A DNA stretch of 64,000 bases, taken from IMG/VR virus record IMGVR_UViG_3300025030_000070, positions 23,830-87,829 of that record; one strand, given 5' to 3'. This document shows, in pieces, positions 1 through 64,000 of this stretch (positions within the stretch are counted from its first letter, which is position 1; every line of letters begins with the position of its first letter). The DNA is from a virus. Below the pieces are notes generated by a model that made no database searches, was not told the DNA's origin, and saw only the letters and a program-made list of their open reading frames with translations. The position numbers and the translations under genes were made by a program.

Positions 1-876
1 TTACCTACCTTGTCGACTCCGGCTGATTCTGTTTCTGGTGGATATGTTTTAGCTGTCTATAATCCAACAAGTGATTATAATTCTGGAGTTAATAATGGAG
101 TTGGTCTGACATTAAATGATGCTAATATGGCATGTTTTATGTATTATGATGAGTGGAGAATGTGTGGACTTGTTAATCAAGGTGGAACGTATCAAACATT
201 TTATCTAGGCGAAGTTGGCAGAGATCATGTTCCTCAAGATTTTAATGGAAGAGCATTTTTATTGACAAACATTACAGCGGGTGCTGTAACGGCAAGTTTA
301 GATAGAGATGTTGCGAATATAAGGACAGGACAAAGAATATCTTTTGTTCATCCTAGTGGTTCTGCCGGTACAGGATCTTTCGAAAGAGTGTTGGTAACGT
401 CAAAACCAACGAGCTCTTCATTTGGGTGCGTTTTATCTAATTCATATCCGTCAGGAACTCTTGTTGGAGAAGATCCGTTACCATTACTAATTTTTGGTGG
501 GTTAGGAACTTCTCCATCCGACACCTTCTCGTCGCGCACGGCGAGATTTATATTTCATTTAGATATGACTAGAGATCCAACAAGTCCAGCTACTGCGCAA
601 ACAATGACACAAATATTAGATACTGGAATAACTGAATCTTATATAGATCCAGATTCAACGGATTATCATCAAGGAAGAGACATTTTCTTACAGCGCGGGA
701 CCGCCCCAACAGGAATAAGAGGACGTATGGTAGGATTTGTAGCATTTCCAATAAGTGTTCAAAATGATCAAGATATTATGAGAACAGGTGGTGATGCCAT
801 AACTGACGATTATAAGGCTTTTGTAAGTTTATCATTCTCAAGTTTCTTGATAGGAATAGGTCCAGGCGCTACTTAA
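1..876 (+). CDS. Virion-type protein, 5'-truncated
   Basis: The reading frame is open from the first base, so the true start probably lies left of the window; the first in-frame start-like codon is a TTG at 10. The visible 291 codons are rich in Gly, Ser and Thr with short beta-type segments and no catalytic motif I recognise. It is followed after five bases by another beta-rich virion-type protein, and the window's other end is a tail module, so a structural role is likely. No family was recognised; the function is inferred from composition and context only. Confidence 0.6.
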   Translation, partial: LPTLSTPADSVSGGYVLAVYNPTSDYNSGVNNGVGLTLNDANMACFMYYDEWRMCGLVNQGGTYQTFYLGEVGRDHVPQDFNGRAFLLTNITAGAVTASLDRDVANIRTGQRISFVHPSGSAGTGSFERVLVTSKPTSSSFGCVLSNSYPSGTLVGEDPLPLLIFGGLGTSPSDTFSSRTARFIFHLDMTRDPTSPATAQTMTQILDTGITESYIDPDSTDYHQGRDIFLQRGTAPTGIRGRMVGFVAFPISVQNDQDIMRTGGDAITDDYKAFVSLSFSSFLIGIGPGAT

Positions 877-881
877 TGTAA

Positions 882-1355
882 ATGGCAACTTTTTCTGGAT
901 CGTTACCGATACCTAACTTTTATCCAGCATTAAATATTTTTAATACTTCTCCGGAAATAAATTCTATTTCCTTTAGAGCTGCAGCCATTAACACAGCAAC
1001 TGGAAGCGCTTCGAATACATATCCTGCTTTATTGGTTTCGCGAGTTGCGGTTTCAACAGATATTTCAGTATATTTAGCAGTTCAGCCACCATTTGATAGA
1101 GTGTCAATATGTGATGAACCGTTATCAATTACAGTAACGGCACTATCAAATACAGAAGTTAAGGTTTTGTTTTCTTTTCCTGTTATTAACAATTTTGCTT
1201 TAACAAATCCACAAAATTATATTTTTACTCCATCTTTAACTGTTGAATCGGTTGTTCCAAATTCAGTTAATGATCCCAATTATGTAATATTAACAGTAAG
1301 CAGCATGCTACAACAAACTTATTCATTGAATATTTTAACAATTGAACCTGTTTAG
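882..1355 (+). CDS. Beta-rich virion-type protein with an Ig-like (SbsA-like) domain
   Basis: 157 residues starting at ATG 882, five bases after the preceding stop. Residues about 75-155 have the pattern of a bacterial Ig-like/SbsA domain: a hydrophobic strand, then 'VKVLFSFPV', an 'NPQNY' turn and a 'LTVESVVP' strand. The N-terminus of the giant tail protein starting at 58167 shows a similar pattern (VRVGFSSPM, SYSI), suggesting a shared module for surface or tail proteins. No signal peptide or enzyme motif. The structural role is inferred from fold-like patterns and position; it is the last gene before a promoter-like gap. Confidence 0.6.
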   Translation: MATFSGSLPIPNFYPALNIFNTSPEINSISFRAAAINTATGSASNTYPALLVSRVAVSTDISVYLAVQPPFDRVSICDEPLSITVTALSNTEVKVLFSFPVINNFALTNPQNYIFTPSLTVESVVPNSVNDPNYVILTVSSMLQQTYSLNILTIEPV

Positions 1356-1367
1356 CATCAAATTATC

Positions 1368-1396
1368 TTGACAACGTTTTATTGTAATGCTAAGAT
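1368..1396 (+). promoter_or_regulatory. Sigma-70-type promoter candidate
   Basis: TTGACA at 1368-1373 and TAAGAT at 1391-1396 are separated by exactly 17 bases, in the 56-base gap between the virion-type gene ending at 1355 and the gene starting at 1412. This is the best host-type promoter match I see in the window and would drive the run of small genes from 1412 onward. Confidence 0.6.
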
Positions 1397-1411
1397 AAGA
1401 ATAGGATACCT

Positions 1412-1825
1412 ATGTTTTCTGAAAGAAAAATTGAATTGGGTATTAAAAAATTAACTCGTTGGGCTTCGAAGCTAGGTTATAAAATATATTTTGGATTTCT
1501 TTATGATGATGAAATCAATTTTATTGAAAAAACAATAACAATATGTACGAGATATAAAAAAGAATCTCAATTATATGCTCTCGTTCATGAATGTGGACAT
1601 GTTGTTATCAATAAAAAACTTGATTCTTTTAAAAAACGATATATAGAACATTCTAAAATCTACCAAATAGATGCTATTGCTGAAGAGATAGATGCTTGGC
1701 GGCGCGGCCAAGAATTAGCTACACGTCTCAAAATTACTATTAATGGAGATAATTATAATAAGGAGATGGCTAAATGGGTATATACATATGTTGAAGAAGC
1801 ATGCGAACGCTTTAAAAAACAATGA
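1412..1825 (+). CDS. Putative zinc metallopeptidase (HECGH)
   Basis: 137 residues. Residues about 61-70 read LVHECGHVVI, a gluzincin-type HExxH zinc site; a second acidic helix follows (about 88-103, EEIDAWRRGQELA) that could give the third ligand. The spacing resembles the short ImmA/IrrE-like and phage HExxH families, but I cannot assign it to one. The ATG at 1412 has an AGGAT ribosome site just upstream and follows a strong promoter-like sequence, so it probably heads the operon. It overlaps the next gene by four bases. The substrate is unknown; peptidase activity is inferred from the motif. Confidence 0.6.
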   Translation: MFSERKIELGIKKLTRWASKLGYKIYFGFLYDDEINFIEKTITICTRYKKESQLYALVHECGHVVINKKLDSFKKRYIEHSKIYQIDAIAEEIDAWRRGQELATRLKITINGDNYNKEMAKWVYTYVEEACERFKKQ

Positions 1826-2094
1826 TTACAAACGAACCCAATATATTTGGTTTTAATTATCTCAAGAATTTTGATAAAGGTGATTGTGTATCGTTTACTG
1901 AATTGGGTGGTGAAAAAAGTTATGGTATAATAGTTGATATTTATACTAAGGAAATAGGCATAAATAGACAATGCGTAATAGCACAAATTAGAACTATGAG
2001 GGGAATTACAATTAAAACACCATTGGCTGTTATAAAATTAGAAGCGAAGGTTAAACGTCATGAAAAAAAAGGAAGAAAAATGGGAAAAGATTGA
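1822..2094 (+). CDS. Small hypothetical phage protein
   Basis: 90 residues, starting in a 4-base ATGA overlap with the stop of the metallopeptidase gene, so the two are probably translationally coupled. The middle (GDCVSFTELGGEKSYGIIVDIY) is strand-rich and looks like a small beta barrel, and the tail is lysine-rich (KRHEKKGRK). No family recognised. Its 3' end overlaps the next frame by 35 bases. Confidence 0.5.
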   Translation: MITNEPNIFGFNYLKNFDKGDCVSFTELGGEKSYGIIVDIYTKEIGINRQCVIAQIRTMRGITIKTPLAVIKLEAKVKRHEKKGRKMGKD

Positions 2095-2308
2095 ATGTCC
2101 TTCTAAAGCTTTTCCAAAGATATTTATTACATGGCGTGTTTATTGGATAAGTAAATATTATTGTAAAATAAAACATTTTGAATTTGCTTCTCATTCAGAA
2201 GCATATAAGATGATGTGTCTGTTTTTGAAAAATAAAAAATGTTCATGGATTCAAAAAAATGAAAAGGTTTTCTTTATATCCTGTAATCATCCCATGTGGG
2301 ATCCGTGA
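2060..2308 (+). CDS. Small basic hypothetical protein
   Basis: 82 residues, rich in Lys, Trp, Phe and Cys, with no motif I recognise. It overlaps its upstream neighbour by 35 bases and its downstream neighbour by up to 50, more than usual here, so either its start or the next gene's start may lie further in. Coding status rests on the tight head-to-tail packing and lack of a competing frame. Confidence 0.4.
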   Translation: MKKKEEKWEKIECPSKAFPKIFITWRVYWISKYYCKIKHFEFASHSEAYKMMCLFLKNKKCSWIQKNEKVFFISCNHPMWDP

Positions 2309-2606
2309 AAATACCATTAGAATACTTAAAATCCTTCTCTTATTTACACTAATAACAAATTTTATAGATGCTATTTTGTCTTTAAAATTTATAAATTTTC
2401 CAACACTTAGTGATTACAATCCTCTAATGTATTATCTTTTAGAGCATTCGAGAGTATCTTTTATTTTCATTAAAGGATTGTTAATTCCTTTCTTTATTCT
2501 TACTATTTTCAAATATGTTACAACTCCCATAGGTATAATTGGAACATTTATTGTAAGTATTTCTTATATGATAGTATTGTATGCTTGGGTTCAAGTTATG
2601 TTTTGA
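2259..2606 (+). CDS. Small integral membrane protein (DUF5658-like)
   Basis: 115 residues with about three hydrophobic segments (about residues 23-43, 68-85 and 90-112), i.e. a polytopic inner-membrane protein. The pattern 'TNFIDA ... NPLMYYLLE ... FIKGLLIPFF' resembles the DUF5658 family of small membrane proteins, but I hold this lightly. The ATG at 2259 gives a 50-base overlap with the previous frame; no better in-frame start was found before the first membrane segment. Its role is unknown; phage membrane proteins of this size may act in superinfection exclusion or lysis, but nothing here shows that. Confidence 0.5.
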   Translation: MKRFSLYPVIIPCGIRENTIRILKILLLFTLITNFIDAILSLKFINFPTLSDYNPLMYYLLEHSRVSFIFIKGLLIPFFILTIFKYVTTPIGIIGTFIVSISYMIVLYAWVQVMF

Positions 2607-2626
2607 ACTATTTACATAACAAACGT

Positions 2627-3043
2627 ATGAATAAGAATGTAAAAATCATTTCAGAATACCAAGACTTAATTAGAGGATTATATGGATATGCGAAAGAGTG
2701 TCTTCAATTTGATGAAGATGCTAAAATTTCTTTCATTCATAGTAGTAAAAATGCTAGTAATCCTCTAGGAAAAACAGCTTTCTACGATCCAGAACAAAAG
2801 AAAATTTCTATATTCATAACTGGAAGGCATATAAAAGATGTTTGTAGGAGTCTAACCCACGAAATTGTGCATCATGCTCAGAATTGCCGAGGAGATCTTC
2901 AAGGACATTCTACTGATGAAGGATACGCACAGGAAAATTCTCATTTGAGACGAATGGAAGAAGAAGCATATCTAGCAGGCAATCTAATTTTTCGTGATTA
3001 CGAAGACAAAATTAAAAAGGAGAATAATAATGAAAGGTACTAA
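2627..3043 (+). CDS. Putative zinc metallopeptidase (HEIVHH)
   Basis: 138 residues from ATG 2627; longer starts would run back into the membrane-protein gene. Residues about 76-86 read LTHEIVHHAQN, an HExxH zinc site, followed by an acidic helix (about 100-125, EENSHLRRMEEEAYLAG) that could supply the third ligand. Short HExxH proteins like this occur in many T4-like and jumbo phages, with no settled function. The C-terminal residues KKENNNE are encoded by a DNA stretch that also forms the next gene's ribosome site, and the same stretch recurs at the next boundary. Confidence 0.6.
   Translation: MNKNVKIISEYQDLIRGLYGYAKECLQFDEDAKISFIHSSKNASNPLGKTAFYDPEQKKISIFITGRHIKDVCRSLTHEIVHHAQNCRGDLQGHSTDEGYAQENSHLRRMEEEAYLAGNLIFRDYEDKIKKENNNERY
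3014..3034 (+). repeat. 21-base repeated ribosome-binding context, copy 1
   Basis: Bases 3014-3034 (five A, GGAGAATAATA, then ATGAA) are repeated exactly at 3273-3293. Each copy contains a strong AAGGAG site and the ATG of the following gene (3030 and 3289). Because each copy also encodes the end of the preceding gene, both preceding proteins end with the same residues KKENNNE. Confidence 0.85.
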
Positions 3044-3302
3044 AAGACTAAATAGCATAAAATATGACAATCCTGTCGATGAAGCTGAAGAAGAAACAGT
3101 TAATGATGCTGCAGAAACTACTAAAAAAACAATTAAAGAAAGTTATTTTGAGAAATTAGCTAGAAAAAATGAAACATCTGCTGAAAAAATAATGCCAGAA
3201 GATAAGGAACATTTAACGAAAAATAAAATTCGTTTAAATGAAGAGCTTATGCGTCGTTGGATTAAAGTAGAAAAAAAGGAGAATAATAATGAATCCACGT
3301 AG
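3030..3302 (+). CDS. Small acidic hypothetical protein
   Basis: 90 residues from ATG 3030, chosen because AAAAAGGAG lies directly upstream. It is highly charged (runs of Glu and Lys), predicted mostly helical and probably partly disordered, with no recognisable domain. The C-terminus KKENNNE mirrors the previous protein because the same DNA repeat forms the gene junction. It overlaps the next gene by 14 bases. Function unknown. Confidence 0.55.
   Translation: MKGTKRLNSIKYDNPVDEAEEETVNDAAETTKKTIKESYFEKLARKNETSAEKIMPEDKEHLTKNKIRLNEELMRRWIKVEKKENNNEST
3273..3293 (+). repeat. 21-base repeated ribosome-binding context, copy 2
   Basis: Exact second copy of bases 3014-3034, covering the AAGGAG site and ATG of the gene at 3289. 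Two copies 259 bases apart suggest that one small gene plus its junction arose by local duplication, or that the junction was copied by recombination. Confidence 0.85.
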
Positions 3303-3474
3303 AAGACGACAGAAAAAAATGATTGAAAGAAATCTTCAGGTCGGAAATGTTCAAGTTCCAGTTGAAGTTACATCTCCGGTTGTAGTTTCAGAATCGGCAA
3401 TAGTGGTTGAATCAATTCAAGAAGTGGAAGAAGAGTCTTTTGTAAGTGTTGTTGAAGAAAAGGTTGAAGAGTAA
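3289..3474 (+). CDS. Very small Val/Glu-rich protein
   Basis: 61 residues. A basic N-terminus (PRRRRQKK) is followed by a Val/Ser/Glu-rich stretch that ends VVEEKVEE. The start at 3289 has a strong AAGGAG site. No domain recognised, low complexity. It sits in a run of small phage genes and its stop is one base before the next ATG. Confidence 0.5.
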   Translation: MNPRRRRQKKMIERNLQVGNVQVPVEVTSPVVVSESAIVVESIQEVEEESFVSVVEEKVEE

Positions 3475-3475
3475 A

Positions 3476-3739
3476 ATGAAATCAAGAGATTTTCTCAATA
3501 TCTTACAGAGAGATTTTTTACTAAATGAAGGAGTAGCTGGAATAAACAGTTATATTCAATCATTGACGGATGTATTGTCAACATTTACCCCCAGAACAGT
3601 AGGAGACTCAAGAAGATTAGAAGTGGCAAGAGAAAATCTCTTAAACGTAAAAAGGCATGTTAAGCGCCTGGAAGAAAAAATTTCTATACTTGAGGAAGAG
3701 AATACTGTACTCAAGGAAAAGAAAATTAGGAAAAGATAA
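3476..3739 (+). CDS. Small coiled-coil protein
   Basis: 87 residues from ATG 3476, directly after the preceding stop. Residues about 50-83 (VARENLLNVKRHVKRL, then EEKISILEEENTVLKEKK) have clear heptad spacing of Leu/Ile/Val, a parallel coiled coil. The N-terminus is helical with no signal. Function unknown. Its TAA overlaps the ATG of the GIY-YIG remnant (TAATG), the kind of junction where free-standing homing endonucleases insert in T4-like phages. Confidence 0.55.
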   Translation: MKSRDFLNILQRDFLLNEGVAGINSYIQSLTDVLSTFTPRTVGDSRRLEVARENLLNVKRHVKRLEEKISILEEENTVLKEKKIRKR

Positions 3740-4044
3740 TGAGCGGCATTTACCAAATAAAAAATCTTGTCAATGGTAAGGTTTGTGTGGGAAGCACTAT
3801 TTCGTTTCGTAAAAGATTTTTAGAACATAAAAAAGATTTGTTAAGAAATGAACACGATAATGATCATTTGCAAAAGACTTGGAATAAAGTTAACCTAATA
3901 CGAAAAAAATGGAAACAAAATGAAAATACACAAGTTGGATTAGCAAAAGAGTTTAATGTTTCTAGAGGATGTATAAGAGCGATTTTAAAAAATAGAACTT
4001 GGATAAGTGAAAATCAATCAGGCTTTTCACAAAATGGTGAATAA
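3739..4044 (+). CDS. Internally deleted GIY-YIG homing endonuclease
   Basis: 101 residues. Residues 4-50 match the start of a GIY-YIG nuclease: GIYQIKNLVNGKVCVGS, then a conserved-type FRKRFLEHKKDL helix and an HLQKTWNK segment. The protein then jumps directly into a helix-turn-helix of the kind found at the C-terminus of such enzymes (about 53-93, LIRKKWKQNENTQVGLAKEF, then VSRGCIRAILKNRTW). The family's middle, with the rest of the catalytic fold and the linker, is missing; intact enzymes are usually more than twice this length. The second motif is VCVGS rather than the usual V/I-Y-I-G, so cleavage is doubtful. It lies exactly between two genes, overlapping both. Confidence 0.65.
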   Translation: MSGIYQIKNLVNGKVCVGSTISFRKRFLEHKKDLLRNEHDNDHLQKTWNKVNLIRKKWKQNENTQVGLAKEFNVSRGCIRAILKNRTWISENQSGFSQNGE

Positions 4045-6784
4045 TATCGGTGGTTTAGCAGGACACCTTGCCCATCTCTATGACAACCCAAATTTAACTT
4101 TTGGACAAATTAAAGATGTCTTGAAACAAGCTTCTGGAGGTAAATTACTAGGAACAGAAAAAACTGATGGAATCAATCTATTTTTATCTTTTTCAAATAA
4201 AGATGGTAAAGCTAAAGCAGCCAGAAATAAAAGTAACATAAAGAGTGGAGGATTAGATGCTAATGGGTTGATTAAAAAATTCTCCGATAGACCCAACATG
4301 TCAGAGTCGTTCAAAGAGGCTATGAGTTCTTGGGAACAAGCTATTTCTCAACTTCATCCATCAGCGCGACAAAAGATTTTTGGTAATGACGCAGAAATTT
4401 ATTACAATGTAGAAATATTAGATCCTGGCATGCCAAATGTTATCCAATATGATAATAAAAATCTGCTAATTCATCAAACAGGACATGCGTTCTTTGATAG
4501 AGAAACTGGACATGTAAAAGATGTTGATATATTGGAAAATTATAATGTTCTAAAAACTGCCATAGATAAAATTCAGACAATTGGACAACCTGGTAATTTT
4601 AATGTTGTAAATGATGCTGTTCGAACTTTGAAAATGTTGGACAGTAAAAAACCACTTCACATAGCATTATCACGCCTATCCCAATTACAAGAAGAAACAA
4701 AGATTTCTGACAAACAAACTGTTGGAGAATATATATCTTTGAGAGTTGCTAAGTTTCTCAAAAAAGAAATTCCAGGGTTAACTCCAGCTATAATTCGTGA
4801 TTTAACTAATAAAATACTCGGAACTTCAGGGTTGAGAATTGATAAAATTCTTGAAAGAACTCCGGATGAACAAAAACAAAAAGTTAAAGCAATTGCTGAT
4901 AATCCAGCATTTATCCTCAAAAAAGCTATAGCTCCACTAGAAGATATAATTCACGATTTTTCCGTTGAAGCTCTCAAGGGTTTGGAAAGCGCTTTTATAT
5001 TAGACAATGATAAAGAAGTGAAACGTCTTCGTGGAGAAATTACTCAAGCAGTTGCCACAATCGAACGTTCTGGACAGGATGAGGCAATTTCCATATTAAA
5101 ACGTCAATTAGAAAAACTCAAAACTGCTGAAAACATATTCACGGCATCAGAAGGATTTGTATTTGTATATGATGGAATAACATATAAATTTACTGGTAAT
5201 TTTGCTCCTATAAATCAAATTTTAGGAATGTTTAAATATGGACGGGGAAAAATACCTCCCCTCAAGGACATAATAAAAGAAAGTGATAAAAATAGAATTA
5301 TTAGTCTAGTTCCTGGAGGATTTAAACCACCACATATTGGGCATTATCTTGGTGTCAAATATTTATCTGATTTTCCGAACATAGACGAAGTAAGAGTTGT
5401 TATTTCTCCCAAATCGAGGTTTGATTCTTTACGTCAAATTGAAATAACGGAACAAAAATCTGCTAAGATATGGAAAATATTCACTCAAAATGATCCAAAA
5501 GTAAAAATATTAATTTCCAAAGTTACTTCACCAGTAAGAGACGTATATGATATGATGTCTGAAATGAATCCTGGCGATACTTTAGTGTTGGCTCTTGGAG
5601 AAAAAGATTTAGATGACACTAGATTTTCTAGGGCACAAGAATGGTCTGATAAAAATAATCTTGGCGTTAAAATAAAAACGATAACAACAAATGTTGGCAA
5701 ATATTCAAATATAAGCGCTACAAAAATAAGAGATTTAATCGCAAACAATGATAAACAAAATTTTTTTAAACTAATGCCAACTCATTTATCCACACAAGAA
5801 AAAGAACAAGTCTGGATGATACTTATTGATAAGACTATGAAGAAAGACAATAAACAGTTAGATGAAATGTCAGCAATGGGAGCAACAGCAGGTTCTATTG
5901 AAGGTTCTATTGAAAGAACGCCAACGAATTTTAGCAAGAAAAGAATTAAAGGTCCGTGGAATGAAATGGATGAAACAGTTTTTATCGATCGCCGAAAAAT
6001 AATGGCTGAGATGATGCTAAGAAATATTGTTAAAAATTTTATAAAAGAATCTTTATGTGAAACACTATCTTCACGAGAACGAGCCACAAATATATTGAGA
6101 GAACAATTCAGAAGGGTATTAGTTGAAGCCAAGTCTGAAGTTCCTGACACTGTTCATCCTTCCACTGGGATAAATATTTTAGAAGAATTACTCAAAAAGA
6201 TAATTTCACAACTAGAACAAGATTATAAAACATTAACCTCAAGTAAAGAACAGAGGCTATCTTTTAGAGCACATATTTTGAATGCTGTTAACAAAACATT
6301 AACAACCGCCGATATTAATCAAAATGCTGGAGGGATGATAAAAACTCCAGAAGATTCTATGGAACAACAGGTAGATGAAATATCTGTTAATGTTGGAGAT
6401 GAACAAGATTCAATTCCAGACGCATCCTCAAAATTTATAGATGTTGATGGAAATACGAAAAAATTTCAAAAGTTATTAAAGAAAAATCAAAATTTTTCCA
6501 TTCCTGGAAAGAACGAAACAGGAAGAAATATGGCAATGACGACATATGATAAATTGGAGAAAAATATACTTGACAGTTACAATATACTGAGCGACAATGA
6601 AGACCAGAAAGTTTTTTATGATTATCTCATGGTAAATTTACGTATGTATTTTGATAAGTTTGAAGGCGAGTTGACTTCTCAAATAGAAGAACCTAACGCT
6701 GGTAGCGACATTACTAATTCATTTGAAGATTCCGAAAGTGAATTTGATAATATAAATTCTGAAAAGAAAGAACAGACTATTTAA
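4034..6784 (+). CDS. KxDG ligase-like / HxGH nucleotidyltransferase fusion
   Basis: About 916 residues. The N-terminal domain has the covalent-nucleotidyltransferase signature TEKTDGINLF (K43, D45, G46, the KxDG of RNA/DNA ligases), a motif-III-like YYNVEIL near residue 132, then a helical insertion, a motif-IV-like EGFVFVYDG near 373 and a motif-V-like YKFTG near 385. A second domain at about 425-590 has PGGFKPPHIGHY, the HxGH site of NMN adenylyltransferase/cytidylyltransferases, ending with a SATKIRD helix typical of the family. The last about 300 residues are acidic and probably disordered. This suggests an RNA ligase or capping-type enzyme coupled to nucleotide (perhaps NAD) synthesis. 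ATG 4034 is preferred over GTG 4007, which lies deep in the endonuclease remnant; the ribosome site is weak. Confidence 0.65.
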   Translation: MVNNIGGLAGHLAHLYDNPNLTFGQIKDVLKQASGGKLLGTEKTDGINLFLSFSNKDGKAKAARNKSNIKSGGLDANGLIKKFSDRPNMSESFKEAMSSWEQAISQLHPSARQKIFGNDAEIYYNVEILDPGMPNVIQYDNKNLLIHQTGHAFFDRETGHVKDVDILENYNVLKTAIDKIQTIGQPGNFNVVNDAVRTLKMLDSKKPLHIALSRLSQLQEETKISDKQTVGEYISLRVAKFLKKEIPGLTPAIIRDLTNKILGTSGLRIDKILERTPDEQKQKVKAIADNPAFILKKAIAPLEDIIHDFSVEALKGLESAFILDNDKEVKRLRGEITQAVATIERSGQDEAISILKRQLEKLKTAENIFTASEGFVFVYDGITYKFTGNFAPINQILGMFKYGRGKIPPLKDIIKESDKNRIISLVPGGFKPPHIGHYLGVKYLSDFPNIDEVRVVISPKSRFDSLRQIEITEQKSAKIWKIFTQNDPKVKILISKVTSPVRDVYDMMSEMNPGDTLVLALGEKDLDDTRFSRAQEWSDKNNLGVKIKTITTNVGKYSNISATKIRDLIANNDKQNFFKLMPTHLSTQEKEQVWMILIDKTMKKDNKQLDEMSAMGATAGSIEGSIERTPTNFSKKRIKGPWNEMDETVFIDRRKIMAEMMLRNIVKNFIKESLCETLSSRERATNILREQFRRVLVEAKSEVPDTVHPSTGINILEELLKKIISQLEQDYKTLTSSKEQRLSFRAHILNAVNKTLTTADINQNAGGMIKTPEDSMEQQVDEISVNVGDEQDSIPDASSKFIDVDGNTKKFQKLLKKNQNFSIPGKNETGRNMAMTTYDKLEKNILDSYNILSDNEDQKVFYDYLMVNLRMYFDKFEGELTSQIEEPNAGSDITNSFEDSESEFDNINSEKKEQTI

Positions 6785-7227
6785 TGGCTTTGAAAAATAA
6801 AACAACCAAATCAAAACAAATTCAAATAGATTTAAATAATTCTGGTGTAAAATTCGATCAAGAAAAACCTAAAATGTCTTTAGTGCCAAATTTGGCATTA
6901 GAAGAGGTCGCTAAAGTTATGACATATGGCGCGAAGAAATATGCTTCATATAATTGGATGTCAGGATTTGATTGGACTCGTTTATCTGATGCGGCAATGA
7001 GGCATATTAATGCTTTTAACGCGGGAAAAGACATTGATCCTGAATCTGGACTTTCACACTTAGCTCATGCGGCATGTTGCGTTATGATGCTATTTGATAC
7101 AACAAAATTATACCCAGAAAGGGATAACAGGTGGTATGGCTGGAAAGAATTTAATGAGAGAGCGCTTCTTCGCAAAAAAGATGTATTGGTTAAACAGAAG
7201 AAAGCAAGGAAGATTAAAAACAGTTGA
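6784..7227 (+). CDS. dATP/dGTP diphosphohydrolase-like protein (DUF5664/MazG-like)
   Basis: 147 residues. Residues about 22-105 match the family in order: KFDQEKPKMSLVP, then EVAKVMTYGAKKYASYNW, a DAAMRHINAFNAGKDIDPES segment and an SHLAHAACCVMML helix. These are the metal-binding helices of an all-alpha NTP pyrophosphatase. Members hydrolyse deoxynucleoside triphosphates, and relatives (MazZ) work in 2-aminoadenine synthesis; no PurZ-like gene is visible here, so a general nucleotide-pool role is more likely. It starts in an ATG/TAA overlap (TAATG) with the ligase fusion gene. The tail is Lys-rich. Confidence 0.75.
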   Translation: MALKNKTTKSKQIQIDLNNSGVKFDQEKPKMSLVPNLALEEVAKVMTYGAKKYASYNWMSGFDWTRLSDAAMRHINAFNAGKDIDPESGLSHLAHAACCVMMLFDTTKLYPERDNRWYGWKEFNERALLRKKDVLVKQKKARKIKNS

Positions 7228-7576
7228 GGCAATATCAATTAAACTTCGTTCTCAAGGTAAATCTAGTGAAGATTTCGAAATAATGTTGAGCCATTTAACT
7301 CTTGAAGAAGTAATTCAATTAAAATTAGAAGTAACAACAAGGATGCTAGCTAATAACAAGTTTTACGGATTTCCACTTTGGGCACTTATGCCAAATATAA
7401 CAAGGGAAGCTTTATTGGGATTTGCGTTGAGTAATACCTTTTCCAGGAAAGATACAGCAAGTTTTCTAGGCATAACGGAAAGAAATTTAAAGGATATAAT
7501 TAAGAGATTTAAACCTTTCTCCGAATCATATGGAGATAATGTTTTGTCAGAACCGGAACACGATAATCAAGATTAA
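7154..7576 (+). CDS. HTH-containing phage protein
   Basis: About 140 residues from ATG 7154, which has GGAAAG six bases upstream; ATG 7181 is an alternative. Either start overlaps the previous gene by 47-74 bases. The C-terminal part (about 75-120, EALLGFALSNTFSRKDTASF, then LGITERNLKDIIKRF) looks like a helix-turn-helix. The middle motif NNKFYGFPLWALMP recalls conserved proteins of large phages. A DNA-binding role is inferred from the HTH only. It is the last + strand gene before the convergent protease gene at 7582. Confidence 0.55.
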   Translation: MRERFFAKKMYWLNRRKQGRLKTVEAISIKLRSQGKSSEDFEIMLSHLTLEEVIQLKLEVTTRMLANNKFYGFPLWALMPNITREALLGFALSNTFSRKDTASFLGITERNLKDIIKRFKPFSESYGDNVLSEPEHDNQD

Positions 7577-7581
7577 AAAAT

Positions 7582-8469
7582 TTAATTTTTTGGATATAAA
7601 GATTTATCCAATTCTAAACAAAGAGAGTCGTAAAATTGTTTATCAGAAAAATAATTCGATTCTGCTAAATCAAATATTTGTCTAACTTGATCGATTGTTG
7701 CTCCGAAGGATATGTCATTAAAGTTAGATAAATATGAATGAATAATGCCGATAACTTCTCCGTTAATGTTTATAACTGGTCCACCAGATATTCCCGGAGA
7801 AGCGGGTATAGTATAAAATGCGTTAATATCTTTTGAGTTTATACCCAAATCAATAGTTCCTGTGTAAAATCCAGAAAAAACGGGAACAAAATTTATCTCC
7901 CACAATCCAGTTGGGAATCCAAGTGTATATGCCCTTTGCGATTGTCTAGGTGCCGTTTCAGAAATTTTTAATGGTTGTTTTGGAATTTTAGTCGATAACA
8001 AGATACACGTATCTGACTCTTCTATTGTTGAAATATTAGTAGCGGCATGTTTTATTCCATCGATATCTTGGATAAGATATTCACTTTTTGTTCTAATCGT
8101 GTGTTGTTCTGGTTTGTAATATGGAAAGTAAAGCATAATTCGTTTGAGTCCGCTAACTTCGCATATGTGTGAAGCGGTCAAAATAAATGTTCCCGTAGTT
8201 GTTTGTTTAATTATTGATCCAGATCCACTGTATACAGATATTTCTTTGGATATTGTAGTTGTAGTAGTAGTATCTATAATAGTTAATTCCGTAATAGTCG
8301 TTATTTTAACTACTGATTTTTTAACAGCATTGAGTATATTTTCTTCTTTAGAAAAAGTCACATCTACATTATCATTGAATAGATGATTAGAACTACAGCA
8401 GCTAACGATAGTTAAAGAGGTAATAAGTATGACTATATTCTTGAGATTTGTGATACTATTCAAAGTCAT
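7582..8469 (-). CDS. Trypsin-like serine protease lipoprotein
   Basis: 295 residues on the minus strand, the only convincing minus-strand gene here. The N-terminus is a lipoprotein signal: a hydrophobic stretch, then TIVSC with the lipidated Cys at 24. The catalytic triad of chymotrypsin-fold proteases is visible: His101 in LTASHIC, Asp153 in ESDTCILL and Ser228 in PGISGGPV, with spacing typical of a HtrA/V8-like domain. No PDZ domain follows. The mature protein should be anchored in the envelope facing the periplasm or surface. It converges with the + strand gene ending at 7576 and diverges from phoH at 8525, so it has its own promoter, possibly in 8470-8524. A host-derived moron gene is plausible. 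Confidence 0.8.
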   Translation of the reverse strand: MTLNSITNLKNIVILITSLTIVSCCSSNHLFNDNVDVTFSKEENILNAVKKSVVKITTITELTIIDTTTTTTISKEISVYSGSGSIIKQTTTGTFILTASHICEVSGLKRIMLYFPYYKPEQHTIRTKSEYLIQDIDGIKHAATNISTIEESDTCILLSTKIPKQPLKISETAPRQSQRAYTLGFPTGLWEINFVPVFSGFYTGTIDLGINSKDINAFYTIPASPGISGGPVININGEVIGIIHSYLSNFNDISFGATIDQVRQIFDLAESNYFSDKQFYDSLCLELDKSLYPKN

Positions 8470-8524
8470 ATAATGTTAACTACTACTACTATTTACAAAA
8501 AGAGGTAACCAAATAGGTTTTTAG

Positions 8525-11119
8525 ATGAAAAAAACATACATTTTAGACACATCCGTATATCTTTCTGATTTTCGTTCAATATTTTCATATGGCTCAAACA
8601 ACATTGTCATTCCTTTAATAGTTTTAGAAGAAATTGATAATCATAAAAAGCGCGTGGATAGCGTCGGCACAAATGCACGTGGAATCATTAGGATATTAGA
8701 TTCATTAAGGGAGAAAGGATCTCTGCAAACTGGTGTTAGAGTAAAAAAGAATAGTGGCTTTGTATTAGCAAAAAATTTTGATTTTGGTGTTTTACCAATT
8801 GGTTTTGATTCATCTATTCCGGACCACCAAATTATTGCTACTGCCATAACAGAACAAAAAAATAATCCAAATACTAAAGTTGTCGTTGTCTCATGCGACA
8901 TAAATATGAGAGTTAAATGCGACTCTATAGGTATAAAAGCAGAAGACTATACTCCAAATCGCGCAATAAAAGAAAAATCACAAATCTACACTGGCTTCTC
9001 AACTTTTTTAGTTGATGATCAATTGATTGACAGATTTTATTCTGGTGAAAACATTTATATTTCTAAACAAGATGCTATTAAACAAAAAAATCGATTTCAC
9101 TGTAATCAATTTATAATGTTAGTGTCAAGCGCAAATGAGAAGAAAACAGCAATTGCGCGCTATATGGATGAAAATACTCCTCTTCGTAAAGTAAAAGAGA
9201 GTGAAAATCTTTGGGGCATTTCTCCAAAAAACAAAGAACAAAGTTTTGCCATAGATATTTTATTGGATCCTAACATTCCAGTTGTAAGTTTAATTGGAAA
9301 AGCAGGAAGTGGAAAGAGTTTATTGGCTGTAGCTGCTGGTTTACAACAATTAATGTCATCACCACTAAAAAATGGAAATGGAAAAAACGGAGATAAAGAA
9401 AAAGAACACAAATATAGTAGATTGATTATATCAAGGCCTGTACAGCCGATGGGTCGAGATATAGGGTTTTTGCCTGGCCCACAACCTTTAGATGCTAAGA
9501 TATTAACTCCCAATGGATGGACTACCATGGGTGATATTGAAATTGGAAATTATATTATTGCTAAAAATGGAAAACCTTCGAAAGTTATTGGTACGTTTCC
9601 AAAAGGAAAAAAATCAGTTTTTGAAATTATAACTACTGATAATAGAAAAACAGAATGTTGTGATGATCATTTGTGGTATACCCAGACATCCGAGGAAAGA
9701 AAAAGAAATAAAAAAGGAAAAATACGCAGTACTAATGAAATTAGAACAACATTAAAAATAGGAGACAAAATTAATCATTCAATACCAAGAAACGAACCTA
9801 TACAATTTAATAAACAATTATTACCAATTCCTCCTTATGTATTAGGCGCAATATTGGGTGATGGATCAATATCAAATAGTATTGGTATATCTAATATAGA
9901 TAACGAACTTATTGATAGAGTAAGAAAAGAATTGGAAATGATGGATTGTATTTTAGGTGATCCTGGCAAATCAATTTTTTATAATATAAAAAGAAAATAT
10001 CAAACAAATAATAAACCATCTAGAAAAATAAAAATAACTAATTCTATAACAAAAGAAGAAATAGAATTTTCTTCAATAGGAAAAGCATTAGAAAAATTAG
10101 ATATTAATCGTTCTACTTTGCAAAGTAGATGTGATAAAAAACTTATTATTGATAATTTTAAATATGAATTTCTAGATTGTGAAAACAAATGGAGCAATCC
10201 AATAAAAGAAGAATTATTTAAATTAGGTTTAGAAGGCAGAAAATGTAATGATAAATTTATTCCTAATATTTATAAATTTTCTTCTATAGAAGATAGAATT
10301 GCAATACTGCAAGGATTAATGGACACAGATGGCACAATAAAAGAAAAAGGAGAAGCCGGTTTTATAACAACTAGCAAACAATTGGCATTAGATGTTATTG
10401 AATTAGTTTATTCATTAGGAGGTAAATCAATTTTAAGAAAAAGAGAAATTCGTAAAGAAAATGACAATACAAAAATAAATAATAGAATTGTTAAATCTAA
10501 TTTTTGTACATATGAATTTACAATAAGTCTTCCAGAAACAATTAATCCATTTTTTATTTCTAGAAAATCAAATAGACATAAAGCAAAATATTTACATTTT
10601 AGTAAAATAAAAGAAATTAATTATATTGGAGAAAAAGAAGTTAAATGCATTCTAATTGATGATCCTGAGCATTTATATATAACTGATGATTATATTGTTA
10701 CACATAATACTGTAGCTGAAAAGATGTTACCATGGCTTTCTCCAATTCAAGACAATCTAAGGTTTTTGTTTTCCAATGATCATTTAATGTTATCTCAATA
10801 TATGGAGAAGGGAATAATTGAAATTGAAGCTCTAACATACATTAGAGGTAGATCTATTCAAAATGCTTATATAATAATTGACGAATGCCAGTCATTGACT
10901 AAGCATGAAATGAAAACCATCCTAACAAGAGTTGGAAATGACAGTAAAATAGTTTTGACTGGAGATGTAGAACAGATCGATAACGTACATGTCGATGATA
11001 CTTCTAATGGACTAACTCATGTAGTAGAAAAATTCAAAGAATTTGATTTTGCTGGACATGTAACGTTAACAAAAGGCGAGCGTAGTCGCGTAGCTACCAT
11101 AGCATCGCAGGTATTGTAA
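8525..11119 (+). CDS. phoH: PIN domain-PhoH ATPase interrupted by an intein
   Basis: 864 codons, giving a 454-residue protein after removal of the intein (residues 319-728). Residues 1-150 form a PIN-like nuclease domain (YILDTSVYL, an EEIDNHK acidic site, SCDINMR). Residues about 225-318 plus 729-864 form the PhoH P-loop ATPase: Walker A GKAGSGKS at 258-265, ISRPVQPMGRDIGFLPG, Walker B-type AYIIIDECQ and the KIVLTGDVEQID segment. PIN-PhoH proteins are thought to act as RNA-processing nuclease/helicases and are common in large phages. The start is supported by an AGAGG site 17 bases upstream. The exteins rejoin as FLPG-TVAEKM, matching the usual uninterrupted sequence. Confidence 0.85.
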   Translation: MKKTYILDTSVYLSDFRSIFSYGSNNIVIPLIVLEEIDNHKKRVDSVGTNARGIIRILDSLREKGSLQTGVRVKKNSGFVLAKNFDFGVLPIGFDSSIPDHQIIATAITEQKNNPNTKVVVVSCDINMRVKCDSIGIKAEDYTPNRAIKEKSQIYTGFSTFLVDDQLIDRFYSGENIYISKQDAIKQKNRFHCNQFIMLVSSANEKKTAIARYMDENTPLRKVKESENLWGISPKNKEQSFAIDILLDPNIPVVSLIGKAGSGKSLLAVAAGLQQLMSSPLKNGNGKNGDKEKEHKYSRLIISRPVQPMGRDIGFLPGPQPLDAKILTPNGWTTMGDIEIGNYIIAKNGKPSKVIGTFPKGKKSVFEIITTDNRKTECCDDHLWYTQTSEERKRNKKGKIRSTNEIRTTLKIGDKINHSIPRNEPIQFNKQLLPIPPYVLGAILGDGSISNSIGISNIDNELIDRVRKELEMMDCILGDPGKSIFYNIKRKYQTNNKPSRKIKITNSITKEEIEFSSIGKALEKLDINRSTLQSRCDKKLIIDNFKYEFLDCENKWSNPIKEELFKLGLEGRKCNDKFIPNIYKFSSIEDRIAILQGLMDTDGTIKEKGEAGFITTSKQLALDVIELVYSLGGKSILRKREIRKENDNTKINNRIVKSNFCTYEFTISLPETINPFFISRKSNRHKAKYLHFSKIKEINYIGEKEVKCILIDDPEHLYITDDYIVTHNTVAEKMLPWLSPIQDNLRFLFSNDHLMLSQYMEKGIIEIEALTYIRGRSIQNAYIIIDECQSLTKHEMKTILTRVGNDSKIVLTGDVEQIDNVHVDDTSNGLTHVVEKFKEFDFAGHVTLTKGERSRVATIASQVL
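9479..10708 (+). mobile_element. Class-3-like intein with LAGLIDADG endonuclease, in PhoH
   Basis: 410 residues. It begins with PQPLDAKILTPNGWTTM after the extein FLPG and ends with YIVTHN before a Thr extein residue. The first residue is Pro, not Cys/Ser, so class 1 chemistry is impossible. Block B has CCDDHLW (Trp at the class-3 position) and block F has VKCILIDDPEH (Cys at F:4), the residues of class 3 inteins, although the usual Thr at F:5 is Ile. The endonuclease carries two LAGLIDADG helices (LGAILGDGSI, ILQGLMDTDG). Between them lies a NUMOD1-like DNA-binding insert (IEFSSIGKALEKLDINRSTL). The intein sits next to the ATPase core, the usual place for such elements. Confidence 0.85.
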
Positions 11120-11139
11120 AAAATATATTCTGAAAAAAC

Positions 11140-11168
11140 TTGAAAAGTGTCTAAAAGTGTGATATTTA
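11140..11168 (+). promoter_or_regulatory. Weak sigma-70-type promoter candidate
   Basis: TTGAAA at 11140-11145 and TATTTA at 11163-11168 with a 17-base spacer, in the 83-base gap after phoH. The -10 match is poor in very AT-rich DNA, so this is a suggestion only. A 16-base palindrome follows at once. Confidence 0.3.
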
Positions 11169-11174
11169 AATTAC

Positions 11175-11190
11175 TAATTTAGCTAAATTA
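11175..11190. promoter_or_regulatory. 16-base perfect palindrome, operator candidate
   Basis: TAATTTAGCTAAATTA at 11175-11190 is its own reverse complement. It lies just downstream of a promoter-like pair and 12 bases before the gene at 11203, where a dimeric repressor could block transcription. As RNA it could form only a loop-less stem, so a DNA-level site is more likely. Confidence 0.4.
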
Positions 11191-11202
11191 ATGTGATGAC
11201 TC

Positions 11203-11898
11203 ATGAATATTAATTCTATTAGAAATAAATTAAAAGAATCTAAGAGAATGATTATTTTTAATAGAATACCTGTAACAGTAATTGGTACTATATCACCTAA
11301 TATAGATCTTAATAAGATATTAAGACAGATAGAGAGAACTTTAATTAGCAAAAAGTTTTTTTATAATATAGAGGAAATATATTTTGGTAATTTTAACTTC
11401 TTAAAAGGAAGACAAATACAATCACTATATTCTGATGGCTGTATATATGTTTCTGGTTTTAATAATGATCAAGATATTACTGAAACTATAATAATAAAAG
11501 ACATAATTCATGAAATAGGACATTCATTAGAAACGGATTATGGGATGGACATATATGGAGATGGAGAATTAGAATTAGAATTCTATGCGAAAAAGAAAAA
11601 ACTTCTTTTCACACTTAAAAATAGTGGTTACAATTTTCCAGGAAAAGAGTTTCTTTCAAATTCTGAATATTCTATAGAACTAGATAAATTTCTATATAGA
11701 GATGTTGGATATACCATCTTGGGACCTATGATTGTAGGATTATTCACTTCTCCATATTCAGCAACATCATTAAGTGAATATTATGCTAATGGATTTGAAT
11801 ATTTTTATACAATAGGAGATAGAAAATATCTTCAGCAGATTTGTCCAATTCTATTTAATAAAATAAAAGAACTTGACAAAATTATTAAAATGAATTAG
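11203..11898 (+). CDS. Putative zinc metallopeptidase (HEIGH)
   Basis: 231 residues. Residues about 101-112 read IKDIIHEIGHSLE, an HExxH zinc site, and a later helix (about 188-203, SLSEYYANGFEYFY) supplies a candidate third ligand Glu, the layout of gluzincin-type peptidases. It has no signal peptide, so it would act in the cytoplasm or virion. Similar HExxH proteins occur in T4-like marine phages without known function. The start is preceded by a weak ribosome site and by a palindrome at 11175-11190. It precedes two genes with a good ribosome site and an overlap, forming a short operon. Confidence 0.6.
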   Translation: MNINSIRNKLKESKRMIIFNRIPVTVIGTISPNIDLNKILRQIERTLISKKFFYNIEEIYFGNFNFLKGRQIQSLYSDGCIYVSGFNNDQDITETIIIKDIIHEIGHSLETDYGMDIYGDGELELEFYAKKKKLLFTLKNSGYNFPGKEFLSNSEYSIELDKFLYRDVGYTILGPMIVGLFTSPYSATSLSEYYANGFEYFYTIGDRKYLQQICPILFNKIKELDKIIKMN

Positions 11899-11907
11899 AG
11901 GTAATAT

Positions 11908-12336
11908 ATGGAAAAGATTAATGGACAAAATGTGAGTGGCATTTTAATAATGAATCTTAAAGATAAAAATCTTATAAGTATAGATGTGACAGTCGATCCG
12001 ATTCAAGATAAAGAAAAAGAGGTTAGAATCACAACCAAAGATATTACTAGATTTCTCATTGAAGAAAAAAATCTGAACATTACACAATGTGTTAAATCAT
12101 CAGTCGTTACAAATACAGGTGACGATACTTTACATGGCACATGGATTTTTCAATTAATGAATCAAGAAACTAATCATTTAAAACAGATTGAAAAAGAAAC
12201 TAATTCAATTCTTGACATCGATATTACATCCGATGTACCTTTGAAGGAAGACTCCCAAAAACGAAAGCGCGCTAGGAAATTATCTTCTATTATAGAGATA
12301 GACGAAGGAAAGGGAGATCCTGAATCGAGTGTTTAA
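11908..12336 (+). CDS. Hypothetical phage protein
   Basis: 142 residues from ATG 11908 with GAGGT nine bases upstream. Residues 1-100 alternate short strands and helices (ISGILIMNLKDK-like start, VRITTKDITRFLIEE). The tail is charged, with QKRKRARK near 125, and looks disordered. Its stop overlaps the ATG of the Fe-S nuclease gene (TTTAATG), suggesting translational coupling and perhaps a role with it. No family recognised. Confidence 0.55.
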   Translation: MEKINGQNVSGILIMNLKDKNLISIDVTVDPIQDKEKEVRITTKDITRFLIEEKNLNITQCVKSSVVTNTGDDTLHGTWIFQLMNQETNHLKQIEKETNSILDIDITSDVPLKEDSQKRKRARKLSSIIEIDEGKGDPESSV

Positions 12337-13127
12337 TGTATATTTCTTATTCTTCTTTATCTGATTGGTCAAAATGTCCTTTTTATTTTAAGCTAAAATA
12401 TATAGATAAAATTCCTCATGATAAAGGCAGCATACATACAGCTTTTGGCAATGCCGTTCATGCCACTAACCAATCAATTCTTGTAGATAATATCTCAGAT
12501 ATAGAAAATGTGTTTAAAACAAACTTTAAGAGATCTCTTAAAGAACTTTCTGGAAATATTAAACAAAATATTTTCTCTGATAAAAGTCTCAAAAAATTAG
12601 CTAAGGAAATGATGGAAGTTGGACCATCCCTTTGCAAAAAGTCAATTGAGGAACTTCATAAACAGTTTCCTGGTTTTGTGATTATTTCTACAGAAAGTAA
12701 AATAATAGAACCAATTATAAGTTATATGAAAAAGAATTTTGAATTCAAAGGTATTTTAGATGTTGTTATTCATACACCATCAGATGATACAATTCATATA
12801 CTAGACTGGAAAACAACAAGCTGGGGTTGGGATGCTAAAAAAAGAAATGACAAGATGACAACATATCAGCTTACATATTATAAACATTTTCTTTCTCAGC
12901 AAGAAGACATAGAATTAAATAAAATCAAAACTCATTTTGGATTAATTAAACGCACTGCCAAGAAAGATAATATTGAAATATTCGAGACAAAAATAGGAAA
13001 GAAAAAAATAGACAATGCTCTTAAACTTTTAAATACCATGGTATACAATGTTGACAATGAAAAGTTTCCAAAGAATAGATTATCATGTAAATATTGTCCG
13101 TTTTTAAAAACAGAATTCTGTCCGTGA
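12336..13127 (+). CDS. Cas4/RecB-like PD-(D/E)XK nuclease with Fe-S-type cysteines
   Basis: 263 residues. A conserved His lies in GNAVHATNQS (H42). The catalytic core is GILDVVI (D142) followed by ILDWKTT (D157, K159), the PD-(D/E)XK signature of RecB/Cas4 nucleases. Four cysteines, C14 near the N-terminus and C251, C254 and C262 in SCKYCPFLKTEFCP, have the spacing of the Fe-S cluster in Cas4 and AddB. It is probably a DNA exonuclease for recombination or end processing. There are no cas1/cas2 genes or CRISPR repeats nearby, so CRISPR adaptation is unlikely. It is coupled to the upstream gene by a one-base overlap. Confidence 0.8.
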   Translation: MYISYSSLSDWSKCPFYFKLKYIDKIPHDKGSIHTAFGNAVHATNQSILVDNISDIENVFKTNFKRSLKELSGNIKQNIFSDKSLKKLAKEMMEVGPSLCKKSIEELHKQFPGFVIISTESKIIEPIISYMKKNFEFKGILDVVIHTPSDDTIHILDWKTTSWGWDAKKRNDKMTTYQLTYYKHFLSQQEDIELNKIKTHFGLIKRTAKKDNIEIFETKIGKKKIDNALKLLNTMVYNVDNEKFPKNRLSCKYCPFLKTEFCP

Positions 13128-13151
13128 AGAATAAAAAATAAAGTTTAGGCT

Positions 13152-14024
13152 ATGTTGAGGAAGTGCATTATATGTGAGAATGAGTTTGAAGGAACGTGGG
13201 CGTCCAAAACATGTTCAAAAGAATGTCGCGTGAGACACAATAACGACAGAACTAAAAAAAATCGATTACAACATTTATCAATTTTTAATTGTAAAGAATG
13301 TCAAAAAGAGGTTATAAGGTATAGGAAGGGTGGTGGATTTTGTAGCAACAGTTGCGCTTCGAAATTTTACATAGAAAATGGTGCGTATAATAAATGGCGT
13401 TATCGAGCTAATGATAAAAAAGGAATATACAAAAATTGTATTATATGTGATAAACCATTTTACGCAAAACCTTCTGAAGTAGAAAACAAGAAGTTGTGTG
13501 GTAATAAAATTTGTCATCAAAAATATATGTCTAATTTATTTTTTGGTGAAAATAATCCAATGTTTGGTAAAAAACTTACAAATGAACAAAAGTTGAAACA
13601 AAAAAATACTTTACAAAAAAATCATGGCGTTAATAACGCTTATGAACTTTCTAAGCGTCATGCTCAGAGTAAGCCAAACAAAGAAATCTTAGATTTTTTA
13701 CAAAAAGAACTTAAAGAATTTGGGTTTAAAGCTGAACAATACATTTCTGGATTTTATGCTGACGTTTTTAGCAAAAAGCATTCTATAATTGTTGAATTTA
13801 ACGGTGGTTATTGGCACTGCGACCCTAGAGATTATGATAAAAAATATTTCAACAAAAAAAAGAACATGTATGCCAATGAAATATGGGAAAAGGATGAAAA
13901 AAGGTTAAACTTTTTAAAAGGATTAGGATATAAAGTTTATATTATTTGGGAAAAAGATTTTAACGAAAATAAAAAATTAGTTTTAGAAAGGTTAAGGAAA
14001 GAAATAAGTGACAAAAAAGATTAA
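13152..14024 (+). CDS. EDxHD (Vsr-like) homing endonuclease with Zn ribbons
   Basis: 290 residues. The N-terminal half has three CxxC-type zinc ribbons (CIICENEF...CSKEC, CKECQKE...CSNSC, CIICDKPF...CGNKIC). Next comes a NUMOD3-like FGENNPMFGKKL segment for DNA contact. The C-terminal Vsr-like fold has Asp in GFYADVF, Glu and His in IVEFNGGYWHCDP and a DEKRLNFLKGLGYKVYII helix-strand, the catalytic set of EDxHD homing endonucleases. It ends 26 bases before the 5' splice site of a group I intron, and its last 17 bases overlap the start of the intron-containing gene. That suggests a free-standing partner that cuts the intron-less version of that gene. Confidence 0.8.
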   Translation: MLRKCIICENEFEGTWASKTCSKECRVRHNNDRTKKNRLQHLSIFNCKECQKEVIRYRKGGGFCSNSCASKFYIENGAYNKWRYRANDKKGIYKNCIICDKPFYAKPSEVENKKLCGNKICHQKYMSNLFFGENNPMFGKKLTNEQKLKQKNTLQKNHGVNNAYELSKRHAQSKPNKEILDFLQKELKEFGFKAEQYISGFYADVFSKKHSIIVEFNGGYWHCDPRDYDKKYFNKKKNMYANEIWEKDEKRLNFLKGLGYKVYIIWEKDFNENKKLVLERLRKEISDKKD

Positions 14025-15592
14025 AATACTAACAATTTCCGATCATCCGTCGACTGACAAGGTTTAGCGGATGTAAAATCGGGTGAATTGCTGGAAAATT
14101 CTTAAAAACATTGTTCTACAGCGTAGTTGGAAACGACATGCGCGAAAGAAAAAAAATAATGTAATTGAACAATCAGCAGCCAAGCTCCTGTCTGGAAACG
14201 GTGGAGAAGGTTCAGAGACTACGGTTAGCCTAAATTGCTATAGCAACATGGTAATGATCCGACAGCGCCCGACATGTTTTTGTAACATGGTGATATAGTC
14301 CAATAATCGTAAGCCCGTCTGGGGTTGGATCGCAAACTAAATACATGTGTGAAGCACTCCTTAAAACAGGAAAATATCAGATTATTACTTTAGGTGGCGC
14401 ATTAGTTCACAGTGATCGACGCATTGTTAAATTCCATGAATTTGGAGATGATTGGATCATTTATCCAGTTGATGGGTATGCCAATCAAGAAATTGTTCGT
14501 TCAGTCGTTAGAAATCATAGACCTGATATTCTTTGGTTTATGACCGATCCAAGATTCTATATTTGGCTTTGGGAAATTGAACACGAAATACGTTCCTTGG
14601 TACCGATGGTTTATTACCACGTTTGGGATAATTACCCATATCCAAGCTTCAATAAAGTATTATATGATTCAACAGATTTCATTGCTACCATTTCAAAACT
14701 TACATCAGACATTGTAAAGACTGTTTCTCCAAACGTAGAAGAAACATATTTTCCGCATTCTGTGAATACATCCGTTTTTACTAAATTACCAGATGACAAA
14801 ATCATTTCTTTAAGAAGAGAGAATTTTCCCAATGCTACAGATAAAATGTTGTTTTTCTGGAATAGCAGAAATGCTAGAAGAAAGCAAAGTGGAACTCTTA
14901 TTTGGTGGTTTAAAGAATTTTTAGACATTATAGGGCACGATAAAGCAATGCTGCTTATGCACACTGAGCCAAAAGATGAAAATGGACAAGATTTATATGC
15001 CATAATTAAAGAACTTGGTTTAGATAAAGAGCAAAGTGTTTTTATATCTAAAGATAAATTAACATCAGAAAATATGGCAGGAATTTATAATATGGCGGAT
15101 GCTACTCTATCAATTTCGGATGCAGAGGGTTTTGGACTTTCTGTTTTTGAAAGCCTTGCTTGTGAAACTCCAATTATAGTCAGTATGACAGGTGGTTTAC
15201 AAGAACAAGTAATGGATATGACAAATATTCAAATGTCTTGTGAATTTGTCGAAAAAAGAAATAATGAGATATCTGATAAAATAAAAATATGTGAACATGG
15301 AATTGGAATAATTCCGGCGTCAAGCGTTGTAATTGGATCACAAACAGTGCCATATATTTTTGAGGACAGAATTTCAAAACCGGATTTTCTCAAGGCAATG
15401 GTTATGTTTTATAATATGACAAAAGAAGAACGCATATTGATGGGTAAAAAGGGAAGAGAACATGTTATCAAAAATTATAATTTTGAATCATTCAACAAGC
15501 GTTGGGATGAAGTTTTAACTCATGTTCACGAAAAGCATGGTAGTTGGGAAAATAGAAAATGTTACAGAGCGTGGGAATTGAGAACTTTATAA
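14008..15592 (+). CDS. GT4-type glycosyltransferase, split by a group I intron
   Basis: The spliced coding sequence is 14008-14050 joined to 14310-15592, giving 441 residues. It starts at GTG 14008 with AAGGAAAG upstream and reads MTKKIKILTISDHP then LSPSGVGSQTKYMCEALL across the junction, a normal GT-B N-terminus with a GVG nucleotide loop. Without splicing the frame stops at 14065-14067. The C-terminal half has the donor-binding segment SDAEGFGLSVFESLA with E-x7-E, followed by a PIIVSMTGG loop. It is probably a retaining glycosyltransferase of the group 1/GT4 family acting on surface polysaccharide; donor and acceptor are unknown. It heads the sugar region. The intron makes expression depend on RNA splicing. 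Confidence 0.88.
14051..14309 (+). ncRNA. Group I self-splicing intron, 259 bases, no internal gene
   Basis: P1 forms between exon bases 14044-14050 (CATCCGT) and the guide at 14067-14073 (GCGGATG), with the required U-G wobble at the 5' splice site T14050. P10 pairs the 3' exon start 14310-14314 (TAAGC) with 14062-14066 (GTTTA), with one G-U wobble. The intron ends in G14309. Core elements are visible in order: a GCTGGAAA-type P element near 14090, AATCAGCAGCCAAGCTC at 14171-14187 (Q), GGTTCAGAGACTAC at 14209-14222 (R) and GATATAGTCC at 14292-14301 (S). Splicing restores DHP-LSPSGVG in frame. No endonuclease gene lies inside. Confidence 0.92.
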
Positions 15593-15611
15593 AAAAGTGT
15601 AAGGGGTAAAT

Positions 15612-15932
15612 ATGGTGAAAAATATTATTTATAATTTATTGAAAACGATGGAGTATATGTTTTTTCTAATTGAGAGATTATTATATACTTTGCGACGCCG
15701 GGTGGAAAAAAAGTCAATTAAGTTTTCACCACATAATATTTGTTTTGATAATAAAGAATGTTTTAATAACAGTATAAAAAGTTTTTTTAAAAATTCACTT
15801 CGTGGACAAAAACTAAAAGAAGTCGCACTAAAAAAAAGATTATTATATCCTAGGCATATAGATAATGTATCTTTATCTTCGCGTGTATGCGATCCAAAAA
15901 CTAATGAAATAAAAATTAAAAATATATTATAG
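15612..15932 (+). CDS. Small basic hypothetical protein
   Basis: 106 residues from ATG 15612 with AGGGG eight bases upstream. The N-terminal 28 residues are hydrophobic (NIIYNLLKTMEYMFFLIERL) and could be an amphipathic or membrane-contacting helix. The rest is Lys/Asn-rich with two Cys and no recognised motif. It lies between two glycosyltransferase genes. Base use is unusually A-rich even for this genome, so I am less sure it is a real gene. Confidence 0.45.
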   Translation: MVKNIIYNLLKTMEYMFFLIERLLYTLRRRVEKKSIKFSPHNICFDNKECFNNSIKSFFKNSLRGQKLKEVALKKRLLYPRHIDNVSLSSRVCDPKTNEIKIKNIL

Positions 15933-15940
15933 GAAGCACA

Positions 15941-18451
15941 ATGACTAAAAAAATCATAATGAGGGGACCTTTTTTGAGCCAAAGCGGTTATGGTGTTCAG
16001 AGTCGTTTTGCTCTTTCCGCTCTTCGAAAGTTTCCAGAACGATTTGACATATATCTCATTAATACCCCTTGGGGTAGAACAAGTTGGACATGGGAAGATA
16101 CAGAAGAGCGCCGCTGGATTGATCAAATTCTTCAAAAAACTCTTGTTTATCAACAACAAGGTGGACAGTTTGATATATCATTACAAGTTTGTATCCCAAA
16201 TGAGTGGAAAAAAATGGCTCCAATTAATATTGGATATACTGCTGGAATTGAAACAACTAAAATTTCACCTCAATGGTTTCAGGGATGTTTCAATGTAAAC
16301 AAAATTCTATTAACATCTAATCATTCTAAATTTGGTTTTACCAATGCGCAGTTTCCAGCGACAGATAATGTTACAGGAAGACAATTTGTTGCCAAACTTG
16401 AGATGCCAATGGAAGTTGTTCCTTATCCGGTTAGAATTGTAGAACCAAAACCAATTAATGTTGATTTTAAGTATGATTTTAATTTTCTAACTGTAGCTCA
16501 ATGGGGACCACGAAAGAATGTTGAAAATACAATTAAATGGTTCGTTGAAGAGTTTATGAATAAAGAAGTTGGATTAATATTGAAAGTCAATTCCGTTAAT
16601 CAATCATTAATGGATAGAGAAATGACTCAAAATAGAGTTAATGATGTTTTATCTCAATTTAATGGAAAAGAACGAAAATGTGCTATACATCTTTTACATG
16701 GAGATTTAAGAGAGGAAGAAATGACTTTTCTTTATAGACATCCAAAAATTAAAGCTTTCATTAGTTTAACGCACGGAGAAGGTTTCTGCGGATTGGACTA
16801 TACTCCAATTATTACAGACAAAGGACTTAAGAAATTGATCGATATTAAATCTGGAGATTTAGTATTGACTCATAGAAATCGATATCGAAAAGTTATAACT
16901 CCTATGTCTCGTGAATATTCTGGCGAGATGATTAAAATTGTTCCATATTGTGCAGTACCTATGGAACCAATTGTTTTAACGCCGAATCACAATGTTTACA
17001 TTTATGATAATAAAAATAAAGAATTCTTGTGGAAAAGAAGCGATGAATTAAAACAAAATGACTATTTGGTTTTGCCAAAAATGTCAAAAAAAGAAAATAT
17101 CATTAACAATATTGATATATTTGAACACGTAAAAAATGAAAAAAATTTAGTACTAAACGATGAAGATATTTTTTATATGCATTCAAATAAACTTGGCCTA
17201 AAAATAAAAAATAATATCAATATTGATAAAAAATTTGGTAGATTGTGTGGATGGTTTTTAGCCGAAGGATGTGTATCTGATGATAGAATTATTGCTTTTT
17301 CTCTTCATGATAAAGAAATTGATTCTTTTGGAAAAGAAATTATCAATTGCATGAAAGATATATTCGGGATAGAACATTTTAGGATAGAAAAAAGAAAAAA
17401 TAAAAAATGTTCTGTTATTGTATTTCACAATAAAATTGTGGCTTTATTTTTCAAATCTTTATTGGGAAATAAATCAAAAAATAAAGTTATTAGTGATTGC
17501 GTTTTCTCGTTTCCTAATGAATTTAAAGAGGGAATGATTACTGCTTTATTTGAAGGAGATGGATATATTAATACTAAAAATTACAAGAATCCATCTATAG
17601 AGGTACAACTTGTCAATAAAACATTATTGAGACAAATTAGAATATTATTATTAGAACAAGGAATATTATGTTCCTATAAAATGTGCACCCGAGAAGGAAT
17701 TATTAAAGAAAAATGGAATTACAAGAGTGAAATTCATTCGTTAGTTATTGGAAAAAAAGAAAGTATTAATAAATTTGTAACCATGTTAAATAAACATACT
17801 TCTAATACTGTAATATACGACACACTGCAGTTGGCAGATTCGTTTAATGAAAAACAATCTGGAAGAACTAAAGAAAAAGAAGATTGTTTTTTGCTGAGAA
17901 TAAAAAATATTACTAAATTTCAGCACGCTGGTAAAGTATTCAACCTTTCTGTTGAAGAAGACGAAACTTATTGTACTGAAAATTTTATGGTGCACAACTG
18001 TCTTCCAATGTTTGAATCAGCATATAATGGATTGCCGATAGTTGCCCCCGCATGGAGTGGACAAAATGATTTTATTTATATGCCAATAAAAGATAAGAAA
18101 AAGAATAAAATCAAAAATACATGTATGATTTCTAACGTAGCGTACGATATTAAAAATGTTCAACCAGAAGCAGTTTGGGATGGAATAATTATTCCTGATG
18201 CACAATGGTGCTTTCCTAGAGAAATTGATGCTAAACAACAAATGAGGGAAGTTTACAAAAATTATGGTTCTTGTAAATCGCGAGCAAACAAACTTCAAGA
18301 ATATGTGTTAGACAAATTTGATTCCGATAAGATGTTGACACATTTCGCCGATTGTGTAGATGAATATTATCCAATTGTAGATATTGCGGATTTTCTGAAA
18401 GAAGAAAAAGAAGTTAATCCCTTATTGAAAGAAGTTATTGCGTATGATTAA
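15941..18451 (+). CDS. GT4-type glycosyltransferase interrupted by an intein
   Basis: 836 codons, giving a 432-residue protein after removal of the intein (residues 283-686). The N-terminal domain starts IIMRGPFLSQSGYGVQSRFA, a typical GT-B glycine loop. The C-terminal donor domain begins near 180 (NFLTVAQWGPRKN) and contains LTHGEGF, which is cut by the intein from CLPMFESAYNGLPIVAP. Joined, the two form EGFCLPMFE, the E-x7-E active site of GT4 enzymes. Without protein splicing the enzyme cannot have a working donor site. AGGA lies nine bases before the ATG. It is part of the sugar gene run; the next gene starts inside its last eight bases. Confidence 0.88.
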   Translation: MTKKIIMRGPFLSQSGYGVQSRFALSALRKFPERFDIYLINTPWGRTSWTWEDTEERRWIDQILQKTLVYQQQGGQFDISLQVCIPNEWKKMAPINIGYTAGIETTKISPQWFQGCFNVNKILLTSNHSKFGFTNAQFPATDNVTGRQFVAKLEMPMEVVPYPVRIVEPKPINVDFKYDFNFLTVAQWGPRKNVENTIKWFVEEFMNKEVGLILKVNSVNQSLMDREMTQNRVNDVLSQFNGKERKCAIHLLHGDLREEEMTFLYRHPKIKAFISLTHGEGFCGLDYTPIITDKGLKKLIDIKSGDLVLTHRNRYRKVITPMSREYSGEMIKIVPYCAVPMEPIVLTPNHNVYIYDNKNKEFLWKRSDELKQNDYLVLPKMSKKENIINNIDIFEHVKNEKNLVLNDEDIFYMHSNKLGLKIKNNINIDKKFGRLCGWFLAEGCVSDDRIIAFSLHDKEIDSFGKEIINCMKDIFGIEHFRIEKRKNKKCSVIVFHNKIVALFFKSLLGNKSKNKVISDCVFSFPNEFKEGMITALFEGDGYINTKNYKNPSIEVQLVNKTLLRQIRILLLEQGILCSYKMCTREGIIKEKWNYKSEIHSLVIGKKESINKFVTMLNKHTSNTVIYDTLQLADSFNEKQSGRTKEKEDCFLLRIKNITKFQHAGKVFNLSVEEDETYCTENFMVHNCLPMFESAYNGLPIVAPAWSGQNDFIYMPIKDKKKNKIKNTCMISNVAYDIKNVQPEAVWDGIIIPDAQWCFPREIDAKQQMREVYKNYGSCKSRANKLQEYVLDKFDSDKMLTHFADCVDEYYPIVDIADFLKEEKEVNPLLKEVIAYD
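16787..17998 (+). mobile_element. Class 1 intein with LAGLIDADG endonuclease, in a glycosyltransferase
   Basis: 404 residues. It starts with Cys1 (CGLDYTPIITDKGLKKLIDI), has a block-B-type LTPNHNVYI, and ends with VFNLSVEEDETYCTENFMVHN-type block F/G residues before a Cys+1 extein residue, so all class 1 splicing residues are present. The endonuclease domain has two LAGLIDADG-type helices, LCGWFLAEGCVS and MITALFEGDGYI. The insertion site lies between Phe and Cys of the enzyme's E-x7-E donor-binding motif, the most conserved part of the host protein, which is typical of homing elements that choose sites that cannot be lost. Confidence 0.88.
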
Positions 18452-20108
18452 TACTAAAAAAGTTGTTTATGTTGCTGACTATTTTGCTAATGAAATCTGT
18501 GGCGGTGCCGAGTTGTGCGCAGAAGAACAAATAAAGTCTCTGCAGAAACGTGGATTCGAATTAGAAAAACTTAAAAGTGTTGAATGTACTTCTAACTTGC
18601 TAAAAGACAATAAAGATTGTTTTTGGATAATATCAAATTTTATGCTATTACCAGAAGATAGTAAACAAACACTGATTAATGAAAAAATAAATTATTTGAT
18701 AGTTGAAAATGATTGGAAGGCATTCAAATCAAATAACCCAGCATTATTTCCAAATCTTGTTGTTCCTGAAGATCAAATACAGAATAAACAATTTTTTAAA
18801 TCAGCGAAAGCAGTTTTTTGTCAAAGCAAGATGCATGCTGAAATAATGGAGAAAAATCTTCTTCTCAAAAATATTGTCAATATTGGATGTAATATATGGT
18901 CTGATGAAGCAGTTGAAGTCCTTCGCAACAATATTGGAAAAAAGAAGAATAGAAAAGTTGGTATTATCCAATCCAATAATAAAAATAAAGGCATGCCCGA
19001 AGCAATACAATATTGTAAAAAGAATAAAATAAATTATGAATTAATTCCATTTTGTGATCAAGATAGATTTTTTGATGAACTTGCCAAAACAGAAACGTTG
19101 GTGTTTTTTCCTACATGGATTGAAACATTTTGTAGGGTCGCGATTGAAGCTAGAATTCTAGGTTGTAAATTAATAACAAACAAAGCTTTAGGATGCGCAT
19201 CAGAAGATTTTTTCAAATTAAAGGGCGAAGAGTTATTAGAATATATTGCCGGAAGAAAAGAAAAAACAATTGATTTGTTTGAGAAAGTAATCAAAGATAA
19301 AGAAGTGGAAAAATTTAATTCAGTAAAACTTCCCAAAGTTTCAGTTATTACGACAATCTATAAAGCAAAGGAACATATTAAAGGTTTTATGGATTCGTTT
19401 GTAGCACAAACAATATCAGACGATTCTGAATTAATCATTATCGATGCCAATTCTCCAGATGATGAAGTCTCAATAATTTCGAAATATATACAAGTGCATA
19501 CAGACAATATTAAATATATTAGAAAAAACACCCAAATAACTCCAATGGAAGCATTTAATGAAGCAACGAAACTTGCGTCCGGGGAATTTATAGCATGTGT
19601 GTTGGCTGATGATAGGATGGCGAACGATCATTTAGAAACACTAGCAAAACACTTAATGTTGAATCCAGAAATCGATTTGGTATATGGGGATTGTCTTCAA
19701 ACGACAAAACCTAATGAAACAGTTGAACAAAATTCTTCAAAAGGAAGATTGTATGAACACTCTCGAATGGATTTTTCCAGAGAAAATATGATCAAATGTC
19801 TTCCCGGACCCCTACCTCTATATCGTAAATCTATTCACGATAAAGCGGGACTATGGGATGAAAAACTCAAACACGCTGGAGATTGGGAGTTATGGTTGCG
19901 AGCTGTTAGAGCTGGTTCTCTTTTTAAGAAGGTTAATAAAATATTGGGACTTTATTATTATAATCCAGACGGATTAAGCACAAGTTCCGATCCAGACAAA
20001 ATGCTTCGTCGAAGGCGCGAAGAACGTGATGTTTTCCATGAATTTAAAGATGTTATAGGAGAGTCAAATTATAATACCTTTAAAGAATACTTTGACAGTG
20101 TTGAATAA
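18444..20108 (+). CDS. Two-domain GT-B / GT2 glycosyltransferase
   Basis: 554 residues from ATG 18444, overlapping the previous stop by eight bases. Residues 1-285 resemble a GT-B enzyme (VVYVADYFANEICGGAELC at the start, RKVGIIQSNNKNKG, and an FFPTWIETFCRVAIEARILG donor region). Residues about 298-554 are a GT-A/GT2 domain: PKVSVITTIYKAKEHI, then ACVLADDRM with the DD metal site, and DWELWLRAV near the catalytic-base position. One polypeptide could therefore add two sugars, or one domain may be only structural. Donors are unknown. It fits the polysaccharide operon. Confidence 0.8.
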   Translation: MINTKKVVYVADYFANEICGGAELCAEEQIKSLQKRGFELEKLKSVECTSNLLKDNKDCFWIISNFMLLPEDSKQTLINEKINYLIVENDWKAFKSNNPALFPNLVVPEDQIQNKQFFKSAKAVFCQSKMHAEIMEKNLLLKNIVNIGCNIWSDEAVEVLRNNIGKKKNRKVGIIQSNNKNKGMPEAIQYCKKNKINYELIPFCDQDRFFDELAKTETLVFFPTWIETFCRVAIEARILGCKLITNKALGCASEDFFKLKGEELLEYIAGRKEKTIDLFEKVIKDKEVEKFNSVKLPKVSVITTIYKAKEHIKGFMDSFVAQTISDDSELIIIDANSPDDEVSIISKYIQVHTDNIKYIRKNTQITPMEAFNEATKLASGEFIACVLADDRMANDHLETLAKHLMLNPEIDLVYGDCLQTTKPNETVEQNSSKGRLYEHSRMDFSRENMIKCLPGPLPLYRKSIHDKAGLWDEKLKHAGDWELWLRAVRAGSLFKKVNKILGLYYYNPDGLSTSSDPDKMLRRRREERDVFHEFKDVIGESNYNTFKEYFDSVE

Positions 20109-20182
20109 AAATGTTACACAATTATTGTTCTATTCATATGGGATATGTGTGTTGTAGTTGTAATGGGAATCGAGGAGAAAAA

Positions 20183-20605
20183 ATGACAGAGAAGAAAAGG
20201 AGATATTTGCCATCGCTATCAGACTTGATAGATAGGATGTCGATAGATCAGTTGAAAGAAGTTAGAATTCCTGAACATAAAGCAGCGTACGCGCAAGAAA
20301 TAAAGGACATAATGTATGATATTGATCTATTTTTAGATGAAATTCCAGTAGCGCTCAATGCTGACATCATTCGTAATATCATTATCCTTGCGCACTATAA
20401 CAATCATATCTGGTATAATGAAAGTGAAGCAAGAAAAGGCAATAAAGACGGAAGTAAGCTTTTATTGTCACATTCTTTGAATGGAGTAAGAAATAGAGCT
20501 AAAAATAATATTGAATATCAAGTCAAAGGAAGAATTGATCATAAAGTTGATTGCTTGGCATCAGAATATTCTGATTGGGAACCAAGCTGGAATAGTGAGG
20601 AATAA
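20183..20605 (+). CDS. Conserved-type phage protein, unknown function
   Basis: 140 residues from ATG 20183, chosen because CGAGGAG lies eight bases upstream; an earlier in-frame ATG at 20111 lacks such a site. The start PSLSDLIDRMSIDQLKEVRI and the repeated acidic helices (YAQEIKDIMYDIDLFLDE) resemble a widespread all-helical phage protein whose function I do not know. It is not a sugar enzyme by sequence and interrupts that gene run. It stops three bases before the next ATG. Confidence 0.55.
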   Translation: MTEKKRRYLPSLSDLIDRMSIDQLKEVRIPEHKAAYAQEIKDIMYDIDLFLDEIPVALNADIIRNIIILAHYNNHIWYNESEARKGNKDGSKLLLSHSLNGVRNRAKNNIEYQVKGRIDHKVDCLASEYSDWEPSWNSEE

Positions 20606-20608
20606 AAT

Positions 20609-21553
20609 ATGAGATATCTTATATCCGGAGCAGCGGGATATATTGGTTCTAATCTAGTTGGCAAAATTTTAGAACAGGACTATCCATTCGGTGAAGTTAC
20701 AGCACTAGACTCACTTCTTTACGATAAAACTTCTCTTCTTCAGTACGCAAATGATGATAGATTCAATTTTGTTAAAGGTGATGTACGAGATAAAGAGTTG
20801 CTTGGTTTTTTATTAAAAAATCATGATGTTATTATTTCTCTCGCTGCTTTAGTCGGCGCTCCATTATGTGATAAACGTCCACAAGAAGCGTGGGACATTC
20901 ATCACGGAGCTAATGAATTCCTTGCCAATAACAAATCAAAAGATCAATTACTTTTGGTTCCAAATTCGAATTCTGGTTATGGAACTACTGATGGGACTTC
21001 AACGATAACAGAAAAAGATCCACTTAATCCGATATCTGTTTATGGAAAATCAAAATGCGCTGGCGAAGAAGCAATTCGGCAAGTCGAGAACCATTGTTCG
21101 ATGAGACTTGCTACAGTGTTTGGTCCATCGTCAAGGATGCGAACTGATTTGCTTGTGAACAATCTTGTGTTAAAGGCAATGAGAGAAAAAGTTCTTATTG
21201 TATATGAAGGCTCATACATGCGTAATTATATACATATTGATGATGCGTGTAATGCTTTTATATTCGCCATAAATAATTGGGATAAGTGTAAAAATGAAGT
21301 ATTTAACGTTGGAAATGATAAACTCAATATGAGTAAACTTCAGCTTTGTCAAAAAATTTCTGAACATATTCCATTGGAAATTATTGAAGCACAAATAACA
21401 AAGGATCCTGATTGTCGGAATTATATTATTAGTAGTCAAAAATTCTATGATAAAGGATTTAGTTGCCGTACTGATCTAGATGAAGGCATTATACAACTCA
21501 AAACTGTGTACGAAATGTTAAATGATGATTTTATAATCTATGCCAACTATTGA
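20609..21553 (+). CDS. NAD-dependent sugar epimerase/dehydratase (extended SDR)
   Basis: 314 residues. The Rossmann nucleotide loop is SGAAGYIGSNL at 6-16, a DVRD segment and LAALVG follow, and the catalytic YGKSK lies near 148 with an upstream Asn-Ser-type NSNSGYG segment. This is the extended short-chain dehydrogenase fold that acts on nucleotide sugars. The exact substrate cannot be read from the motifs. GAGGAA lies just upstream of ATG 20609. Its last 14 bases overlap the flavoenzyme gene. Confidence 0.8.
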   Translation: MRYLISGAAGYIGSNLVGKILEQDYPFGEVTALDSLLYDKTSLLQYANDDRFNFVKGDVRDKELLGFLLKNHDVIISLAALVGAPLCDKRPQEAWDIHHGANEFLANNKSKDQLLLVPNSNSGYGTTDGTSTITEKDPLNPISVYGKSKCAGEEAIRQVENHCSMRLATVFGPSSRMRTDLLVNNLVLKAMREKVLIVYEGSYMRNYIHIDDACNAFIFAINNWDKCKNEVFNVGNDKLNMSKLQLCQKISEHIPLEIIEAQITKDPDCRNYIISSQKFYDKGFSCRTDLDEGIIQLKTVYEMLNDDFIIYANY

Positions 21554-22619
21554 TGCCGAAATTATTGTTATTGGTGCTGGAGTAATTGGTCTTGCTATAG
21601 CTGAACGCTTATCTCGTTCTGGGAAACAAGTAATCATTGTTGAAAAAGAAAACAGTTTTGGTCAACATACTTCAAGTAGAAATAGTGAAGTAATTCATTC
21701 TGGTATTTATTACCAAGCAAATAGTCTAAAATCAAAATTGTGTATTGAAGGCAATAAAATGCTTTATGATTTTGCTCATGAGCACAATATTCATCATAAG
21801 AAATGCGGAAAATTTATCATATGCCAAAAAGGAGAGGAAGGTTATTTAATTGATATCCTTTCCAACGGAAAGAGAAATGGCATTGAAGGGTTAACAATAG
21901 CGAAAGATAATATTCCTGATACTATAAAGTATAATACCGCTGTATGGGTGCCGTCTACTGGCATAATCGACTCTCATGCTTTAATGTATGAATTGAATAG
22001 ACAGATAGGACAGAGAAACAACGTATATGTTGGATTCGGATGTAATGTTCGGAGCATTCAATACGATCGCTATGAAGGTGGCACTTTTCGAGTTGGAATA
22101 GATGATTTTCATTTAACATCTAAAATTCTAATTAATTGTGCTGGGCTCTGGGCAGATAAAATAGCAAATTTGCTTTTTCCAAACCAATATAGATTGGAAT
22201 TCTGGAAAGGCGATTATTATAAAACAAATAAAATTAAAAATCTTAATCATTTAATTTATCCATTGCCTCGTTTTGATAGTTTGGGAATACATACTCGAAT
22301 TAATTTAGATGGTTCTGTTTCTTTTGGACCAAACGCTTATAGAGTATACGATGTTGATTACAATATTGATGAAAGATTTAAAGAAAGTTTTCTTTCATCT
22401 ATCAATGAATATATTGAATTAGGCGATGAAGATATATTTCCTGATTATAGTGGAATTCGTCCAAGACTTTCTGGTAATGAGGGCAATAAAAAAGATTTTA
22501 TAATCAAGAATGAAATTGACAATGGTTTCCGCAATATGATAAACTTGATTGGAATAGAATCACCTGGGCTTACTTGCTGTTTATCGATAGCAAAATACGT
22601 TGAAGGAATAATAGTATAA
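21540..22619 (+). CDS. FAD-dependent oxidoreductase, L-2-hydroxyglutarate oxidase (LhgO)-like
   Basis: 359 residues. The N-terminal FAD fold is IIVIGAGVIGLAIAERLS at 8-25, followed by VIIVEKENSFGQHTSSRNSE, matching the LhgO/DAO family, then SEVIHSGIYY. Downstream LEFWKGDYY, a GIHTRINLDGSVSFGPN segment and the C-terminal GIESPGLT complete the pattern of L-2-hydroxyglutarate dehydrogenases. Family members oxidise L-2-hydroxyglutarate or similar hydroxyacids at the membrane. Such a gene is unusual in a phage; it may act on a modified sugar or acid in this locus. It overlaps the upstream gene by 14 bases. Confidence 0.75.
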   Translation: MPTIDAEIIVIGAGVIGLAIAERLSRSGKQVIIVEKENSFGQHTSSRNSEVIHSGIYYQANSLKSKLCIEGNKMLYDFAHEHNIHHKKCGKFIICQKGEEGYLIDILSNGKRNGIEGLTIAKDNIPDTIKYNTAVWVPSTGIIDSHALMYELNRQIGQRNNVYVGFGCNVRSIQYDRYEGGTFRVGIDDFHLTSKILINCAGLWADKIANLLFPNQYRLEFWKGDYYKTNKIKNLNHLIYPLPRFDSLGIHTRINLDGSVSFGPNAYRVYDVDYNIDERFKESFLSSINEYIELGDEDIFPDYSGIRPRLSGNEGNKKDFIIKNEIDNGFRNMINLIGIESPGLTCCLSIAKYVEGIIV

Positions 22620-22654
22620 AATGGTTTCTGTAAAATATAAAAATAGGAGAGAAA

Positions 22655-23386
22655 ATGAAATTTATTTTTAGTTTTTTGTTTGTAGTGCTTTTGTCGTCTT
22701 GTAATTTTGAAGCGGATTATAATAATTCTATTTCCGGACTTCATTCTTGGAATGGATATCATTGGGCAAGAACGTCAAATCCTTTCACTTTGAATTTACG
22801 AGATAATGTATCAACTACGTGGGATCCATATTTAAATGAAGCCTCATACGATTGGAGTTTGTCTTCCGTATTGGATACAACTGTAATGCTATTTAATGGA
22901 AGATCTTGTAGGATTTCTGCTGGTTCTATTTTGATTTGTAATTCAAAGTATGGAAAAACAGGATGGCTTGGAATTGCCCAAATTTGGATTAGCGGTGAAC
23001 ATATTACGCAAGGCATTGTAAAAATGAATGACACTTATTTTAATATGCAGCAGTACAATACACCTGAACTTAGAAGACTTGTTATGTGTCAAGAGATAGG
23101 ACATACGCTAGGATTAAGTCATCAAGATGAGGATTTTTATAATATTCCTTTAGGAAGCTGTATGGATTATTCAAGCAATCCAGTTTTGAATCAACATCCA
23201 AATTTTCATGATTATGAAGAATTGGAATTGATTTATGAACACCTAGACACAACTACGACTGTTATTTCATCTACTTTAGATGGCAACAATTGGGGAAATA
23301 TCGTTTCTTCCGGTGAAAAATCTAGGATTCATATTTTGTGTGAAGATAGGGAGTGTTTGATAACTCACGTATTTGAGGTAGAATAA
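22655..23386 (+). CDS. Metzincin-like lipoprotein with variant zinc site
   Basis: 243 residues with a lipoprotein signal (hydrophobic segment, then LLSSC, lipidated Cys16). The motif MCQEIGHTLGLSHQ at about 144-157 has the metzincin form HExxHxxGxxH, with the first His replaced by Gln146 and H150 and H156 kept. A GSCMDYS Met-turn follows about 20 residues on. The fold is therefore matrixin-like, but one zinc ligand is changed, so activity is uncertain; I have a memory that a CQE-type subgroup exists but cannot check it. It would be anchored in the envelope. AGGAGAG lies just before the ATG. Confidence 0.75.
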   Translation: MKFIFSFLFVVLLSSCNFEADYNNSISGLHSWNGYHWARTSNPFTLNLRDNVSTTWDPYLNEASYDWSLSSVLDTTVMLFNGRSCRISAGSILICNSKYGKTGWLGIAQIWISGEHITQGIVKMNDTYFNMQQYNTPELRRLVMCQEIGHTLGLSHQDEDFYNIPLGSCMDYSSNPVLNQHPNFHDYEELELIYEHLDTTTTVISSTLDGNNWGNIVSSGEKSRIHILCEDRECLITHVFEVE

Positions 23387-23432
23387 TTTGAGCTATAGTG
23401 AAAAAATAATAGGTGGAGAAGAAAGAAGAAAA

Positions 23433-23786
23433 ATGGATAATTCTGAAGAAAAACAACCATTGCAAATAACAGAAGCGGCAAAGGTAGAGTTTGTAAAATA
23501 TCTTGAAGAAAAAGAAGAGAGAGGACAATATATTCGTGTTGGAGTGATAGCAGGAGGTTGTTCGGGATATCGTTATCTTCTTGAAGATGGAACGTTAGAA
23601 GAAGGCGACCATGTTATTCCGATAGATGAAAGCAGAAAAGCTGTTTTAGTAGACCCAAAAAGTTTTATATTTCTTCAAAATGTTGTGTTAGATTATAGAG
23701 AAGGATTAATGGGATCAGGGTTTAAGTTTATCAACCAAAGCGCATCTCGTTGTTGTGGATGCGGCGAAAGTTTCTCATGTGGTTAG
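23433..23786 (+). CDS. IscA/ErpA/HesB-like A-type Fe-S carrier
   Basis: 117 residues from ATG 23433; a TTG at 23388 would add 15 residues. The family hallmarks are present: ITEAAKVEFVKYL at the start, GVIAGGCSGYRYLL with the first Cys, and the C-terminal CCGCGESFSCG with the paired cysteines. A-type carriers deliver Fe-S clusters to client proteins. Possible clients in this window are the radical SAM protein and the Cas4-like nuclease. Length is normal for the family, and all ligands are kept. Confidence 0.85.
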   Translation: MDNSEEKQPLQITEAAKVEFVKYLEEKEERGQYIRVGVIAGGCSGYRYLLEDGTLEEGDHVIPIDESRKAVLVDPKSFIFLQNVVLDYREGLMGSGFKFINQSASRCCGCGESFSCG

Positions 23787-23806
23787 ATATTTTTGGAAGG
23801 AATGAA

Positions 23807-23914
23807 ATGAGTAAAAAAGCACTTATCATTTTAATATTAGATTTGGACTATAGAGCGAAGTATTATGAACAAGAAACAAAAAGTTGGCTTGACAGAATGA
23901 TGGAAGGCGAGTAG
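23807..23914 (+). CDS. 35-residue ORF sharing a duplicated segment
   Basis: The reading frame ATG 23807-TAG 23914 encodes MSKKALIILILDLDYRAKYY and then EQETKSWLDRMMEGE. AAGGAA lies just upstream. Residues 8-27 are nearly identical to residues 42-61 of the protein at 28443, because 58 bases of DNA are shared with one mismatch. It looks like a 5'-truncated copy of that gene fused to a new start, so it may be a pseudogene fragment. Confidence 0.4.
   Translation: MSKKALIILILDLDYRAKYYEQETKSWLDRMMEGE
23830..23887 (+). repeat. 58-base duplicated segment, copy 1
   Basis: Bases 23830-23887 match 28568-28625 with a single mismatch (57 of 58), including 48 identical bases in a row. Similarity stops sharply on both sides. 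The copies lie about 4.7 kb apart, in direct orientation, and flank the radical SAM and thiamine-diphosphate genes. Confidence 0.9.
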
Positions 23915-23924
23915 GGTCTTAGGT

Positions 23925-24137
23925 ATGCACGAAATTATTGATATTGGTTGGGATATGGATGTTCCGTTTTCTATTGATAAAGCTGCTGATTATTGGTTTA
24001 ATGTTTATTGTCAATGTATAGAGTGTGGCGATTTTGTTCATCTCGAACAGGCAAGAATCAAGCTTGAACAGATATCAAAACTTCTTGGATATGACACTTT
24101 AGATATTTTTTTAAAAAAAGAATATGGAAATCATTAA
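23925..24137 (+). CDS. Small hypothetical protein
   Basis: 70 residues from ATG 23925. It starts HEIIDIGWDMDVPFSIDKAA and continues as two helices with an acidic, hydrophobic pattern and three Cys (YCQCIEC). No family recognised. It overlaps the next gene by 14 bases. The Cys cluster could bind metal, but only three Cys are present. Confidence 0.5.
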   Translation: MHEIIDIGWDMDVPFSIDKAADYWFNVYCQCIECGDFVHLEQARIKLEQISKLLGYDTLDIFLKKEYGNH

Positions 24138-24723
24138 TTACATTAATCAAAATATTCCAATATGGTGTATTTTGAAGGGAGATCATGCATGTCAGGATGT
24201 TGAGAAATTTCTTTCTGCGTCTATTATTAAATCTCCCAATTTTATTGATAATAAAGAAAACGAATTGCGAAAAATCTTTTTAAAAGAGACTAAAAATCGT
24301 AAATGGTTATTTGATTTTATTGAAAATAAATCATTCGCGCTAGTAAAATTGGAAAAAAAAGACATTGTAAATGTATTATCAGTGTGGAATAACGTACCAC
24401 TGTATAGACTTGCTAAAGAATACAAACGAGCATTTCTTAACAATAAGAAGGTCAAAATCAAAGGAGTGGTGAAAGATAAAGGTTCAGTGCGTGAAGTAAA
24501 TCGTAGAATGAAAACATTACCAAGCGTTTCTTTAGACACGAATTGGATGATTGATTTTAATCCTAGTATAGATTATCATCGATGTATTTGGATGAAACGT
24601 AAAGATGGACAATATCAAATAGTTGATGGAACACACAGAACTGTTGCAACAATATGGAAATATTTTTTAAAAAATAAAAAAACGAAAATGCCACCGTGGT
24701 ATGCAATAATGTTCGAAGAATAA
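24124..24723 (+). CDS. ParB/sulfiredoxin-like protein (DG-HR motif)
   Basis: 199 residues. The C-terminal third has YQIVDGTHRTVATIW, resembling the [D/N]G-x-HR-x-x-A nucleotide-binding motif of ParB-like/sulfiredoxin-fold proteins, preceded by a Trp- and Met-rich IWMKRKDGQ strand. The N-terminal part has no family I recognise. Such proteins can be nucleases or CTP-binding regulators; nothing in the context settles which. It is the last gene before a 193-base intergenic region. Confidence 0.45.
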   Translation: MEIINYINQNIPIWCILKGDHACQDVEKFLSASIIKSPNFIDNKENELRKIFLKETKNRKWLFDFIENKSFALVKLEKKDIVNVLSVWNNVPLYRLAKEYKRAFLNNKKVKIKGVVKDKGSVREVNRRMKTLPSVSLDTNWMIDFNPSIDYHRCIWMKRKDGQYQIVDGTHRTVATIWKYFLKNKKTKMPPWYAIMFEE

Positions 24724-24916
24724 AAAATTTCTCTAAATAAAATTATTGATATTGGACGTTTTATGCAGCAAGAGTTTTTAGAATTCTTTATAGGATGTGC
24801 CGTAAAACCCATTCATCGCTTTGGCGTGGGTGGGTAGTTCACTAAAGAATGTATGTCTGAAACAGAAGACAGAGCACTACTAGAAATACAGTTTCTAGAA
24901 TAGTAAGAAATATAAC
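24724..24916. other. 193-base intergenic region with two hairpins, one IS605-end-like
   Basis: This is one of the longest gene-free stretches. At 24800-24842, read on the minus strand, GTGAACTACCCACCCACGCC followed by AAAGCG and a GGG strand resembles the right-end hairpin of IS200/IS605 (TnpB-type) elements, though no tnpB gene is nearby. A second inverted repeat, CTAGAAA at 24880-24886 and TTTCTAG at 24892-24898, follows and leads into AATAGTAAGAAA, a 12-mer also found at 43379-43390. A 24-codon frame from ATG 24762 has no support. The region may be a remnant element plus a regulatory hairpin. Confidence 0.4.
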
Positions 24917-26455
24917 ATGGAAGGAAAATCAAAGATGAGTAAAAATTTAGACATACTTTTTGTGCACAGTAATAGTTTGGAAATCAATTATCAAGAACTT
25001 GCTAATGAACATAGCGCAATAGAGCCTAATATTTGGGCTGGTATGTTAGCAAACAGTTGCAAAAGTAAAGGTTTTTCTTCACAAATATTAGATTGCGAAG
25101 CAGAACATTTAACAACTAACAATTCTGCAAAAGAAATTGTTTCTAGAAATTCCCGTTTAATTTGCTTTGTTGTTTTTGGTGCCAATCCTAATGCTTCTAC
25201 TCAATCAATGGAAGGAAATATTGCAACTGCAAAAAAAGTCAAAGAGCTTAATCCTAATTCAAAAATTATTTTTGTAGGTCCACATGTTTCAGCCGTTCCT
25301 AGGGAAACTCTTAATGAAGGTTGCGTTGATATTGTGTGCACGAATGAAGGTGTTTATGCTCTTCATAATTTATTGAAATGCAATGTTGACGATAATCACG
25401 ATCTTCTAAAAATAAAAGGTATTGGTTTTAAAACAAAAGAAGGATTATCAATAATAAACGAACCAGAAAGAATTGTTCCAAAAGATTTTCTCGCGAGAGA
25501 TTTGCCAGGAATTGCTTGGGATTTAATGCCAAATATTAAATATTTTAAAACCTCAGGCTGGCACAGTTGGTCAAATAACACAATAAAAACTCCATTTGCA
25601 TCTCTTTATACTTCTCTTGGTTGCCCATATAAATGTAGCTATTGTATGATAAATATTCTGAATAGGACTGACAATGCACTTCATATTTCAGCCGCTGATA
25701 GCAATATTTTTCGCTATTGGGATCCAGAGTTCATTATTAAACAGTTTGATATTATCGCGCAAATGGGCGTAAAGAATGTTAAAATAGCAGATGAACTTTT
25801 TGTCTATAATCCAAAGCACTTTCTGAAAATATGTGATTTGATAATAGAGCGAAAATATGACTTCAATATTTGGTGTTATTCTAGGGTTGATACTTGCAAG
25901 CCTGAATATCTTGATAGAATGAAAAAAGCAGGAATAAACTGGTTAGGAATAGGCGTTGAGAATCCAAATCAAGTTCTCCGTAAAGAAGTTCATAAGGGAG
26001 GATTCAAAGAAGTAAAAATAGATAACTTATTTAGTATGATGAGAAATGCCGGAATAAATATAGGAGCAAACTACATTTTTGGACTTCCAAAAGACACAAA
26101 AGAAAGTATCCAAAATACTGTTGAGTTTATGATGAATAATCTAACAGAGTTTATGAATATCTATTCGGCAATGGCACTTCCTGGAAGTCCATTATATTTA
26201 GAAGCAAGAAAAAATAAAGTTATATTGCCTGATCGGTATGCTGGTTATTCACAACATTCATATTACACTCAAAATCTTCCAACTGATACATTATCAGCAG
26301 CAGAAATTCTGCAAGCCCGTGATGATTGTTGGACTAGATATTTTACAAATTCTGTTTACCTTCAAATGATGGAAAAGAAGTTTGGGAAAGTTTGCACCGA
26401 CAACATTAAAGCATCAACACAGATAAAACTAAAAAGGCGTTTGCTTGGAGATTAA
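24917..26455 (+). CDS. B12-binding-type radical SAM enzyme
   Basis: 512 residues; ATG 24935 is an alternative start. Residues about 1-170 have the Rossmann-like cobalamin-binding layout (DILFVHSNS, KIIFVGPHVSAVPRE) but without a clear DxHxxG. The radical SAM core begins at about 230 with SLGCPYKCSYCMI, the CxxxCxxC site for a [4Fe-4S] cluster. Later strands (GIGVENPNQVLRKEVHKGG, GANYIFGLPKDT) fit the barrel of this family. Relatives methylate or rearrange lipids, sugars or peptides. Its place beside a thiamine-diphosphate enzyme and glycosyltransferases suggests a sugar or lipid substrate. The following gene starts in the next base. Confidence 0.8.
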   Translation: MEGKSKMSKNLDILFVHSNSLEINYQELANEHSAIEPNIWAGMLANSCKSKGFSSQILDCEAEHLTTNNSAKEIVSRNSRLICFVVFGANPNASTQSMEGNIATAKKVKELNPNSKIIFVGPHVSAVPRETLNEGCVDIVCTNEGVYALHNLLKCNVDDNHDLLKIKGIGFKTKEGLSIINEPERIVPKDFLARDLPGIAWDLMPNIKYFKTSGWHSWSNNTIKTPFASLYTSLGCPYKCSYCMINILNRTDNALHISAADSNIFRYWDPEFIIKQFDIIAQMGVKNVKIADELFVYNPKHFLKICDLIIERKYDFNIWCYSRVDTCKPEYLDRMKKAGINWLGIGVENPNQVLRKEVHKGGFKEVKIDNLFSMMRNAGINIGANYIFGLPKDTKESIQNTVEFMMNNLTEFMNIYSAMALPGSPLYLEARKNKVILPDRYAGYSQHSYYTQNLPTDTLSAAEILQARDDCWTRYFTNSVYLQMMEKKFGKVCTDNIKASTQIKLKRRLLGD

Positions 26456-27109
26456 ATGAAAAACTTAATGACAGCCGAACAGTTAATTGCTTTTGAAGAA
26501 GACATAGCTCAATGTTTCAATAACAAAATGATTAGAGCGCCCATACATCTTCAGTCAAATAATTTTGAGATATTGATAAAGATGTTTGAAGAAATAAACG
26601 AAGAAGATTGGGTTTGTGGAACTTGGCGTTTTCATGCAGAAACGCTATTGAAAGGTGTTCCACCTGAAAAAGCAAAACAAGATATTCTTGACGGACGGTC
26701 AATCGAGTTGTGTAATAAAGAGCATAAAGTTTTTACATCTGCCATAGTAGCAGGCATTTTTCCTATTGCGCTAGGAATAGCGTTAGATATAAAAAGAAGG
26801 GGTGATAATAATAAAGTTTATTGTTTCGCAGGAGAAATGTCTGCTACTTGTGGTGGGTTTTATGAAGCATATACTTATGCGAAAAATCATTTTTTGCCTA
26901 TTGTATTTGTGATAAGCGACAATGGTAAAAGTGTTTGCACTGACACCAGGGAGGTATGGAATACTCACAAACTTCCATTCGAACCAGATGAAATAAATCA
27001 AGGAATGATAGAAGAAAATGAGTTTTACAAGAGCAAATATTTGTGGTATTATAAATATCGCTTGGATTATCCTCACGCCGGCCCGGGCGGAAAAAGGATA
27101 CAATTTTAG
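26456..27109 (+). CDS. Thiamine-diphosphate enzyme, alpha subunit (E1-alpha/transketolase-type)
   Basis: 217 residues, starting one base after the radical SAM stop. The cofactor motif is VYCFAGEMSATCGGFYEA followed by a FLPIVFVISDNGKSV strand: the GD(x)n-N thiamine-diphosphate/Mg motif with the usual Asp changed to Glu (GEM). The C-terminus YPHAGPGGKRIQF fits a short-form family I recall from polysaccharide loci and phages. It pairs with the beta subunit at 27914; both have the length of that short family rather than of full E1 proteins. The products are unknown; a carbon-carbon ligation or decarboxylation making an unusual sugar is plausible. Confidence 0.75.
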   Translation: MKNLMTAEQLIAFEEDIAQCFNNKMIRAPIHLQSNNFEILIKMFEEINEEDWVCGTWRFHAETLLKGVPPEKAKQDILDGRSIELCNKEHKVFTSAIVAGIFPIALGIALDIKRRGDNNKVYCFAGEMSATCGGFYEAYTYAKNHFLPIVFVISDNGKSVCTDTREVWNTHKLPFEPDEINQGMIEENEFYKSKYLWYYKYRLDYPHAGPGGKRIQF

Positions 27110-27111
27110 TT

Positions 27112-27921
27112 ATGAAGAAATGTAGTAAATGTGGTCTTGAAAAAGAGTTGAGTGAGTTTAGTAATAATAAAAACAATAAAGACAATAAGCATGCATGGTG
27201 TAAAAATTGTAATAAACGATATAAAAAACAATTCTTTATAAATAACAAAGAAACTATTTTGGAAAAATATAAACAATATTATTTATATAATAAAGAAAAT
27301 ATTTTAGAACAGAAAAAACAATATTATTTATATAATAAAGAAAATATTTTGGAAAAATATAAACAATATTATTTATATAATAAAGAAAATATTTTAGAAC
27401 AGAAAAAACAATATTATTTATATAATAAAGAAAATATTTTGGAAAAATGTAAACAATATCGAAAAAATAATATAGAAAAAATATTGAAACGAGATAGGAA
27501 ACGAGATAGACAATATCGCCAATCTCCAAAAGCAAAAGAACTAAGAAAGAAAAAGTTCAAACAACGCATCAAAAATGATCCATGCTTTAGATGTCATCGT
27601 GTTATTTCTTCCTCGATTCGCAAAACCCTCAAATCTCAAGGTGGCATCAAAAATGCTCCCATTTTTTCTAAACTACCTTATACGCCAGAAGAGTTAGTAA
27701 AACACATAGAAAGTTTATGGGAACCGTGGATGAACTGGGACAACCATGGTAGACTTTCTTTCACTAAACAAACTTGGCAAATAGATCACATAATACCTCA
27801 AAGCAAGTTGCCTTATGATTCAATGGAACATGAAAACTTTTTGAAATGTTGGACACTTGAAAACCTCCGACCATTAGAATCAATAGAAAACATAAGAAAG
27901 GGAGATAAAATAGATGGGTAA
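27112..27921 (+). CDS. HNH endonuclease with zinc ribbon and 15-residue repeats
   Basis: 269 residues. The N-terminus CSKCGLEKELSEF...WCKNC is a zinc ribbon. Residues about 49-108 are four perfect 15-residue repeats (ILEKYKQYYLYNKEN alternating with ILEQKKQYYLYNKEN), then a degenerate fifth. The C-terminal nuclease has WQIDHIIPQS and LENLRPLESIENIRKGDK, the HNH/His-Me finger motif with a closing Asn. It lies exactly between the two subunits of a thiamine-diphosphate enzyme and overlaps the beta start by eight bases, the classic position of a free-standing homing endonuclease. No intron is evident on either side. Confidence 0.8.
   Translation: MKKCSKCGLEKELSEFSNNKNNKDNKHAWCKNCNKRYKKQFFINNKETILEKYKQYYLYNKENILEQKKQYYLYNKENILEKYKQYYLYNKENILEQKKQYYLYNKENILEKCKQYRKNNIEKILKRDRKRDRQYRQSPKAKELRKKKFKQRIKNDPCFRCHRVISSSIRKTLKSQGGIKNAPIFSKLPYTPEELVKHIESLWEPWMNWDNHGRLSFTKQTWQIDHIIPQSKLPYDSMEHENFLKCWTLENLRPLESIENIRKGDKIDG
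27256..27435 (+). repeat. 2 x 90-base tandem repeat inside the HNH gene
   Basis: Bases 27256-27345 are repeated exactly at 27346-27435, and a partial third copy follows to about 27455. Each 90-base unit is itself two related 45-base units (A then B), each encoding 15 residues. Copy number can change by slippage or recombination without a frameshift, altering the length of a Lys/Tyr-rich linker. Confidence 0.92.
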
Positions 27922-28453
27922 GTACTTTGAAGAAATGAAAAAAACAATGACTTGGCTCGGTGAGCAGCAAGACACTTTCTTTCTAGGACAATCAGTAGGA
28001 AAAGAAGGAACAGCAATGTTTGCGACATTGAAAGATGTTCCATTGTCTAAACGACTTGAAATGCCTGTTATTGAGAACACGCAACTTGGAATGTCAATTG
28101 GGATGGCAATCAACGGAACTATACCAATTTCCATTTTTCCTCGATGGAATTTTTTGATTTGTGCTTCCGATCAACTGGTCAACCATCTGGATAAAATCAA
28201 ACAATATTCGCATGATGAATTTATTCCAAAAGTCATAATCCGAGTTGGTGTGGGTTCCGAACGTCCGCTTCATCCACAAGCGCAACATGTTGGCAATTTT
28301 TCATCAGCATTTAGAGAAATGCTTACCAATATAGAAATTATAGAATTAAATGAACCAAAAGATATTTTTCCTGCCTACAAACATGCTTATGAAAGAACAG
28401 ATGGAAAATCAACAATTTTAGTTGAATTTGGGGACTATTATAATGAAAAATAA
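27914..28453 (+). CDS. Thiamine-diphosphate enzyme, beta subunit (pyrimidine-binding domain)
   Basis: 179 residues. GQSVGKEGTAMFATLKDVP is followed by PVIENTQLGMSIGMAINGT, with the conserved Glu that activates the thiamine ring, and IPISIFPRWNFL; these match E1-beta/transketolase pyrimidine domains. Later come GVGSERPLHPQAQHVG and the C-terminal STILVEFGDYYNEK, as in the short beta subunits I recall from polysaccharide loci and phages. It needs the alpha protein at 26456 for an active site. Its ATG lies within the last eight bases of the HNH gene, and its ribosome site (AAGGGAG) is inside that gene. Confidence 0.75.
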   Translation: MGKYFEEMKKTMTWLGEQQDTFFLGQSVGKEGTAMFATLKDVPLSKRLEMPVIENTQLGMSIGMAINGTIPISIFPRWNFLICASDQLVNHLDKIKQYSHDEFIPKVIIRVGVGSERPLHPQAQHVGNFSSAFREMLTNIEIIELNEPKDIFPAYKHAYERTDGKSTILVEFGDYYNEK

Positions 28454-28643
28454 AGAAATACAAAGAATAGAAGACTATTTGCATTCATTCTTGGATGATG
28501 AACAGTTTGAATTTATCAAAGAAGACCCATTGGGGCATTTGATTAAATCCCACTCTCGTCAAAGATGTTTAATATTAGATTTGGACTATAGAGCGAAGTA
28601 TTATGAACAAGAAACTAAAAGTTGGTTTGATAAAATAAAATAA
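28443..28643 (+). CDS. Small hypothetical protein with duplicated tail
   Basis: 66 residues from ATG 28443, overlapping the beta-subunit stop by 11 bases. It starts KNKEIQRIEDYLHSFLDDE and ends DLDYRAKYYEQETKSWFDK, the second part being nearly identical to the mini-ORF at 23807. No family recognised. It is the full-length member of the pair, with a helical, acidic N-terminus. Confidence 0.5.
   Translation: MKNKEIQRIEDYLHSFLDDEQFEFIKEDPLGHLIKSHSRQRCLILDLDYRAKYYEQETKSWFDKIK
28568..28625 (+). repeat. 58-base duplicated segment, copy 2
   Basis: Direct-orientation partner of 23830-23887, one mismatch in 58 bases. It lies in the 3' half of the 66-residue gene. Copies this similar, in a gene and a truncated fragment, point to a recent duplication, or to an insertion of the intervening DNA next to a copied end. 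Confidence 0.9.
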
Positions 28644-28676
28644 AAGATGACAGGATTAAAAATATAGGATAAAGCG

Positions 28677-29636
28677 ATGAATAAACCAAAGCTGCTTTTT
28701 TGTACTGAGAAATGGGTTGACGGACGCCCAGATATGGGTTTAACAAATAATTACCATAATTTATTTGGCTCTCTCAAACATTCAATGCCTGAGATTATAT
28801 TTGACATTATACATTTAGATGAGGCTGTTGTTTCTCATAAAACACATATGGATGTTATTCTTCCAAAAGTGTGTTCTTCAATAAAGCCAGATATATGTAT
28901 TTTTTCTTTGTTGGGAAAGTCTTCTGCCAACCCCAATCCTCCAACGTTTGAAATTATTAAAAATATGGGAATTAAAAATGTTGTAATGTGGCCAGACGTT
29001 GGCATTGATTGGGGATATCCACAAATTCTTGGTTTGGGATCTTTGGTAGATTTACATATTGGTTGGGATCGCGCTGACAGTGATTTCCACAGAACTAGGC
29101 AATTACCATCTAACTTTCAACAAATGTGGGTGCCTCAAGACGATAAATTATATTTCAAACAAGAAGGTCAGGATATTCCTATTAGTTTTATCGGAAGTCC
29201 TCGCTACCAAGATAGACAAATTTTCCTTAAACATGCCGTTCAATCGAATGCTCCAATTCTTATTAGAGGAGGACAAAGAGAAGAAAAACTTTCTCCAGAA
29301 CAATACGCATCTTATATTCGTAGGAGCAAAATAGGGGTTAATTTTTCATGGTCTCCTGGTTCATTTCATCAATGTAAGGGACGGGTGTATGAAATCTTAG
29401 CATCTCATTCAATGCTTTTGGAAAGTGCGAATAATGCTACAAAAGAATTATTTGTGCCCGGTATTGAATATGTTGAATTTACCGATCCAAATGATTTTGT
29501 TCAGAAAATTCATTATTACTTAAACAATGAAGCAGAGAGAGTTAAAATAGCGGAAAATGGTTATAAAGTATATAATGAAAAATATAATTCAAAAATATTC
29601 TGGACAACAGTTTTAGAGAAAGTAATGAATGATTGA
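28677..29636 (+). CDS. CgeB-like glycosyltransferase
   Basis: 319 residues. The N-terminus (KPKLLFCTEKWVDGRPDMG) resembles a GT-B acceptor domain. The C-terminal half has PISFIGSPRYQDRQIFL, then GVNFSWSPGSFHQCKGRVYE and the LASHSMLLES and GIEYVEFTDPNDFVQKI segments, as in the group-1-like family that includes CgeB. No E-x7-E is obvious. It probably transfers a sugar in the surface-polysaccharide pathway. Intergenic sequence before it shares TGACAGGATT with the gap before 43428. Confidence 0.7.
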   Translation: MNKPKLLFCTEKWVDGRPDMGLTNNYHNLFGSLKHSMPEIIFDIIHLDEAVVSHKTHMDVILPKVCSSIKPDICIFSLLGKSSANPNPPTFEIIKNMGIKNVVMWPDVGIDWGYPQILGLGSLVDLHIGWDRADSDFHRTRQLPSNFQQMWVPQDDKLYFKQEGQDIPISFIGSPRYQDRQIFLKHAVQSNAPILIRGGQREEKLSPEQYASYIRRSKIGVNFSWSPGSFHQCKGRVYEILASHSMLLESANNATKELFVPGIEYVEFTDPNDFVQKIHYYLNNEAERVKIAENGYKVYNEKYNSKIFWTTVLEKVMND

Positions 29637-30426
29637 TTTAAGTATTTTTTGTCCTGCGATTCGTATACCAAATTGGGATCGTATGTATGATTCCATTGTT
29701 CAATCTTGTAAAAAATATTCTTGGGAACTCGTAATGTGTGGACCGTTTGAATTAACTGAATATTTGAAAACAAAAAACAATGTTAATATGATAAAAGATT
29801 TAGGATCTCCAAGTAGATGTGCCCAGCTTGCTTCTTTTGAATGTAATGGAAGGCTTCTCTATCATGTTGTTGATGATGCTTTGATGCTAGAAAACAGTAT
29901 TGATGAATCAATTGATTTTTATAATTCAATTTGTGGACATAAAGACGTAGTTAATATGCGATATAAGGAAGGTGCTGGATATTCTGGTGCTTCAATGCCA
30001 ATTGTATATTGGACCGCTCAGTATCATGGAGATTTACGACTTGCTGGCATTCCTCAAGATTCAAAAATTTCTCTTCATCATTTAATAAATATAGAATATT
30101 TTAGAGAACTTGGCGGTTATGATTGTGAATTTGAATATCAAAACTTCAATTTACACGATATAATGCTGCGCGTTCAAGCTGATGGTGGAAAATTATATGA
30201 CTCTCCTATTGATGTAACCACATGTAATCACGGTCAAAATGATCATAACGCTATCGAAAAAGCACACCATGAACACGACCTTCCTCTTTTTCAAAAAATA
30301 TATTCCAATCCAGATGCGCTAAAAACTAGAATAAAAATAGACATCAACAATTGGACGCAACAACCTTCTGTTTGGACAAGACGATTTAAAACTATTCCAA
30401 AAAATTATGAGGATTTGTTAAAATGA
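29629..30426 (+). CDS. GT2/GT-A glycosyltransferase-like protein, paralogue 1
   Basis: 265 residues, overlapping the previous gene by eight bases. The fold pattern is GT-A: LSIFCPAIRIPNWDRMYDSI, then GSPSRCAQLASFE, LYHVVDDALML with the DD metal site, and YFRELGGYDCEFEY. It ends with the signature IDINNWTQQPSVWTRRF, shared with the proteins at 35206 and 36290. The three are diverged paralogues, probably each transferring a different sugar. The acidic catalytic base near HDIMLRVQ is plausible. Confidence 0.75.
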   Translation: MIDLSIFCPAIRIPNWDRMYDSIVQSCKKYSWELVMCGPFELTEYLKTKNNVNMIKDLGSPSRCAQLASFECNGRLLYHVVDDALMLENSIDESIDFYNSICGHKDVVNMRYKEGAGYSGASMPIVYWTAQYHGDLRLAGIPQDSKISLHHLINIEYFRELGGYDCEFEYQNFNLHDIMLRVQADGGKLYDSPIDVTTCNHGQNDHNAIEKAHHEHDLPLFQKIYSNPDALKTRIKIDINNWTQQPSVWTRRFKTIPKNYEDLLK

Positions 30427-30971
30427 AGCTGCATCTTGGTTGTGGGAAAAAACAAATTCACGGATTTATAAATATTGATGGAGACTCATCTTGTAATCCA
30501 GATGTTGTTATGGATGTATCAAAAATAAGTGAAAAATATCAAAATGTAGAATTAATATTGGCAGTTCATTTGTTGGAACATTTTCCTCGCAAACCATTTC
30601 AAGGACAAGAAAAAACTTATTTGGATGTTTTGAAAGATTGGTTTAAAGCATTAAATCCTGGCGGTATACTTCGTTTGTCTGTACCTGATTTTTTTGCCAT
30701 ATGTGAGCATTATTCAAAATTTGGAAATATAGAAAAGATTTATGGACTTTTATTGGGTGGTCAAAGAAATCATTTCGACATTCATTATCATATTTTTGAT
30801 TTTAATAGTTTAGAAAGAGATTTGCGATCGGTTGGATTTAAAGAAGTTCGCATGTACGATAGATTTTCAACGACGCACGCATTTGTTGATGATTACTCTG
30901 CAGCAACACTAGAACCTCCATTTAGTAGAACAGCAAAATTAGTAAGTTTGAATATTGAGGCAGTAAAATAA
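30423..30971 (+). CDS. SAM-dependent methyltransferase (type 11-like)
   Basis: 182 residues, ATGA overlap with the previous gene. LHLGCGKKQIHGFINID is the SAM-binding loop and acidic strand-2 end, VELILAVHLLEHF is the post-II motif and LNPGGILRLSVPDF the motif III strand of class I methyltransferases. Small enzymes of this type methylate sugars, lipids or small molecules in polysaccharide loci. Substrate unknown. It is coupled to the glycosyltransferase before it. Confidence 0.75.
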   Translation: MKLHLGCGKKQIHGFINIDGDSSCNPDVVMDVSKISEKYQNVELILAVHLLEHFPRKPFQGQEKTYLDVLKDWFKALNPGGILRLSVPDFFAICEHYSKFGNIEKIYGLLLGGQRNHFDIHYHIFDFNSLERDLRSVGFKEVRMYDRFSTTHAFVDDYSAATLEPPFSRTAKLVSLNIEAVK

Positions 30972-31198
30972 TGGCATTCGGTGGAACAGTTTGTAAGGTT
31001 TGTGGAGAGAAATATCATATTTGTTCTAGCTGTGGAGTCGAAGAATGGTATTATGACTATTGTTCTTTTAAGTGTTTAGAAAAAGATGGAAAAATTATTT
31101 GTCCTATTTGTAGGGGATGGAGTTACGGACACGAGGACAATGATCCTGAAGATCTGTTAGATTTACCATCCTGTACAGGATATGTAGAAAAACAATGA
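30971..31198 (+). CDS. Small zinc-ribbon protein
   Basis: 75 residues with CKVCGEKYHICSSCG and YCSFKC, then CPICRGW: eight to nine cysteines in three CxxC/CxxxC pairs, enough for two zinc sites. It starts in the stop of the methyltransferase (TAATG) and its end overlaps the coiled-coil gene by four bases. No enzyme motif; possibly a nucleic-acid or protein adaptor. Function unknown. Confidence 0.55.
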   Translation: MAFGGTVCKVCGEKYHICSSCGVEEWYYDYCSFKCLEKDGKIICPICRGWSYGHEDNDPEDLLDLPSCTGYVEKQ

Positions 31199-31602
31199 AC
31201 GAAGAGTTACAACAGGAAATCGAACGGTATAAAGAGACTAACAGGCGTCTCAATAGGAGATGTCAGAAATTAGAAAAGCGTGTTTCTAAATATCGTCGTC
31301 GTTATGTTGCTGTTATGAAACCAGCCAAAGAATGGCATGACAGAATTAAATGGGATTATCAGCAAATACATGCCATGCGAAATGAATTGTGGGATCAATT
31401 GAGTCTTCGTAAATTTTATTTGTCTTGGTTTAAAGGGACACTTAGAATAATAAATGAAACAATTAATACATTTTTTCAACGACTTTTAACATTAATACGT
31501 ACAGGACATTTTTTTCCTGAAAAGATTTGGAAACAAAATAATCGATTAGCAGAATTGGAAAGGAAGGTAAAAGAATATGAAGCTAGGAATAATCGGATCT
31601 GA
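31195..31602 (+). CDS. Coiled-coil, basic hypothetical protein
   Basis: 135 residues. Residues 1-45 form a charged coiled coil (LQQEIERYKETNRRLNRRCQ), and the C-terminus again has heptads (RLAELERKVKEYEARN). The middle holds aromatic, hydrophobic helices (FYLSWFKGTLRIINET) that could contact membrane. It is tightly packed with the zinc-ribbon gene. Function unknown. Its last 26 bases overlap a UDP-glucose-dehydrogenase-like fragment. Confidence 0.5.
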   Translation: MNEELQQEIERYKETNRRLNRRCQKLEKRVSKYRRRYVAVMKPAKEWHDRIKWDYQQIHAMRNELWDQLSLRKFYLSWFKGTLRIINETINTFFQRLLTLIRTGHFFPEKIWKQNNRLAELERKVKEYEARNNRI

Positions 31603-31708
31603 AGGTGTTGTCGGCGCTGCTTGCAAGTTCGGATTCGGGTTAATTGGGAAAGAAGTAAAAGAAAATCTGGATAAAAAACTTGGTCTGGGTTCTCTAGAAG
31701 ATCTCTAG
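31577..31708 (+). pseudogene. N-terminal fragment of a UDP-sugar dehydrogenase
   Basis: 43 codons from ATG 31577 to TAG 31706-31708. It begins KLGIIGSEGVVGAACKFGFG, almost the same as RLGIVGSEGVVGSACKFGFQ at the start of the dehydrogenase at 32867, then loses similarity and ends. The DNA of the two copies has diverged at many third positions, so this is not a very recent copy. A 10-base direct repeat (TCTCTAGAAG) lies at its end, 31691-31711. Confidence 0.65.
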
Positions 31709-31724
31709 AAGAGAAGGTAGAAGA

Positions 31725-32678
31725 ATGATGAAGATTTTAGTTTGTGGCGCGACAGGATTTGTTGGTAGAAATATATTTGAAAGTTTCAGTGGTAGACAAG
31801 GGTATGAGACGTTTGGACTTGTGCTAAATAGATCGTTGAATTACAGTAGGATCTACGGATTTGATTTAACATTAACAAACAATAAAGAGATTGATTCTTT
31901 TTTTTCTAAAAATAAGTTTGATGTAGTAATACAGTGCGCTGCCGCGTCGTCGGGCATCGATGACACTATTAATAAACCTTATTTACACGTTACTGATAAT
32001 GCTGTAATGAATTCTCTTTTGTTGAAAAAATGTTTTGAAAATAATGTAAGGCACTTTATATTTCCAAGTTGTGGTGTGATGTATAATCCAGCCAAAAGTC
32101 CAGTTTCAGAAGAAGATTTTAACGAAAGCGATGGTATTGTTCCAACTTATTTTGGTGTTGGATGGACGAAAGTTTATATAGAGAAAATGTGTGAGTTTTA
32201 TTCTCGACTTGGTAGAACGAAACATACAGTAATGCGACTTAGTAATACTTACGGTCCATATGATAAATTTGATTTGGAACGTTCACATTTTATGGGTGCC
32301 AACATAACAAAGGTTATGAAAGCAAACGAAGGCGATGATATTGTTGTATGCGGCGACGGATCAACTGAAAGAGATTTAATTTACATCGATGATGTTGTTG
32401 ATTTTATTGACGATGTAATTCAAAGACAAACTAAATTGTTTGATATTTTTAATGTAAGTTATGGTAAGTCATTTTCTGTTTCTGAAATAGTTCAAAAAAT
32501 AATCGATTATTCTGGAAAAAATTTGAAAATCAAGTATGATATTTCAAAGCCTTTTGTTGCAACAAAATTAGCAATGAAAAATGATAAAGCTTTTAATGAC
32601 ATTGATTGGCAACCCAAAATTTCTATAGATAAAGGCATAAAAGAAACTTTGAGATGGTATAAGAAAAATGTATTTTGA
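31725..32678 (+). CDS. NAD-dependent nucleotide-sugar epimerase/reductase-like
   Basis: 317 residues (ATG 31725 or 31728). The nucleotide loop is VCGATGFVGRNIF at 6-18, followed by DVVIQCAAASSG, FPSCGVMYN and NTYGPYDKFDLERSH, as in GDP-fucose-synthase/abequose-synthase-like proteins. The usual catalytic Tyr four residues before Lys is Val here (GVGWTK), with a Tyr three residues further upstream; I recall GVG-TK forms in one subfamily. The end IDKGIKETLRWYKKN is typical of sugar epimerases. AGAAGG lies upstream. Its substrate is unknown; it belongs with the other sugar enzymes. Confidence 0.7.
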   Translation: MMKILVCGATGFVGRNIFESFSGRQGYETFGLVLNRSLNYSRIYGFDLTLTNNKEIDSFFSKNKFDVVIQCAAASSGIDDTINKPYLHVTDNAVMNSLLLKKCFENNVRHFIFPSCGVMYNPAKSPVSEEDFNESDGIVPTYFGVGWTKVYIEKMCEFYSRLGRTKHTVMRLSNTYGPYDKFDLERSHFMGANITKVMKANEGDDIVVCGDGSTERDLIYIDDVVDFIDDVIQRQTKLFDIFNVSYGKSFSVSEIVQKIIDYSGKNLKIKYDISKPFVATKLAMKNDKAFNDIDWQPKISIDKGIKETLRWYKKNVF

Positions 32679-32850
32679 AAACAAAAATGTGCTAATAAGC
32701 GGCGGAACAGGAATGATTGGTCGCCATCTTGTGAATCTTTTGCTAAACAAGAATTGCAAAACTATAACAATAACATCCTTAGATGAGCCAAACAACCTTC
32801 CAGAAAATGTTCTCTTTATTTACAACCACTTGAAGCAAAAGAAAATATAA
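32668..32850 (+). pseudogene. N-terminal fragment of a Rossmann-fold sugar epimerase
   Basis: 60 codons. It starts YFENKNVLISGGTGMIGRHL, a complete GxxGxxG nucleotide loop with a following helix and ITITSLD strand, but stops right where the rest of the about 300-residue enzyme should follow. The last part (LFIYNHLKQKKI) has no match to the family. It overlaps the previous gene by 11 bases, so it may be translated, but it cannot be a whole enzyme. It is likely a remnant. Confidence 0.6.
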
Positions 32851-32866
32851 GAAAAGGAAACAAAAT

Positions 32867-33685
32867 ATGCGTTTAGGGATTGTTGGAAGCGAAGGCGTTG
32901 TTGGATCAGCTTGTAAATTCGGTTTCCAGAAGTTAGGGCATGAAGTAAAATGCCATGATTTAAAACTAAAAACAAACATTGCCGATGTTATTGATTCTGA
33001 TATCATTTTTATTACAGTTCCAACGCCTATGGAATCTGATGGTTCGTGTTATACAGGCTTTGTAGAAGACGTTGTTGAGGATATTATTGCGCACACGCAA
33101 GCAATGATGCTTCCAAGGCGTTTGCGCCCTATTATTGCAATCAAATCTACAGTTGCAATCGGAACCACAAAAAAGATTCAAGAAAGGCATTCAGATTTTG
33201 ATATTTGTTTTGTACCAGAGTTTCTCAAGGAGCGTTCTGCAATTATAGATTTCTCCGAAAGACAAGATTTATGTGTTATTGGAACTGATTGTGACATGGT
33301 CTATGAAAAAATCAAAGAAGCGCATGGAAGATTGCCGAAGAAGTTTGTAAAGGTAAGTCCAACTGAAGCAGAGCTTTGCAAATATTTTCTGAATTCTTTT
33401 AACGCTATGCGTGTTGTGTTTGCGAATTCGTTTCATGAACTTTCGAAAAAATATGGAGCAGATTACGATAACATTAAAAATGCGATGACGAATATTCCAC
33501 ATATTCCGCCTGACTATTTGCTTGTGAATTCAAATTGGAGAGGATATTGCGGGCCCTGTTTTAGCAAAGATTTACCAGCACTTAATAAAATGTGTTCCGG
33601 AACAAAAGTAGAATTCTTCAAATATATTATTGAAGAAAATGAGAAATATATCAAGACAGTTCCAGATGGAATGAGAATGAAATGA
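32867..33685 (+). CDS. UDP-glucose/GDP-mannose dehydrogenase-like, shortened
   Basis: 272 residues. The start is the NAD loop RLGIVGSEGVVGSACK, followed by DIIFITVPTPMESDGS, KSTVAIGTTKKI, VPEFLKERSA and SPTEAELCKYFLNSF, all hallmarks of the family. The catalytic-Cys region is GYCGPCFSKDLPAL. The usual C-terminal UDP-binding domain is missing, so it is about 60 percent of family length, yet all active-site segments are kept. It would oxidise a sugar C6 to an acid such as glucuronate. AAGGAA lies upstream of ATG 32867, and its stop overlaps the next gene (ATGA). Confidence 0.75.
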   Translation: MRLGIVGSEGVVGSACKFGFQKLGHEVKCHDLKLKTNIADVIDSDIIFITVPTPMESDGSCYTGFVEDVVEDIIAHTQAMMLPRRLRPIIAIKSTVAIGTTKKIQERHSDFDICFVPEFLKERSAIIDFSERQDLCVIGTDCDMVYEKIKEAHGRLPKKFVKVSPTEAELCKYFLNSFNAMRVVFANSFHELSKKYGADYDNIKNAMTNIPHIPPDYLLVNSNWRGYCGPCFSKDLPALNKMCSGTKVEFFKYIIEENEKYIKTVPDGMRMK

Positions 33686-33996
33686 AGACTTTTGATGGAA
33701 AATTGTTGGCTTATGTAGCAACTGGGACAGAGGGTATCATCTGGTGTATGCAGACAGACCATGATAAGGAGCAGTGCTCATATGAGAATCTACATCCTCT
33801 AACGGATGGAGATAGATTGATTGTTTGGGATGAATGCGGCAAGAATATGTTTGATGATGCTATTGACATAGATACTAGTCGTACAGAAATTAAGGGTTAC
33901 TGGTGTCGTGGAGTTCAAAAAAATGTCGACGACGATATCTGGTTCAATCTTTTTGATAAAAGATATTATGCTAAATTGATACGTGAGCAGAGATAG
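33682..33996 (+). CDS. Small hypothetical protein
   Basis: 104 residues, overlapping the dehydrogenase stop by four bases. It has strand-rich segments (LLAYVATGTEGIIWCMQ, DRLIVWDECGK, IKGYWCRGV) and is acidic. No motif I recognise and no clear link to sugar metabolism. Gene status rests on tight packing. Confidence 0.5.
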   Translation: MKTFDGKLLAYVATGTEGIIWCMQTDHDKEQCSYENLHPLTDGDRLIVWDECGKNMFDDAIDIDTSRTEIKGYWCRGVQKNVDDDIWFNLFDKRYYAKLIREQR

Positions 33997-34206
33997 ATGA
34001 AAGTTTATGTCGTTACGAAGAGTATGATAGAAAGATTTCAACTTCTTGACAAAGAACTTGTTGCGGTATTTTTTGATAAAAACGAAGCAGAAGCTTATGC
34101 GGCTATTAGAAATCTAAACCGTGTCTTTAGAGAAGAATTTGAAGTAGAGAGCTGCCCACTAATTGCATCAGTAGAGTCTGGTGCGAAAGAAGACGAACAA
34201 GAATGA
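33997..34206 (+). CDS. Small hypothetical protein
   Basis: 69 residues, starting in the base after the preceding stop, overlapping the next gene by four bases (ATGA). It reads like a small alpha/beta protein (VYVVTKSMIERFQLLDKEL, AVFFDKNEAEAYAAI). The pattern of strand, helix, strand and FFDK-Exx-Ay is seen in many small phage proteins without known function. No metal or catalytic motif. Confidence 0.5.
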   Translation: MKVYVVTKSMIERFQLLDKELVAVFFDKNEAEAYAAIRNLNRVFREEFEVESCPLIASVESGAKEDEQE

Positions 34207-35213
34207 ATAAGACGACGGTACTGGTAACTGGTGGCCAAGGCTTCATCGGAAGTGCGGTTTGCCAAGAGTTTCTTGATAATGATTATCATGTCATATCTAT
34301 AGATAATTATTCAAAATATGGTTACATCGAAAGGCCACACGATAATCATCCAAATTTTCAATTGATTAAAGAAGATGCTAAAAAATTAAACGAGTGGTGT
34401 ACGTGCGATAATGTTGAAGTTTTTAGTGGTCTACATAAAGTAGATTACATTGTTCACTGCGCAGCTTCCATAGGTGGCATATCTTTTTTTCATGCAAATG
34501 CATTTGATTTGCTAGCTGAAAATATGAGACTAGATGCTTCCGTGTTTGATTGTGCTATAGATTTATTTCAAAACCATCAACTTAAAAGAATTGTAGCGTT
34601 AGCTAGTTCAATGATTATGGATATGACAGATACATTTCCAACATCTGAGTCGGATATACCTAACATACCACCTCCACCTTCTTCATATGGATTTTCCAAA
34701 TTAGGAACAATGTATTTTGCGAAAGCAGCTTGTGAACAATATAAATTGCCATATACTATTATAAATCCTTGGAATGCGTGCGGGATTGGAGAGGAAGATT
34801 TTCGCAAAGGAGAAAGTTCACATGTCATTCCAGATTTAATAATGAAAACTTTATCTGGACAAAAACCGTTAAAGATATTGGGTGATGGAAATCAAATAAG
34901 AACTTTTACGTCTGTACGAGATATTGCTAAAGGTATTAGACTTTCATTAGAAAGCAATCTTGCTGAGAATGAAATTTTTAATATCGCAAATCCAAATCCA
35001 ATAAAGATAAAAGAATTAGCAGAAATTATTTGGAACAAATTACGACCCAATGAAGCATTTGAATTCAAAATGGAGCAACCATTCAAGTATGATACTCTTC
35101 GAAGAGAGCCCGACGTATCAAAGGCAAAAGAATTGCTTGGGTTTGAAGCTAAAATAACACTCGACGAAAGCATCGACGAAGTAATAGAATATATTGGGAG
35201 TTGCAATGTCTAA
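34203..35213 (+). CDS. NAD-dependent nucleotide-sugar epimerase/dehydratase
   Basis: 336 residues. VLVTGGQGFIGSAVCQEF is the nucleotide loop, ISIDNYSKYG the ribose-binding strand, VHCAASIGG the conserved Asn/Ala-type segment, and SSYGFSKLGTMY contains the catalytic YxxxK. RTFTSVRDIAKG and the ending SKAKELLGFEAKI fit UDP-glucose-4-epimerase and related enzymes. The substrate cannot be fixed. It overlaps its neighbours by 4 and 8 bases, so it belongs to the same transcript as the flanking glycosyltransferase. Confidence 0.8.
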   Translation: MNKTTVLVTGGQGFIGSAVCQEFLDNDYHVISIDNYSKYGYIERPHDNHPNFQLIKEDAKKLNEWCTCDNVEVFSGLHKVDYIVHCAASIGGISFFHANAFDLLAENMRLDASVFDCAIDLFQNHQLKRIVALASSMIMDMTDTFPTSESDIPNIPPPPSSYGFSKLGTMYFAKAACEQYKLPYTIINPWNACGIGEEDFRKGESSHVIPDLIMKTLSGQKPLKILGDGNQIRTFTSVRDIAKGIRLSLESNLAENEIFNIANPNPIKIKELAEIIWNKLRPNEAFEFKMEQPFKYDTLRREPDVSKAKELLGFEAKITLDESIDEVIEYIGSCNV

Positions 35214-35979
35214 ACCAGAAATATCGATAGTCCTTCCAGGCATTCGTCAACAAAATTGGGATGCCGTATATGATTCAATTGTTGCTTCTACAAAAAAAAC
35301 TTTTGAATTAATCATATGTGGTCCATTTCCTCTTACTCCACAATTAGAAGTTATTAATTGTGTTAAATATGTCAAAGATTATGGTTCTCCTGTGAGAGCT
35401 TCTCAAATTGCTGCTTCTATGTGTGAAGGAGAATTAGTGACTTGGATTGCCGATGATGGAATTCTCCTTCCAGATTCATTAGATAAAAATATAGATCTAC
35501 TTCGTTCTATGGGAGACAATAATAAAAATGTTGTTGTGACAAAATATTATGAAGGAAAAAATGGTACAGAGAAGCCTCTTCAACCAGATAATTATTTCAA
35601 ATTAAACGGATCAGATTGGACTTCATCGCCATTTATTTCAAAAGAGTGGTGGCTCTTTAATGTTGCTATAATACATCGGACTTTTTTCGAAGAACTTGGA
35701 GGATGGGATTCCTTGTATGAAGGAACTTTTTACTCACACGCTGACATGGCAGTTCGGGCTCAATATCTAGGCGCCAATGTCAAGATGTCTGATTTTCCTT
35801 TGCTAAATTGTGATCATGAGCAACTTGATCATGCTCCGATCGAATCTGCTCAAATTATACACGATAAGCCTTTATTTCAATCTCGATATAGAAATCCTTC
35901 GTGGACCATGGGAGAAATGAGACTGGACATTAATAATTGGAAAGATTCATCAGCAGTATGGAAAAGGAGGTTTGGATGA
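35206..35979 (+). CDS. GT2/GT-A glycosyltransferase-like protein, paralogue 2
   Basis: 257 residues from ATG 35206. It shares the plan of the protein at 29629: EISIVLPGIRQQNWDAVYDS, GSPVRASQIAASM, VTWIADDGILLP with the DD site, FEELGGWDSLYE and the ending LDINNWKDSSAVWKRRF. It is probably an inverting or retaining sugar transferase with GT-A fold. It overlaps both neighbours by a few bases. Different acceptor or donor from its paralogues is likely given low overall identity. Confidence 0.75.
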   Translation: MSKPEISIVLPGIRQQNWDAVYDSIVASTKKTFELIICGPFPLTPQLEVINCVKYVKDYGSPVRASQIAASMCEGELVTWIADDGILLPDSLDKNIDLLRSMGDNNKNVVVTKYYEGKNGTEKPLQPDNYFKLNGSDWTSSPFISKEWWLFNVAIIHRTFFEELGGWDSLYEGTFYSHADMAVRAQYLGANVKMSDFPLLNCDHEQLDHAPIESAQIIHDKPLFQSRYRNPSWTMGEMRLDINNWKDSSAVWKRRFG

Positions 35980-36293
35980 ATTCTAATAAGATTAAAAATA
36001 TGGATATTAAAGAATTTCTTGAATTTGGTTTCCTTCAAGAAGCCAATCGTCTCTTCTTTCATCCATTGGGACTTGCTTTAGAAGTAGCGATAAATGATGA
36101 TGGTTCATACGAACTAGGTCGCATATTGGATTATAGAGATGAACCTGAAGGCATTGCTTTTGGTAATGTCACTGCAGAAAAATTTCAAGAGAGAATTGAT
36201 AAGAAAAATAGAGTTGAACAATTGGCTTTTGAAAAAGGAATTTCTCGTAAACAACTTTTAGGATATGTTATCCAGAATTTGGAGATTAAATGA
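35976..36293 (+). CDS. Conserved-type phage protein
   Basis: 105 residues from ATG 35976, four-base overlap (ATGA) with the gene before and after. The segment FGFLQEANRLFFHPLGLALE, then GRILDYRDEPEGIAF, matches a small protein I recall from many tailed phages, of unknown function. The C-terminal helix (EKGISRKQLLGYVIQNLE) may bind something. It is an ordinary phage gene embedded in sugar genes. Confidence 0.6.
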   Translation: MNSNKIKNMDIKEFLEFGFLQEANRLFFHPLGLALEVAINDDGSYELGRILDYRDEPEGIAFGNVTAEKFQERIDKKNRVEQLAFEKGISRKQLLGYVIQNLEIK

Positions 36294-37048
36294 AATTTGA
36301 TATTTCCGTGATTATACCTTCTATTCGAGTCCAAAATTTATTGAAAATTCAATTCATGCTCGACCGAGCAATTGAGCCATATTCTCACGAGATAATTGTT
36401 GTCAGTCCATATGATGTTCCAATTGATGGAGTTAAAGTAATAAGAGATTTTGGATCTCCATCTAGATGCGTGCAAATGGGAAGTTGTCTAGCGGAGGGAA
36501 AACTTTTAATGTGGTTATCGGACGACTGCACATTTATAACTCCTCGATCTTTAGCTCAATGTATTCAATTATTTGAAAGCGGACAAGCAACAGAAAAAGA
36601 TGGAATAACATTACGTTATTTTGAAGGAGAAGGCAATGGAGAGTTTCCTTTAGATTATTGGAGAGGGAAACATCATGGTGATATGCAGAAATTAGCTGGT
36701 ATCCCAGATGACTATAAAATAGCTCCACTAGGAATGTATAATACAAATTATTTTAGAGAATTGGGTGGTTTAGATTGCCGGTTTCTCCACATAAATATGA
36801 ATACACACGATCTTTCGTTTAGAATTCAGAATAATGGTGGTAAAATAATTCTATCGCATCAATCGTGTGCTAATTTTTACTGGTCTTGGGTAACAACGGA
36901 CGCTAAACCTATACAAAGAGCATATTTTGAAAATGATAAAAAACTTTTTGAAGAAATATGGGACAAAGATCAAACACAGAGAATAAAAATCGATTATTAT
37001 AATTGGACAGATGCTGAAAGCAAATGGAATATGCGTTTTGGGCGATAG
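36290..37048 (+). CDS. GT2/GT-A glycosyltransferase-like protein, paralogue 3
   Basis: 252 residues. It has the same family plan: ISVIIPSIRVQNLLKIQF, RDFGSPSRCVQMGS, LLMWLSDDCTFI with the DD site, YFRELGGLDCRFLH and the ending IDYYNWTDAESKWNMRF. The third residue class differs most in the acceptor region, so substrate probably differs. It is the last gene before a promoter-like gap and an endonuclease remnant. Confidence 0.75.
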   Translation: MKFDISVIIPSIRVQNLLKIQFMLDRAIEPYSHEIIVVSPYDVPIDGVKVIRDFGSPSRCVQMGSCLAEGKLLMWLSDDCTFITPRSLAQCIQLFESGQATEKDGITLRYFEGEGNGEFPLDYWRGKHHGDMQKLAGIPDDYKIAPLGMYNTNYFRELGGLDCRFLHINMNTHDLSFRIQNNGGKIILSHQSCANFYWSWVTTDAKPIQRAYFENDKKLFEEIWDKDQTQRIKIDYYNWTDAESKWNMRFGR

Positions 37049-37063
37049 CTAGCGTGTTATAAT
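37036..37063 (+). promoter_or_regulatory. Extended -10 promoter candidate
   Basis: TATAAT at 37058-37063 is preceded by TG-T (37055-37057), i.e. an extended -10, with TTTTGG at 37036-37041 as a weak -35 sixteen bases upstream. It lies just past the stop at 37048 and would drive the GDP-sugar genes from 37233. The sequence also overlaps the start of a small remnant frame. Confidence 0.5.
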
Positions 37064-37232
37064 GACTAATATGATAAAAGCGTGCTCTAAATGTGGTATT
37101 GAAAAAGAGTTAGAATATTTTCTTGTTTATTTAAAAGATAAAATTGATTACGACGAAGTTATTTTAAATGATTTGAAGAAATTTCAATTGTTTTGTTACA
37201 AAAAATGGCAAATTTCTATAGGGGATATATAA
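37062..37232 (+). pseudogene. Zinc-ribbon remnant of an HNH endonuclease
   Basis: 56 codons from ATG 37062 (or 37071). It begins MIKACSKCGIEKELEYF, matching the N-terminus KKCSKCGLEKELSEF of the HNH endonuclease at 27112, then turns into unrelated Asp/Lys-rich sequence and stops with no nuclease domain. It sits between two sugar genes, where an endonuclease could once have been inserted. A single later Cys (LFCYKKW) may be left from the second half of the ribbon. Confidence 0.5.
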
Positions 37233-38201
37233 ATGGATAAACCATGTCGCGCGCTTGTTACGGGGGGGGACGGTCTTGTAGGTAATGCCATTAAAACTAT
37301 TTCCTTTGACCATCCTGAATTAGATTTCATATTTGTTGGACGCAAGAATGCCGATTTGACAAAGGAGTCAGAAGTAGAAAGACTTTTTAGACTGTATAAG
37401 CCTGAATACATAATTCATTGCGCTGCTAGAGTTGGAGGGATCGGAAGGAATCTAAATAGCCCAGTACAGCAATTTAATGATAATATTTTGATGAATACAA
37501 ACATCATCAAACAAGCACACTTACATAAAATTGAAAAATTAATTGCCTTTTCGTCTGTATGTGTTTTTCCTTCTAATACAGAAGTTTTAAGAGAAAACAA
37601 TATGCACGATGGTCCTCCATTTCCTGCTCACTGGAGCTATGCTATGGCAAAGCGCATGGTTGATGTGCAGATTGGAGCATATCGAGATCAATACGATGTA
37701 AACTATTGCTCAATTATTCCTACTAACATTTTTGGGATTAAAGACAATTATGATTTAGAAGACGGACATGTTGTTCCTTCTCTCATCCATAAGTTTTATA
37801 ATGCTCTTGCGACAGAAACCAATATTGAATGTTGGGGCGATGGCAGTCCAAAAAGAGAATTTATTTATGCTCAAGATTTAGCAAAAGTTTGTGTTGAGTT
37901 GTTGAAAAAGAATGAACTAATGCCTCAAAGATTGATTGTTCCTGGTCAAGAATTTTCTATTAAAGAAATTGTCGAAAAGATTGATTTGTCTTTTTTGAGT
38001 GTTTATTCACAACTAGGTACGAGTTATCCCGATATTGTTTGGAACAAAGATAAACCAAATGGACAAATGCGCAGAAAAACAGAGTCGCAATATTTTGATA
38101 AACTGTTTCCCAATTTTAAATACACAGGCATTGATGTAGCATTGAAAGAAAGTGTGAAATGGTTTACGACGAATTATCCAAACTGTAGGGGTGTGAAATG
38201 A
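37233..38201 (+). CDS. GDP-L-fucose synthase / ColC-like epimerase-reductase
   Basis: 322 residues. RALVTGGDGLVGNAI is the NADP loop, encoded over a run of eight G; HCAARVGGIGRNLNSP, FSSVCVFPS and WSYAMAKRMVD (catalytic YxxxK) are the hallmarks of GDP-fucose synthase. ColC, which finishes GDP-colitose, is a member of the same family, so the two cannot be separated by these motifs. With Gmd and a ColD-like enzyme next, ColC is the more attractive reading. It follows an extended -10 promoter and has GGGG upstream of ATG 37233. Confidence 0.75.
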   Translation: MDKPCRALVTGGDGLVGNAIKTISFDHPELDFIFVGRKNADLTKESEVERLFRLYKPEYIIHCAARVGGIGRNLNSPVQQFNDNILMNTNIIKQAHLHKIEKLIAFSSVCVFPSNTEVLRENNMHDGPPFPAHWSYAMAKRMVDVQIGAYRDQYDVNYCSIIPTNIFGIKDNYDLEDGHVVPSLIHKFYNALATETNIECWGDGSPKREFIYAQDLAKVCVELLKKNELMPQRLIVPGQEFSIKEIVEKIDLSFLSVYSQLGTSYPDIVWNKDKPNGQMRRKTESQYFDKLFPNFKYTGIDVALKESVKWFTTNYPNCRGVK

Positions 38202-39178
38202 AAATTGCTGCAATTAGCGGTATTACTGGGCAGATTGGAAGTTATCTAGCAGAACTCTTATTAGATAAGGGATATTATGTTGTTGGATTAAAAAGAAGAA
38301 CTTCTACAATCAATTCTACAACCAGAATAAATCATATTCTATTAAGTCCAAATTTGAAATTGGAGTATTTTGATTTTAACGATCCAATTTCAATTGTAAA
38401 TATTTTTACAAAATATAAAATAGATGAATTCTATAATTTGGGATGTATGAGCCATGTTAGAGTTTCTTTTGACATGCCCGAAGAAGCATTTAATACAGTT
38501 GCTATAGGGACTCTTAGGATACTTGAATGTATTCATAGGTTGAGTCCAGAAACAAAGTTATATCAAGCTTCTTCTAGTGAGCAGTTTGGATTTAATCCTG
38601 ATGTTCCATTTAATGAATTGTCTAGATTTATGCCTGCTAGTCCGTATGCTTGCTCAAAAGTAGCAGCGCACAATCTAGTTGTAAATTATCGTAATGCTTA
38701 TAATCTGCACACGAGTTGTGGAATAGTTTTTAACACCGAGTCTAGTCGACGCGGAGAAAACTTCGTTACTAGAAAAATAACATTAGGTGCGGCAAGAATA
38801 AAAGCTGGAATACAAAAAGAATTAGTTTTAGGTAATCTAAAATCATTTAGAGATTGGAGTTATGCTCCTGAAATTTGTGAAGGAATATGGAAAATTCTTC
38901 AACAAAAACATCCAGGCGATTACGTACTGTGTTCAGAAGAAATGCATTCTGTTGAAGAATTTTTAAAAGAAACATTTGAATATGCCGGTTTGGGTAATTA
39001 TGAAAAATGTGTTCGTATAGATCCAATCTATTATAGAGCGCAAGAAGTTCCAATGTTACTAGGTGATTGTTCGAAAGCCAAAGCAGTTCTCAAATTCGAA
39101 TCGAAAACGAAATTTAAACAGCTTGTTAAAATAATGTACGATGCTGATGAAGAATTGGTGAAAAACGAAAGGAAATAG
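38198..39178 (+). CDS. gmd: GDP-mannose 4,6-dehydratase
   Basis: 326 residues. ISGITGQIGSYLAELLLDKG, VVGLKRRTSTIN, an EFYNLGCMSHVRVSF segment, the catalytic SSSEQFG and YACSKVAAHN, then RRGENFVTRKIT and RDWSYAPE follow Gmd in order. The usual GxxGxxG reads GITGQIG. The enzyme turns GDP-mannose into GDP-4-keto-6-deoxymannose, the entry point to fucose, rhamnose, perosamine and colitose. It overlaps the preceding epimerase by four bases (ATGA), so the two are co-translated. Confidence 0.88.
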   Translation: MKIAAISGITGQIGSYLAELLLDKGYYVVGLKRRTSTINSTTRINHILLSPNLKLEYFDFNDPISIVNIFTKYKIDEFYNLGCMSHVRVSFDMPEEAFNTVAIGTLRILECIHRLSPETKLYQASSSEQFGFNPDVPFNELSRFMPASPYACSKVAAHNLVVNYRNAYNLHTSCGIVFNTESSRRGENFVTRKITLGAARIKAGIQKELVLGNLKSFRDWSYAPEICEGIWKILQQKHPGDYVLCSEEMHSVEEFLKETFEYAGLGNYEKCVRIDPIYYRAQEVPMLLGDCSKAKAVLKFESKTKFKQLVKIMYDADEELVKNERK

Positions 39179-39179
39179 A

Positions 39180-40382
39180 ATGATAGATATTAAATTTCCA
39201 CTTGCTAAAGATACGTTTGATCGATCAGATATTGAGGCATTGTGTGAATGGATGCTACAAAATCCAACACCAAAACTTACAATGGGTGAGTTGACAAAGG
39301 AATTTGAAAAGAAGATTGCTGAATGGGTTGGAAGAAAATATGCTGTTCTTTGTAATAGTGGTTCATCTGCAAATTTATTAGCAATATACGCTTTGAAAAT
39401 AATTGGAAAATTAAAAAACAATAAATGTGTCGTTCCATCTGTTGCGTGGGCAACTTCAATTGCTCCATTTATAAATTTTGGATTTGATAAACCCATAATG
39501 GTTGGAGCGGATAAAAATAACTTTGGGATGGATTTGGATGAATTAGAAATTATATGTGAAAGAGAAAATCCTGCGGTAGTATTGTTTGTTCAGCCGCTCG
39601 GGGTTTTATGTGATAAAAATCGATTACTTCAACTTAAAAATAAATATGGTTTTTATTTGATTGAGGATGGGTGTGCGGCAGTAACATCACATTATGTCGA
39701 TGGCACAAAATCAGGTGCAGTAGGTGATATATCTACATGGAGTTTATTTTTTGGGCATCAAGTTTCGACAGTTCCTCCGGAGGGTGGAGTTGTTTTTACT
39801 GATGATAAAGAAATTTATAATCACCTATTGATGTTACGTTCTCATGGATTTATAAGAGATTTAGATGATGATTCAAAAAAAGAAATGGTGGAAAAATATA
39901 ATATTTCGAAGATTTATGAACAGTTTTCTTTCATTGTTCCAGGCATGAATCTTCGTCCTACCGATTTAATGGCATTTGTTGGTTTAAGACAAATTTCGAA
40001 ATTGGACAGCATAGGAAAGAAAAGACACGAAAATCATATTTTTTATAAAAAACAATTTGAAGGAAGTTCTATGTTTCAAGTTCAAGAAGTGGAACAAAAT
40101 AATGTCGCTTCTATATCATTTGCTGTTCTTGCTAGTTCGGAAGAACACAGAAAAATTATTGTAAGAAATTTAAAACTCCATGGAATTGAAACAAGAATAT
40201 ATTCGGCCGGAAATATGGGGAAATCTGTTTTTTGGAAAAATTTGTATGGGGAATATTCTCATCCAATATCAGATCGGATTCATTCTTGTGGATTATTTTT
40301 GCCAAATTATATTTCTTTGTCCAAGGACGACATAGAATTTATTTGTAACATTGTCAAAACTTCACATTATTGTATTATTTAA
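39180..40382 (+). CDS. DegT-family PLP enzyme with His at the Lys site (ColD-like 3-dehydratase)
   Basis: 400 residues. NSGSSANLLA and IEDGCAAVTSHY (Asp163 for the PLP ring nitrogen) place it in the DegT/DnrJ/EryC1 sugar aminotransferase family. At the residue that normally bears the PLP-forming Lys, it has His193 in LFFGHQVSTVPPEGG. This change defines the 3-dehydratases ColD (GDP-4-keto-6-deoxymannose) and RfbH. No four-Cys Fe-S cluster motif of RfbH-type enzymes is seen, which favours ColD. Right behind Gmd, its predicted substrate is the Gmd product. The PPEGG spacing is unusual. Confidence 0.78.
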   Translation: MIDIKFPLAKDTFDRSDIEALCEWMLQNPTPKLTMGELTKEFEKKIAEWVGRKYAVLCNSGSSANLLAIYALKIIGKLKNNKCVVPSVAWATSIAPFINFGFDKPIMVGADKNNFGMDLDELEIICERENPAVVLFVQPLGVLCDKNRLLQLKNKYGFYLIEDGCAAVTSHYVDGTKSGAVGDISTWSLFFGHQVSTVPPEGGVVFTDDKEIYNHLLMLRSHGFIRDLDDDSKKEMVEKYNISKIYEQFSFIVPGMNLRPTDLMAFVGLRQISKLDSIGKKRHENHIFYKKQFEGSSMFQVQEVEQNNVASISFAVLASSEEHRKIIVRNLKLHGIETRIYSAGNMGKSVFWKNLYGEYSHPISDRIHSCGLFLPNYISLSKDDIEFICNIVKTSHYCII

Positions 40383-40383
40383 T

Positions 40384-41139
40384 ATGTCTAAAATATTAGT
40401 TATAGGTGAATCAAATTTAGATGTTTTTATTGGGTGCGACTGTACACGTTTAAGTCCAGAAAGCCCAGTACCAATATTGGTTCCAGTTTCTCGTAATGAA
40501 AATTCTGGCATGGCTTCAAACGTTCTAAACAATCTGCTTGCTTTGGGCGCCGATGCTCACCTGTATACTAATACAAATTGGCGTGAAATTACAAAAACTC
40601 GTTATGTCGAACATAAGAGCAATCATATGTTTGTTCGAATAGATGAAAATGATAAAAGCTATGGTCGTTCTGATTTACGTTCAATAGATTTTTCTAAATA
40701 TGAAGCGATTGTTATTTCAGATTATAATAAGGGATTTTTAACAGAATCGGAGATAAAATATATTGCTGCTTCTCACAAACTAACTTTTATTGATACAAAA
40801 AAACCTTTGAGCGCTTGGGTTAGAAATTTATCTTTTATAAAAGTAAATGAGAACGAGTTTAAGCGCGCGAAAGGTAATCTTAGCAAAGATATTATAAACA
40901 AGACTATTATAACTCTTGGTCCAGATGGAGCAATGTTTAAAGGAATGACTTTTCCAGTTCCAAAAATTACAACCAGAGACGTTGCTGGCTGCGGCGATAG
41001 CTTCTTAAGTGGTTTGGTTGTAAAATATCTTGAAACAAAAAATATTGAGGAAGCAATAAAATTTGCCAATAATTGCGCAACATACGCTGCTCAACATCGG
41101 GGCGTATCAGTTGTAAATAAAGAAGAATTAGATGATTAA
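40384..41139 (+). CDS. PfkB-family sugar kinase (HldE N-domain-like)
   Basis: 251 residues from ATG 40384, right after the preceding stop. ILVIGESNLDVFIGCDCTRL and SPESPVPILVP are the start of the HldE/RfaE kinase domain; ISDYNKGFLT, FIKVNENEFKRA and the catalytic RDVAGCGDSFLSG (family consensus DVTGAGD) follow. In heptose synthesis this domain makes heptose 1,7-bisphosphate. It is shorter than the about 310-residue HldE domain. The separate nucleotidyltransferase is the next gene, overlapping by eight bases, so the two halves of HldE are split here. Confidence 0.78.
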   Translation: MSKILVIGESNLDVFIGCDCTRLSPESPVPILVPVSRNENSGMASNVLNNLLALGADAHLYTNTNWREITKTRYVEHKSNHMFVRIDENDKSYGRSDLRSIDFSKYEAIVISDYNKGFLTESEIKYIAASHKLTFIDTKKPLSAWVRNLSFIKVNENEFKRAKGNLSKDIINKTIITLGPDGAMFKGMTFPVPKITTRDVAGCGDSFLSGLVVKYLETKNIEEAIKFANNCATYAAQHRGVSVVNKEELDD

Positions 41140-41566
41140 TATAAATTGTAAAGAAGTTGTTGTGTTTATTTCAGGTTGTTTTGATATTTTACATCGCGGA
41201 CATTTTGAATTAATTGAATTTGCTTCTTTGTGTAATCCTAAGACAAAAATCATCATAGCTCTTGACACGGATGAAAAAGTTAAAAAAGACAAAGGAATAA
41301 ATCGACCATTCAACACTCTTGAAGACAGAATGTATGCTTTGTCATTAATAAAATTTATAGATCAGATTAAAAGCTTTAATTCGGAAGAAGAATTAATTCA
41401 GATGTTAAAAATTATTCAACCAGATGTTAGAATAGTTGGGTCTGATTGGGAAGGAAAGAAGATTGTTGGAGAAGAGTATTGTAAAGAAATTGTTTACTTT
41501 GATAGAATTCCTGGATATTCTACAACAAGGATTTTAGAGCATGGCAATTTACATAGTAGACATTGA
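41132..41566 (+). CDS. HldE C-domain-like sugar-phosphate nucleotidyltransferase
   Basis: 144 residues. FISGCFDILHRGHFELI contains the HxGH site in its HRGH form, followed by IIIALDTDEKVKKDKG, RPFNTLEDRMYAL and VGSDWEGKKIVG, ending YFDRIPGYSTTRIL. This is the pattern of the adenylyltransferase that activates heptose 1-phosphate, and of related glycerol-phosphate cytidylyltransferases. With the kinase before and the phosphatase after, an ADP-heptose-like product is likely. It overlaps both neighbours. Confidence 0.8.
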   Translation: MININCKEVVVFISGCFDILHRGHFELIEFASLCNPKTKIIIALDTDEKVKKDKGINRPFNTLEDRMYALSLIKFIDQIKSFNSEEELIQMLKIIQPDVRIVGSDWEGKKIVGEEYCKEIVYFDRIPGYSTTRILEHGNLHSRH

Positions 41567-41888
41567 TGGAACAATCTGTTCTAGGACAGAAGGTGATTAC
41601 GAAAATGCTGTTCCTTACAAAAACAGAATAGAAAAAATAAATAAACTCTATGATGAAGGACATATAATAATTTATTGGACCGCGCGAGGTATGAGTAGAT
41701 ATTGTGAAGTTGTTGAAAAAGCATATCGAGGATTTTTTGACTTCACAAAGAAGCAACTTGATAGCTGGGGAGCGAAGTATCATGAAGTGAAGCTCGGGAA
41801 GCCATTTTATGATCATTGGATTGATGATAAAGCTATGAACGATAAGGAATATTTTGGAGATTTAAATGACGAAAAAATGGGAAAATAA
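41541..41888 (+). CDS. HAD-superfamily phosphatase (capsule-type)
   Basis: 115 residues, 26-base overlap with the nucleotidyltransferase. IYIVDIDGTICS is HAD motif I with both Asp, IIIYWTARG motif II (Thr), KLGKPFYDHWIDDKA motifs III/IV. Short HAD phosphatases like this lie next to sugar nucleotidyltransferases in capsule loci; in the heptose route GmhB removes the 7-phosphate before nucleotidyl transfer, and this protein could do that. It lacks the zinc ribbon of GmhB, so the match is functional guesswork. Confidence 0.75.
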   Translation: MAIYIVDIDGTICSRTEGDYENAVPYKNRIEKINKLYDEGHIIIYWTARGMSRYCEVVEKAYRGFFDFTKKQLDSWGAKYHEVKLGKPFYDHWIDDKAMNDKEYFGDLNDEKMGK

Positions 41889-42084
41889 AAAATTACAATT
41901 TACACCACAAGCGGTTGGTTCAATTATGATGTGTGTTCAAAGAGGACTTATGTCCGTTGCTTCTGATCGTCCTGCTGAAGAATGCGATATTACAAAATTA
42001 CTTTTGGGATTAGAGATGGAACAATCTTTGGATGGAAAACTTTTAGTTTTGAATCCTCCAATGCTTGAAGTAGAGACAGAATAA
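41866..42084 (+). CDS. Small phage protein
   Basis: 72 residues, overlapping the phosphatase by 23 bases. KKLQFTPQAVGSIMMCVQRG and LLLGLEMEQSLDGKLLVLNPP are the recognisable segments, recalling a small conserved protein in T4-like phages with a VLNPP end. It marks the change from sugar genes to the phage regulatory and tail module. Function unknown. Confidence 0.5.
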   Translation: MTKKWENKKLQFTPQAVGSIMMCVQRGLMSVASDRPAEECDITKLLLGLEMEQSLDGKLLVLNPPMLEVETE

Positions 42085-42086
42085 TA

Positions 42087-42350
42087 ATGCCAACATATAC
42101 TTACAAGTGTTCAAACACAGAATGTGAGAGCGAATATGAAGTGGTTCATTCTATGGACGATGCTATTGTTGAGTGTCGCGATTGCGGAAATAATACTCTC
42201 AAGAAAGTCCCTAGTAAAGTAAATGTAAAGACTAAAGAAACGTGGGGCACCTTTGAGCATCTTGAAGCTTATGGACGCGCTTGTGAAGAAACAAAACAGG
42301 ATATGAGTGAGCAAAAAGAATCTCTTAAAAAGAGAACTTGGAATCCATAA
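42087..42350 (+). CDS. FmdB-family zinc-ribbon protein
   Basis: 87 residues. It starts MPTYTYKCSNTECESEYEVV, then VECRDCGNNTLKKVPSKV: two CxxC-type pairs in the FmdB-like putative regulator layout. The C-terminal half is helical and charged. Found in many bacteria and T4-like phages near small genes; presumed to bind nucleic acid, role unproven. Its stop overlaps the next ATG (TAATG). Confidence 0.7.
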   Translation: MPTYTYKCSNTECESEYEVVHSMDDAIVECRDCGNNTLKKVPSKVNVKTKETWGTFEHLEAYGRACEETKQDMSEQKESLKKRTWNP

Positions 42351-42685
42351 TGATAATACTATCAATTTTTTTAGTTCTTTCAATAGGACTCAATGTTATT
42401 TTAATCTTATATGCTTCTAAAATTGTAAAACAATTACTCATAGCCTCAGAAACCGCTTCAGAAATATTCTCCAGACTTGATGCCTATAAGACACATTTGA
42501 AAGATATATATGAATTACAACTATTTTATGGAGATAAAAACTTACGAGAGGTTATAGAGCATACAAAATTTATGATGAATTATCTCAACATTTTTAATGA
42601 GATTCATTCATTTACACAAACAGAATTAGAAGATATTGTTTTTTCAGAAGAAAAACCTGATGCCGAAAAAGAAAACGAAGATTAA
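42350..42685 (+). CDS. Membrane-anchored small protein
   Basis: 111 residues from ATG 42350, one-base overlap with the FmdB stop. Residues 2-24 (IILSIFLVLSIGLNVILILY) are a single transmembrane or signal-anchor helix. The remainder is helical and acidic (LREVIEHTKFMMNYLNIF). Similar membrane-anchored proteins are found beside the late sigma factor in T4-like marine phages, as far as I recall. Function unknown. It overlaps the sigma gene by 26 bases. Confidence 0.55.
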   Translation: MIILSIFLVLSIGLNVILILYASKIVKQLLIASETASEIFSRLDAYKTHLKDIYELQLFYGDKNLREVIEHTKFMMNYLNIFNEIHSFTQTELEDIVFSEEKPDAEKENED

Positions 42686-43352
42686 ATCTAAAATATATTT
42701 TACAAAGGTTCACGAGAAGGCAATTATTGATTATGTCAGCTCACAGAATTCCAAGTATCGGAATGAATTATATCAACATATAATTCAACCAGCTTTAGAG
42801 GAGATGATTAAAAAGATTGTTTATCGATATAAATTTACTTCTCTTCCTAACATTGATGGGTTAATTAAGGAATGTGAAAGCCATCTTGTTGCTGTTTTAA
42901 GCAAATTTGACAAAGAAAAGGGCTCTAAAGCATTTTCATATTTTAGTGTTATTACAAAGAATTGGTTTTCACATGCAGCTAAGAAGTTTTCTGCACAAAC
43001 AAAAAAAGAAACTCAATACGAGGAAATATCTAAATCCGTCGAAACAGAGTATCTTTCCGTCAACAACGATTATGTTAATAATAAAGTTAGAGAAGAATTC
43101 ATAAAAGCTCTGTGGAATGAATTAGATCAATGGGAAAAAATAGAGCTTAAACCAAATGAAGAAAAAGTTCTCAAGTCAATTAGAATTTTATTAGCAAATT
43201 CAGAATCAATTGACATATTCAATAAAAAAGCTGTGTATCTTTTTGTGCGAGAGATCACAAATCTCAACACTAAGCAAATTCTCAACAGTCTTAATAAGTT
43301 TCGCGTTCTTTACAAAGATTTTGTTAGAAGATGGAACAACGAAGATGAATAA
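42660..43352 (+). CDS. T4 gp55-like late-transcription sigma factor
   Basis: 230 residues from ATG 42660. The segment SHLVAVLSKFDKEKGSKAFS, then YFSVITKNWFSHAAKKFSAQ, matches the core-binding region-2-like part of T4 gp55 and its relatives (FDxxK, AYxx-I-N-F pattern), and the helices before it (IIQPALEEMIKKIVYRYKF) fit. Gp55 redirects host RNA polymerase to phage late promoters. The rest is diverged. Placed immediately before the tail module, it would switch on those genes. I did not find clear TATAAATA boxes upstream of the tail genes. Confidence 0.65.
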   Translation: MPKKKTKIKSKIYFTKVHEKAIIDYVSSQNSKYRNELYQHIIQPALEEMIKKIVYRYKFTSLPNIDGLIKECESHLVAVLSKFDKEKGSKAFSYFSVITKNWFSHAAKKFSAQTKKETQYEEISKSVETEYLSVNNDYVNNKVREEFIKALWNELDQWEKIELKPNEEKVLKSIRILLANSESIDIFNKKAVYLFVREITNLNTKQILNSLNKFRVLYKDFVRRWNNEDE

Positions 43353-43363
43353 TAGCTGACAGG

Positions 43364-43390
43364 ATTTTGAGTTCTCAAAATAGTAAGAAA
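43364..43390 (+). promoter_or_regulatory. Hairpin plus 12-mer shared with another intergenic region
   Basis: ATTTTGAG at 43364-43371 and CTCAAAAT at 43374-43381 form a perfect 8-base inverted repeat around TT. It runs into AATAGTAAGAAA (43379-43390), the same 12-mer that follows a hairpin at 24899-24910. The position, in the 75-base gap before the tail-side genes, suggests an RNA-processing, attenuation or promoter element. No U-run follows, so a simple terminator is unlikely. Confidence 0.45.
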
Positions 43391-43427
43391 AAATGAAATT
43401 GGAGTATTTAGTTAAAGAGCAATTAAA

Positions 43428-43739
43428 ATGAGAAAAGATTTTGATACTTTAATGGATGAGTCTATAGATAATATCCGCAAAGATAGGGAAAAAACAAGCG
43501 AACTTTTAAATGATTTGATTGCTTATATAGCAAATAATGGTGACAGACATAAAGAAGTTGGATTTACTTTGGCCAAATATGTTGAAACTCTTCAAAGATC
43601 TAATGAACAATTAGTTAAATTAACAAGCTTAATTAAGAAGACGGGCGGTGAAGAACTTGATTTATCAGATAACGATAGAGATAAAATATTTGAAGCATTG
43701 AATAATCCAATTAGAGAAGCTAAAAAGAAGGCTAGATAA
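43428..43739 (+). CDS. Conserved-type small helical phage protein
   Basis: 103 residues, helical and acidic: RKDFDTLMDESIDNIRKDRE, VGFTLAKYVETLQRSNEQL, VKLTSLIKKTGGEELDLSD. I recall a similar protein before the tail/baseplate genes in marine T4-like phages, function unknown. Its stop overlaps the hub gene's ATG (TAATG). It is possibly an assembly chaperone or head/tail protein by position only. Confidence 0.55.
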   Translation: MRKDFDTLMDESIDNIRKDREKTSELLNDLIAYIANNGDRHKEVGFTLAKYVETLQRSNEQLVKLTSLIKKTGGEELDLSDNDRDKIFEALNNPIREAKKKAR

Positions 43740-44968
43740 TGGCTGCTAATGATGGAAGATTTGATTTAGGATATGGTAGTTTAAACAATATTGAAGAGCA
43801 GGAGTTTGGAAAGACTCTTGATCCTAAAAATACGTCCGGATTTGCAGCGCTTCGCCAAAATCTTTCAGATTCTTATAAAAAGAATGCTTTTGCCAATACA
43901 GGACGACTCAAAGGAGTTGTTTTGAGAGTCGACTCTAATCCAACCAATAATCCAATTACTTCGTGGATTTATAAACTAAATCCTCTTGCCAAATCTAAAA
44001 TTGGCGTTAAAGTTCGTATACCAGAACTTCACGCTGCTTTACTTGAACCTACAAAATATGGACCAGTTCAAGGCAGTGAAAATTTTATTATCGATATGTA
44101 TCCAACATTTATAGCTGCCAATGATGAAATAAGTAATGAAGTTCCGGCACCAGGAGATATTGTTTGGGTTGATTTTGGAAATAGAAACAATATGTCTGAT
44201 CCAGTATATTATGGGATTGCTTATAAGATGGCTCAAGGTGGTGCCGTAGGAAGAGAAACTGGAAGAGATAAATTTGCGAGCGAAGGAAAATCACCATTTT
44301 CAGTTTTGCCTCCATCTGGAGATAACCCAATAACTGGACTTGGAAATGAGTTAAATCAAATACCAAAACCATTGCCTTTTCAAACAACTAGATCAACTCA
44401 ACCGCCAATGACTGTAGGAAGCTTTACACCACAAAAAGATCACGTTGACGTACCAACGGGATTGCCCCCGATTAACCCTCCAGAAATAGCATTTAAATCA
44501 GGATCTCCAGGAGATAATGTTGATTTGATAGAAATTCCTGTTCCAATTGCTACCAAAGCAGGAGTTTATATTACCAAAAGTCAGGAAAAGCCTTTTTATG
44601 ACCTGATTAATGCTGCCAAGAGAGATGGTATTTCAATACAATTGAATAGTGGATTTAGAACACAAACTCAACAACAATATCTATATGATGGATTTAAGAA
44701 AGGTAAGCCTGGATTTAATCTTGCTGCTAGGCCAGGACATTCAAACCATCAAACTGGTATTGCTTTTGATTTTGCTGTTGGCAACCCTCACTCTAAAGCT
44801 TATGGATGGATGGCAACAAATGCTCATAAATTTGGTTTTTATAATGCTGGGAGATTTTTTAAAGGACAAAAAGAATTCTGGCATTTTGAGTTTTTGGGTA
44901 TAAATCACCCTATTATTGTTGCTGAAGGAAAATTGCCTTTGTCAGAAAAATTAAGGTCATTTGCGTAA
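43739..44968 (+). CDS. gp5-like baseplate hub with M15 (VanY-like) peptidase
   Basis: 409 residues. Residues about 55-165 look like the OB-fold of the T4 gp5 hub (LKGVVLRVDSNP, KVRIPELHA, PAPGDIVWVDFGN). A Pro-rich linker follows. Residues about 275-390 form a D-Ala-D-Ala carboxypeptidase/endolysin M15 domain: LNSGFRTQTQQQYLY, SNHQTGIAFDFAV (H337, D344) and EFWHFEF (E379, H382), the zinc ligands and catalytic Glu. The tail tip would thus cut peptidoglycan peptide bonds during entry, where T4 uses a lysozyme. It opens the baseplate gene block. Confidence 0.8.
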   Translation: MAANDGRFDLGYGSLNNIEEQEFGKTLDPKNTSGFAALRQNLSDSYKKNAFANTGRLKGVVLRVDSNPTNNPITSWIYKLNPLAKSKIGVKVRIPELHAALLEPTKYGPVQGSENFIIDMYPTFIAANDEISNEVPAPGDIVWVDFGNRNNMSDPVYYGIAYKMAQGGAVGRETGRDKFASEGKSPFSVLPPSGDNPITGLGNELNQIPKPLPFQTTRSTQPPMTVGSFTPQKDHVDVPTGLPPINPPEIAFKSGSPGDNVDLIEIPVPIATKAGVYITKSQEKPFYDLINAAKRDGISIQLNSGFRTQTQQQYLYDGFKKGKPGFNLAARPGHSNHQTGIAFDFAVGNPHSKAYGWMATNAHKFGFYNAGRFFKGQKEFWHFEFLGINHPIIVAEGKLPLSEKLRSFA

Positions 44969-44969
44969 T

Positions 44970-45899
44970 ATGGCTACTAATAAAAAAGCTTTTTCCGATG
45001 AAGGTGGAAATCAGATTGTTCAAGATGGACTCAAGAAGGTCAACAAAGAACAAGTTGCGTTTGCCCGAGGAGCTGCTGGACACCCATTATATGAATCAGT
45101 ACCTCAAGTAATTAAAACTTCTACAGAAAAACATATTGAATCTGGATTCAATTCTTCCATTGTTTTAGGGAGAGATAGACCTGCCAGTCGTTTGAGTGGA
45201 TATGGTGGACGCGGTGATACGCAAGCTGGCTCAATTGATATTGTCGTTGGTAGGATGGGATATAAAGCTAGAGAGTTTGATGGAGAGGCAAGAGTCTGGG
45301 TTGATCCTTCTTTTAAAGAAGATGCCGCTAGAATATACATAAGTCAAAAAACAGATATTGATAAAAATTTTGGTTTGGTGTCTGGCAGAGTAGGCATTGC
45401 TTCTACTAAATCAGCTATAGGATTAAAGGCTGATGGCATAAGAATTGTGGCGAGAGAAGGAATAAAACTTGTTACAAAAACTGATGACAATAATTCGCAA
45501 GGAGGCTCAGTTGATTCAACTTCGGGGATTGATTTGATTGCCGGAAATGACGATTCTGATATTCAGCCAATGGTTAAAGGAAGAAATATAAATGAAGCAT
45601 TGAAGACATTGACGATGCACGTAGATAAGTTGAATGGAATTGTGGATAGCTTATTAATGTATCAAATGACATTTAATACAGCATTGACGCACCATTTTCA
45701 TTTTAGTCCCTTTTTTGGACTTCCAACAAGTCCTTCACCTCCTGTTGTGGCAGCAGGAATGAAAACAATGATCGATCATTTGTTCCAAACAAAAATGTCT
45801 CTGATAATGAATAAAGCAAATTTAGCTCTTTATAAGCACACATATTTATATCCTTCTGGAAAAAAATATATTAATTCTAGGCATCACAATTTAACTTAA
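44970..45899 (+). CDS. Baseplate hub/spike-like structural protein
   Basis: 309 residues from ATG 44970, following the hub gene's stop at once. Residues 125-200 are strand-rich (VSGRVGIASTKSAIGLKADG, IRIVAREGIKLVTKTD) and read like the repeating beta-helix of a gp5 C-terminal needle; the C-terminal part is helical (MKTMIDHLFQTKMSLIMNKA). The position behind the hub supports a central spike or its partner. Family not firmly identified. Confidence 0.6.
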   Translation: MATNKKAFSDEGGNQIVQDGLKKVNKEQVAFARGAAGHPLYESVPQVIKTSTEKHIESGFNSSIVLGRDRPASRLSGYGGRGDTQAGSIDIVVGRMGYKAREFDGEARVWVDPSFKEDAARIYISQKTDIDKNFGLVSGRVGIASTKSAIGLKADGIRIVAREGIKLVTKTDDNNSQGGSVDSTSGIDLIAGNDDSDIQPMVKGRNINEALKTLTMHVDKLNGIVDSLLMYQMTFNTALTHHFHFSPFFGLPTSPSPPVVAAGMKTMIDHLFQTKMSLIMNKANLALYKHTYLYPSGKKYINSRHHNLT

Positions 45900-45900
45900 T

Positions 45901-48900
45901 ATGGCAAACTTTAAAGATATAAATAAAGACATTAATGCTGGATTGCGTAGTGCTTCAAAAATAGAGTTGGGTGACGTTGCTGAAAAAGCAATTACTGATG
46001 CGATATTTAAAGATGATGGTAAAAAGCACCATTGTAAGATTTCATCAGCAGTAAATAGAAAATCTCTACGTAGAACTTCTAAATTTAGTTCTGCAATGAT
46101 TATTACTCCTGATTGGACAAGTCTTGATCAATTTAGCCCATTTTATAATCCAAAGGATGACAAATATTATTGTACGGTTCACACTAGATTTGAAACTTTA
46201 GGATCTCAACCTCAAACAGTTTATGATTTGGCAAAAGAAATAGCAGTTAATTCTTTACTAGAAGTTTACAATAAAGAAATTTCTGATGAAATAATTTCAC
46301 AACTCATATTAGCCACGGAGACTCCAGATTATTTTATTCCACCTCGTCCAAGTCCTAATTGTGGCGTTAATGGTGAAACAATTCCTTTGTTTGGAGTTCG
46401 CGTTCTCACAACTGTTCCAGCTACATTATTCGACTCAATTAAGATTGCTCCGGATATTACTTCAAATGAATCATTGCCAATCGCTACCAAAGAAATTAAA
46501 TTAATTTCTTCTGAAGCTAAAGAAAGGATTAAAAATACTGCGATTACAATTCGTAACTATCAAAAAGAAGCAGAAGCTTCTGGCAATGTAATACATGGAA
46601 TTGTTTTGGATAAAGAAGCTGATCGACTTGAAGAATTTATTTTTGTTTTAGAAAATTTATTGGCTGCCAATGGTTTGAATCTTCGTGATGATAGAGAAGA
46701 TTTGATTATTATTGGAATAGATGACAACTTTAAAGTTTTGTATGTTCTTTTTGATGACGGTGAAGAATTCATGAGATTGGAAGCTGGCTATAGTTCTTTC
46801 ATCAAATCTAAATCTGTCTCTAATGATAGAACAATTAGATTGTTATCTGAAATGGGTAAACTTCAAGGTTTTGGTCGTCCACAATTTCCAATAACTGATT
46901 TCTTGAGAGATTTTCAACATGATGGCGGACAGGCTGGAATGTCTTTTGATAAAGATTTATTTGATTTTGCTTTACAAAAAGCGAGTCAAGGTAAATCGGT
47001 TAAACCGAAAGATTTAGCAAATTTTATTGAGACATCCAACAGCCGTCCATACAAAACAGAAGAGCAAAAACAGCAAGAAGATTCTGTTTTGAATTCATTT
47101 AAATTTGTCGATCAATATTCTTCTTCTGATAATAATTTTGTTTCAACGAGGACAGATTTTGTTGGAGATGTTTCATTTTCGACTCCAAACATAAAAAACG
47201 TTTTGGATAATCTTAAAGACCTAGATGATGTTTTTGAAGAATTTTTTCATAGAATAAATATATGTCGTATTCTTCAAGTTGCGATAGATTGTCTAAAGAT
47301 TCCTGATAGAGCGTGTCGAATTAGTAAAGCTTGGCTCATAAGTGCCACATGCGATGATTTTTTAGAATTCTTTTCAGGAAGTCTTATCATGAGACTGGTT
47401 AATATTCCTGAATTAGAAATGGTTGTTCGAAATAGAATAATTGGTTGTTTAAGCCGACTTGATATAGATGATAGAAATTTTCTTTTAGGCAGAATTCAAT
47501 TCGCGATTGGTCTCCCAATTACGACTGTTAGTGATTTATCGACAGTTAGTTTAGATGTAATAATTAATGCTCTTGGTGACAGAGGAAGAGAGTTTCTTGA
47601 AGCAATCTGCGATGACCCAGCAGCAAGAAGAGCCATTGTCAATGCCATTCCAGATGATGTCTGTTCGGCTCTCAATATGGAATTGAGTGATATTATCAAA
47701 AAATGTGAAATACCGACTATTAAGCTTCCAAATTTCTTTCCAACGATTGATATCATAGCTAGCATAAGCATTTCGATTGAAATTGCTATTACAGATGCTA
47801 TTTTAGTTGCTTTAATAGAACTCATCAAAGCAATGATAGAACAAATTTTAAATTGCGAAAATAGTTTCAGAACTCCAAATTTTGGTTCGTTGAATATGGC
47901 AGACTTATTGGCAAAGACGTTTGATGTTGGATTAGATACAGAATCATTCTCTTCTCTTCAATCTAATTTAATGGGAACGTTAGCACTTCGCGCGGGTGCC
48001 TTAGGCACGGAAGCTGCGACCAATGCTCTTGTAGGTTTGGTTGGAGACATTACTGCGCTTATTTCCCCGTCAGAGCTGGCAAATTTGCTCAACGGTAATG
48101 CTGACATAGAGGTTGTTGCTCTCGCAAATTGTCTCATAGATACGAAATATCAAGGACTTAAATCGTCATTTAATTCTTCAGCGAAGATTGACGATTTTTT
48201 TAAATCTCTTGGAGATGTATTAGATAAACGTCCTTTGCTGGAGCAAATTGCTCAACAGTCACGTCCTGAGATATTGAGAAGCGGAGAAATATGCGAACTT
48301 CCAGAAGACTCAAATTATAGAAGATTACTTGCCGACAAAGGATTAACAAAAGAAGAAATCGATAAACAAGTTGCTGCAGCACAAAAACGTAAAGCAGATA
48401 TGTTTGATAATCTTTTAGACAATCTCTTAAAAGGTAATCCTTTAAAAGATGCGCTCCCACCAGTTTTTTGTAAAAAAAGTCCTGACGGTAAAGAACAGGG
48501 GATGGTTCAAAGAGATCATCCATCGTTTTCTTACATGTTAGATAAAACTATTGATGTCATATATGATGGAGTTCATATGTCTTTCAATAATGAAATTTCT
48601 AACTTTGTTAATGCGCTCAAAGAAATAACGACTGTTCAAATACCAAGAGAGGTTTCAAGAAGAATAAGCGTTAAACTTCCAGATGGAAGAGAGGTGGATG
48701 ATTTAGAGAATCCAGAATTTCGTCGTTTAATTTCTCAAGGAGTTTCTGTAGAAGATCCAGATGAAGATGGAGATCCTGTTGTTGTATTTGAAGATATACA
48801 GTTCACAACAAATTTTGCTGCGAAAGGTTTAAAAGAAAATTTACAAAACATACAGAAAGACTCTAACTTGTTTAATGTTGACACTAATGGAGTTGTGTCC

Positions 48901-51798
48901 TTAGTTATTCCCAATCAAGTTGACTCCAAAGCTTTGTTATCTAATGTTTCAGATCCAAATTTTAATGCGTCAAATATACAAGATGAAACAATTCGTGCTG
49001 CCATAGAAACGATACAACAACAAGCTGAACAAACTCAAGTAAGTTCTTATTTTATAAATTATTTGCCTGGGCATGTAGCTAGAGAAGATGTTGATCAATA
49101 TTCGATTAAAATTGATAAAAGAAACGCAAACACTCATAATATTATTTCTGATGAACCTCCAATTGTTGGAGAAGATCCAATAAGACAAAATATATTGAAC
49201 TTTATTCAAACAAGACGCTTAGAGAGAGATCCATCTAACACATTTGGACTTACTGCTACTCCTTTTCCTCAAGCATATTTTGGTTCATTTTTAGCTAAAA
49301 TATGGAAAGAAGGCGCTCCAATTTATAGAAATGGAACATATATTGTGCCACCAACATATGCCAGAGGTATTTCATCTCCAAGTAATACAGTTTCTATTGA
49401 TACAATTCTTCGTGATAAATTTAAAACATCTGTTCATCAAAATTTATTTATTGATACATTTGCAGCTTTTTCAAATCAAGTTGCTAAATCTCCATTGTTT
49501 AATTTGAAAGTTTTATCTTTGGTTGATTTTACTCCTGATCCAATTCCTGGACAATGCCATCCTCATTTGTTGGATTTGGAAAAAATTAAGAAGAAGATGA
49601 AAAAAGCGATTACTGATTCTGCTTGTGAAGAAGATTTATTTCCAATAGTAGATGGATTGGGTAAATCAACTCCAAATTCTATGGAGCGAGAAGGAATTGA
49701 TGGTGCCATTAGAACATTCATTCGACTAATCGTGATTGAAAATATTCTTCGTTCTATATTTGTATTTTCAGAATTCAGAATTGATACTTTTGGAGATGTT
49801 GACAATTCTATTATTAAATTTATTTCTGATAGAGTTTTGAGAGAACTCAAAAATGTTGGACAGATAACAGGTGATACAAATTTTCAAAATGAGTTTACCG
49901 AACAGACACTGCTGTCATACAATTCATTTGAAAAACAGAAAACAAATGACTTTTCCATAGCTGCTGAATTTTTCATTAAAACTGAGATTGAAGATGTTGT
50001 AAAGGATTTATTTGCTCTTGTTAAAAAACGAGATGGAAGCAATCAACTTGATTTAGATGAGATATTAGCTAAACATTATATTCCTTTGTTTGATGCTCCA
50101 ACGTCTTTTGTTGCGTCACCAACATTTGCCGAAGACAGTCCTATTTTGAAAGCAAGATTTGCTACAACTGAAAGAAAAACGTTTAGTGGAGAAGGAAGAT
50201 CCTTTCAATTTCTCGAAGAGGTAAAGGTAGAAGGAGAAGAGAAAGTAAGAAAACAAATAGATATTGCCACTAATATTAATCAGGGACGCTCTTTCATTGG
50301 CTCTGGAACTAAGTTTAATTTTGGTAATGGAAACTTTGTCTTAGAAAGATACATTAGAGTTTCATACAAAAATGAAGAAGATAGATTAATTCGAAGAATC
50401 GCAAGTAGACAACAAAATGAAATAAATATAATTCGCGCTCAAAGGTCAGCATACGGAAAATGGGGATCTTGGGAAGGAAAACAACTCAAACACTTAAGAG
50501 AAGGGAATATTGCTGTCGATCAAACTCTTTCCGATGCCAGTATTATTCTGAGTGCCCAGCGCCAATCAGAACTTGAAACAGAAATTAGAAGCAAAGAATT
50601 TGGTGTTTTGAGTTTTGAGGATTTTAATAATTTATTGAAAGAAGTAATTGAGCCTGAAATAATTGTGAATCAACAACCTGATTATGATAGCGTCGGATCA
50701 CAAACGATTGATTTTGTTGCTGGATTAAATAGCATTTTTGAAAGTTGGAACTATGGTTTGAGATTGACTTATGTTCCTCCGTTAAATCGTGAACAAGAAT
50801 TCGAAAACAAAACAGAGGAAACAGGGATTACGCAGACTTTCTCTAGCGTCATTGGCAATAACAACAATCCAATTAAGGTTAAAAATGAGTTTGATATTAA
50901 TAAATCATTTTCTATAACAGAACAAGTAATGGAAATAGAAACAATTTTTAGTTTAACTCCAGATGGGAAAAGAGTTCCTGGAAAGCCAAAGCCAACTCCA
51001 AAGTCTCGTCAAATCCATCAGTTTCCGATCATATGTATAGAATCATCAGAAAATCTTCGAACACTTCCAAACTCCATTAACAACATCAATATTGAACGAA
51101 GATGGAATAATGTTTCAAATAGACTTCTGAATGATCTGATAGCGTCGGAAGAATACAAGTTCCTATTCCACTATTGTTTGCCTATCGATAGGATGTTTAC
51201 TCTTCTTTCGATTTATAACATAACTTATCTTTCTAATATTGAAAAAGTTTCGAAATTGTTTGATGGAACGAAGATTGCCATCAAGAGTGTGTTTCAAGCC
51301 TTATTGAATAGTGGAAACTATAGGTATGAGGATCAATATGTCAATCGGTTAGGTGGCAACATAGGACTCAATACGAGTGGTTTAAATAATGCCAATACAG
51401 ATCCAGAAGTGCCTGGAACCAATGTGGCTGCCATGGCAATTAGAACGCCGTTTTTAATATTAAAAGGTTTGGTCGAATTGATAGATCCGAATATTTCTAT
51501 TGCTAGAAAAATTGTTGATGCAGCTAAAACAAGAAATAAAGACATACCTATTCTTGCTGCGTCTTTGGGTTTGCTTCCAATGAACGTGTTTCCACCTCCA
51601 CCAATGGGACCTGGAATCGGACCACCAATCAGCCCTCTTGGCTTCATTTATTTAGCGCTAAATATAGATGAAATATTTAATTCTGCAAAAGGTAAAGATA
51701 TTAAAAGAGAAGCGATCGGAACTGAAGTTGGAATTGATTTTAAATCTTTCAGTGGTCCAACTAAATGTATTGATGATGGAGAAGAAAACAAGGAGTAA
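45901..51798 (+). CDS. Giant baseplate/tail structural protein
   Basis: 1965 residues, one base after the previous stop. No enzyme motif seen. There are several Cys-rich helices (about 450-485), a long amphipathic/hydrophobic stretch at about 615-655 (DIIASISISIEIAITDAILV), charged helical blocks in the middle, and a Pro/Gly-rich end near 1895-1915 (VFPPPPMGPGIGPPISP). By location, between the hub and gp25, it is probably a baseplate or tail-associated structural protein. Its size rivals a tape measure, but the composition does not look like one. Confidence 0.7.
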   Translation: MANFKDINKDINAGLRSASKIELGDVAEKAITDAIFKDDGKKHHCKISSAVNRKSLRRTSKFSSAMIITPDWTSLDQFSPFYNPKDDKYYCTVHTRFETLGSQPQTVYDLAKEIAVNSLLEVYNKEISDEIISQLILATETPDYFIPPRPSPNCGVNGETIPLFGVRVLTTVPATLFDSIKIAPDITSNESLPIATKEIKLISSEAKERIKNTAITIRNYQKEAEASGNVIHGIVLDKEADRLEEFIFVLENLLAANGLNLRDDREDLIIIGIDDNFKVLYVLFDDGEEFMRLEAGYSSFIKSKSVSNDRTIRLLSEMGKLQGFGRPQFPITDFLRDFQHDGGQAGMSFDKDLFDFALQKASQGKSVKPKDLANFIETSNSRPYKTEEQKQQEDSVLNSFKFVDQYSSSDNNFVSTRTDFVGDVSFSTPNIKNVLDNLKDLDDVFEEFFHRINICRILQVAIDCLKIPDRACRISKAWLISATCDDFLEFFSGSLIMRLVNIPELEMVVRNRIIGCLSRLDIDDRNFLLGRIQFAIGLPITTVSDLSTVSLDVIINALGDRGREFLEAICDDPAARRAIVNAIPDDVCSALNMELSDIIKKCEIPTIKLPNFFPTIDIIASISISIEIAITDAILVALIELIKAMIEQILNCENSFRTPNFGSLNMADLLAKTFDVGLDTESFSSLQSNLMGTLALRAGALGTEAATNALVGLVGDITALISPSELANLLNGNADIEVVALANCLIDTKYQGLKSSFNSSAKIDDFFKSLGDVLDKRPLLEQIAQQSRPEILRSGEICELPEDSNYRRLLADKGLTKEEIDKQVAAAQKRKADMFDNLLDNLLKGNPLKDALPPVFCKKSPDGKEQGMVQRDHPSFSYMLDKTIDVIYDGVHMSFNNEISNFVNALKEITTVQIPREVSRRISVKLPDGREVDDLENPEFRRLISQGVSVEDPDEDGDPVVVFEDIQFTTNFAAKGLKENLQNIQKDSNLFNVDTNGVVSLVIPNQVDSKALLSNVSDPNFNASNIQDETIRAAIETIQQQAEQTQVSSYFINYLPGHVAREDVDQYSIKIDKRNANTHNIISDEPPIVGEDPIRQNILNFIQTRRLERDPSNTFGLTATPFPQAYFGSFLAKIWKEGAPIYRNGTYIVPPTYARGISSPSNTVSIDTILRDKFKTSVHQNLFIDTFAAFSNQVAKSPLFNLKVLSLVDFTPDPIPGQCHPHLLDLEKIKKKMKKAITDSACEEDLFPIVDGLGKSTPNSMEREGIDGAIRTFIRLIVIENILRSIFVFSEFRIDTFGDVDNSIIKFISDRVLRELKNVGQITGDTNFQNEFTEQTLLSYNSFEKQKTNDFSIAAEFFIKTEIEDVVKDLFALVKKRDGSNQLDLDEILAKHYIPLFDAPTSFVASPTFAEDSPILKARFATTERKTFSGEGRSFQFLEEVKVEGEEKVRKQIDIATNINQGRSFIGSGTKFNFGNGNFVLERYIRVSYKNEEDRLIRRIASRQQNEINIIRAQRSAYGKWGSWEGKQLKHLREGNIAVDQTLSDASIILSAQRQSELETEIRSKEFGVLSFEDFNNLLKEVIEPEIIVNQQPDYDSVGSQTIDFVAGLNSIFESWNYGLRLTYVPPLNREQEFENKTEETGITQTFSSVIGNNNNPIKVKNEFDINKSFSITEQVMEIETIFSLTPDGKRVPGKPKPTPKSRQIHQFPIICIESSENLRTLPNSINNINIERRWNNVSNRLLNDLIASEEYKFLFHYCLPIDRMFTLLSIYNITYLSNIEKVSKLFDGTKIAIKSVFQALLNSGNYRYEDQYVNRLGGNIGLNTSGLNNANTDPEVPGTNVAAMAIRTPFLILKGLVELIDPNISIARKIVDAAKTRNKDIPILAASLGLLPMNVFPPPPMGPGIGPPISPLGFIYLALNIDEIFNSAKGKDIKREAIGTEVGIDFKSFSGPTKCIDDGEENKE

Positions 51799-51802
51799 TA
51801 TC

Positions 51803-52210
51803 ATGGCATTTGGCATTTCAACAAAACTACCACTTTCACTAGATCCAGACGATGGCTTAGCGTTAAATAAAACATATCAAGAAGTGGCAAAACAAAACCT
51901 AATTAATCTTCTTCTCTGTATACCTGGCGAGCGCGTGATGATCACAGATTTTGGCGTAGGAATGAAACGATATTTATTCCAAAACGACAATGCTCTTCTT
52001 CGAGCTGAAATAAAAGCTTCTATTATTCAACAAGTTGCGAGGTTTTTGTCTTATATAGAGATACTAAAAGTTGACTTTAAATCAGCATCAGAGAACGAAT
52101 TAATAGATAGAAATTTACTTTCTATCAAAATCATTTACAGAATTACTCCTTTGAGCACTATCGATGAAATAAACTTAGCTAGAGAAAACGATGATATAAT
52201 TGTTCTATAA
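51803..52210 (+). CDS. gp25-like baseplate wedge protein
   Basis: 135 residues from ATG 51803 with AAGGAG ten bases upstream. FGISTKLPLSLDPDDGLALN, then NLINLLLCIPGERVMITDFG, VGMKRYLFQ and the ending segment of alternating strands match GpW/gp25 family proteins (the conserved PGER-M-pdfG-Gl). Gp25 forms the inner wedge of the baseplate and seeds sheath assembly. It is upstream of the gp6-like gene, the usual order. Confidence 0.88.
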   Translation: MAFGISTKLPLSLDPDDGLALNKTYQEVAKQNLINLLLCIPGERVMITDFGVGMKRYLFQNDNALLRAEIKASIIQQVARFLSYIEILKVDFKSASENELIDRNLLSIKIIYRITPLSTIDEINLARENDDIIVL

Positions 52211-52227
52211 CTAATTATTTTAGAATT

Positions 52228-54033
52228 ATGGCATCCTCAAAACGTAAAAATTTTCCTTTAGTGAAATATACTAATCGTGATTTTGAAAGCATCAAAGAAT
52301 CTCTTCTTGATTACAAGAAACGATATTATCCTAATATATCAAAAGATCAAAATGAATCGAGTTTTGACGATCTAATGATGGATTTAGTTTCTTATGTTGG
52401 AGATCAATTATCATTTTATGTAGATTATTCTGTCAATGAATCTTTTTTAGATACCGCAATTGAGTTTAATAATGTTCTAAAGCTTGGAAAGCAATTGGGA
52501 TACAAATTCAGGGGCAATCCAACATCAACTGGCATAGGAACATTTTTTGCCATTGTGCCTGCTAACGCTGGCGGGCTAGGTCCAGATTCGGCTTATCTTT
52601 TTACACTTAAGCGTGGTTCTGAATTGTCATCCATTGGCGGCAATGGATTTCTTTTGAATGAAGATATTGATTTTGCTAATCCACAAAATTCAGTTGTTGT
52701 TGCTAGAGTAAACGAGAGCACTGGACTTCCAACAGCGTATGCTGTCAAAACTCACGGAAAAATTATTTCCGGAAGGATGGTAGAAGAAGTTATAAATGTT
52801 GGAGATTTTCAGAAATTTTTACGTCTTGAATTGAGTGGACGAGATATAAGTGAAGTTGTTTCTGTTGTAGATTCGGAAGGAAATGAATATTTTGAAGTTG
52901 ATTATCTTTCTCAAGATATCATTTATAAAGCGATTCCGAATAGAGCAGATACTTCTACAACTGCTCCATCATTATTGAGACCATTTGTTGTGCCTAGAAG
53001 ATTTATGGTCGACAGAGAAAGAACAAAAACTTTCCTACAATTTGGTTTTGGTTCCGATAGAGATGTTATCAGCGATCCTCTGATAGATCCTACACAAGTA
53101 GTATTAGATATTCATGGAAAGAATTATATCTCGGATGTAACATTTGATCCAACAAATATTCTTGGAACGGACAAATTAGGTATTGCTCCTTCTAATACTA
53201 TTTTGAGAGTTACTTATCGTGTCAACACTGCTGATAATGTTAATGCGGCAGTTAATTCTGTTACACAAGTCGTAAATCCAATTGTGGAGTTTGCCGACAT
53301 GAATTCTCTCAACCTCGAAGTTGTTAGAGGAATAATAGATTCAATTGAAATTACAAACGAAGAAGCCATTATTGGAGACATTACCAACCCAACAGTTCAA
53401 GAACTCAAATTGAGAATTTTTGATAATTTCTCGTCTCAAAATAGAGCAGTTACGTCATTAGACTATAAGAGTTTTGTTTATGCTATGCCACCAGAATTTG
53501 GAGCAATAAAAAGAGTTAATGTAATTCAAGACCCGGACTCATTTAAAAGAAATTTGAATATGTATGTTATTTCTGAGGATAATGATGGTTCATTGATAAC
53601 TACAAATCAAACAATAAAAGAAAATCTCAAAATATGGCTGCAGCAAGGAAAAATGGTTAACGATACAATCGATATTTTGGATGCGAAGATTATTAATTTA
53701 GGTATTGATTTTGTTGTAGCAGGGGATTTGGAAATCAATAAATATGATATATTAAACAATTGTATATCTGTTCTTAGAGATGAATTTTCAAAGAAAGAAG
53801 AAGTGGGAGAGCCATTTTCTATAACCAGAATTCACAAACGATTACAAAAAGCCATTGGGGTTGTTGATGTGATTAAGGTAAGGATATATCAAAAAAAGGG
53901 CGGAAATTATAGTGATGTTAGGATAGACATTGATTCTCTTATTACTCCTAATGGACGCTTTATAAGTTGTCCACAAAATGTTATATTTGAAATTAAATAT
54001 CCGAACCAAGATTTGCGTGGAAGTGTAAAATAA
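52228..54033 (+). CDS. gp6-like (Baseplate_J) wedge protein
   Basis: 601 residues. The start FPLVKYTNRDFESIKESLLD, SSFDDLMMDLVSYVGDQLSF and TAIEFNNVLKLGKQLGYKFR follow the N-terminus of T4 gp6 and relatives. The middle is beta-rich, and the C-terminal part (INKYDILNNCISVLRDEFSK, ITRIHKRLQKAIGVVDVIKV) resembles the J-like core that forms the inner ring of the baseplate. Length is close to T4 gp6 (about 660). It follows gp25 after 17 bases. Confidence 0.85.
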   Translation: MASSKRKNFPLVKYTNRDFESIKESLLDYKKRYYPNISKDQNESSFDDLMMDLVSYVGDQLSFYVDYSVNESFLDTAIEFNNVLKLGKQLGYKFRGNPTSTGIGTFFAIVPANAGGLGPDSAYLFTLKRGSELSSIGGNGFLLNEDIDFANPQNSVVVARVNESTGLPTAYAVKTHGKIISGRMVEEVINVGDFQKFLRLELSGRDISEVVSVVDSEGNEYFEVDYLSQDIIYKAIPNRADTSTTAPSLLRPFVVPRRFMVDRERTKTFLQFGFGSDRDVISDPLIDPTQVVLDIHGKNYISDVTFDPTNILGTDKLGIAPSNTILRVTYRVNTADNVNAAVNSVTQVVNPIVEFADMNSLNLEVVRGIIDSIEITNEEAIIGDITNPTVQELKLRIFDNFSSQNRAVTSLDYKSFVYAMPPEFGAIKRVNVIQDPDSFKRNLNMYVISEDNDGSLITTNQTIKENLKIWLQQGKMVNDTIDILDAKIINLGIDFVVAGDLEINKYDILNNCISVLRDEFSKKEEVGEPFSITRIHKRLQKAIGVVDVIKVRIYQKKGGNYSDVRIDIDSLITPNGRFISCPQNVIFEIKYPNQDLRGSVK

Positions 54034-55445
54034 TGTCAATTAAAAGATATACATCCAATAAGACAACCAGCATTTCAAATGCCTTTATGTCTAATTTGAG
54101 AACAAGGCAGACGGGAAGTAACTATGGCGCTTCGGACATAATCGAAATCTTTTCAATTTATGCTCAAGCAAATTCTTCATCTTCAGAGTTAAAAAGGGCA
54201 TTATTGGAATTTCCAATTAGTTCTATTTCTTCTGATAGAAGTTCTGGAAAAATTCCATCTTCTGGAAGCGTAGATTTCTACCTCAAGATGTTTAATGCTC
54301 CTCATGGAGAAACTTTGCCAAGGCAATTCAATTTAATTGTTTCTCCCGTGTCTCGTTCCTGGCAAGCAGGAGTGGGGCTGGATCATGAAAATGGCAGTGA
54401 TATAACCAGGAACGGAGAAGGAGCAAATTGGATCAATGCCAGTTCTGCTTCAGTATGGACGACTGCTGGGGGGGATTATCTCAATACGTTAACTTCAAGT
54501 CAATTCTTCGATGAAGGATTAGAAGATTTGGAGATAAATATTACTCCTCTTGTTGAGTCTTGGCTGGCTGGCACAATTCCAAATTATGGTGTTGGAGTGG
54601 CACTGTCATCAAGTCACGAAAATACAAATAGAAGTTTTTATACGAAGAGATTTTTGGCCAGAACAAGTGAGTTCTTTTTTAGTCGTCCAATTATAGAAGC
54701 TAGATGGAATTCATCAACTACTGACGATAGAGATAAATTTTTTACTACCAGTCCATTATTGAGCACAACTGACAATACACACACGGTATATCTTTACAAT
54801 TATGTTGGAGGTCAACTTAAAAACATACCTGGAATTAGCAGTGGCTCAATTTATCTCCAAGTTTACACTTCCGCTTCGGAAGGCACTTTAGTTAATACTA
54901 TTCCATCTCCGGTAACTGGTGGCTGGGTTTCCACAGGAATATATTCTGCTTCATTTGAATTAAATACTACAAAATCTGTCGTGTATGATCGATGGTTTAG
55001 CGGTTCAATTGTGTATCACACTGGATCTATTAATCCATTAGCATATGATTCTTTGGATCATTATTTAGAAACTCGTGGATATGTAACATCTATAACAAAT
55101 CTGAAGCCATCGTATTCGAATAAAGAAACTGCCAGAATAAGATTGTTTATTCGCCCTCGTGATTGGAGTCCGAATTTAGTATCGATTGCTTCAGCAGATA
55201 TCCAAGGAACTATTGTTGAAAATTCTTTCTTTAAAGTAATGAGAATAAATGATAATCATACAATAGTTGATTATGGAACAAGTTCCACATCTCACACGAA
55301 ATTATCTTACGATGGTAAAGGTATGTGGTTTGATTGTGATATGTCTATGTTCGAACCAAGTTATACTTATGCTTTTAGATTTGTATTTTTAGAGGATGGA
55401 ATCTACGCTGAGCAACCAGAAATATTTCGATTTCGAGTGGATTAA
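54033..55445 (+). CDS. Beta-rich tail/baseplate protein (DNRLRE-like start)
   Basis: 470 residues, starting in the stop of gp6 (TAATG). Residues 15-55 (FMSNLRTRQTGSNYGASDII, then ELKRALLEFPIS) resemble the DNRLRE/carbohydrate-binding beta-sandwich seen in surface proteins. The remainder is Ser/Thr/Gly-rich strands (WQAGVGL, TTAGGDYLNTL, GVGVALSSS) with aromatic residues. It is probably a structural protein on the baseplate with a binding role. Not firmly matched to a T4 gene. Confidence 0.6.
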   Translation: MSIKRYTSNKTTSISNAFMSNLRTRQTGSNYGASDIIEIFSIYAQANSSSSELKRALLEFPISSISSDRSSGKIPSSGSVDFYLKMFNAPHGETLPRQFNLIVSPVSRSWQAGVGLDHENGSDITRNGEGANWINASSASVWTTAGGDYLNTLTSSQFFDEGLEDLEINITPLVESWLAGTIPNYGVGVALSSSHENTNRSFYTKRFLARTSEFFFSRPIIEARWNSSTTDDRDKFFTTSPLLSTTDNTHTVYLYNYVGGQLKNIPGISSGSIYLQVYTSASEGTLVNTIPSPVTGGWVSTGIYSASFELNTTKSVVYDRWFSGSIVYHTGSINPLAYDSLDHYLETRGYVTSITNLKPSYSNKETARIRLFIRPRDWSPNLVSIASADIQGTIVENSFFKVMRINDNHTIVDYGTSSTSHTKLSYDGKGMWFDCDMSMFEPSYTYAFRFVFLEDGIYAEQPEIFRFRVD

Positions 55446-55451
55446 AGAGCT

Positions 55452-58145
55452 ATGAGTCTCAAAAATTTATTCAATAACGAGATTTCAGAAAAAGTTTTAC
55501 CATCAGTTTCTTTTGAAGAAGTCGGTGCAGAAGTAGAATCATCTGATTTCGTCAGACGGGAAATAGAAAACAAAAATCGGTTCGTCCCAAATATTGATTA
55601 CTCTCAACCAAAGAATTTTGCGCATTTTGGTTTGTCTGAGCAATATTACGAAGATAGCATAAATTACATTCTTAACGATTACCCGTATGATGGCTCTTCG
55701 AAGGAAAAAGTTGAATGGGAACTTTCTGCTTCTTATTTAGACAAATATATTTTTGAACACGAGTATCCAAGAACAACAGGATACGCCAATTTTGGAGTAT
55801 CCTATGGAACGATTATATCATCTTCTAATGGATACAGTTCGGCAACTTCTGGAAGTTATATCCTTCTCAAAGGCGGTCCTCATTCTGCTTCTGAAGGAAT
55901 GGTTGGAAAACCTTTATATGAAACATTCACAAATTCAAACTTTTACAATGTAGATTCAAGAAGAGAATCAAATCTCGAAATTAATGGTTCTACCGGAGTA
56001 ACTATTGAATTTTGGCTTAAGAAAAATGGATTCTCTTCAGGAAATGAATCCACAAAGCAATCTGTTTTTGATGTTTGGAATAGTGGTTCGTATGGAACTA
56101 CCGACTATGGACGGTTCAGAGTGGAGATACATCCTGGAGTATCTGGCGAACAATCAAAATTTTATATTGAATTACAATCTGGTTCATCCGGGATATCTGT
56201 CAGTCAACCATATGGAGTTATTCCAATTGGAAATGGGCTCAATATAACTGGTTCTGGGTGGCAACAATTTTCTATTTCAGTTATTAATAGTGGAAGTAGT
56301 ATGGTAGCACAACTTTATGCTAGCGGAACGCTCAATGATACTATTATTTCTGGTTCCAATATAGGACTAGTAAGAGGACCAATGTTAGCTTCTGTTGGCT
56401 CTTTGATTAGCACAGTTTCTGGTTCTGGTGGGTCTGGATTTGCTAAATTATCTGGATCATTAGATGAGTTTAGATTTTGGAAGAATAGAAGAAATGCCAA
56501 ACAAATAGGGAGATATTGGTTTACACAAATAGGCGCTGGAACAAATACTGATGAAGCAAATACGCAATTAGGCGTCTATTATAAATTTAATGAAGGTATA
56601 ATTTCTACAGGCTCGGTTGATTCCACTGATACTAAAGTTTTAGATTATTCAGGAAGAGTTTCTAATGGGCGTTGGATTGGATATGTCACGGGTTCTCGTC
56701 ATACAGGTTCTGCCATGGTAGAAAGTGGCGCCGCAGCGTTTGAATTTATGGATCCAATTCTTTATTCTAATCATCCAGATGTTGGCGCTCTTATTCTTCA
56801 AAAACAGGAAATAGGATTTGAACATGATTCAACAAACAACGCTAGTCTTTACGGCTCATTTCCGGAGTGGATAACAACAGGCGATGAAGAAAAAGAACAT
56901 CGTGTATTGCGTAAAATGACACAAGTGTTAGCAAGTTACTTAGATAATTTATTCCTACAAATCCAAGAATTACCAAAACTTAAAACTCCAAATTATGTGA
57001 GTGGTAGTAGTAAACCATATCCTTTTGTTTCAAGATTTTTAGAGTCAGCAGGAATGATTGCGCCAGAAATTTTTACAGAAGCTGAAGAACTTGAAGCTAT
57101 TGCTGGACGAGATGATTTTAGAGAATTCTCTGAGAAACTATCAGATATAAGGAACAAGATTTATCAAAACATTTACAATAATTTGGTTTATATCTACAAG
57201 TCAAAGGGAACAGAAAAATCATTTAGAAATCTCATTAGATGTTTTGGTATAGATGATGAGTTAGTTAAGATTAATTTATATGGCGATAATGTAGTTTATG
57301 ATTTGAAAGACAATTATCGATATGTAGCAGCTAAAAAGAAGTATGTTGATTTTAACAATGTTGACAGATTTGATTCAACAGTATACCAACATACATCTAG
57401 TGCTCCTTCTTCTCGTTCATATATTGCTGCTCCTTCAAATACGGTTTATCACGGACAAACATATGAATGTGAAGCAATCTTTCCAAAGAAATTTGAAAAA
57501 GATTCTCAATTGTATTTTGAGACGCCATTCACAATGGCTTCCATATATGGTGCGCATACGGCAGAATGTTTAGAGTCAGATAGTAAAGAATGGTTTCTTC
57601 CAGACTATGCTAATTTTCAAGTTTATGCTGTTCGACCACAACTCGAATCCAAAGAAGCGTATTTTATGTTGAGTGGGACGGCGGGATATGTTTTGCCAGA
57701 ATTAAACAGTGAAACATTTAGAGATGTTTATGATAATCAAAGATGGTTATTTACAGTTAGAATTAAACCTTCCACTTATCCATGGGCAGGCGGAGTTACT
57801 GGAAGCGCCACCAATAACTTTGTTGTAGAATTTTCTGGACACAATACGACAGTTGATATTATCAATAATAGTTTTAGCGTTAGTGGATCTATTACGTATG
57901 ATGCCGCTATAGCGTTTATAACCAATGCCAAAAGATTTTTTGTTGGATCTCATCGCACTAATTTCACAGGTTCCGTTGTGAATTATTCAGATGCGAAGAT
58001 TTCAAATTTGAGAGTATGGATGAAATATTTGAAAGAAGAAGAAATTATAGCACACGCTAAAGACGCTACCAATTATGGTTCTGCTCATCCATTACGCAAC
58101 AGTTGGTTGACAGAGACTACAAGATCTTTTGGACAAGGACAATAA
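55452..58145 (+). CDS. Large tail protein with two LamG/concanavalin-like domains
   Basis: 897 residues. Residues about 175-355 read like a LamG/lectin sandwich: GVTIEFWLKKNG, QQFSISVINSGSSM and the closing GSLDEFRFWKNRRNAKQIG. A second, weaker copy lies at about 665-870 (YECEAIFPKKF, RWLFTVRIKP, DAKISNLRVWMKYLKEEEI). Between them the sequence is helical (EHRVLRKMTQVLASYLDNLF). Such lectin-type proteins occur in tails of large phages and could bind host polysaccharide. Its sugar ligand is unknown. Confidence 0.65.
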   Translation: MSLKNLFNNEISEKVLPSVSFEEVGAEVESSDFVRREIENKNRFVPNIDYSQPKNFAHFGLSEQYYEDSINYILNDYPYDGSSKEKVEWELSASYLDKYIFEHEYPRTTGYANFGVSYGTIISSSNGYSSATSGSYILLKGGPHSASEGMVGKPLYETFTNSNFYNVDSRRESNLEINGSTGVTIEFWLKKNGFSSGNESTKQSVFDVWNSGSYGTTDYGRFRVEIHPGVSGEQSKFYIELQSGSSGISVSQPYGVIPIGNGLNITGSGWQQFSISVINSGSSMVAQLYASGTLNDTIISGSNIGLVRGPMLASVGSLISTVSGSGGSGFAKLSGSLDEFRFWKNRRNAKQIGRYWFTQIGAGTNTDEANTQLGVYYKFNEGIISTGSVDSTDTKVLDYSGRVSNGRWIGYVTGSRHTGSAMVESGAAAFEFMDPILYSNHPDVGALILQKQEIGFEHDSTNNASLYGSFPEWITTGDEEKEHRVLRKMTQVLASYLDNLFLQIQELPKLKTPNYVSGSSKPYPFVSRFLESAGMIAPEIFTEAEELEAIAGRDDFREFSEKLSDIRNKIYQNIYNNLVYIYKSKGTEKSFRNLIRCFGIDDELVKINLYGDNVVYDLKDNYRYVAAKKKYVDFNNVDRFDSTVYQHTSSAPSSRSYIAAPSNTVYHGQTYECEAIFPKKFEKDSQLYFETPFTMASIYGAHTAECLESDSKEWFLPDYANFQVYAVRPQLESKEAYFMLSGTAGYVLPELNSETFRDVYDNQRWLFTVRIKPSTYPWAGGVTGSATNNFVVEFSGHNTTVDIINNSFSVSGSITYDAAIAFITNAKRFFVGSHRTNFTGSVVNYSDAKISNLRVWMKYLKEEEIIAHAKDATNYGSAHPLRNSWLTETTRSFGQGQ

Positions 58146-58166
58146 TTACAGTAAGGTAAATAAGTT

Positions 58167-61100
58167 TTGGCACATTTGACAAATTCCTTCACTGGGGTAG
58201 GCCCTTCAGTCAGCATTACAAGTATCATTGCTATAGATACTGACACTGTTAGAGTTGGATTTTCCTCTCCAATGAGTTCGTCTGCCCTGTTTAATTCAAC
58301 GGGCAGTTATAGTATAGCAGCAGATCTTGGAAGTGTTGGATTATCCGTAGTAAGTGCTTCTGCTCAAATAATAACATATCCAACCTATATTGACTTATCG
58401 TTTAATACTGAGATGACAAATGGGTCATCAAATTATGCCTTAAACATAGTTTCTGGAGTTGTAGATTATCAAAATATTTCTTTATCGCCTCTATCGTATG
58501 ATTTTAATGGATATGGGTTGACTCCCTATATTGATGACTTAATCATACCAAACCCAACTGATGCGAATCCAAACGATAATGTTACTTTCAAAGTTTTAGA
58601 TGTTGGTTCATCTGTTGACAGCAATTCAGTTCATATTTTTGTTCAACAAGGAACAGGTTCTTTACAGGAAGCATTAGTATCTGGTTCATTTGTTGCGCCC
58701 TTCAATGGTCCAAGTTCGTCATACACAGCATATGGAAATGGTTATTCAGTTGTAATTGATCCTTCTGGCTCTTTATCTTTTGATGTTAGAATTTACATAA
58801 CGGCAGCAGATACATCTTTTAATTTGTTTTCTTCATCTCTTGGTGCCTGCGATGATCCTTTCTTACTGCCAAGAAGAATTATAGAAGTTCCAGAAATGGA
58901 GACATTAGTTCTTCATTGGACATTTGAAAATGTTACTGGATCTAGCAATTCTAGCGATGGACTTCCAACAACATCAGACGCTAAATTTATTGTAGAGGAT
59001 ACCACTTCAGGTTCTCTTGAATTAACAAACAGATATAGTTGGTTTGGACCAATCAGATATCATCAACATCCAGGACAAGGAGACTTCTTCTTGCCATTTG
59101 ATATCGACGCTGTAAATGTTGAATATATCCCATCAGCAAAACAATTGCCACCGGAAGTTCTCAATAGTTCGAATATGGTCGAAATTAGAACTAGCGATGA
59201 TGATTTGTTTACTCGCGATACACGTCCAGTCAAACACTTCTATGCTATTGAAAAAAGTCCATATGCGATAATAACAGATGAAGTATTAAAGATATTTGGA
59301 ACAATTAAAGATTTCAATAATCTCATTGGAGAACCTGTTAATCGTTACAGACAAGAATATAAAAATCTTACACAACTTCGTCATCTTTATTTTGAAAGAG
59401 TTAAGAATTCTTCAATTGATTTTGAGAAATTTGTTGATTACTTCAAATGGTTTGATTCTTCAATTTCAATGATGCTTCAACAACTTATTCCGGCATCTGC
59501 TCATTTTTCTGGTGAAGTTAGAACGTTAATTGAAAGTCATATTCTAGAAAGAAATAAGTATTGGAATAAATTACCAACCATTGAATTCAAAGGCAATCCA
59601 CCCGAAGGTGGAATGAAAAGCATTAATGAACTTCTTTATGACTGGAAAGATGGTTCCGCTCCAGTTTCTGGACTTCAATCTGAAAATGAGTTTTGGTGGA
59701 AAAATAGAGCAGAAAAAACAGGAATTAATTCATCAGGTATCACATCAGTAGATATTAGCAGAACACGAATATTTTCTGTTCGCACAAGCGCATTGAATAG
59801 AAGTTTTACAACTCCATTACACCTTGACGCTTCTCAACAAGTGACGGCAAGCGATTTTATAGAACCAATGAGAATAGAGAATATTAAAAATAGTAGGTCT
59901 CTTTTTTCTATATCATCTTCAGTTAGAAACGCGCATATTCCATTGGGAAATTATGCGTCTGACTATGAGATTGTTCAAACATCTGGAAGAACAAACAATA
60001 ATAGATTTCTAACAAGAACCGAAGGAAGTCAATCCCTTACATTACAAACTCCAGTTCTTGGAGGACGAGAGTTCACACTTCCAGATAGGACCGCATACAA
60101 CTCTGAACATGTTTTTGTAGAACATTTTTCTTCTCCTGGCGAACAAAAAACAATATCTAGGGGATATTTGGACAGAGAGGCAGAAGAATATTCTGTCTAT
60201 AATGATCTCAATTATAGAAATTCTCTGGTTAGAAATAGGTTAAATATTGACGAATCGACTCATGCTGGACAATTCGGAGTTCATCCAACGGCATCAGCAT
60301 ATGCGAATTATCATAAAATAAACAGAAACACGTCGAGGAGAATAGAAGAGGATGGTAGCGCATTCATAACCGCTTCAGTTTATGATAATGCTTTTGTTCA
60401 AAGACCCATTCCTCAAAGTGAATTACAATATGCTTGGATAACGTCTTCTGCCATTCCTGAACTTTGTCCAATTGGTTATGCTTCAGAATTTTATGTTCCC
60501 AGTGGAAGCACATCAGTTCCTGGTTTTGATTTGGTTTTTATTTCTGCTAGCAGTGATATTGAAGGTATAAGCGGAATAAGGGTAGATTTCGCAGGAATTA
60601 ATACTCTCATTAAAGATTCACTTACTGCTTCTATCAATCTGTTGAGTTCTTCAGAATATAAAAATACTTTATTTGGAACAATTCCAGAACATGAAGTATT
60701 GAATAAATTATTATTACATCGCAATGGTCCATACCAATATCCATCATGGAAACAAATCAGAACTGGTGAACATCCAATTGCTAGAAAACATAGAGAAACA
60801 AATATTTTGTCTGTAAGCGATCCTACCAAGGAAAGACTTATAACGACAAACACCGGACAAAGGATTCCTTACAAGGATCGCCGTTCAGATACATTTACAA
60901 ATTATGAAGAACCTGCTGTTGTATTTCGCAATAGACCAATGATTCATACTTTGAATGTTAAAGGAAGTAACACTCCAGTTTCCTTAAGACATTCATATTC
61001 AAATAATATAGGCATGTTTGCCAATACAGATTTGAATAATAAATTGGGATTGAGCAAGTGTGATGATCAGATGTATGATCGTATTAAGGAATTATACATT

Positions 61101-64000
61101 GATGCCGATCAAAATGAATTAGAGAATCCGATAGATGGATTTTTATCTTTACAATATAGTGAAGTTATTTATCCGAAGGAAATTAATACAGGAAAGAAAA
61201 TAATAAGAGGCAGAACAAACCATGCTGAAGATGCGTCAGTATCTGGTACTTTTGTATATAATTTCTACGATTCAAATCAGGCTCTTGTTTTAGAAAATGT
61301 TTCATCTGCTTCGTATGGTCATAATGGAATAGATAGAAATCCTTTAGAGAGAAGAACGTTTTGGAGAAATGATCCGAAGAAAAGAAATCGATTTGGCTTG
61401 ATAGATGGACATCTCGAAGAAGGTTCATATATAGTAAGATCTGGTTCTCTTACAACTCCTTTGATAAATTCACAAGGGATAAGGGATGGCGACGCTCCAA
61501 GTCTTTGGCCGTTTGGAATTGAACTTTATCACACTCAGTCATATGAATACCCTGATGGAAATTCTAAAAATATGGGTAAGTGGGGAAATTACGACTCTGG
61601 AGAATTATCCCCGGATAGAACCATTTATGAAGTTAATCTGCCTCCTCCTACATTTGCCGTTAGAGATTGGTTTTATATACAAAGAGGTGCCAGTGCCAGT
61701 GCGGATTTCGGTTCCGGAAGTCACTTCTATTACTTTTTACATCCAACTGCATCTGCCTTATATAACAAACCTTTTGGTGATCTTTTTGCCAACACTTATC
61801 ATGACTTTAATTTTTCTGAAAACGGAAAATCCTATGAACTTGTTCAAGATACTTATGAGCATCGATTTAGAACAAGTATTTTATCAGGCAAGAATCCGTG
61901 GTTTGATTCGTACGAAGAATTTTTTGATGATATCAAAAGTCTAAGTAAAGATTACTCAATCATTCCAGAATTTAATATATCACAGAATATGGATTTTTAT
62001 GTTAACAAGCAAGGCGGAAATTTTAGAAAGTCAAATAATAAATTTTTATCCAATGTTGGAGCATTTATTACACAAAGTGCTACGACCGAAGAGTCTGGAC
62101 TTGATGAGACATTTTTCAAAACATTTTCACATTCAGACATAATGAAACATTATGATGTTATATATAACGATCATAACGATATTGATAATCATGTTGAAAG
62201 AATAACTCTTAAATGTAAAGGTATTAAAAAATTATTACCTTACAATGGATTCTATCCAGTCACTAGAACAGTTCAATTAGCTACATTGTTTTCTCAATCT
62301 TATGCTCCACATATTGGTGGATTGTATTGGAAAGACGGAAAACCTCGCGATTCGAGCATGAATCCACATTCTGGAAATCTTGCTGTAATGTCTTTATTGC
62401 AGCCGTTTTTCGCTCCAGGCATTTTGTATAATACTATTAAATCTGGTATCGCAATGGATTTTCCAGTTTTTACTGGTTCTCAAGGAGATATAGGAACATT
62501 GGGAGCTGGTGCAAATCTTTTATTTTATGATGATCCAAATTATAAAATTCAATTCGAATCTTTATTAGATATCAAGAATGGATCTAATAGAGGTGGAGTG
62601 CCTATTTCTTCCTCAAATGGATCTGGTTCGATATATTGGAATCTCGTTGAGTTTCTCGCCGGCGCCACGAACCTTCCAGGTAATCGAAGAGATATATTTT
62701 TTGATTGGAATGGAGGTGAATCAAATTCTTTGTATAAACTGTCTATGCATAATTTTCTTGCTGAATCAATTAATTTTTTTCTTGAAGGAAGTAAGGTAAA
62801 AGCCATTATTTCTAAACCTTCTAACAAAATGCGAGCAATGGTTTCTGGCAACTCTTATTATATGGACGTTAAATTATATAAAAGTGACGATTTGTTGATG
62901 TATGGTTCTCGCTGGAATAGTACAGATAAATTATTTCATACTGCTTCGTTTGCTTATGGACCGTCCGGACCGAACGGCGCCGGACCGGATTCGACAGAAA
63001 TTGTGCCGGATTATGCAGCATTAACATATACGGGAAGATTTTTTGGGCATCCTTTTAAGTGGGCTGATGATTTTAACGATCGTGCAACGGATATCGCTGA
63101 CCGTCTTTACGCATTTGGTATTGCTGCATTTGGAAATGCTACAGCTATAGGAAGTCATATGAGATTGGTACGTTACGCCGATCCAGCATATGCTCCATAT
63201 TTGCCACCTTATTATTTCAAAGATTCTGTTGCTAGAATTTCATATAAAGCAGATGGAACCGAAAAAGAGAAGTTTGATCCTATTTCGTATGTGCTATCTA
63301 AAGCAAATGTAGAAAATTATAATAATACATTAAGGGATTTTATAGCCTTTTATAATCATGATGGGTATGATGCTGTTCCCCTTCGTCCTGCTTGGCAAGG
63401 ACGCTCTACAGTAAGTTCTTCTATTAATTTATTTGGAGTAAGTAAAGGATTGAAAGTTACGTATGATACAAAATCGTTTAATACTATAACTGGAAAAGCA
63501 GCAGCACAATCGATCGAGGATGCCGATTCCACATTTAATTCGTGGGCAATTTCTCCTCGTTTTGAATGCCCAATTCTGAATTTTAAGAACCAACCAACTG
63601 AATATTATGACATCATCGTGGATGACACAGCAATAAAAAGATATCAAATACCAAAGGGAATGTGGAGTGGATATGGAGAATTTTGTTCTGGATCTACTGG
63701 TGTATATATGTCTGTTGAGGAGAGTTTTTCAAATTTAACTTTAGAAGAACAACTAGTAACGGGTTCATTGATCAATGTATTTGGATTTAATACAGAACCT
63801 TTGCGTTTAGGAGAACCAAATACTGGCAAAGAAATTGCAGAAGCAATTGTTGCTATTCCATTTATTGATAATCTTTTTAAGGATGACGAATTTGCAGTTA
63901 CTACTAATGTGATGGGAAGGAATTTTTTCAAAATAGACGAGACCCAATGGAGGACACAAAAAAGCAAAATTGAAGCTGGGCAAGACGCCATCGATCCAAC
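58167..64000 (+). CDS. Giant tail protein, 3'-truncated by the window
   Basis: The frame is open from TTG 58167 to the right edge, at least 1944 codons, with no stop; an in-frame TAA at 58161 fixes the start region, and AAGG at 58153 serves as ribosome site. The N-terminus (AHLTNSFTGVGPSVSITSII, VRVGFSSPMSSSALFN) is an SbsA/Ig-like pattern similar to the protein at 882. The rest mixes long helices (NRYRQEYKNLTQLRHLYFER) and beta stretches rich in Ser and Asn. No enzyme motif seen. By position it is a tail or fibre-network protein of the baseplate. Confidence 0.75.
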   Translation, partial: MAHLTNSFTGVGPSVSITSIIAIDTDTVRVGFSSPMSSSALFNSTGSYSIAADLGSVGLSVVSASAQIITYPTYIDLSFNTEMTNGSSNYALNIVSGVVDYQNISLSPLSYDFNGYGLTPYIDDLIIPNPTDANPNDNVTFKVLDVGSSVDSNSVHIFVQQGTGSLQEALVSGSFVAPFNGPSSSYTAYGNGYSVVIDPSGSLSFDVRIYITAADTSFNLFSSSLGACDDPFLLPRRIIEVPEMETLVLHWTFENVTGSSNSSDGLPTTSDAKFIVEDTTSGSLELTNRYSWFGPIRYHQHPGQGDFFLPFDIDAVNVEYIPSAKQLPPEVLNSSNMVEIRTSDDDLFTRDTRPVKHFYAIEKSPYAIITDEVLKIFGTIKDFNNLIGEPVNRYRQEYKNLTQLRHLYFERVKNSSIDFEKFVDYFKWFDSSISMMLQQLIPASAHFSGEVRTLIESHILERNKYWNKLPTIEFKGNPPEGGMKSINELLYDWKDGSAPVSGLQSENEFWWKNRAEKTGINSSGITSVDISRTRIFSVRTSALNRSFTTPLHLDASQQVTASDFIEPMRIENIKNSRSLFSISSSVRNAHIPLGNYASDYEIVQTSGRTNNNRFLTRTEGSQSLTLQTPVLGGREFTLPDRTAYNSEHVFVEHFSSPGEQKTISRGYLDREAEEYSVYNDLNYRNSLVRNRLNIDESTHAGQFGVHPTASAYANYHKINRNTSRRIEEDGSAFITASVYDNAFVQRPIPQSELQYAWITSSAIPELCPIGYASEFYVPSGSTSVPGFDLVFISASSDIEGISGIRVDFAGINTLIKDSLTASINLLSSSEYKNTLFGTIPEHEVLNKLLLHRNGPYQYPSWKQIRTGEHPIARKHRETNILSVSDPTKERLITTNTGQRIPYKDRRSDTFTNYEEPAVVFRNRPMIHTLNVKGSNTPVSLRHSYSNNIGMFANTDLNNKLGLSKCDDQMYDRIKELYIDADQNELENPIDGFLSLQYSEVIYPKEINTGKKIIRGRTNHAEDASVSGTFVYNFYDSNQALVLENVSSASYGHNGIDRNPLERRTFWRNDPKKRNRFGLIDGHLEEGSYIVRSGSLTTPLINSQGIRDGDAPSLWPFGIELYHTQSYEYPDGNSKNMGKWGNYDSGELSPDRTIYEVNLPPPTFAVRDWFYIQRGASASADFGSGSHFYYFLHPTASALYNKPFGDLFANTYHDFNFSENGKSYELVQDTYEHRFRTSILSGKNPWFDSYEEFFDDIKSLSKDYSIIPEFNISQNMDFYVNKQGGNFRKSNNKFLSNVGAFITQSATTEESGLDETFFKTFSHSDIMKHYDVIYNDHNDIDNHVERITLKCKGIKKLLPYNGFYPVTRTVQLATLFSQSYAPHIGGLYWKDGKPRDSSMNPHSGNLAVMSLLQPFFAPGILYNTIKSGIAMDFPVFTGSQGDIGTLGAGANLLFYDDPNYKIQFESLLDIKNGSNRGGVPISSSNGSGSIYWNLVEFLAGATNLPGNRRDIFFDWNGGESNSLYKLSMHNFLAESINFFLEGSKVKAIISKPSNKMRAMVSGNSYYMDVKLYKSDDLLMYGSRWNSTDKLFHTASFAYGPSGPNGAGPDSTEIVPDYAALTYTGRFFGHPFKWADDFNDRATDIADRLYAFGIAAFGNATAIGSHMRLVRYADPAYAPYLPPYYFKDSVARISYKADGTEKEKFDPISYVLSKANVENYNNTLRDFIAFYNHDGYDAVPLRPAWQGRSTVSSSINLFGVSKGLKVTYDTKSFNTITGKAAAQSIEDADSTFNSWAISPRFECPILNFKNQPTEYYDIIVDDTAIKRYQIPKGMWSGYGEFCSGSTGVYMSVEESFSNLTLEEQLVTGSLINVFGFNTEPLRLGEPNTGKEIAEAIVAIPFIDNLFKDDEFAVTTNVMGRNFFKIDETQWRTQKSKIEAGQDAIDP

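Follow-up and report, generated by a model that had tools for sequence, protein, structure and literature searches.

A group I intron in a viral glycosyltransferase gene and an adjacent endonuclease gene form a probable collaborative-homing pair

To our knowledge, only a handful of phage systems are described as examples of collaborative homing. The psbA intron of cyanophage S-PM2 contains no homing endonuclease gene (HEG) and lies next to a free-standing one, F-CphI, just as the intron described here does (PMC6083498). The terminase intron of phage ICP1, with a T5orf172 HEG beside the N-terminal exon, and the introns of T3/T7-like phages (PMC10448857) share this layout but involve a different HEG family and host gene. 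Here we analyze a 64,000-nucleotide window of an 87.8-kb virus record (IMG/VR IMGVR_UViG_3300025030_000070) in which a glycosyltransferase gene (GT) is interrupted by a group I intron without its own open reading frame and preceded by a putative HEG. F-CphI has an Endo VII-type motif and psbA as its host gene, whereas the pair in the window combines an EDxHD/Vsr-like HEG with a glycosyltransferase, and its HEG, unlike F-CphI, overlaps the first exon. Cleavage by F-CphI has been shown (PMC6083498), whereas the HEG in the window is known from its sequence and predicted fold.

The interrupted glycosyltransferase gene and its neighbors

The first-pass annotation of this DNA had placed a group I intron, to the base, inside a phage glycosyltransferase gene. 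The intron lies at those bases (Table 1) and is the one group I intron in the virus record; the earlier reading was incomplete in that it missed the HEG. The arrangement recurs in L002, a 201-kb contig from the same virus. The Rfam search that had been proposed as a check succeeded on positions 13900-14450, where cmscan matched the full RF00028 model (1-253) at 62.2 bits (E 1.9e-15; gathering score 50). It failed in a whole-window scan at the gathering threshold, which returned no match to the intron. This was a filter loss that targeted scans recovered, and a negative default scan is thus no evidence of absence.

Table 1. Features of the locus and related loci bearing the intron (positions are those of the window)
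Feature	Position	Strand	Evidence
EXO, PD-(D/E)XK exonuclease-like gene, conserved upstream GT neighbor	12336..13127	+	Pfam PDDEXK_1 E 1e-20
HEG, predicted free-standing homing endonuclease, 290 aa	13152..14024	+	Pfam NUMOD3, DUF559, MTES_1575; AlphaFold/Foldseek; homologues beside same intron
GT exon 1, GTG start, 14 codons + 1 nt	14008..14050	+	aligns to N-terminus of 79 intronless GTs
P1 5' strand, exon side, ends in splice-site U	14044..14050	+	7/7 pairs with 14067-14073
Group I intron, without own ORF	14051..14309, 259 nt	+	RF00028 62.2 bits; covariation across 12 introns
P10 5' strand	14061..14066	+	6/6 pairs with exon 2 14310-14315
In-frame TAG at P1 guide strand, ends translation of unspliced message	14065..14067	+	in-frame stop at or before IGS G in all 15 introns examined
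P1 3' strand, internal guide sequence (IGS)	14067..14073	+	7/7 pairs with 14044-14050
P3 5' strand	14079..14085	+	pairs with 14266-14272 in 12/12 introns; one compensatory position
P4 5' strand	14089..14094	+	pairs with 14173-14178; invariant in 12/12
P7 5' strand, GACTA, R element	14217..14221	+	pairs with 14296-14300, 12/12; RF00028 alignment
P7 3' strand, TAGTC, S element	14296..14300	+	12/12 paired; RF00028 alignment
GT exon 2, GT4-type glycosyltransferase	14310..15592	+	Pfam Glycos_transf_1 E 3e-10; PHROG glycosyltransferase
Other GT loci with intron	L087/L090/L093, L091/L104, L092, L094, L096, L108, L109		
Other GT loci with intron, continued	L158/L160, L159, L161, L191, L193, L203		

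The intron has the P3, P4-P6 and P7 core, a U.G pair in P1 at the 5' splice site, a 3' terminal G and P10. Its details agree closely with the first-pass annotation: P1 pairs CATCCGT with GCGGATG and sets U14050 opposite G14067, the intron closes with G14309, the TAG at the guide strand ends the unspliced frame, and the core elements claimed earlier are recovered both in the full-model match and in core helices paired in 12 of 12 introns. The five-pair P10 proposed before (14310-14314 with 14062-14066) gains a sixth pair, 14315 with 14061. The join that had been put forward, exon 1 to exon 2, reads VTKKIKILTISDHP-LSPSGVGSQTKY... and gives an open frame of 441 aa with its stop at 15592, the intron interrupting the spliced GT after codon 14. 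Because the 5' exon starts at the GTG at 14008, exon 1 measures 43 nt, of which 17 overlap the 3' end of the HEG. From the fold and the splice sites we infer that the intron splices itself from the mRNA; it likely belongs to subgroup IA, with a P7.1/P7.2 insertion.

Comparison of 12 aligned introns from the identical GT site reveals compensatory changes at 25 helix pairs. Doubly changed cells number 109, against 33.7 in shuffles, and 97.5% of cells are paired, a figure that falls to 30-40% when partners are slid along the sequence. Since introns at the same site keep the fold through so many double changes, it is not a product of chance. Minimum free energy folding of the single intron was uninformative (z -1.73). 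Covariation extends across the exon boundary: P1 joins exon ATGCCGT to IGS GCGGCAG in L092 and exon CATCCAT to IGS GTGGATG in L191, where the window has CATCCGT and GCGGATG. P10 likewise pairs better with the cognate exon 2 than when exons are swapped (p 0.00045 by permutation). An in-frame stop lies at or before the IGS G in all 15 introns examined, and a stop ahead of the core is a known means of excluding ribosomes from it.

The gene upstream is predicted to be a free-standing EDxHD/Vsr-like homing endonuclease. Cys-rich, zinc-finger-like repeats at its N-terminus are followed by NUMOD3 and a C-terminal EDxHD/Vsr-like nuclease. An AlphaFold model built on an alignment of 17 sequences reached pLDDT 88; a model from the single sequence was useless (pLDDT 34.5). 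Foldseek returned the catalytic domain of I-Bth0305I (3r3p) as the top PDB match (TM 0.71 over the target) and Vsr as the next, both at E 1e-3 and probability 1.00, consistent with a Vsr-like catalytic fold. The five closest HEGs share E178, D204, E215, N217, H222 and D224, as judged by alignment rather than active-site superposition, and E215 and H222 are conserved in all 17 sequences. The closest homologues occupy the same position beside the same intron. A search for relatives with the single HEG sequence recovered only the same virus, and alignments or intron patterns were needed to go further. The 3' end of the HEG appears to provide the ribosome-binding region of GT.

Other elements lie close by. 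The next gene, at 15941-18451, encodes a second glycosyltransferase. An intein interrupts it near the HGEGF/C motif (Pfam Intein_splicing E 1.6e-13) and contains a LAGLIDADG endonuclease domain, giving the neighboring GT genes a second mobile element. At 8525-11119, an intein-like insert that contains a LAGLIDADG domain splits a PhoH-like protein whose N-terminus has a PIN domain, and L108 and L109 carry the same gene without the insert. Positions 11203-11898 encode a protein of 231 aa that includes HEIGH, an HExxH motif like that of zinc proteases, and similar proteins occupy the same place in L090, L096, L108 and L109.

Distribution and mobility of the intron and HEG

A search of IMG/VR with the spliced GT protein identified 79 intronless relatives (54-60% identity) that read uninterrupted through SDHP-LSPSGVG, the motif split by the intron in the window. 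This reading, like the introns at the identical base in other contig groups, backs the boundaries assigned to the intron. EXO ends -1 to 74 bp upstream of the GT start in 77 of the 79; an EXO match is absent upstream of GT in one, L058. In the window this spacing is 880 bp and is occupied by the HEG. An insert of 1 kb between EXO and GT in L022 was considered as a HEG and rejected, as it encodes a GDP-mannose dehydratase. No HEG was found in any of the 79 intronless loci.

Three scans that were blind to the HEG and used only the intron sequence placed the intron at the identical GT base in about 14 contig groups, the window and some 13 others. A HEG or a remnant of one lies directly upstream in all of them: it is full length in eight groups (window included), cut by the contig end in one (L203) and reduced to a remnant in five. 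Four of the remnants consist of the C-terminal part only (L092, L158/L160, L159 and L191). In L094 (1226-2472, minus strand) the intron is retained, and a GDP-mannose dehydratase gene, related to the gene in L022, separates N-terminal and C-terminal HEG fragments. Because the HEG or its remnant stands beside this intron in each related virus that was found, the locus is probably a collaborative-homing module, and HEG and intron appear to be a single selfish element spreading together. In L161 (615-1640) the HEG frame continues through GT exon 1 into the intron before it stops, and HEG translation could therefore clash with intron folding there.

In the relatives scanned, RF00028 scores ranged from 58 to 101 bits. 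The exception is L090, which gave a 28-bit partial match in a long scan and whose intron aligns fully with the others; L096 and L109 were placed by alignment only. About 40 contigs share the intron core in other genes and none of them has a HEG homologue, which ties the HEG to the intron at the GT site and not to the intron type generally. A strict intron-core pattern search returned no matches, and a search of cellular genomes returned two, both by chance. Two phage contigs deserve mention on their own account: L100 (Staphylococcus phage CF5) has four RF00028 matches in a row over ~1.1 kb (1411-2543), and L101 (Listeria phage LPJP1) has a strong match to group II intron D1-D4 (94 bits, 2811-3003). 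Group II introns were long thought to be absent from phages (PMC12350094).

The distribution of the intron on the GT tree points to movement. The tree requires six changes of the intron label, four of them forced by well-supported branches, and a single intron-bearing GT clade is rejected (AU p 1.7e-6). L104 and L056 form a sister pair with GTs that are 88% identical, of which L104 has both the HEG and the intron and L056 has neither. Their flanking DNA is 81% identical and the locus differs only by a gap of 914 bp (the HEG) and a gap of 263 bp (the intron), separated by the 43-nt exon 1. HEG and intron are thus absent together from the empty alleles, both in this pair and across the 79 loci. 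Between L104 and L090, identity is 81% for the HEG, 66% for GT and 48% for EXO, the order expected if the module had moved between them. Over the first 20 nt of exon 2, L104 agrees with L090 at 18 positions and with its sister L056 at 13; farther out L056 is the closer. This trio hints at co-conversion, a short signal partly explained by the pairing needs of P10. Averaged over all pairs, co-conversion left no signal, and a tree-corrected sign test was not significant with its 4-6 independent contrasts, a number that prevents the test from reaching 0.05 when only supported branches are used.

A proposed homing mechanism and its alternatives

Altogether we favor a model, with a probability of about three in four, in which the ORF-less intron and the adjacent HEG form a collaborative-homing pair. 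We envision that self-excision of the intron from the mRNA would preserve GT synthesis, with the in-frame stop in P1 holding ribosomes off the catalytic core. The HEG would cut intronless GT genes at or beside the intron site, and repair from the donor would copy HEG, exon 1 and intron jointly. The intron would, in turn, shield the donor's own GT from the HEG. Once the site is occupied the HEG would decay, and some relatives have the intron and a C-terminal HEG stub only. Another position in EXO or GT could also be the target. A different origin described for such pairs is HEG turnover in which an intronic HEG is lost (PMC10448857), and the pair at the GT locus may have arisen in this way.

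The intron could instead be a passenger. In ordinary intronless homing the HEG would cut its own insertion junction, in the EXO-GT intergenic region or at a nearby site, and the intron, 26 bp away and within the co-converted tract, would be brought along by conversion of the flank. The position of the HEG, outside the intron, would agree with this, as would the usual choice of neighboring genes as targets by free-standing HEGs. This account is unlikely, if one to take seriously, given that the 79 intronless GT loci include no HEG-only locus and that no intron-bearing GT locus lacks a HEG or remnant. Simple descent of a group I intron beside an unrelated nuclease gene, their linkage reflecting history and not cooperation, would fit the fact that introns and HEGs can outlast homing, and five contig groups have HEG remnants only. 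We regard descent as improbable in view of the patchy distribution, the empty sister allele in L056, the stronger conservation of the HEG than of its neighbors between lineages and the restriction of the HEG to introns at the GT site. It is more improbable still that the protein encoded by the HEG, or its zinc-finger portion, serves as a maturase or a regulator of GT and not as a homing enzyme: remnants do keep just the end that seems to supply the GT ribosome-binding region, but the nuclease residues E215, N217, W221 and H222 are conserved across the HEG family and introns persist beside nothing more than a HEG stub.

The pair could also have wider effects. It might act as a gene drive on a glycan-gene hot spot, with cuts at the conserved GT start motif replacing the EXO-GT junction time and again and moving neighboring sugar-modification genes between viruses, an idea we hold to be rather doubtful. 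As context, the broken HEG of L094 encloses a GDP-mannose dehydratase gene, and such a gene is found at the L022 junction, which has neither HEG nor intron. A benefit in competition has been shown for the phage carrying gp210 of PhiPA3 (PMC11620839), and by analogy the pair described here might possibly confer one on its virus.

Relation to known homing systems

Among homing endonucleases, the closest parallel to the HEG is I-Bth0305I of the EDxHD type (PMC3943268), with which it shares a predicted catalytic fold linked to modular DNA-binding units. A mobile group I intron is the known source of I-Bth0305I, whereas the HEG in the window lies outside its intron and has a Cys-rich N-terminal region. 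Among introns, those in the tail-tip hydrolase gene of Staphylococcus phage DW2 and the capsid region of Vibrio phage 1.232.O match RF00028 with ~70-75% core identity and occupy genes other than GT; in these and the other phage records with related introns the HEG has no close homologue. The first-pass annotation had called a glycosyltransferase an unusual host gene, in keeping with the literature searched, in which we found no paper on a phage group I intron in such a gene; this coverage is partial, most subscription papers lying outside it.

Systems of this kind are already known; what appears to be new is the glycosyltransferase host gene, the EDxHD partner and a series of intact, decayed and empty loci across many lineages. 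The locus adds a glycosyltransferase to the host genes of phage group I introns, and the EDxHD class to the free-standing partners of introns. With the same intron and HEG at one base in about 14 groups, from intact to stub and with an empty-site sister, it offers a natural series that could test how an intron and an endonuclease outside it join, spread and decay, and what leads mobile introns to acquire endonucleases.
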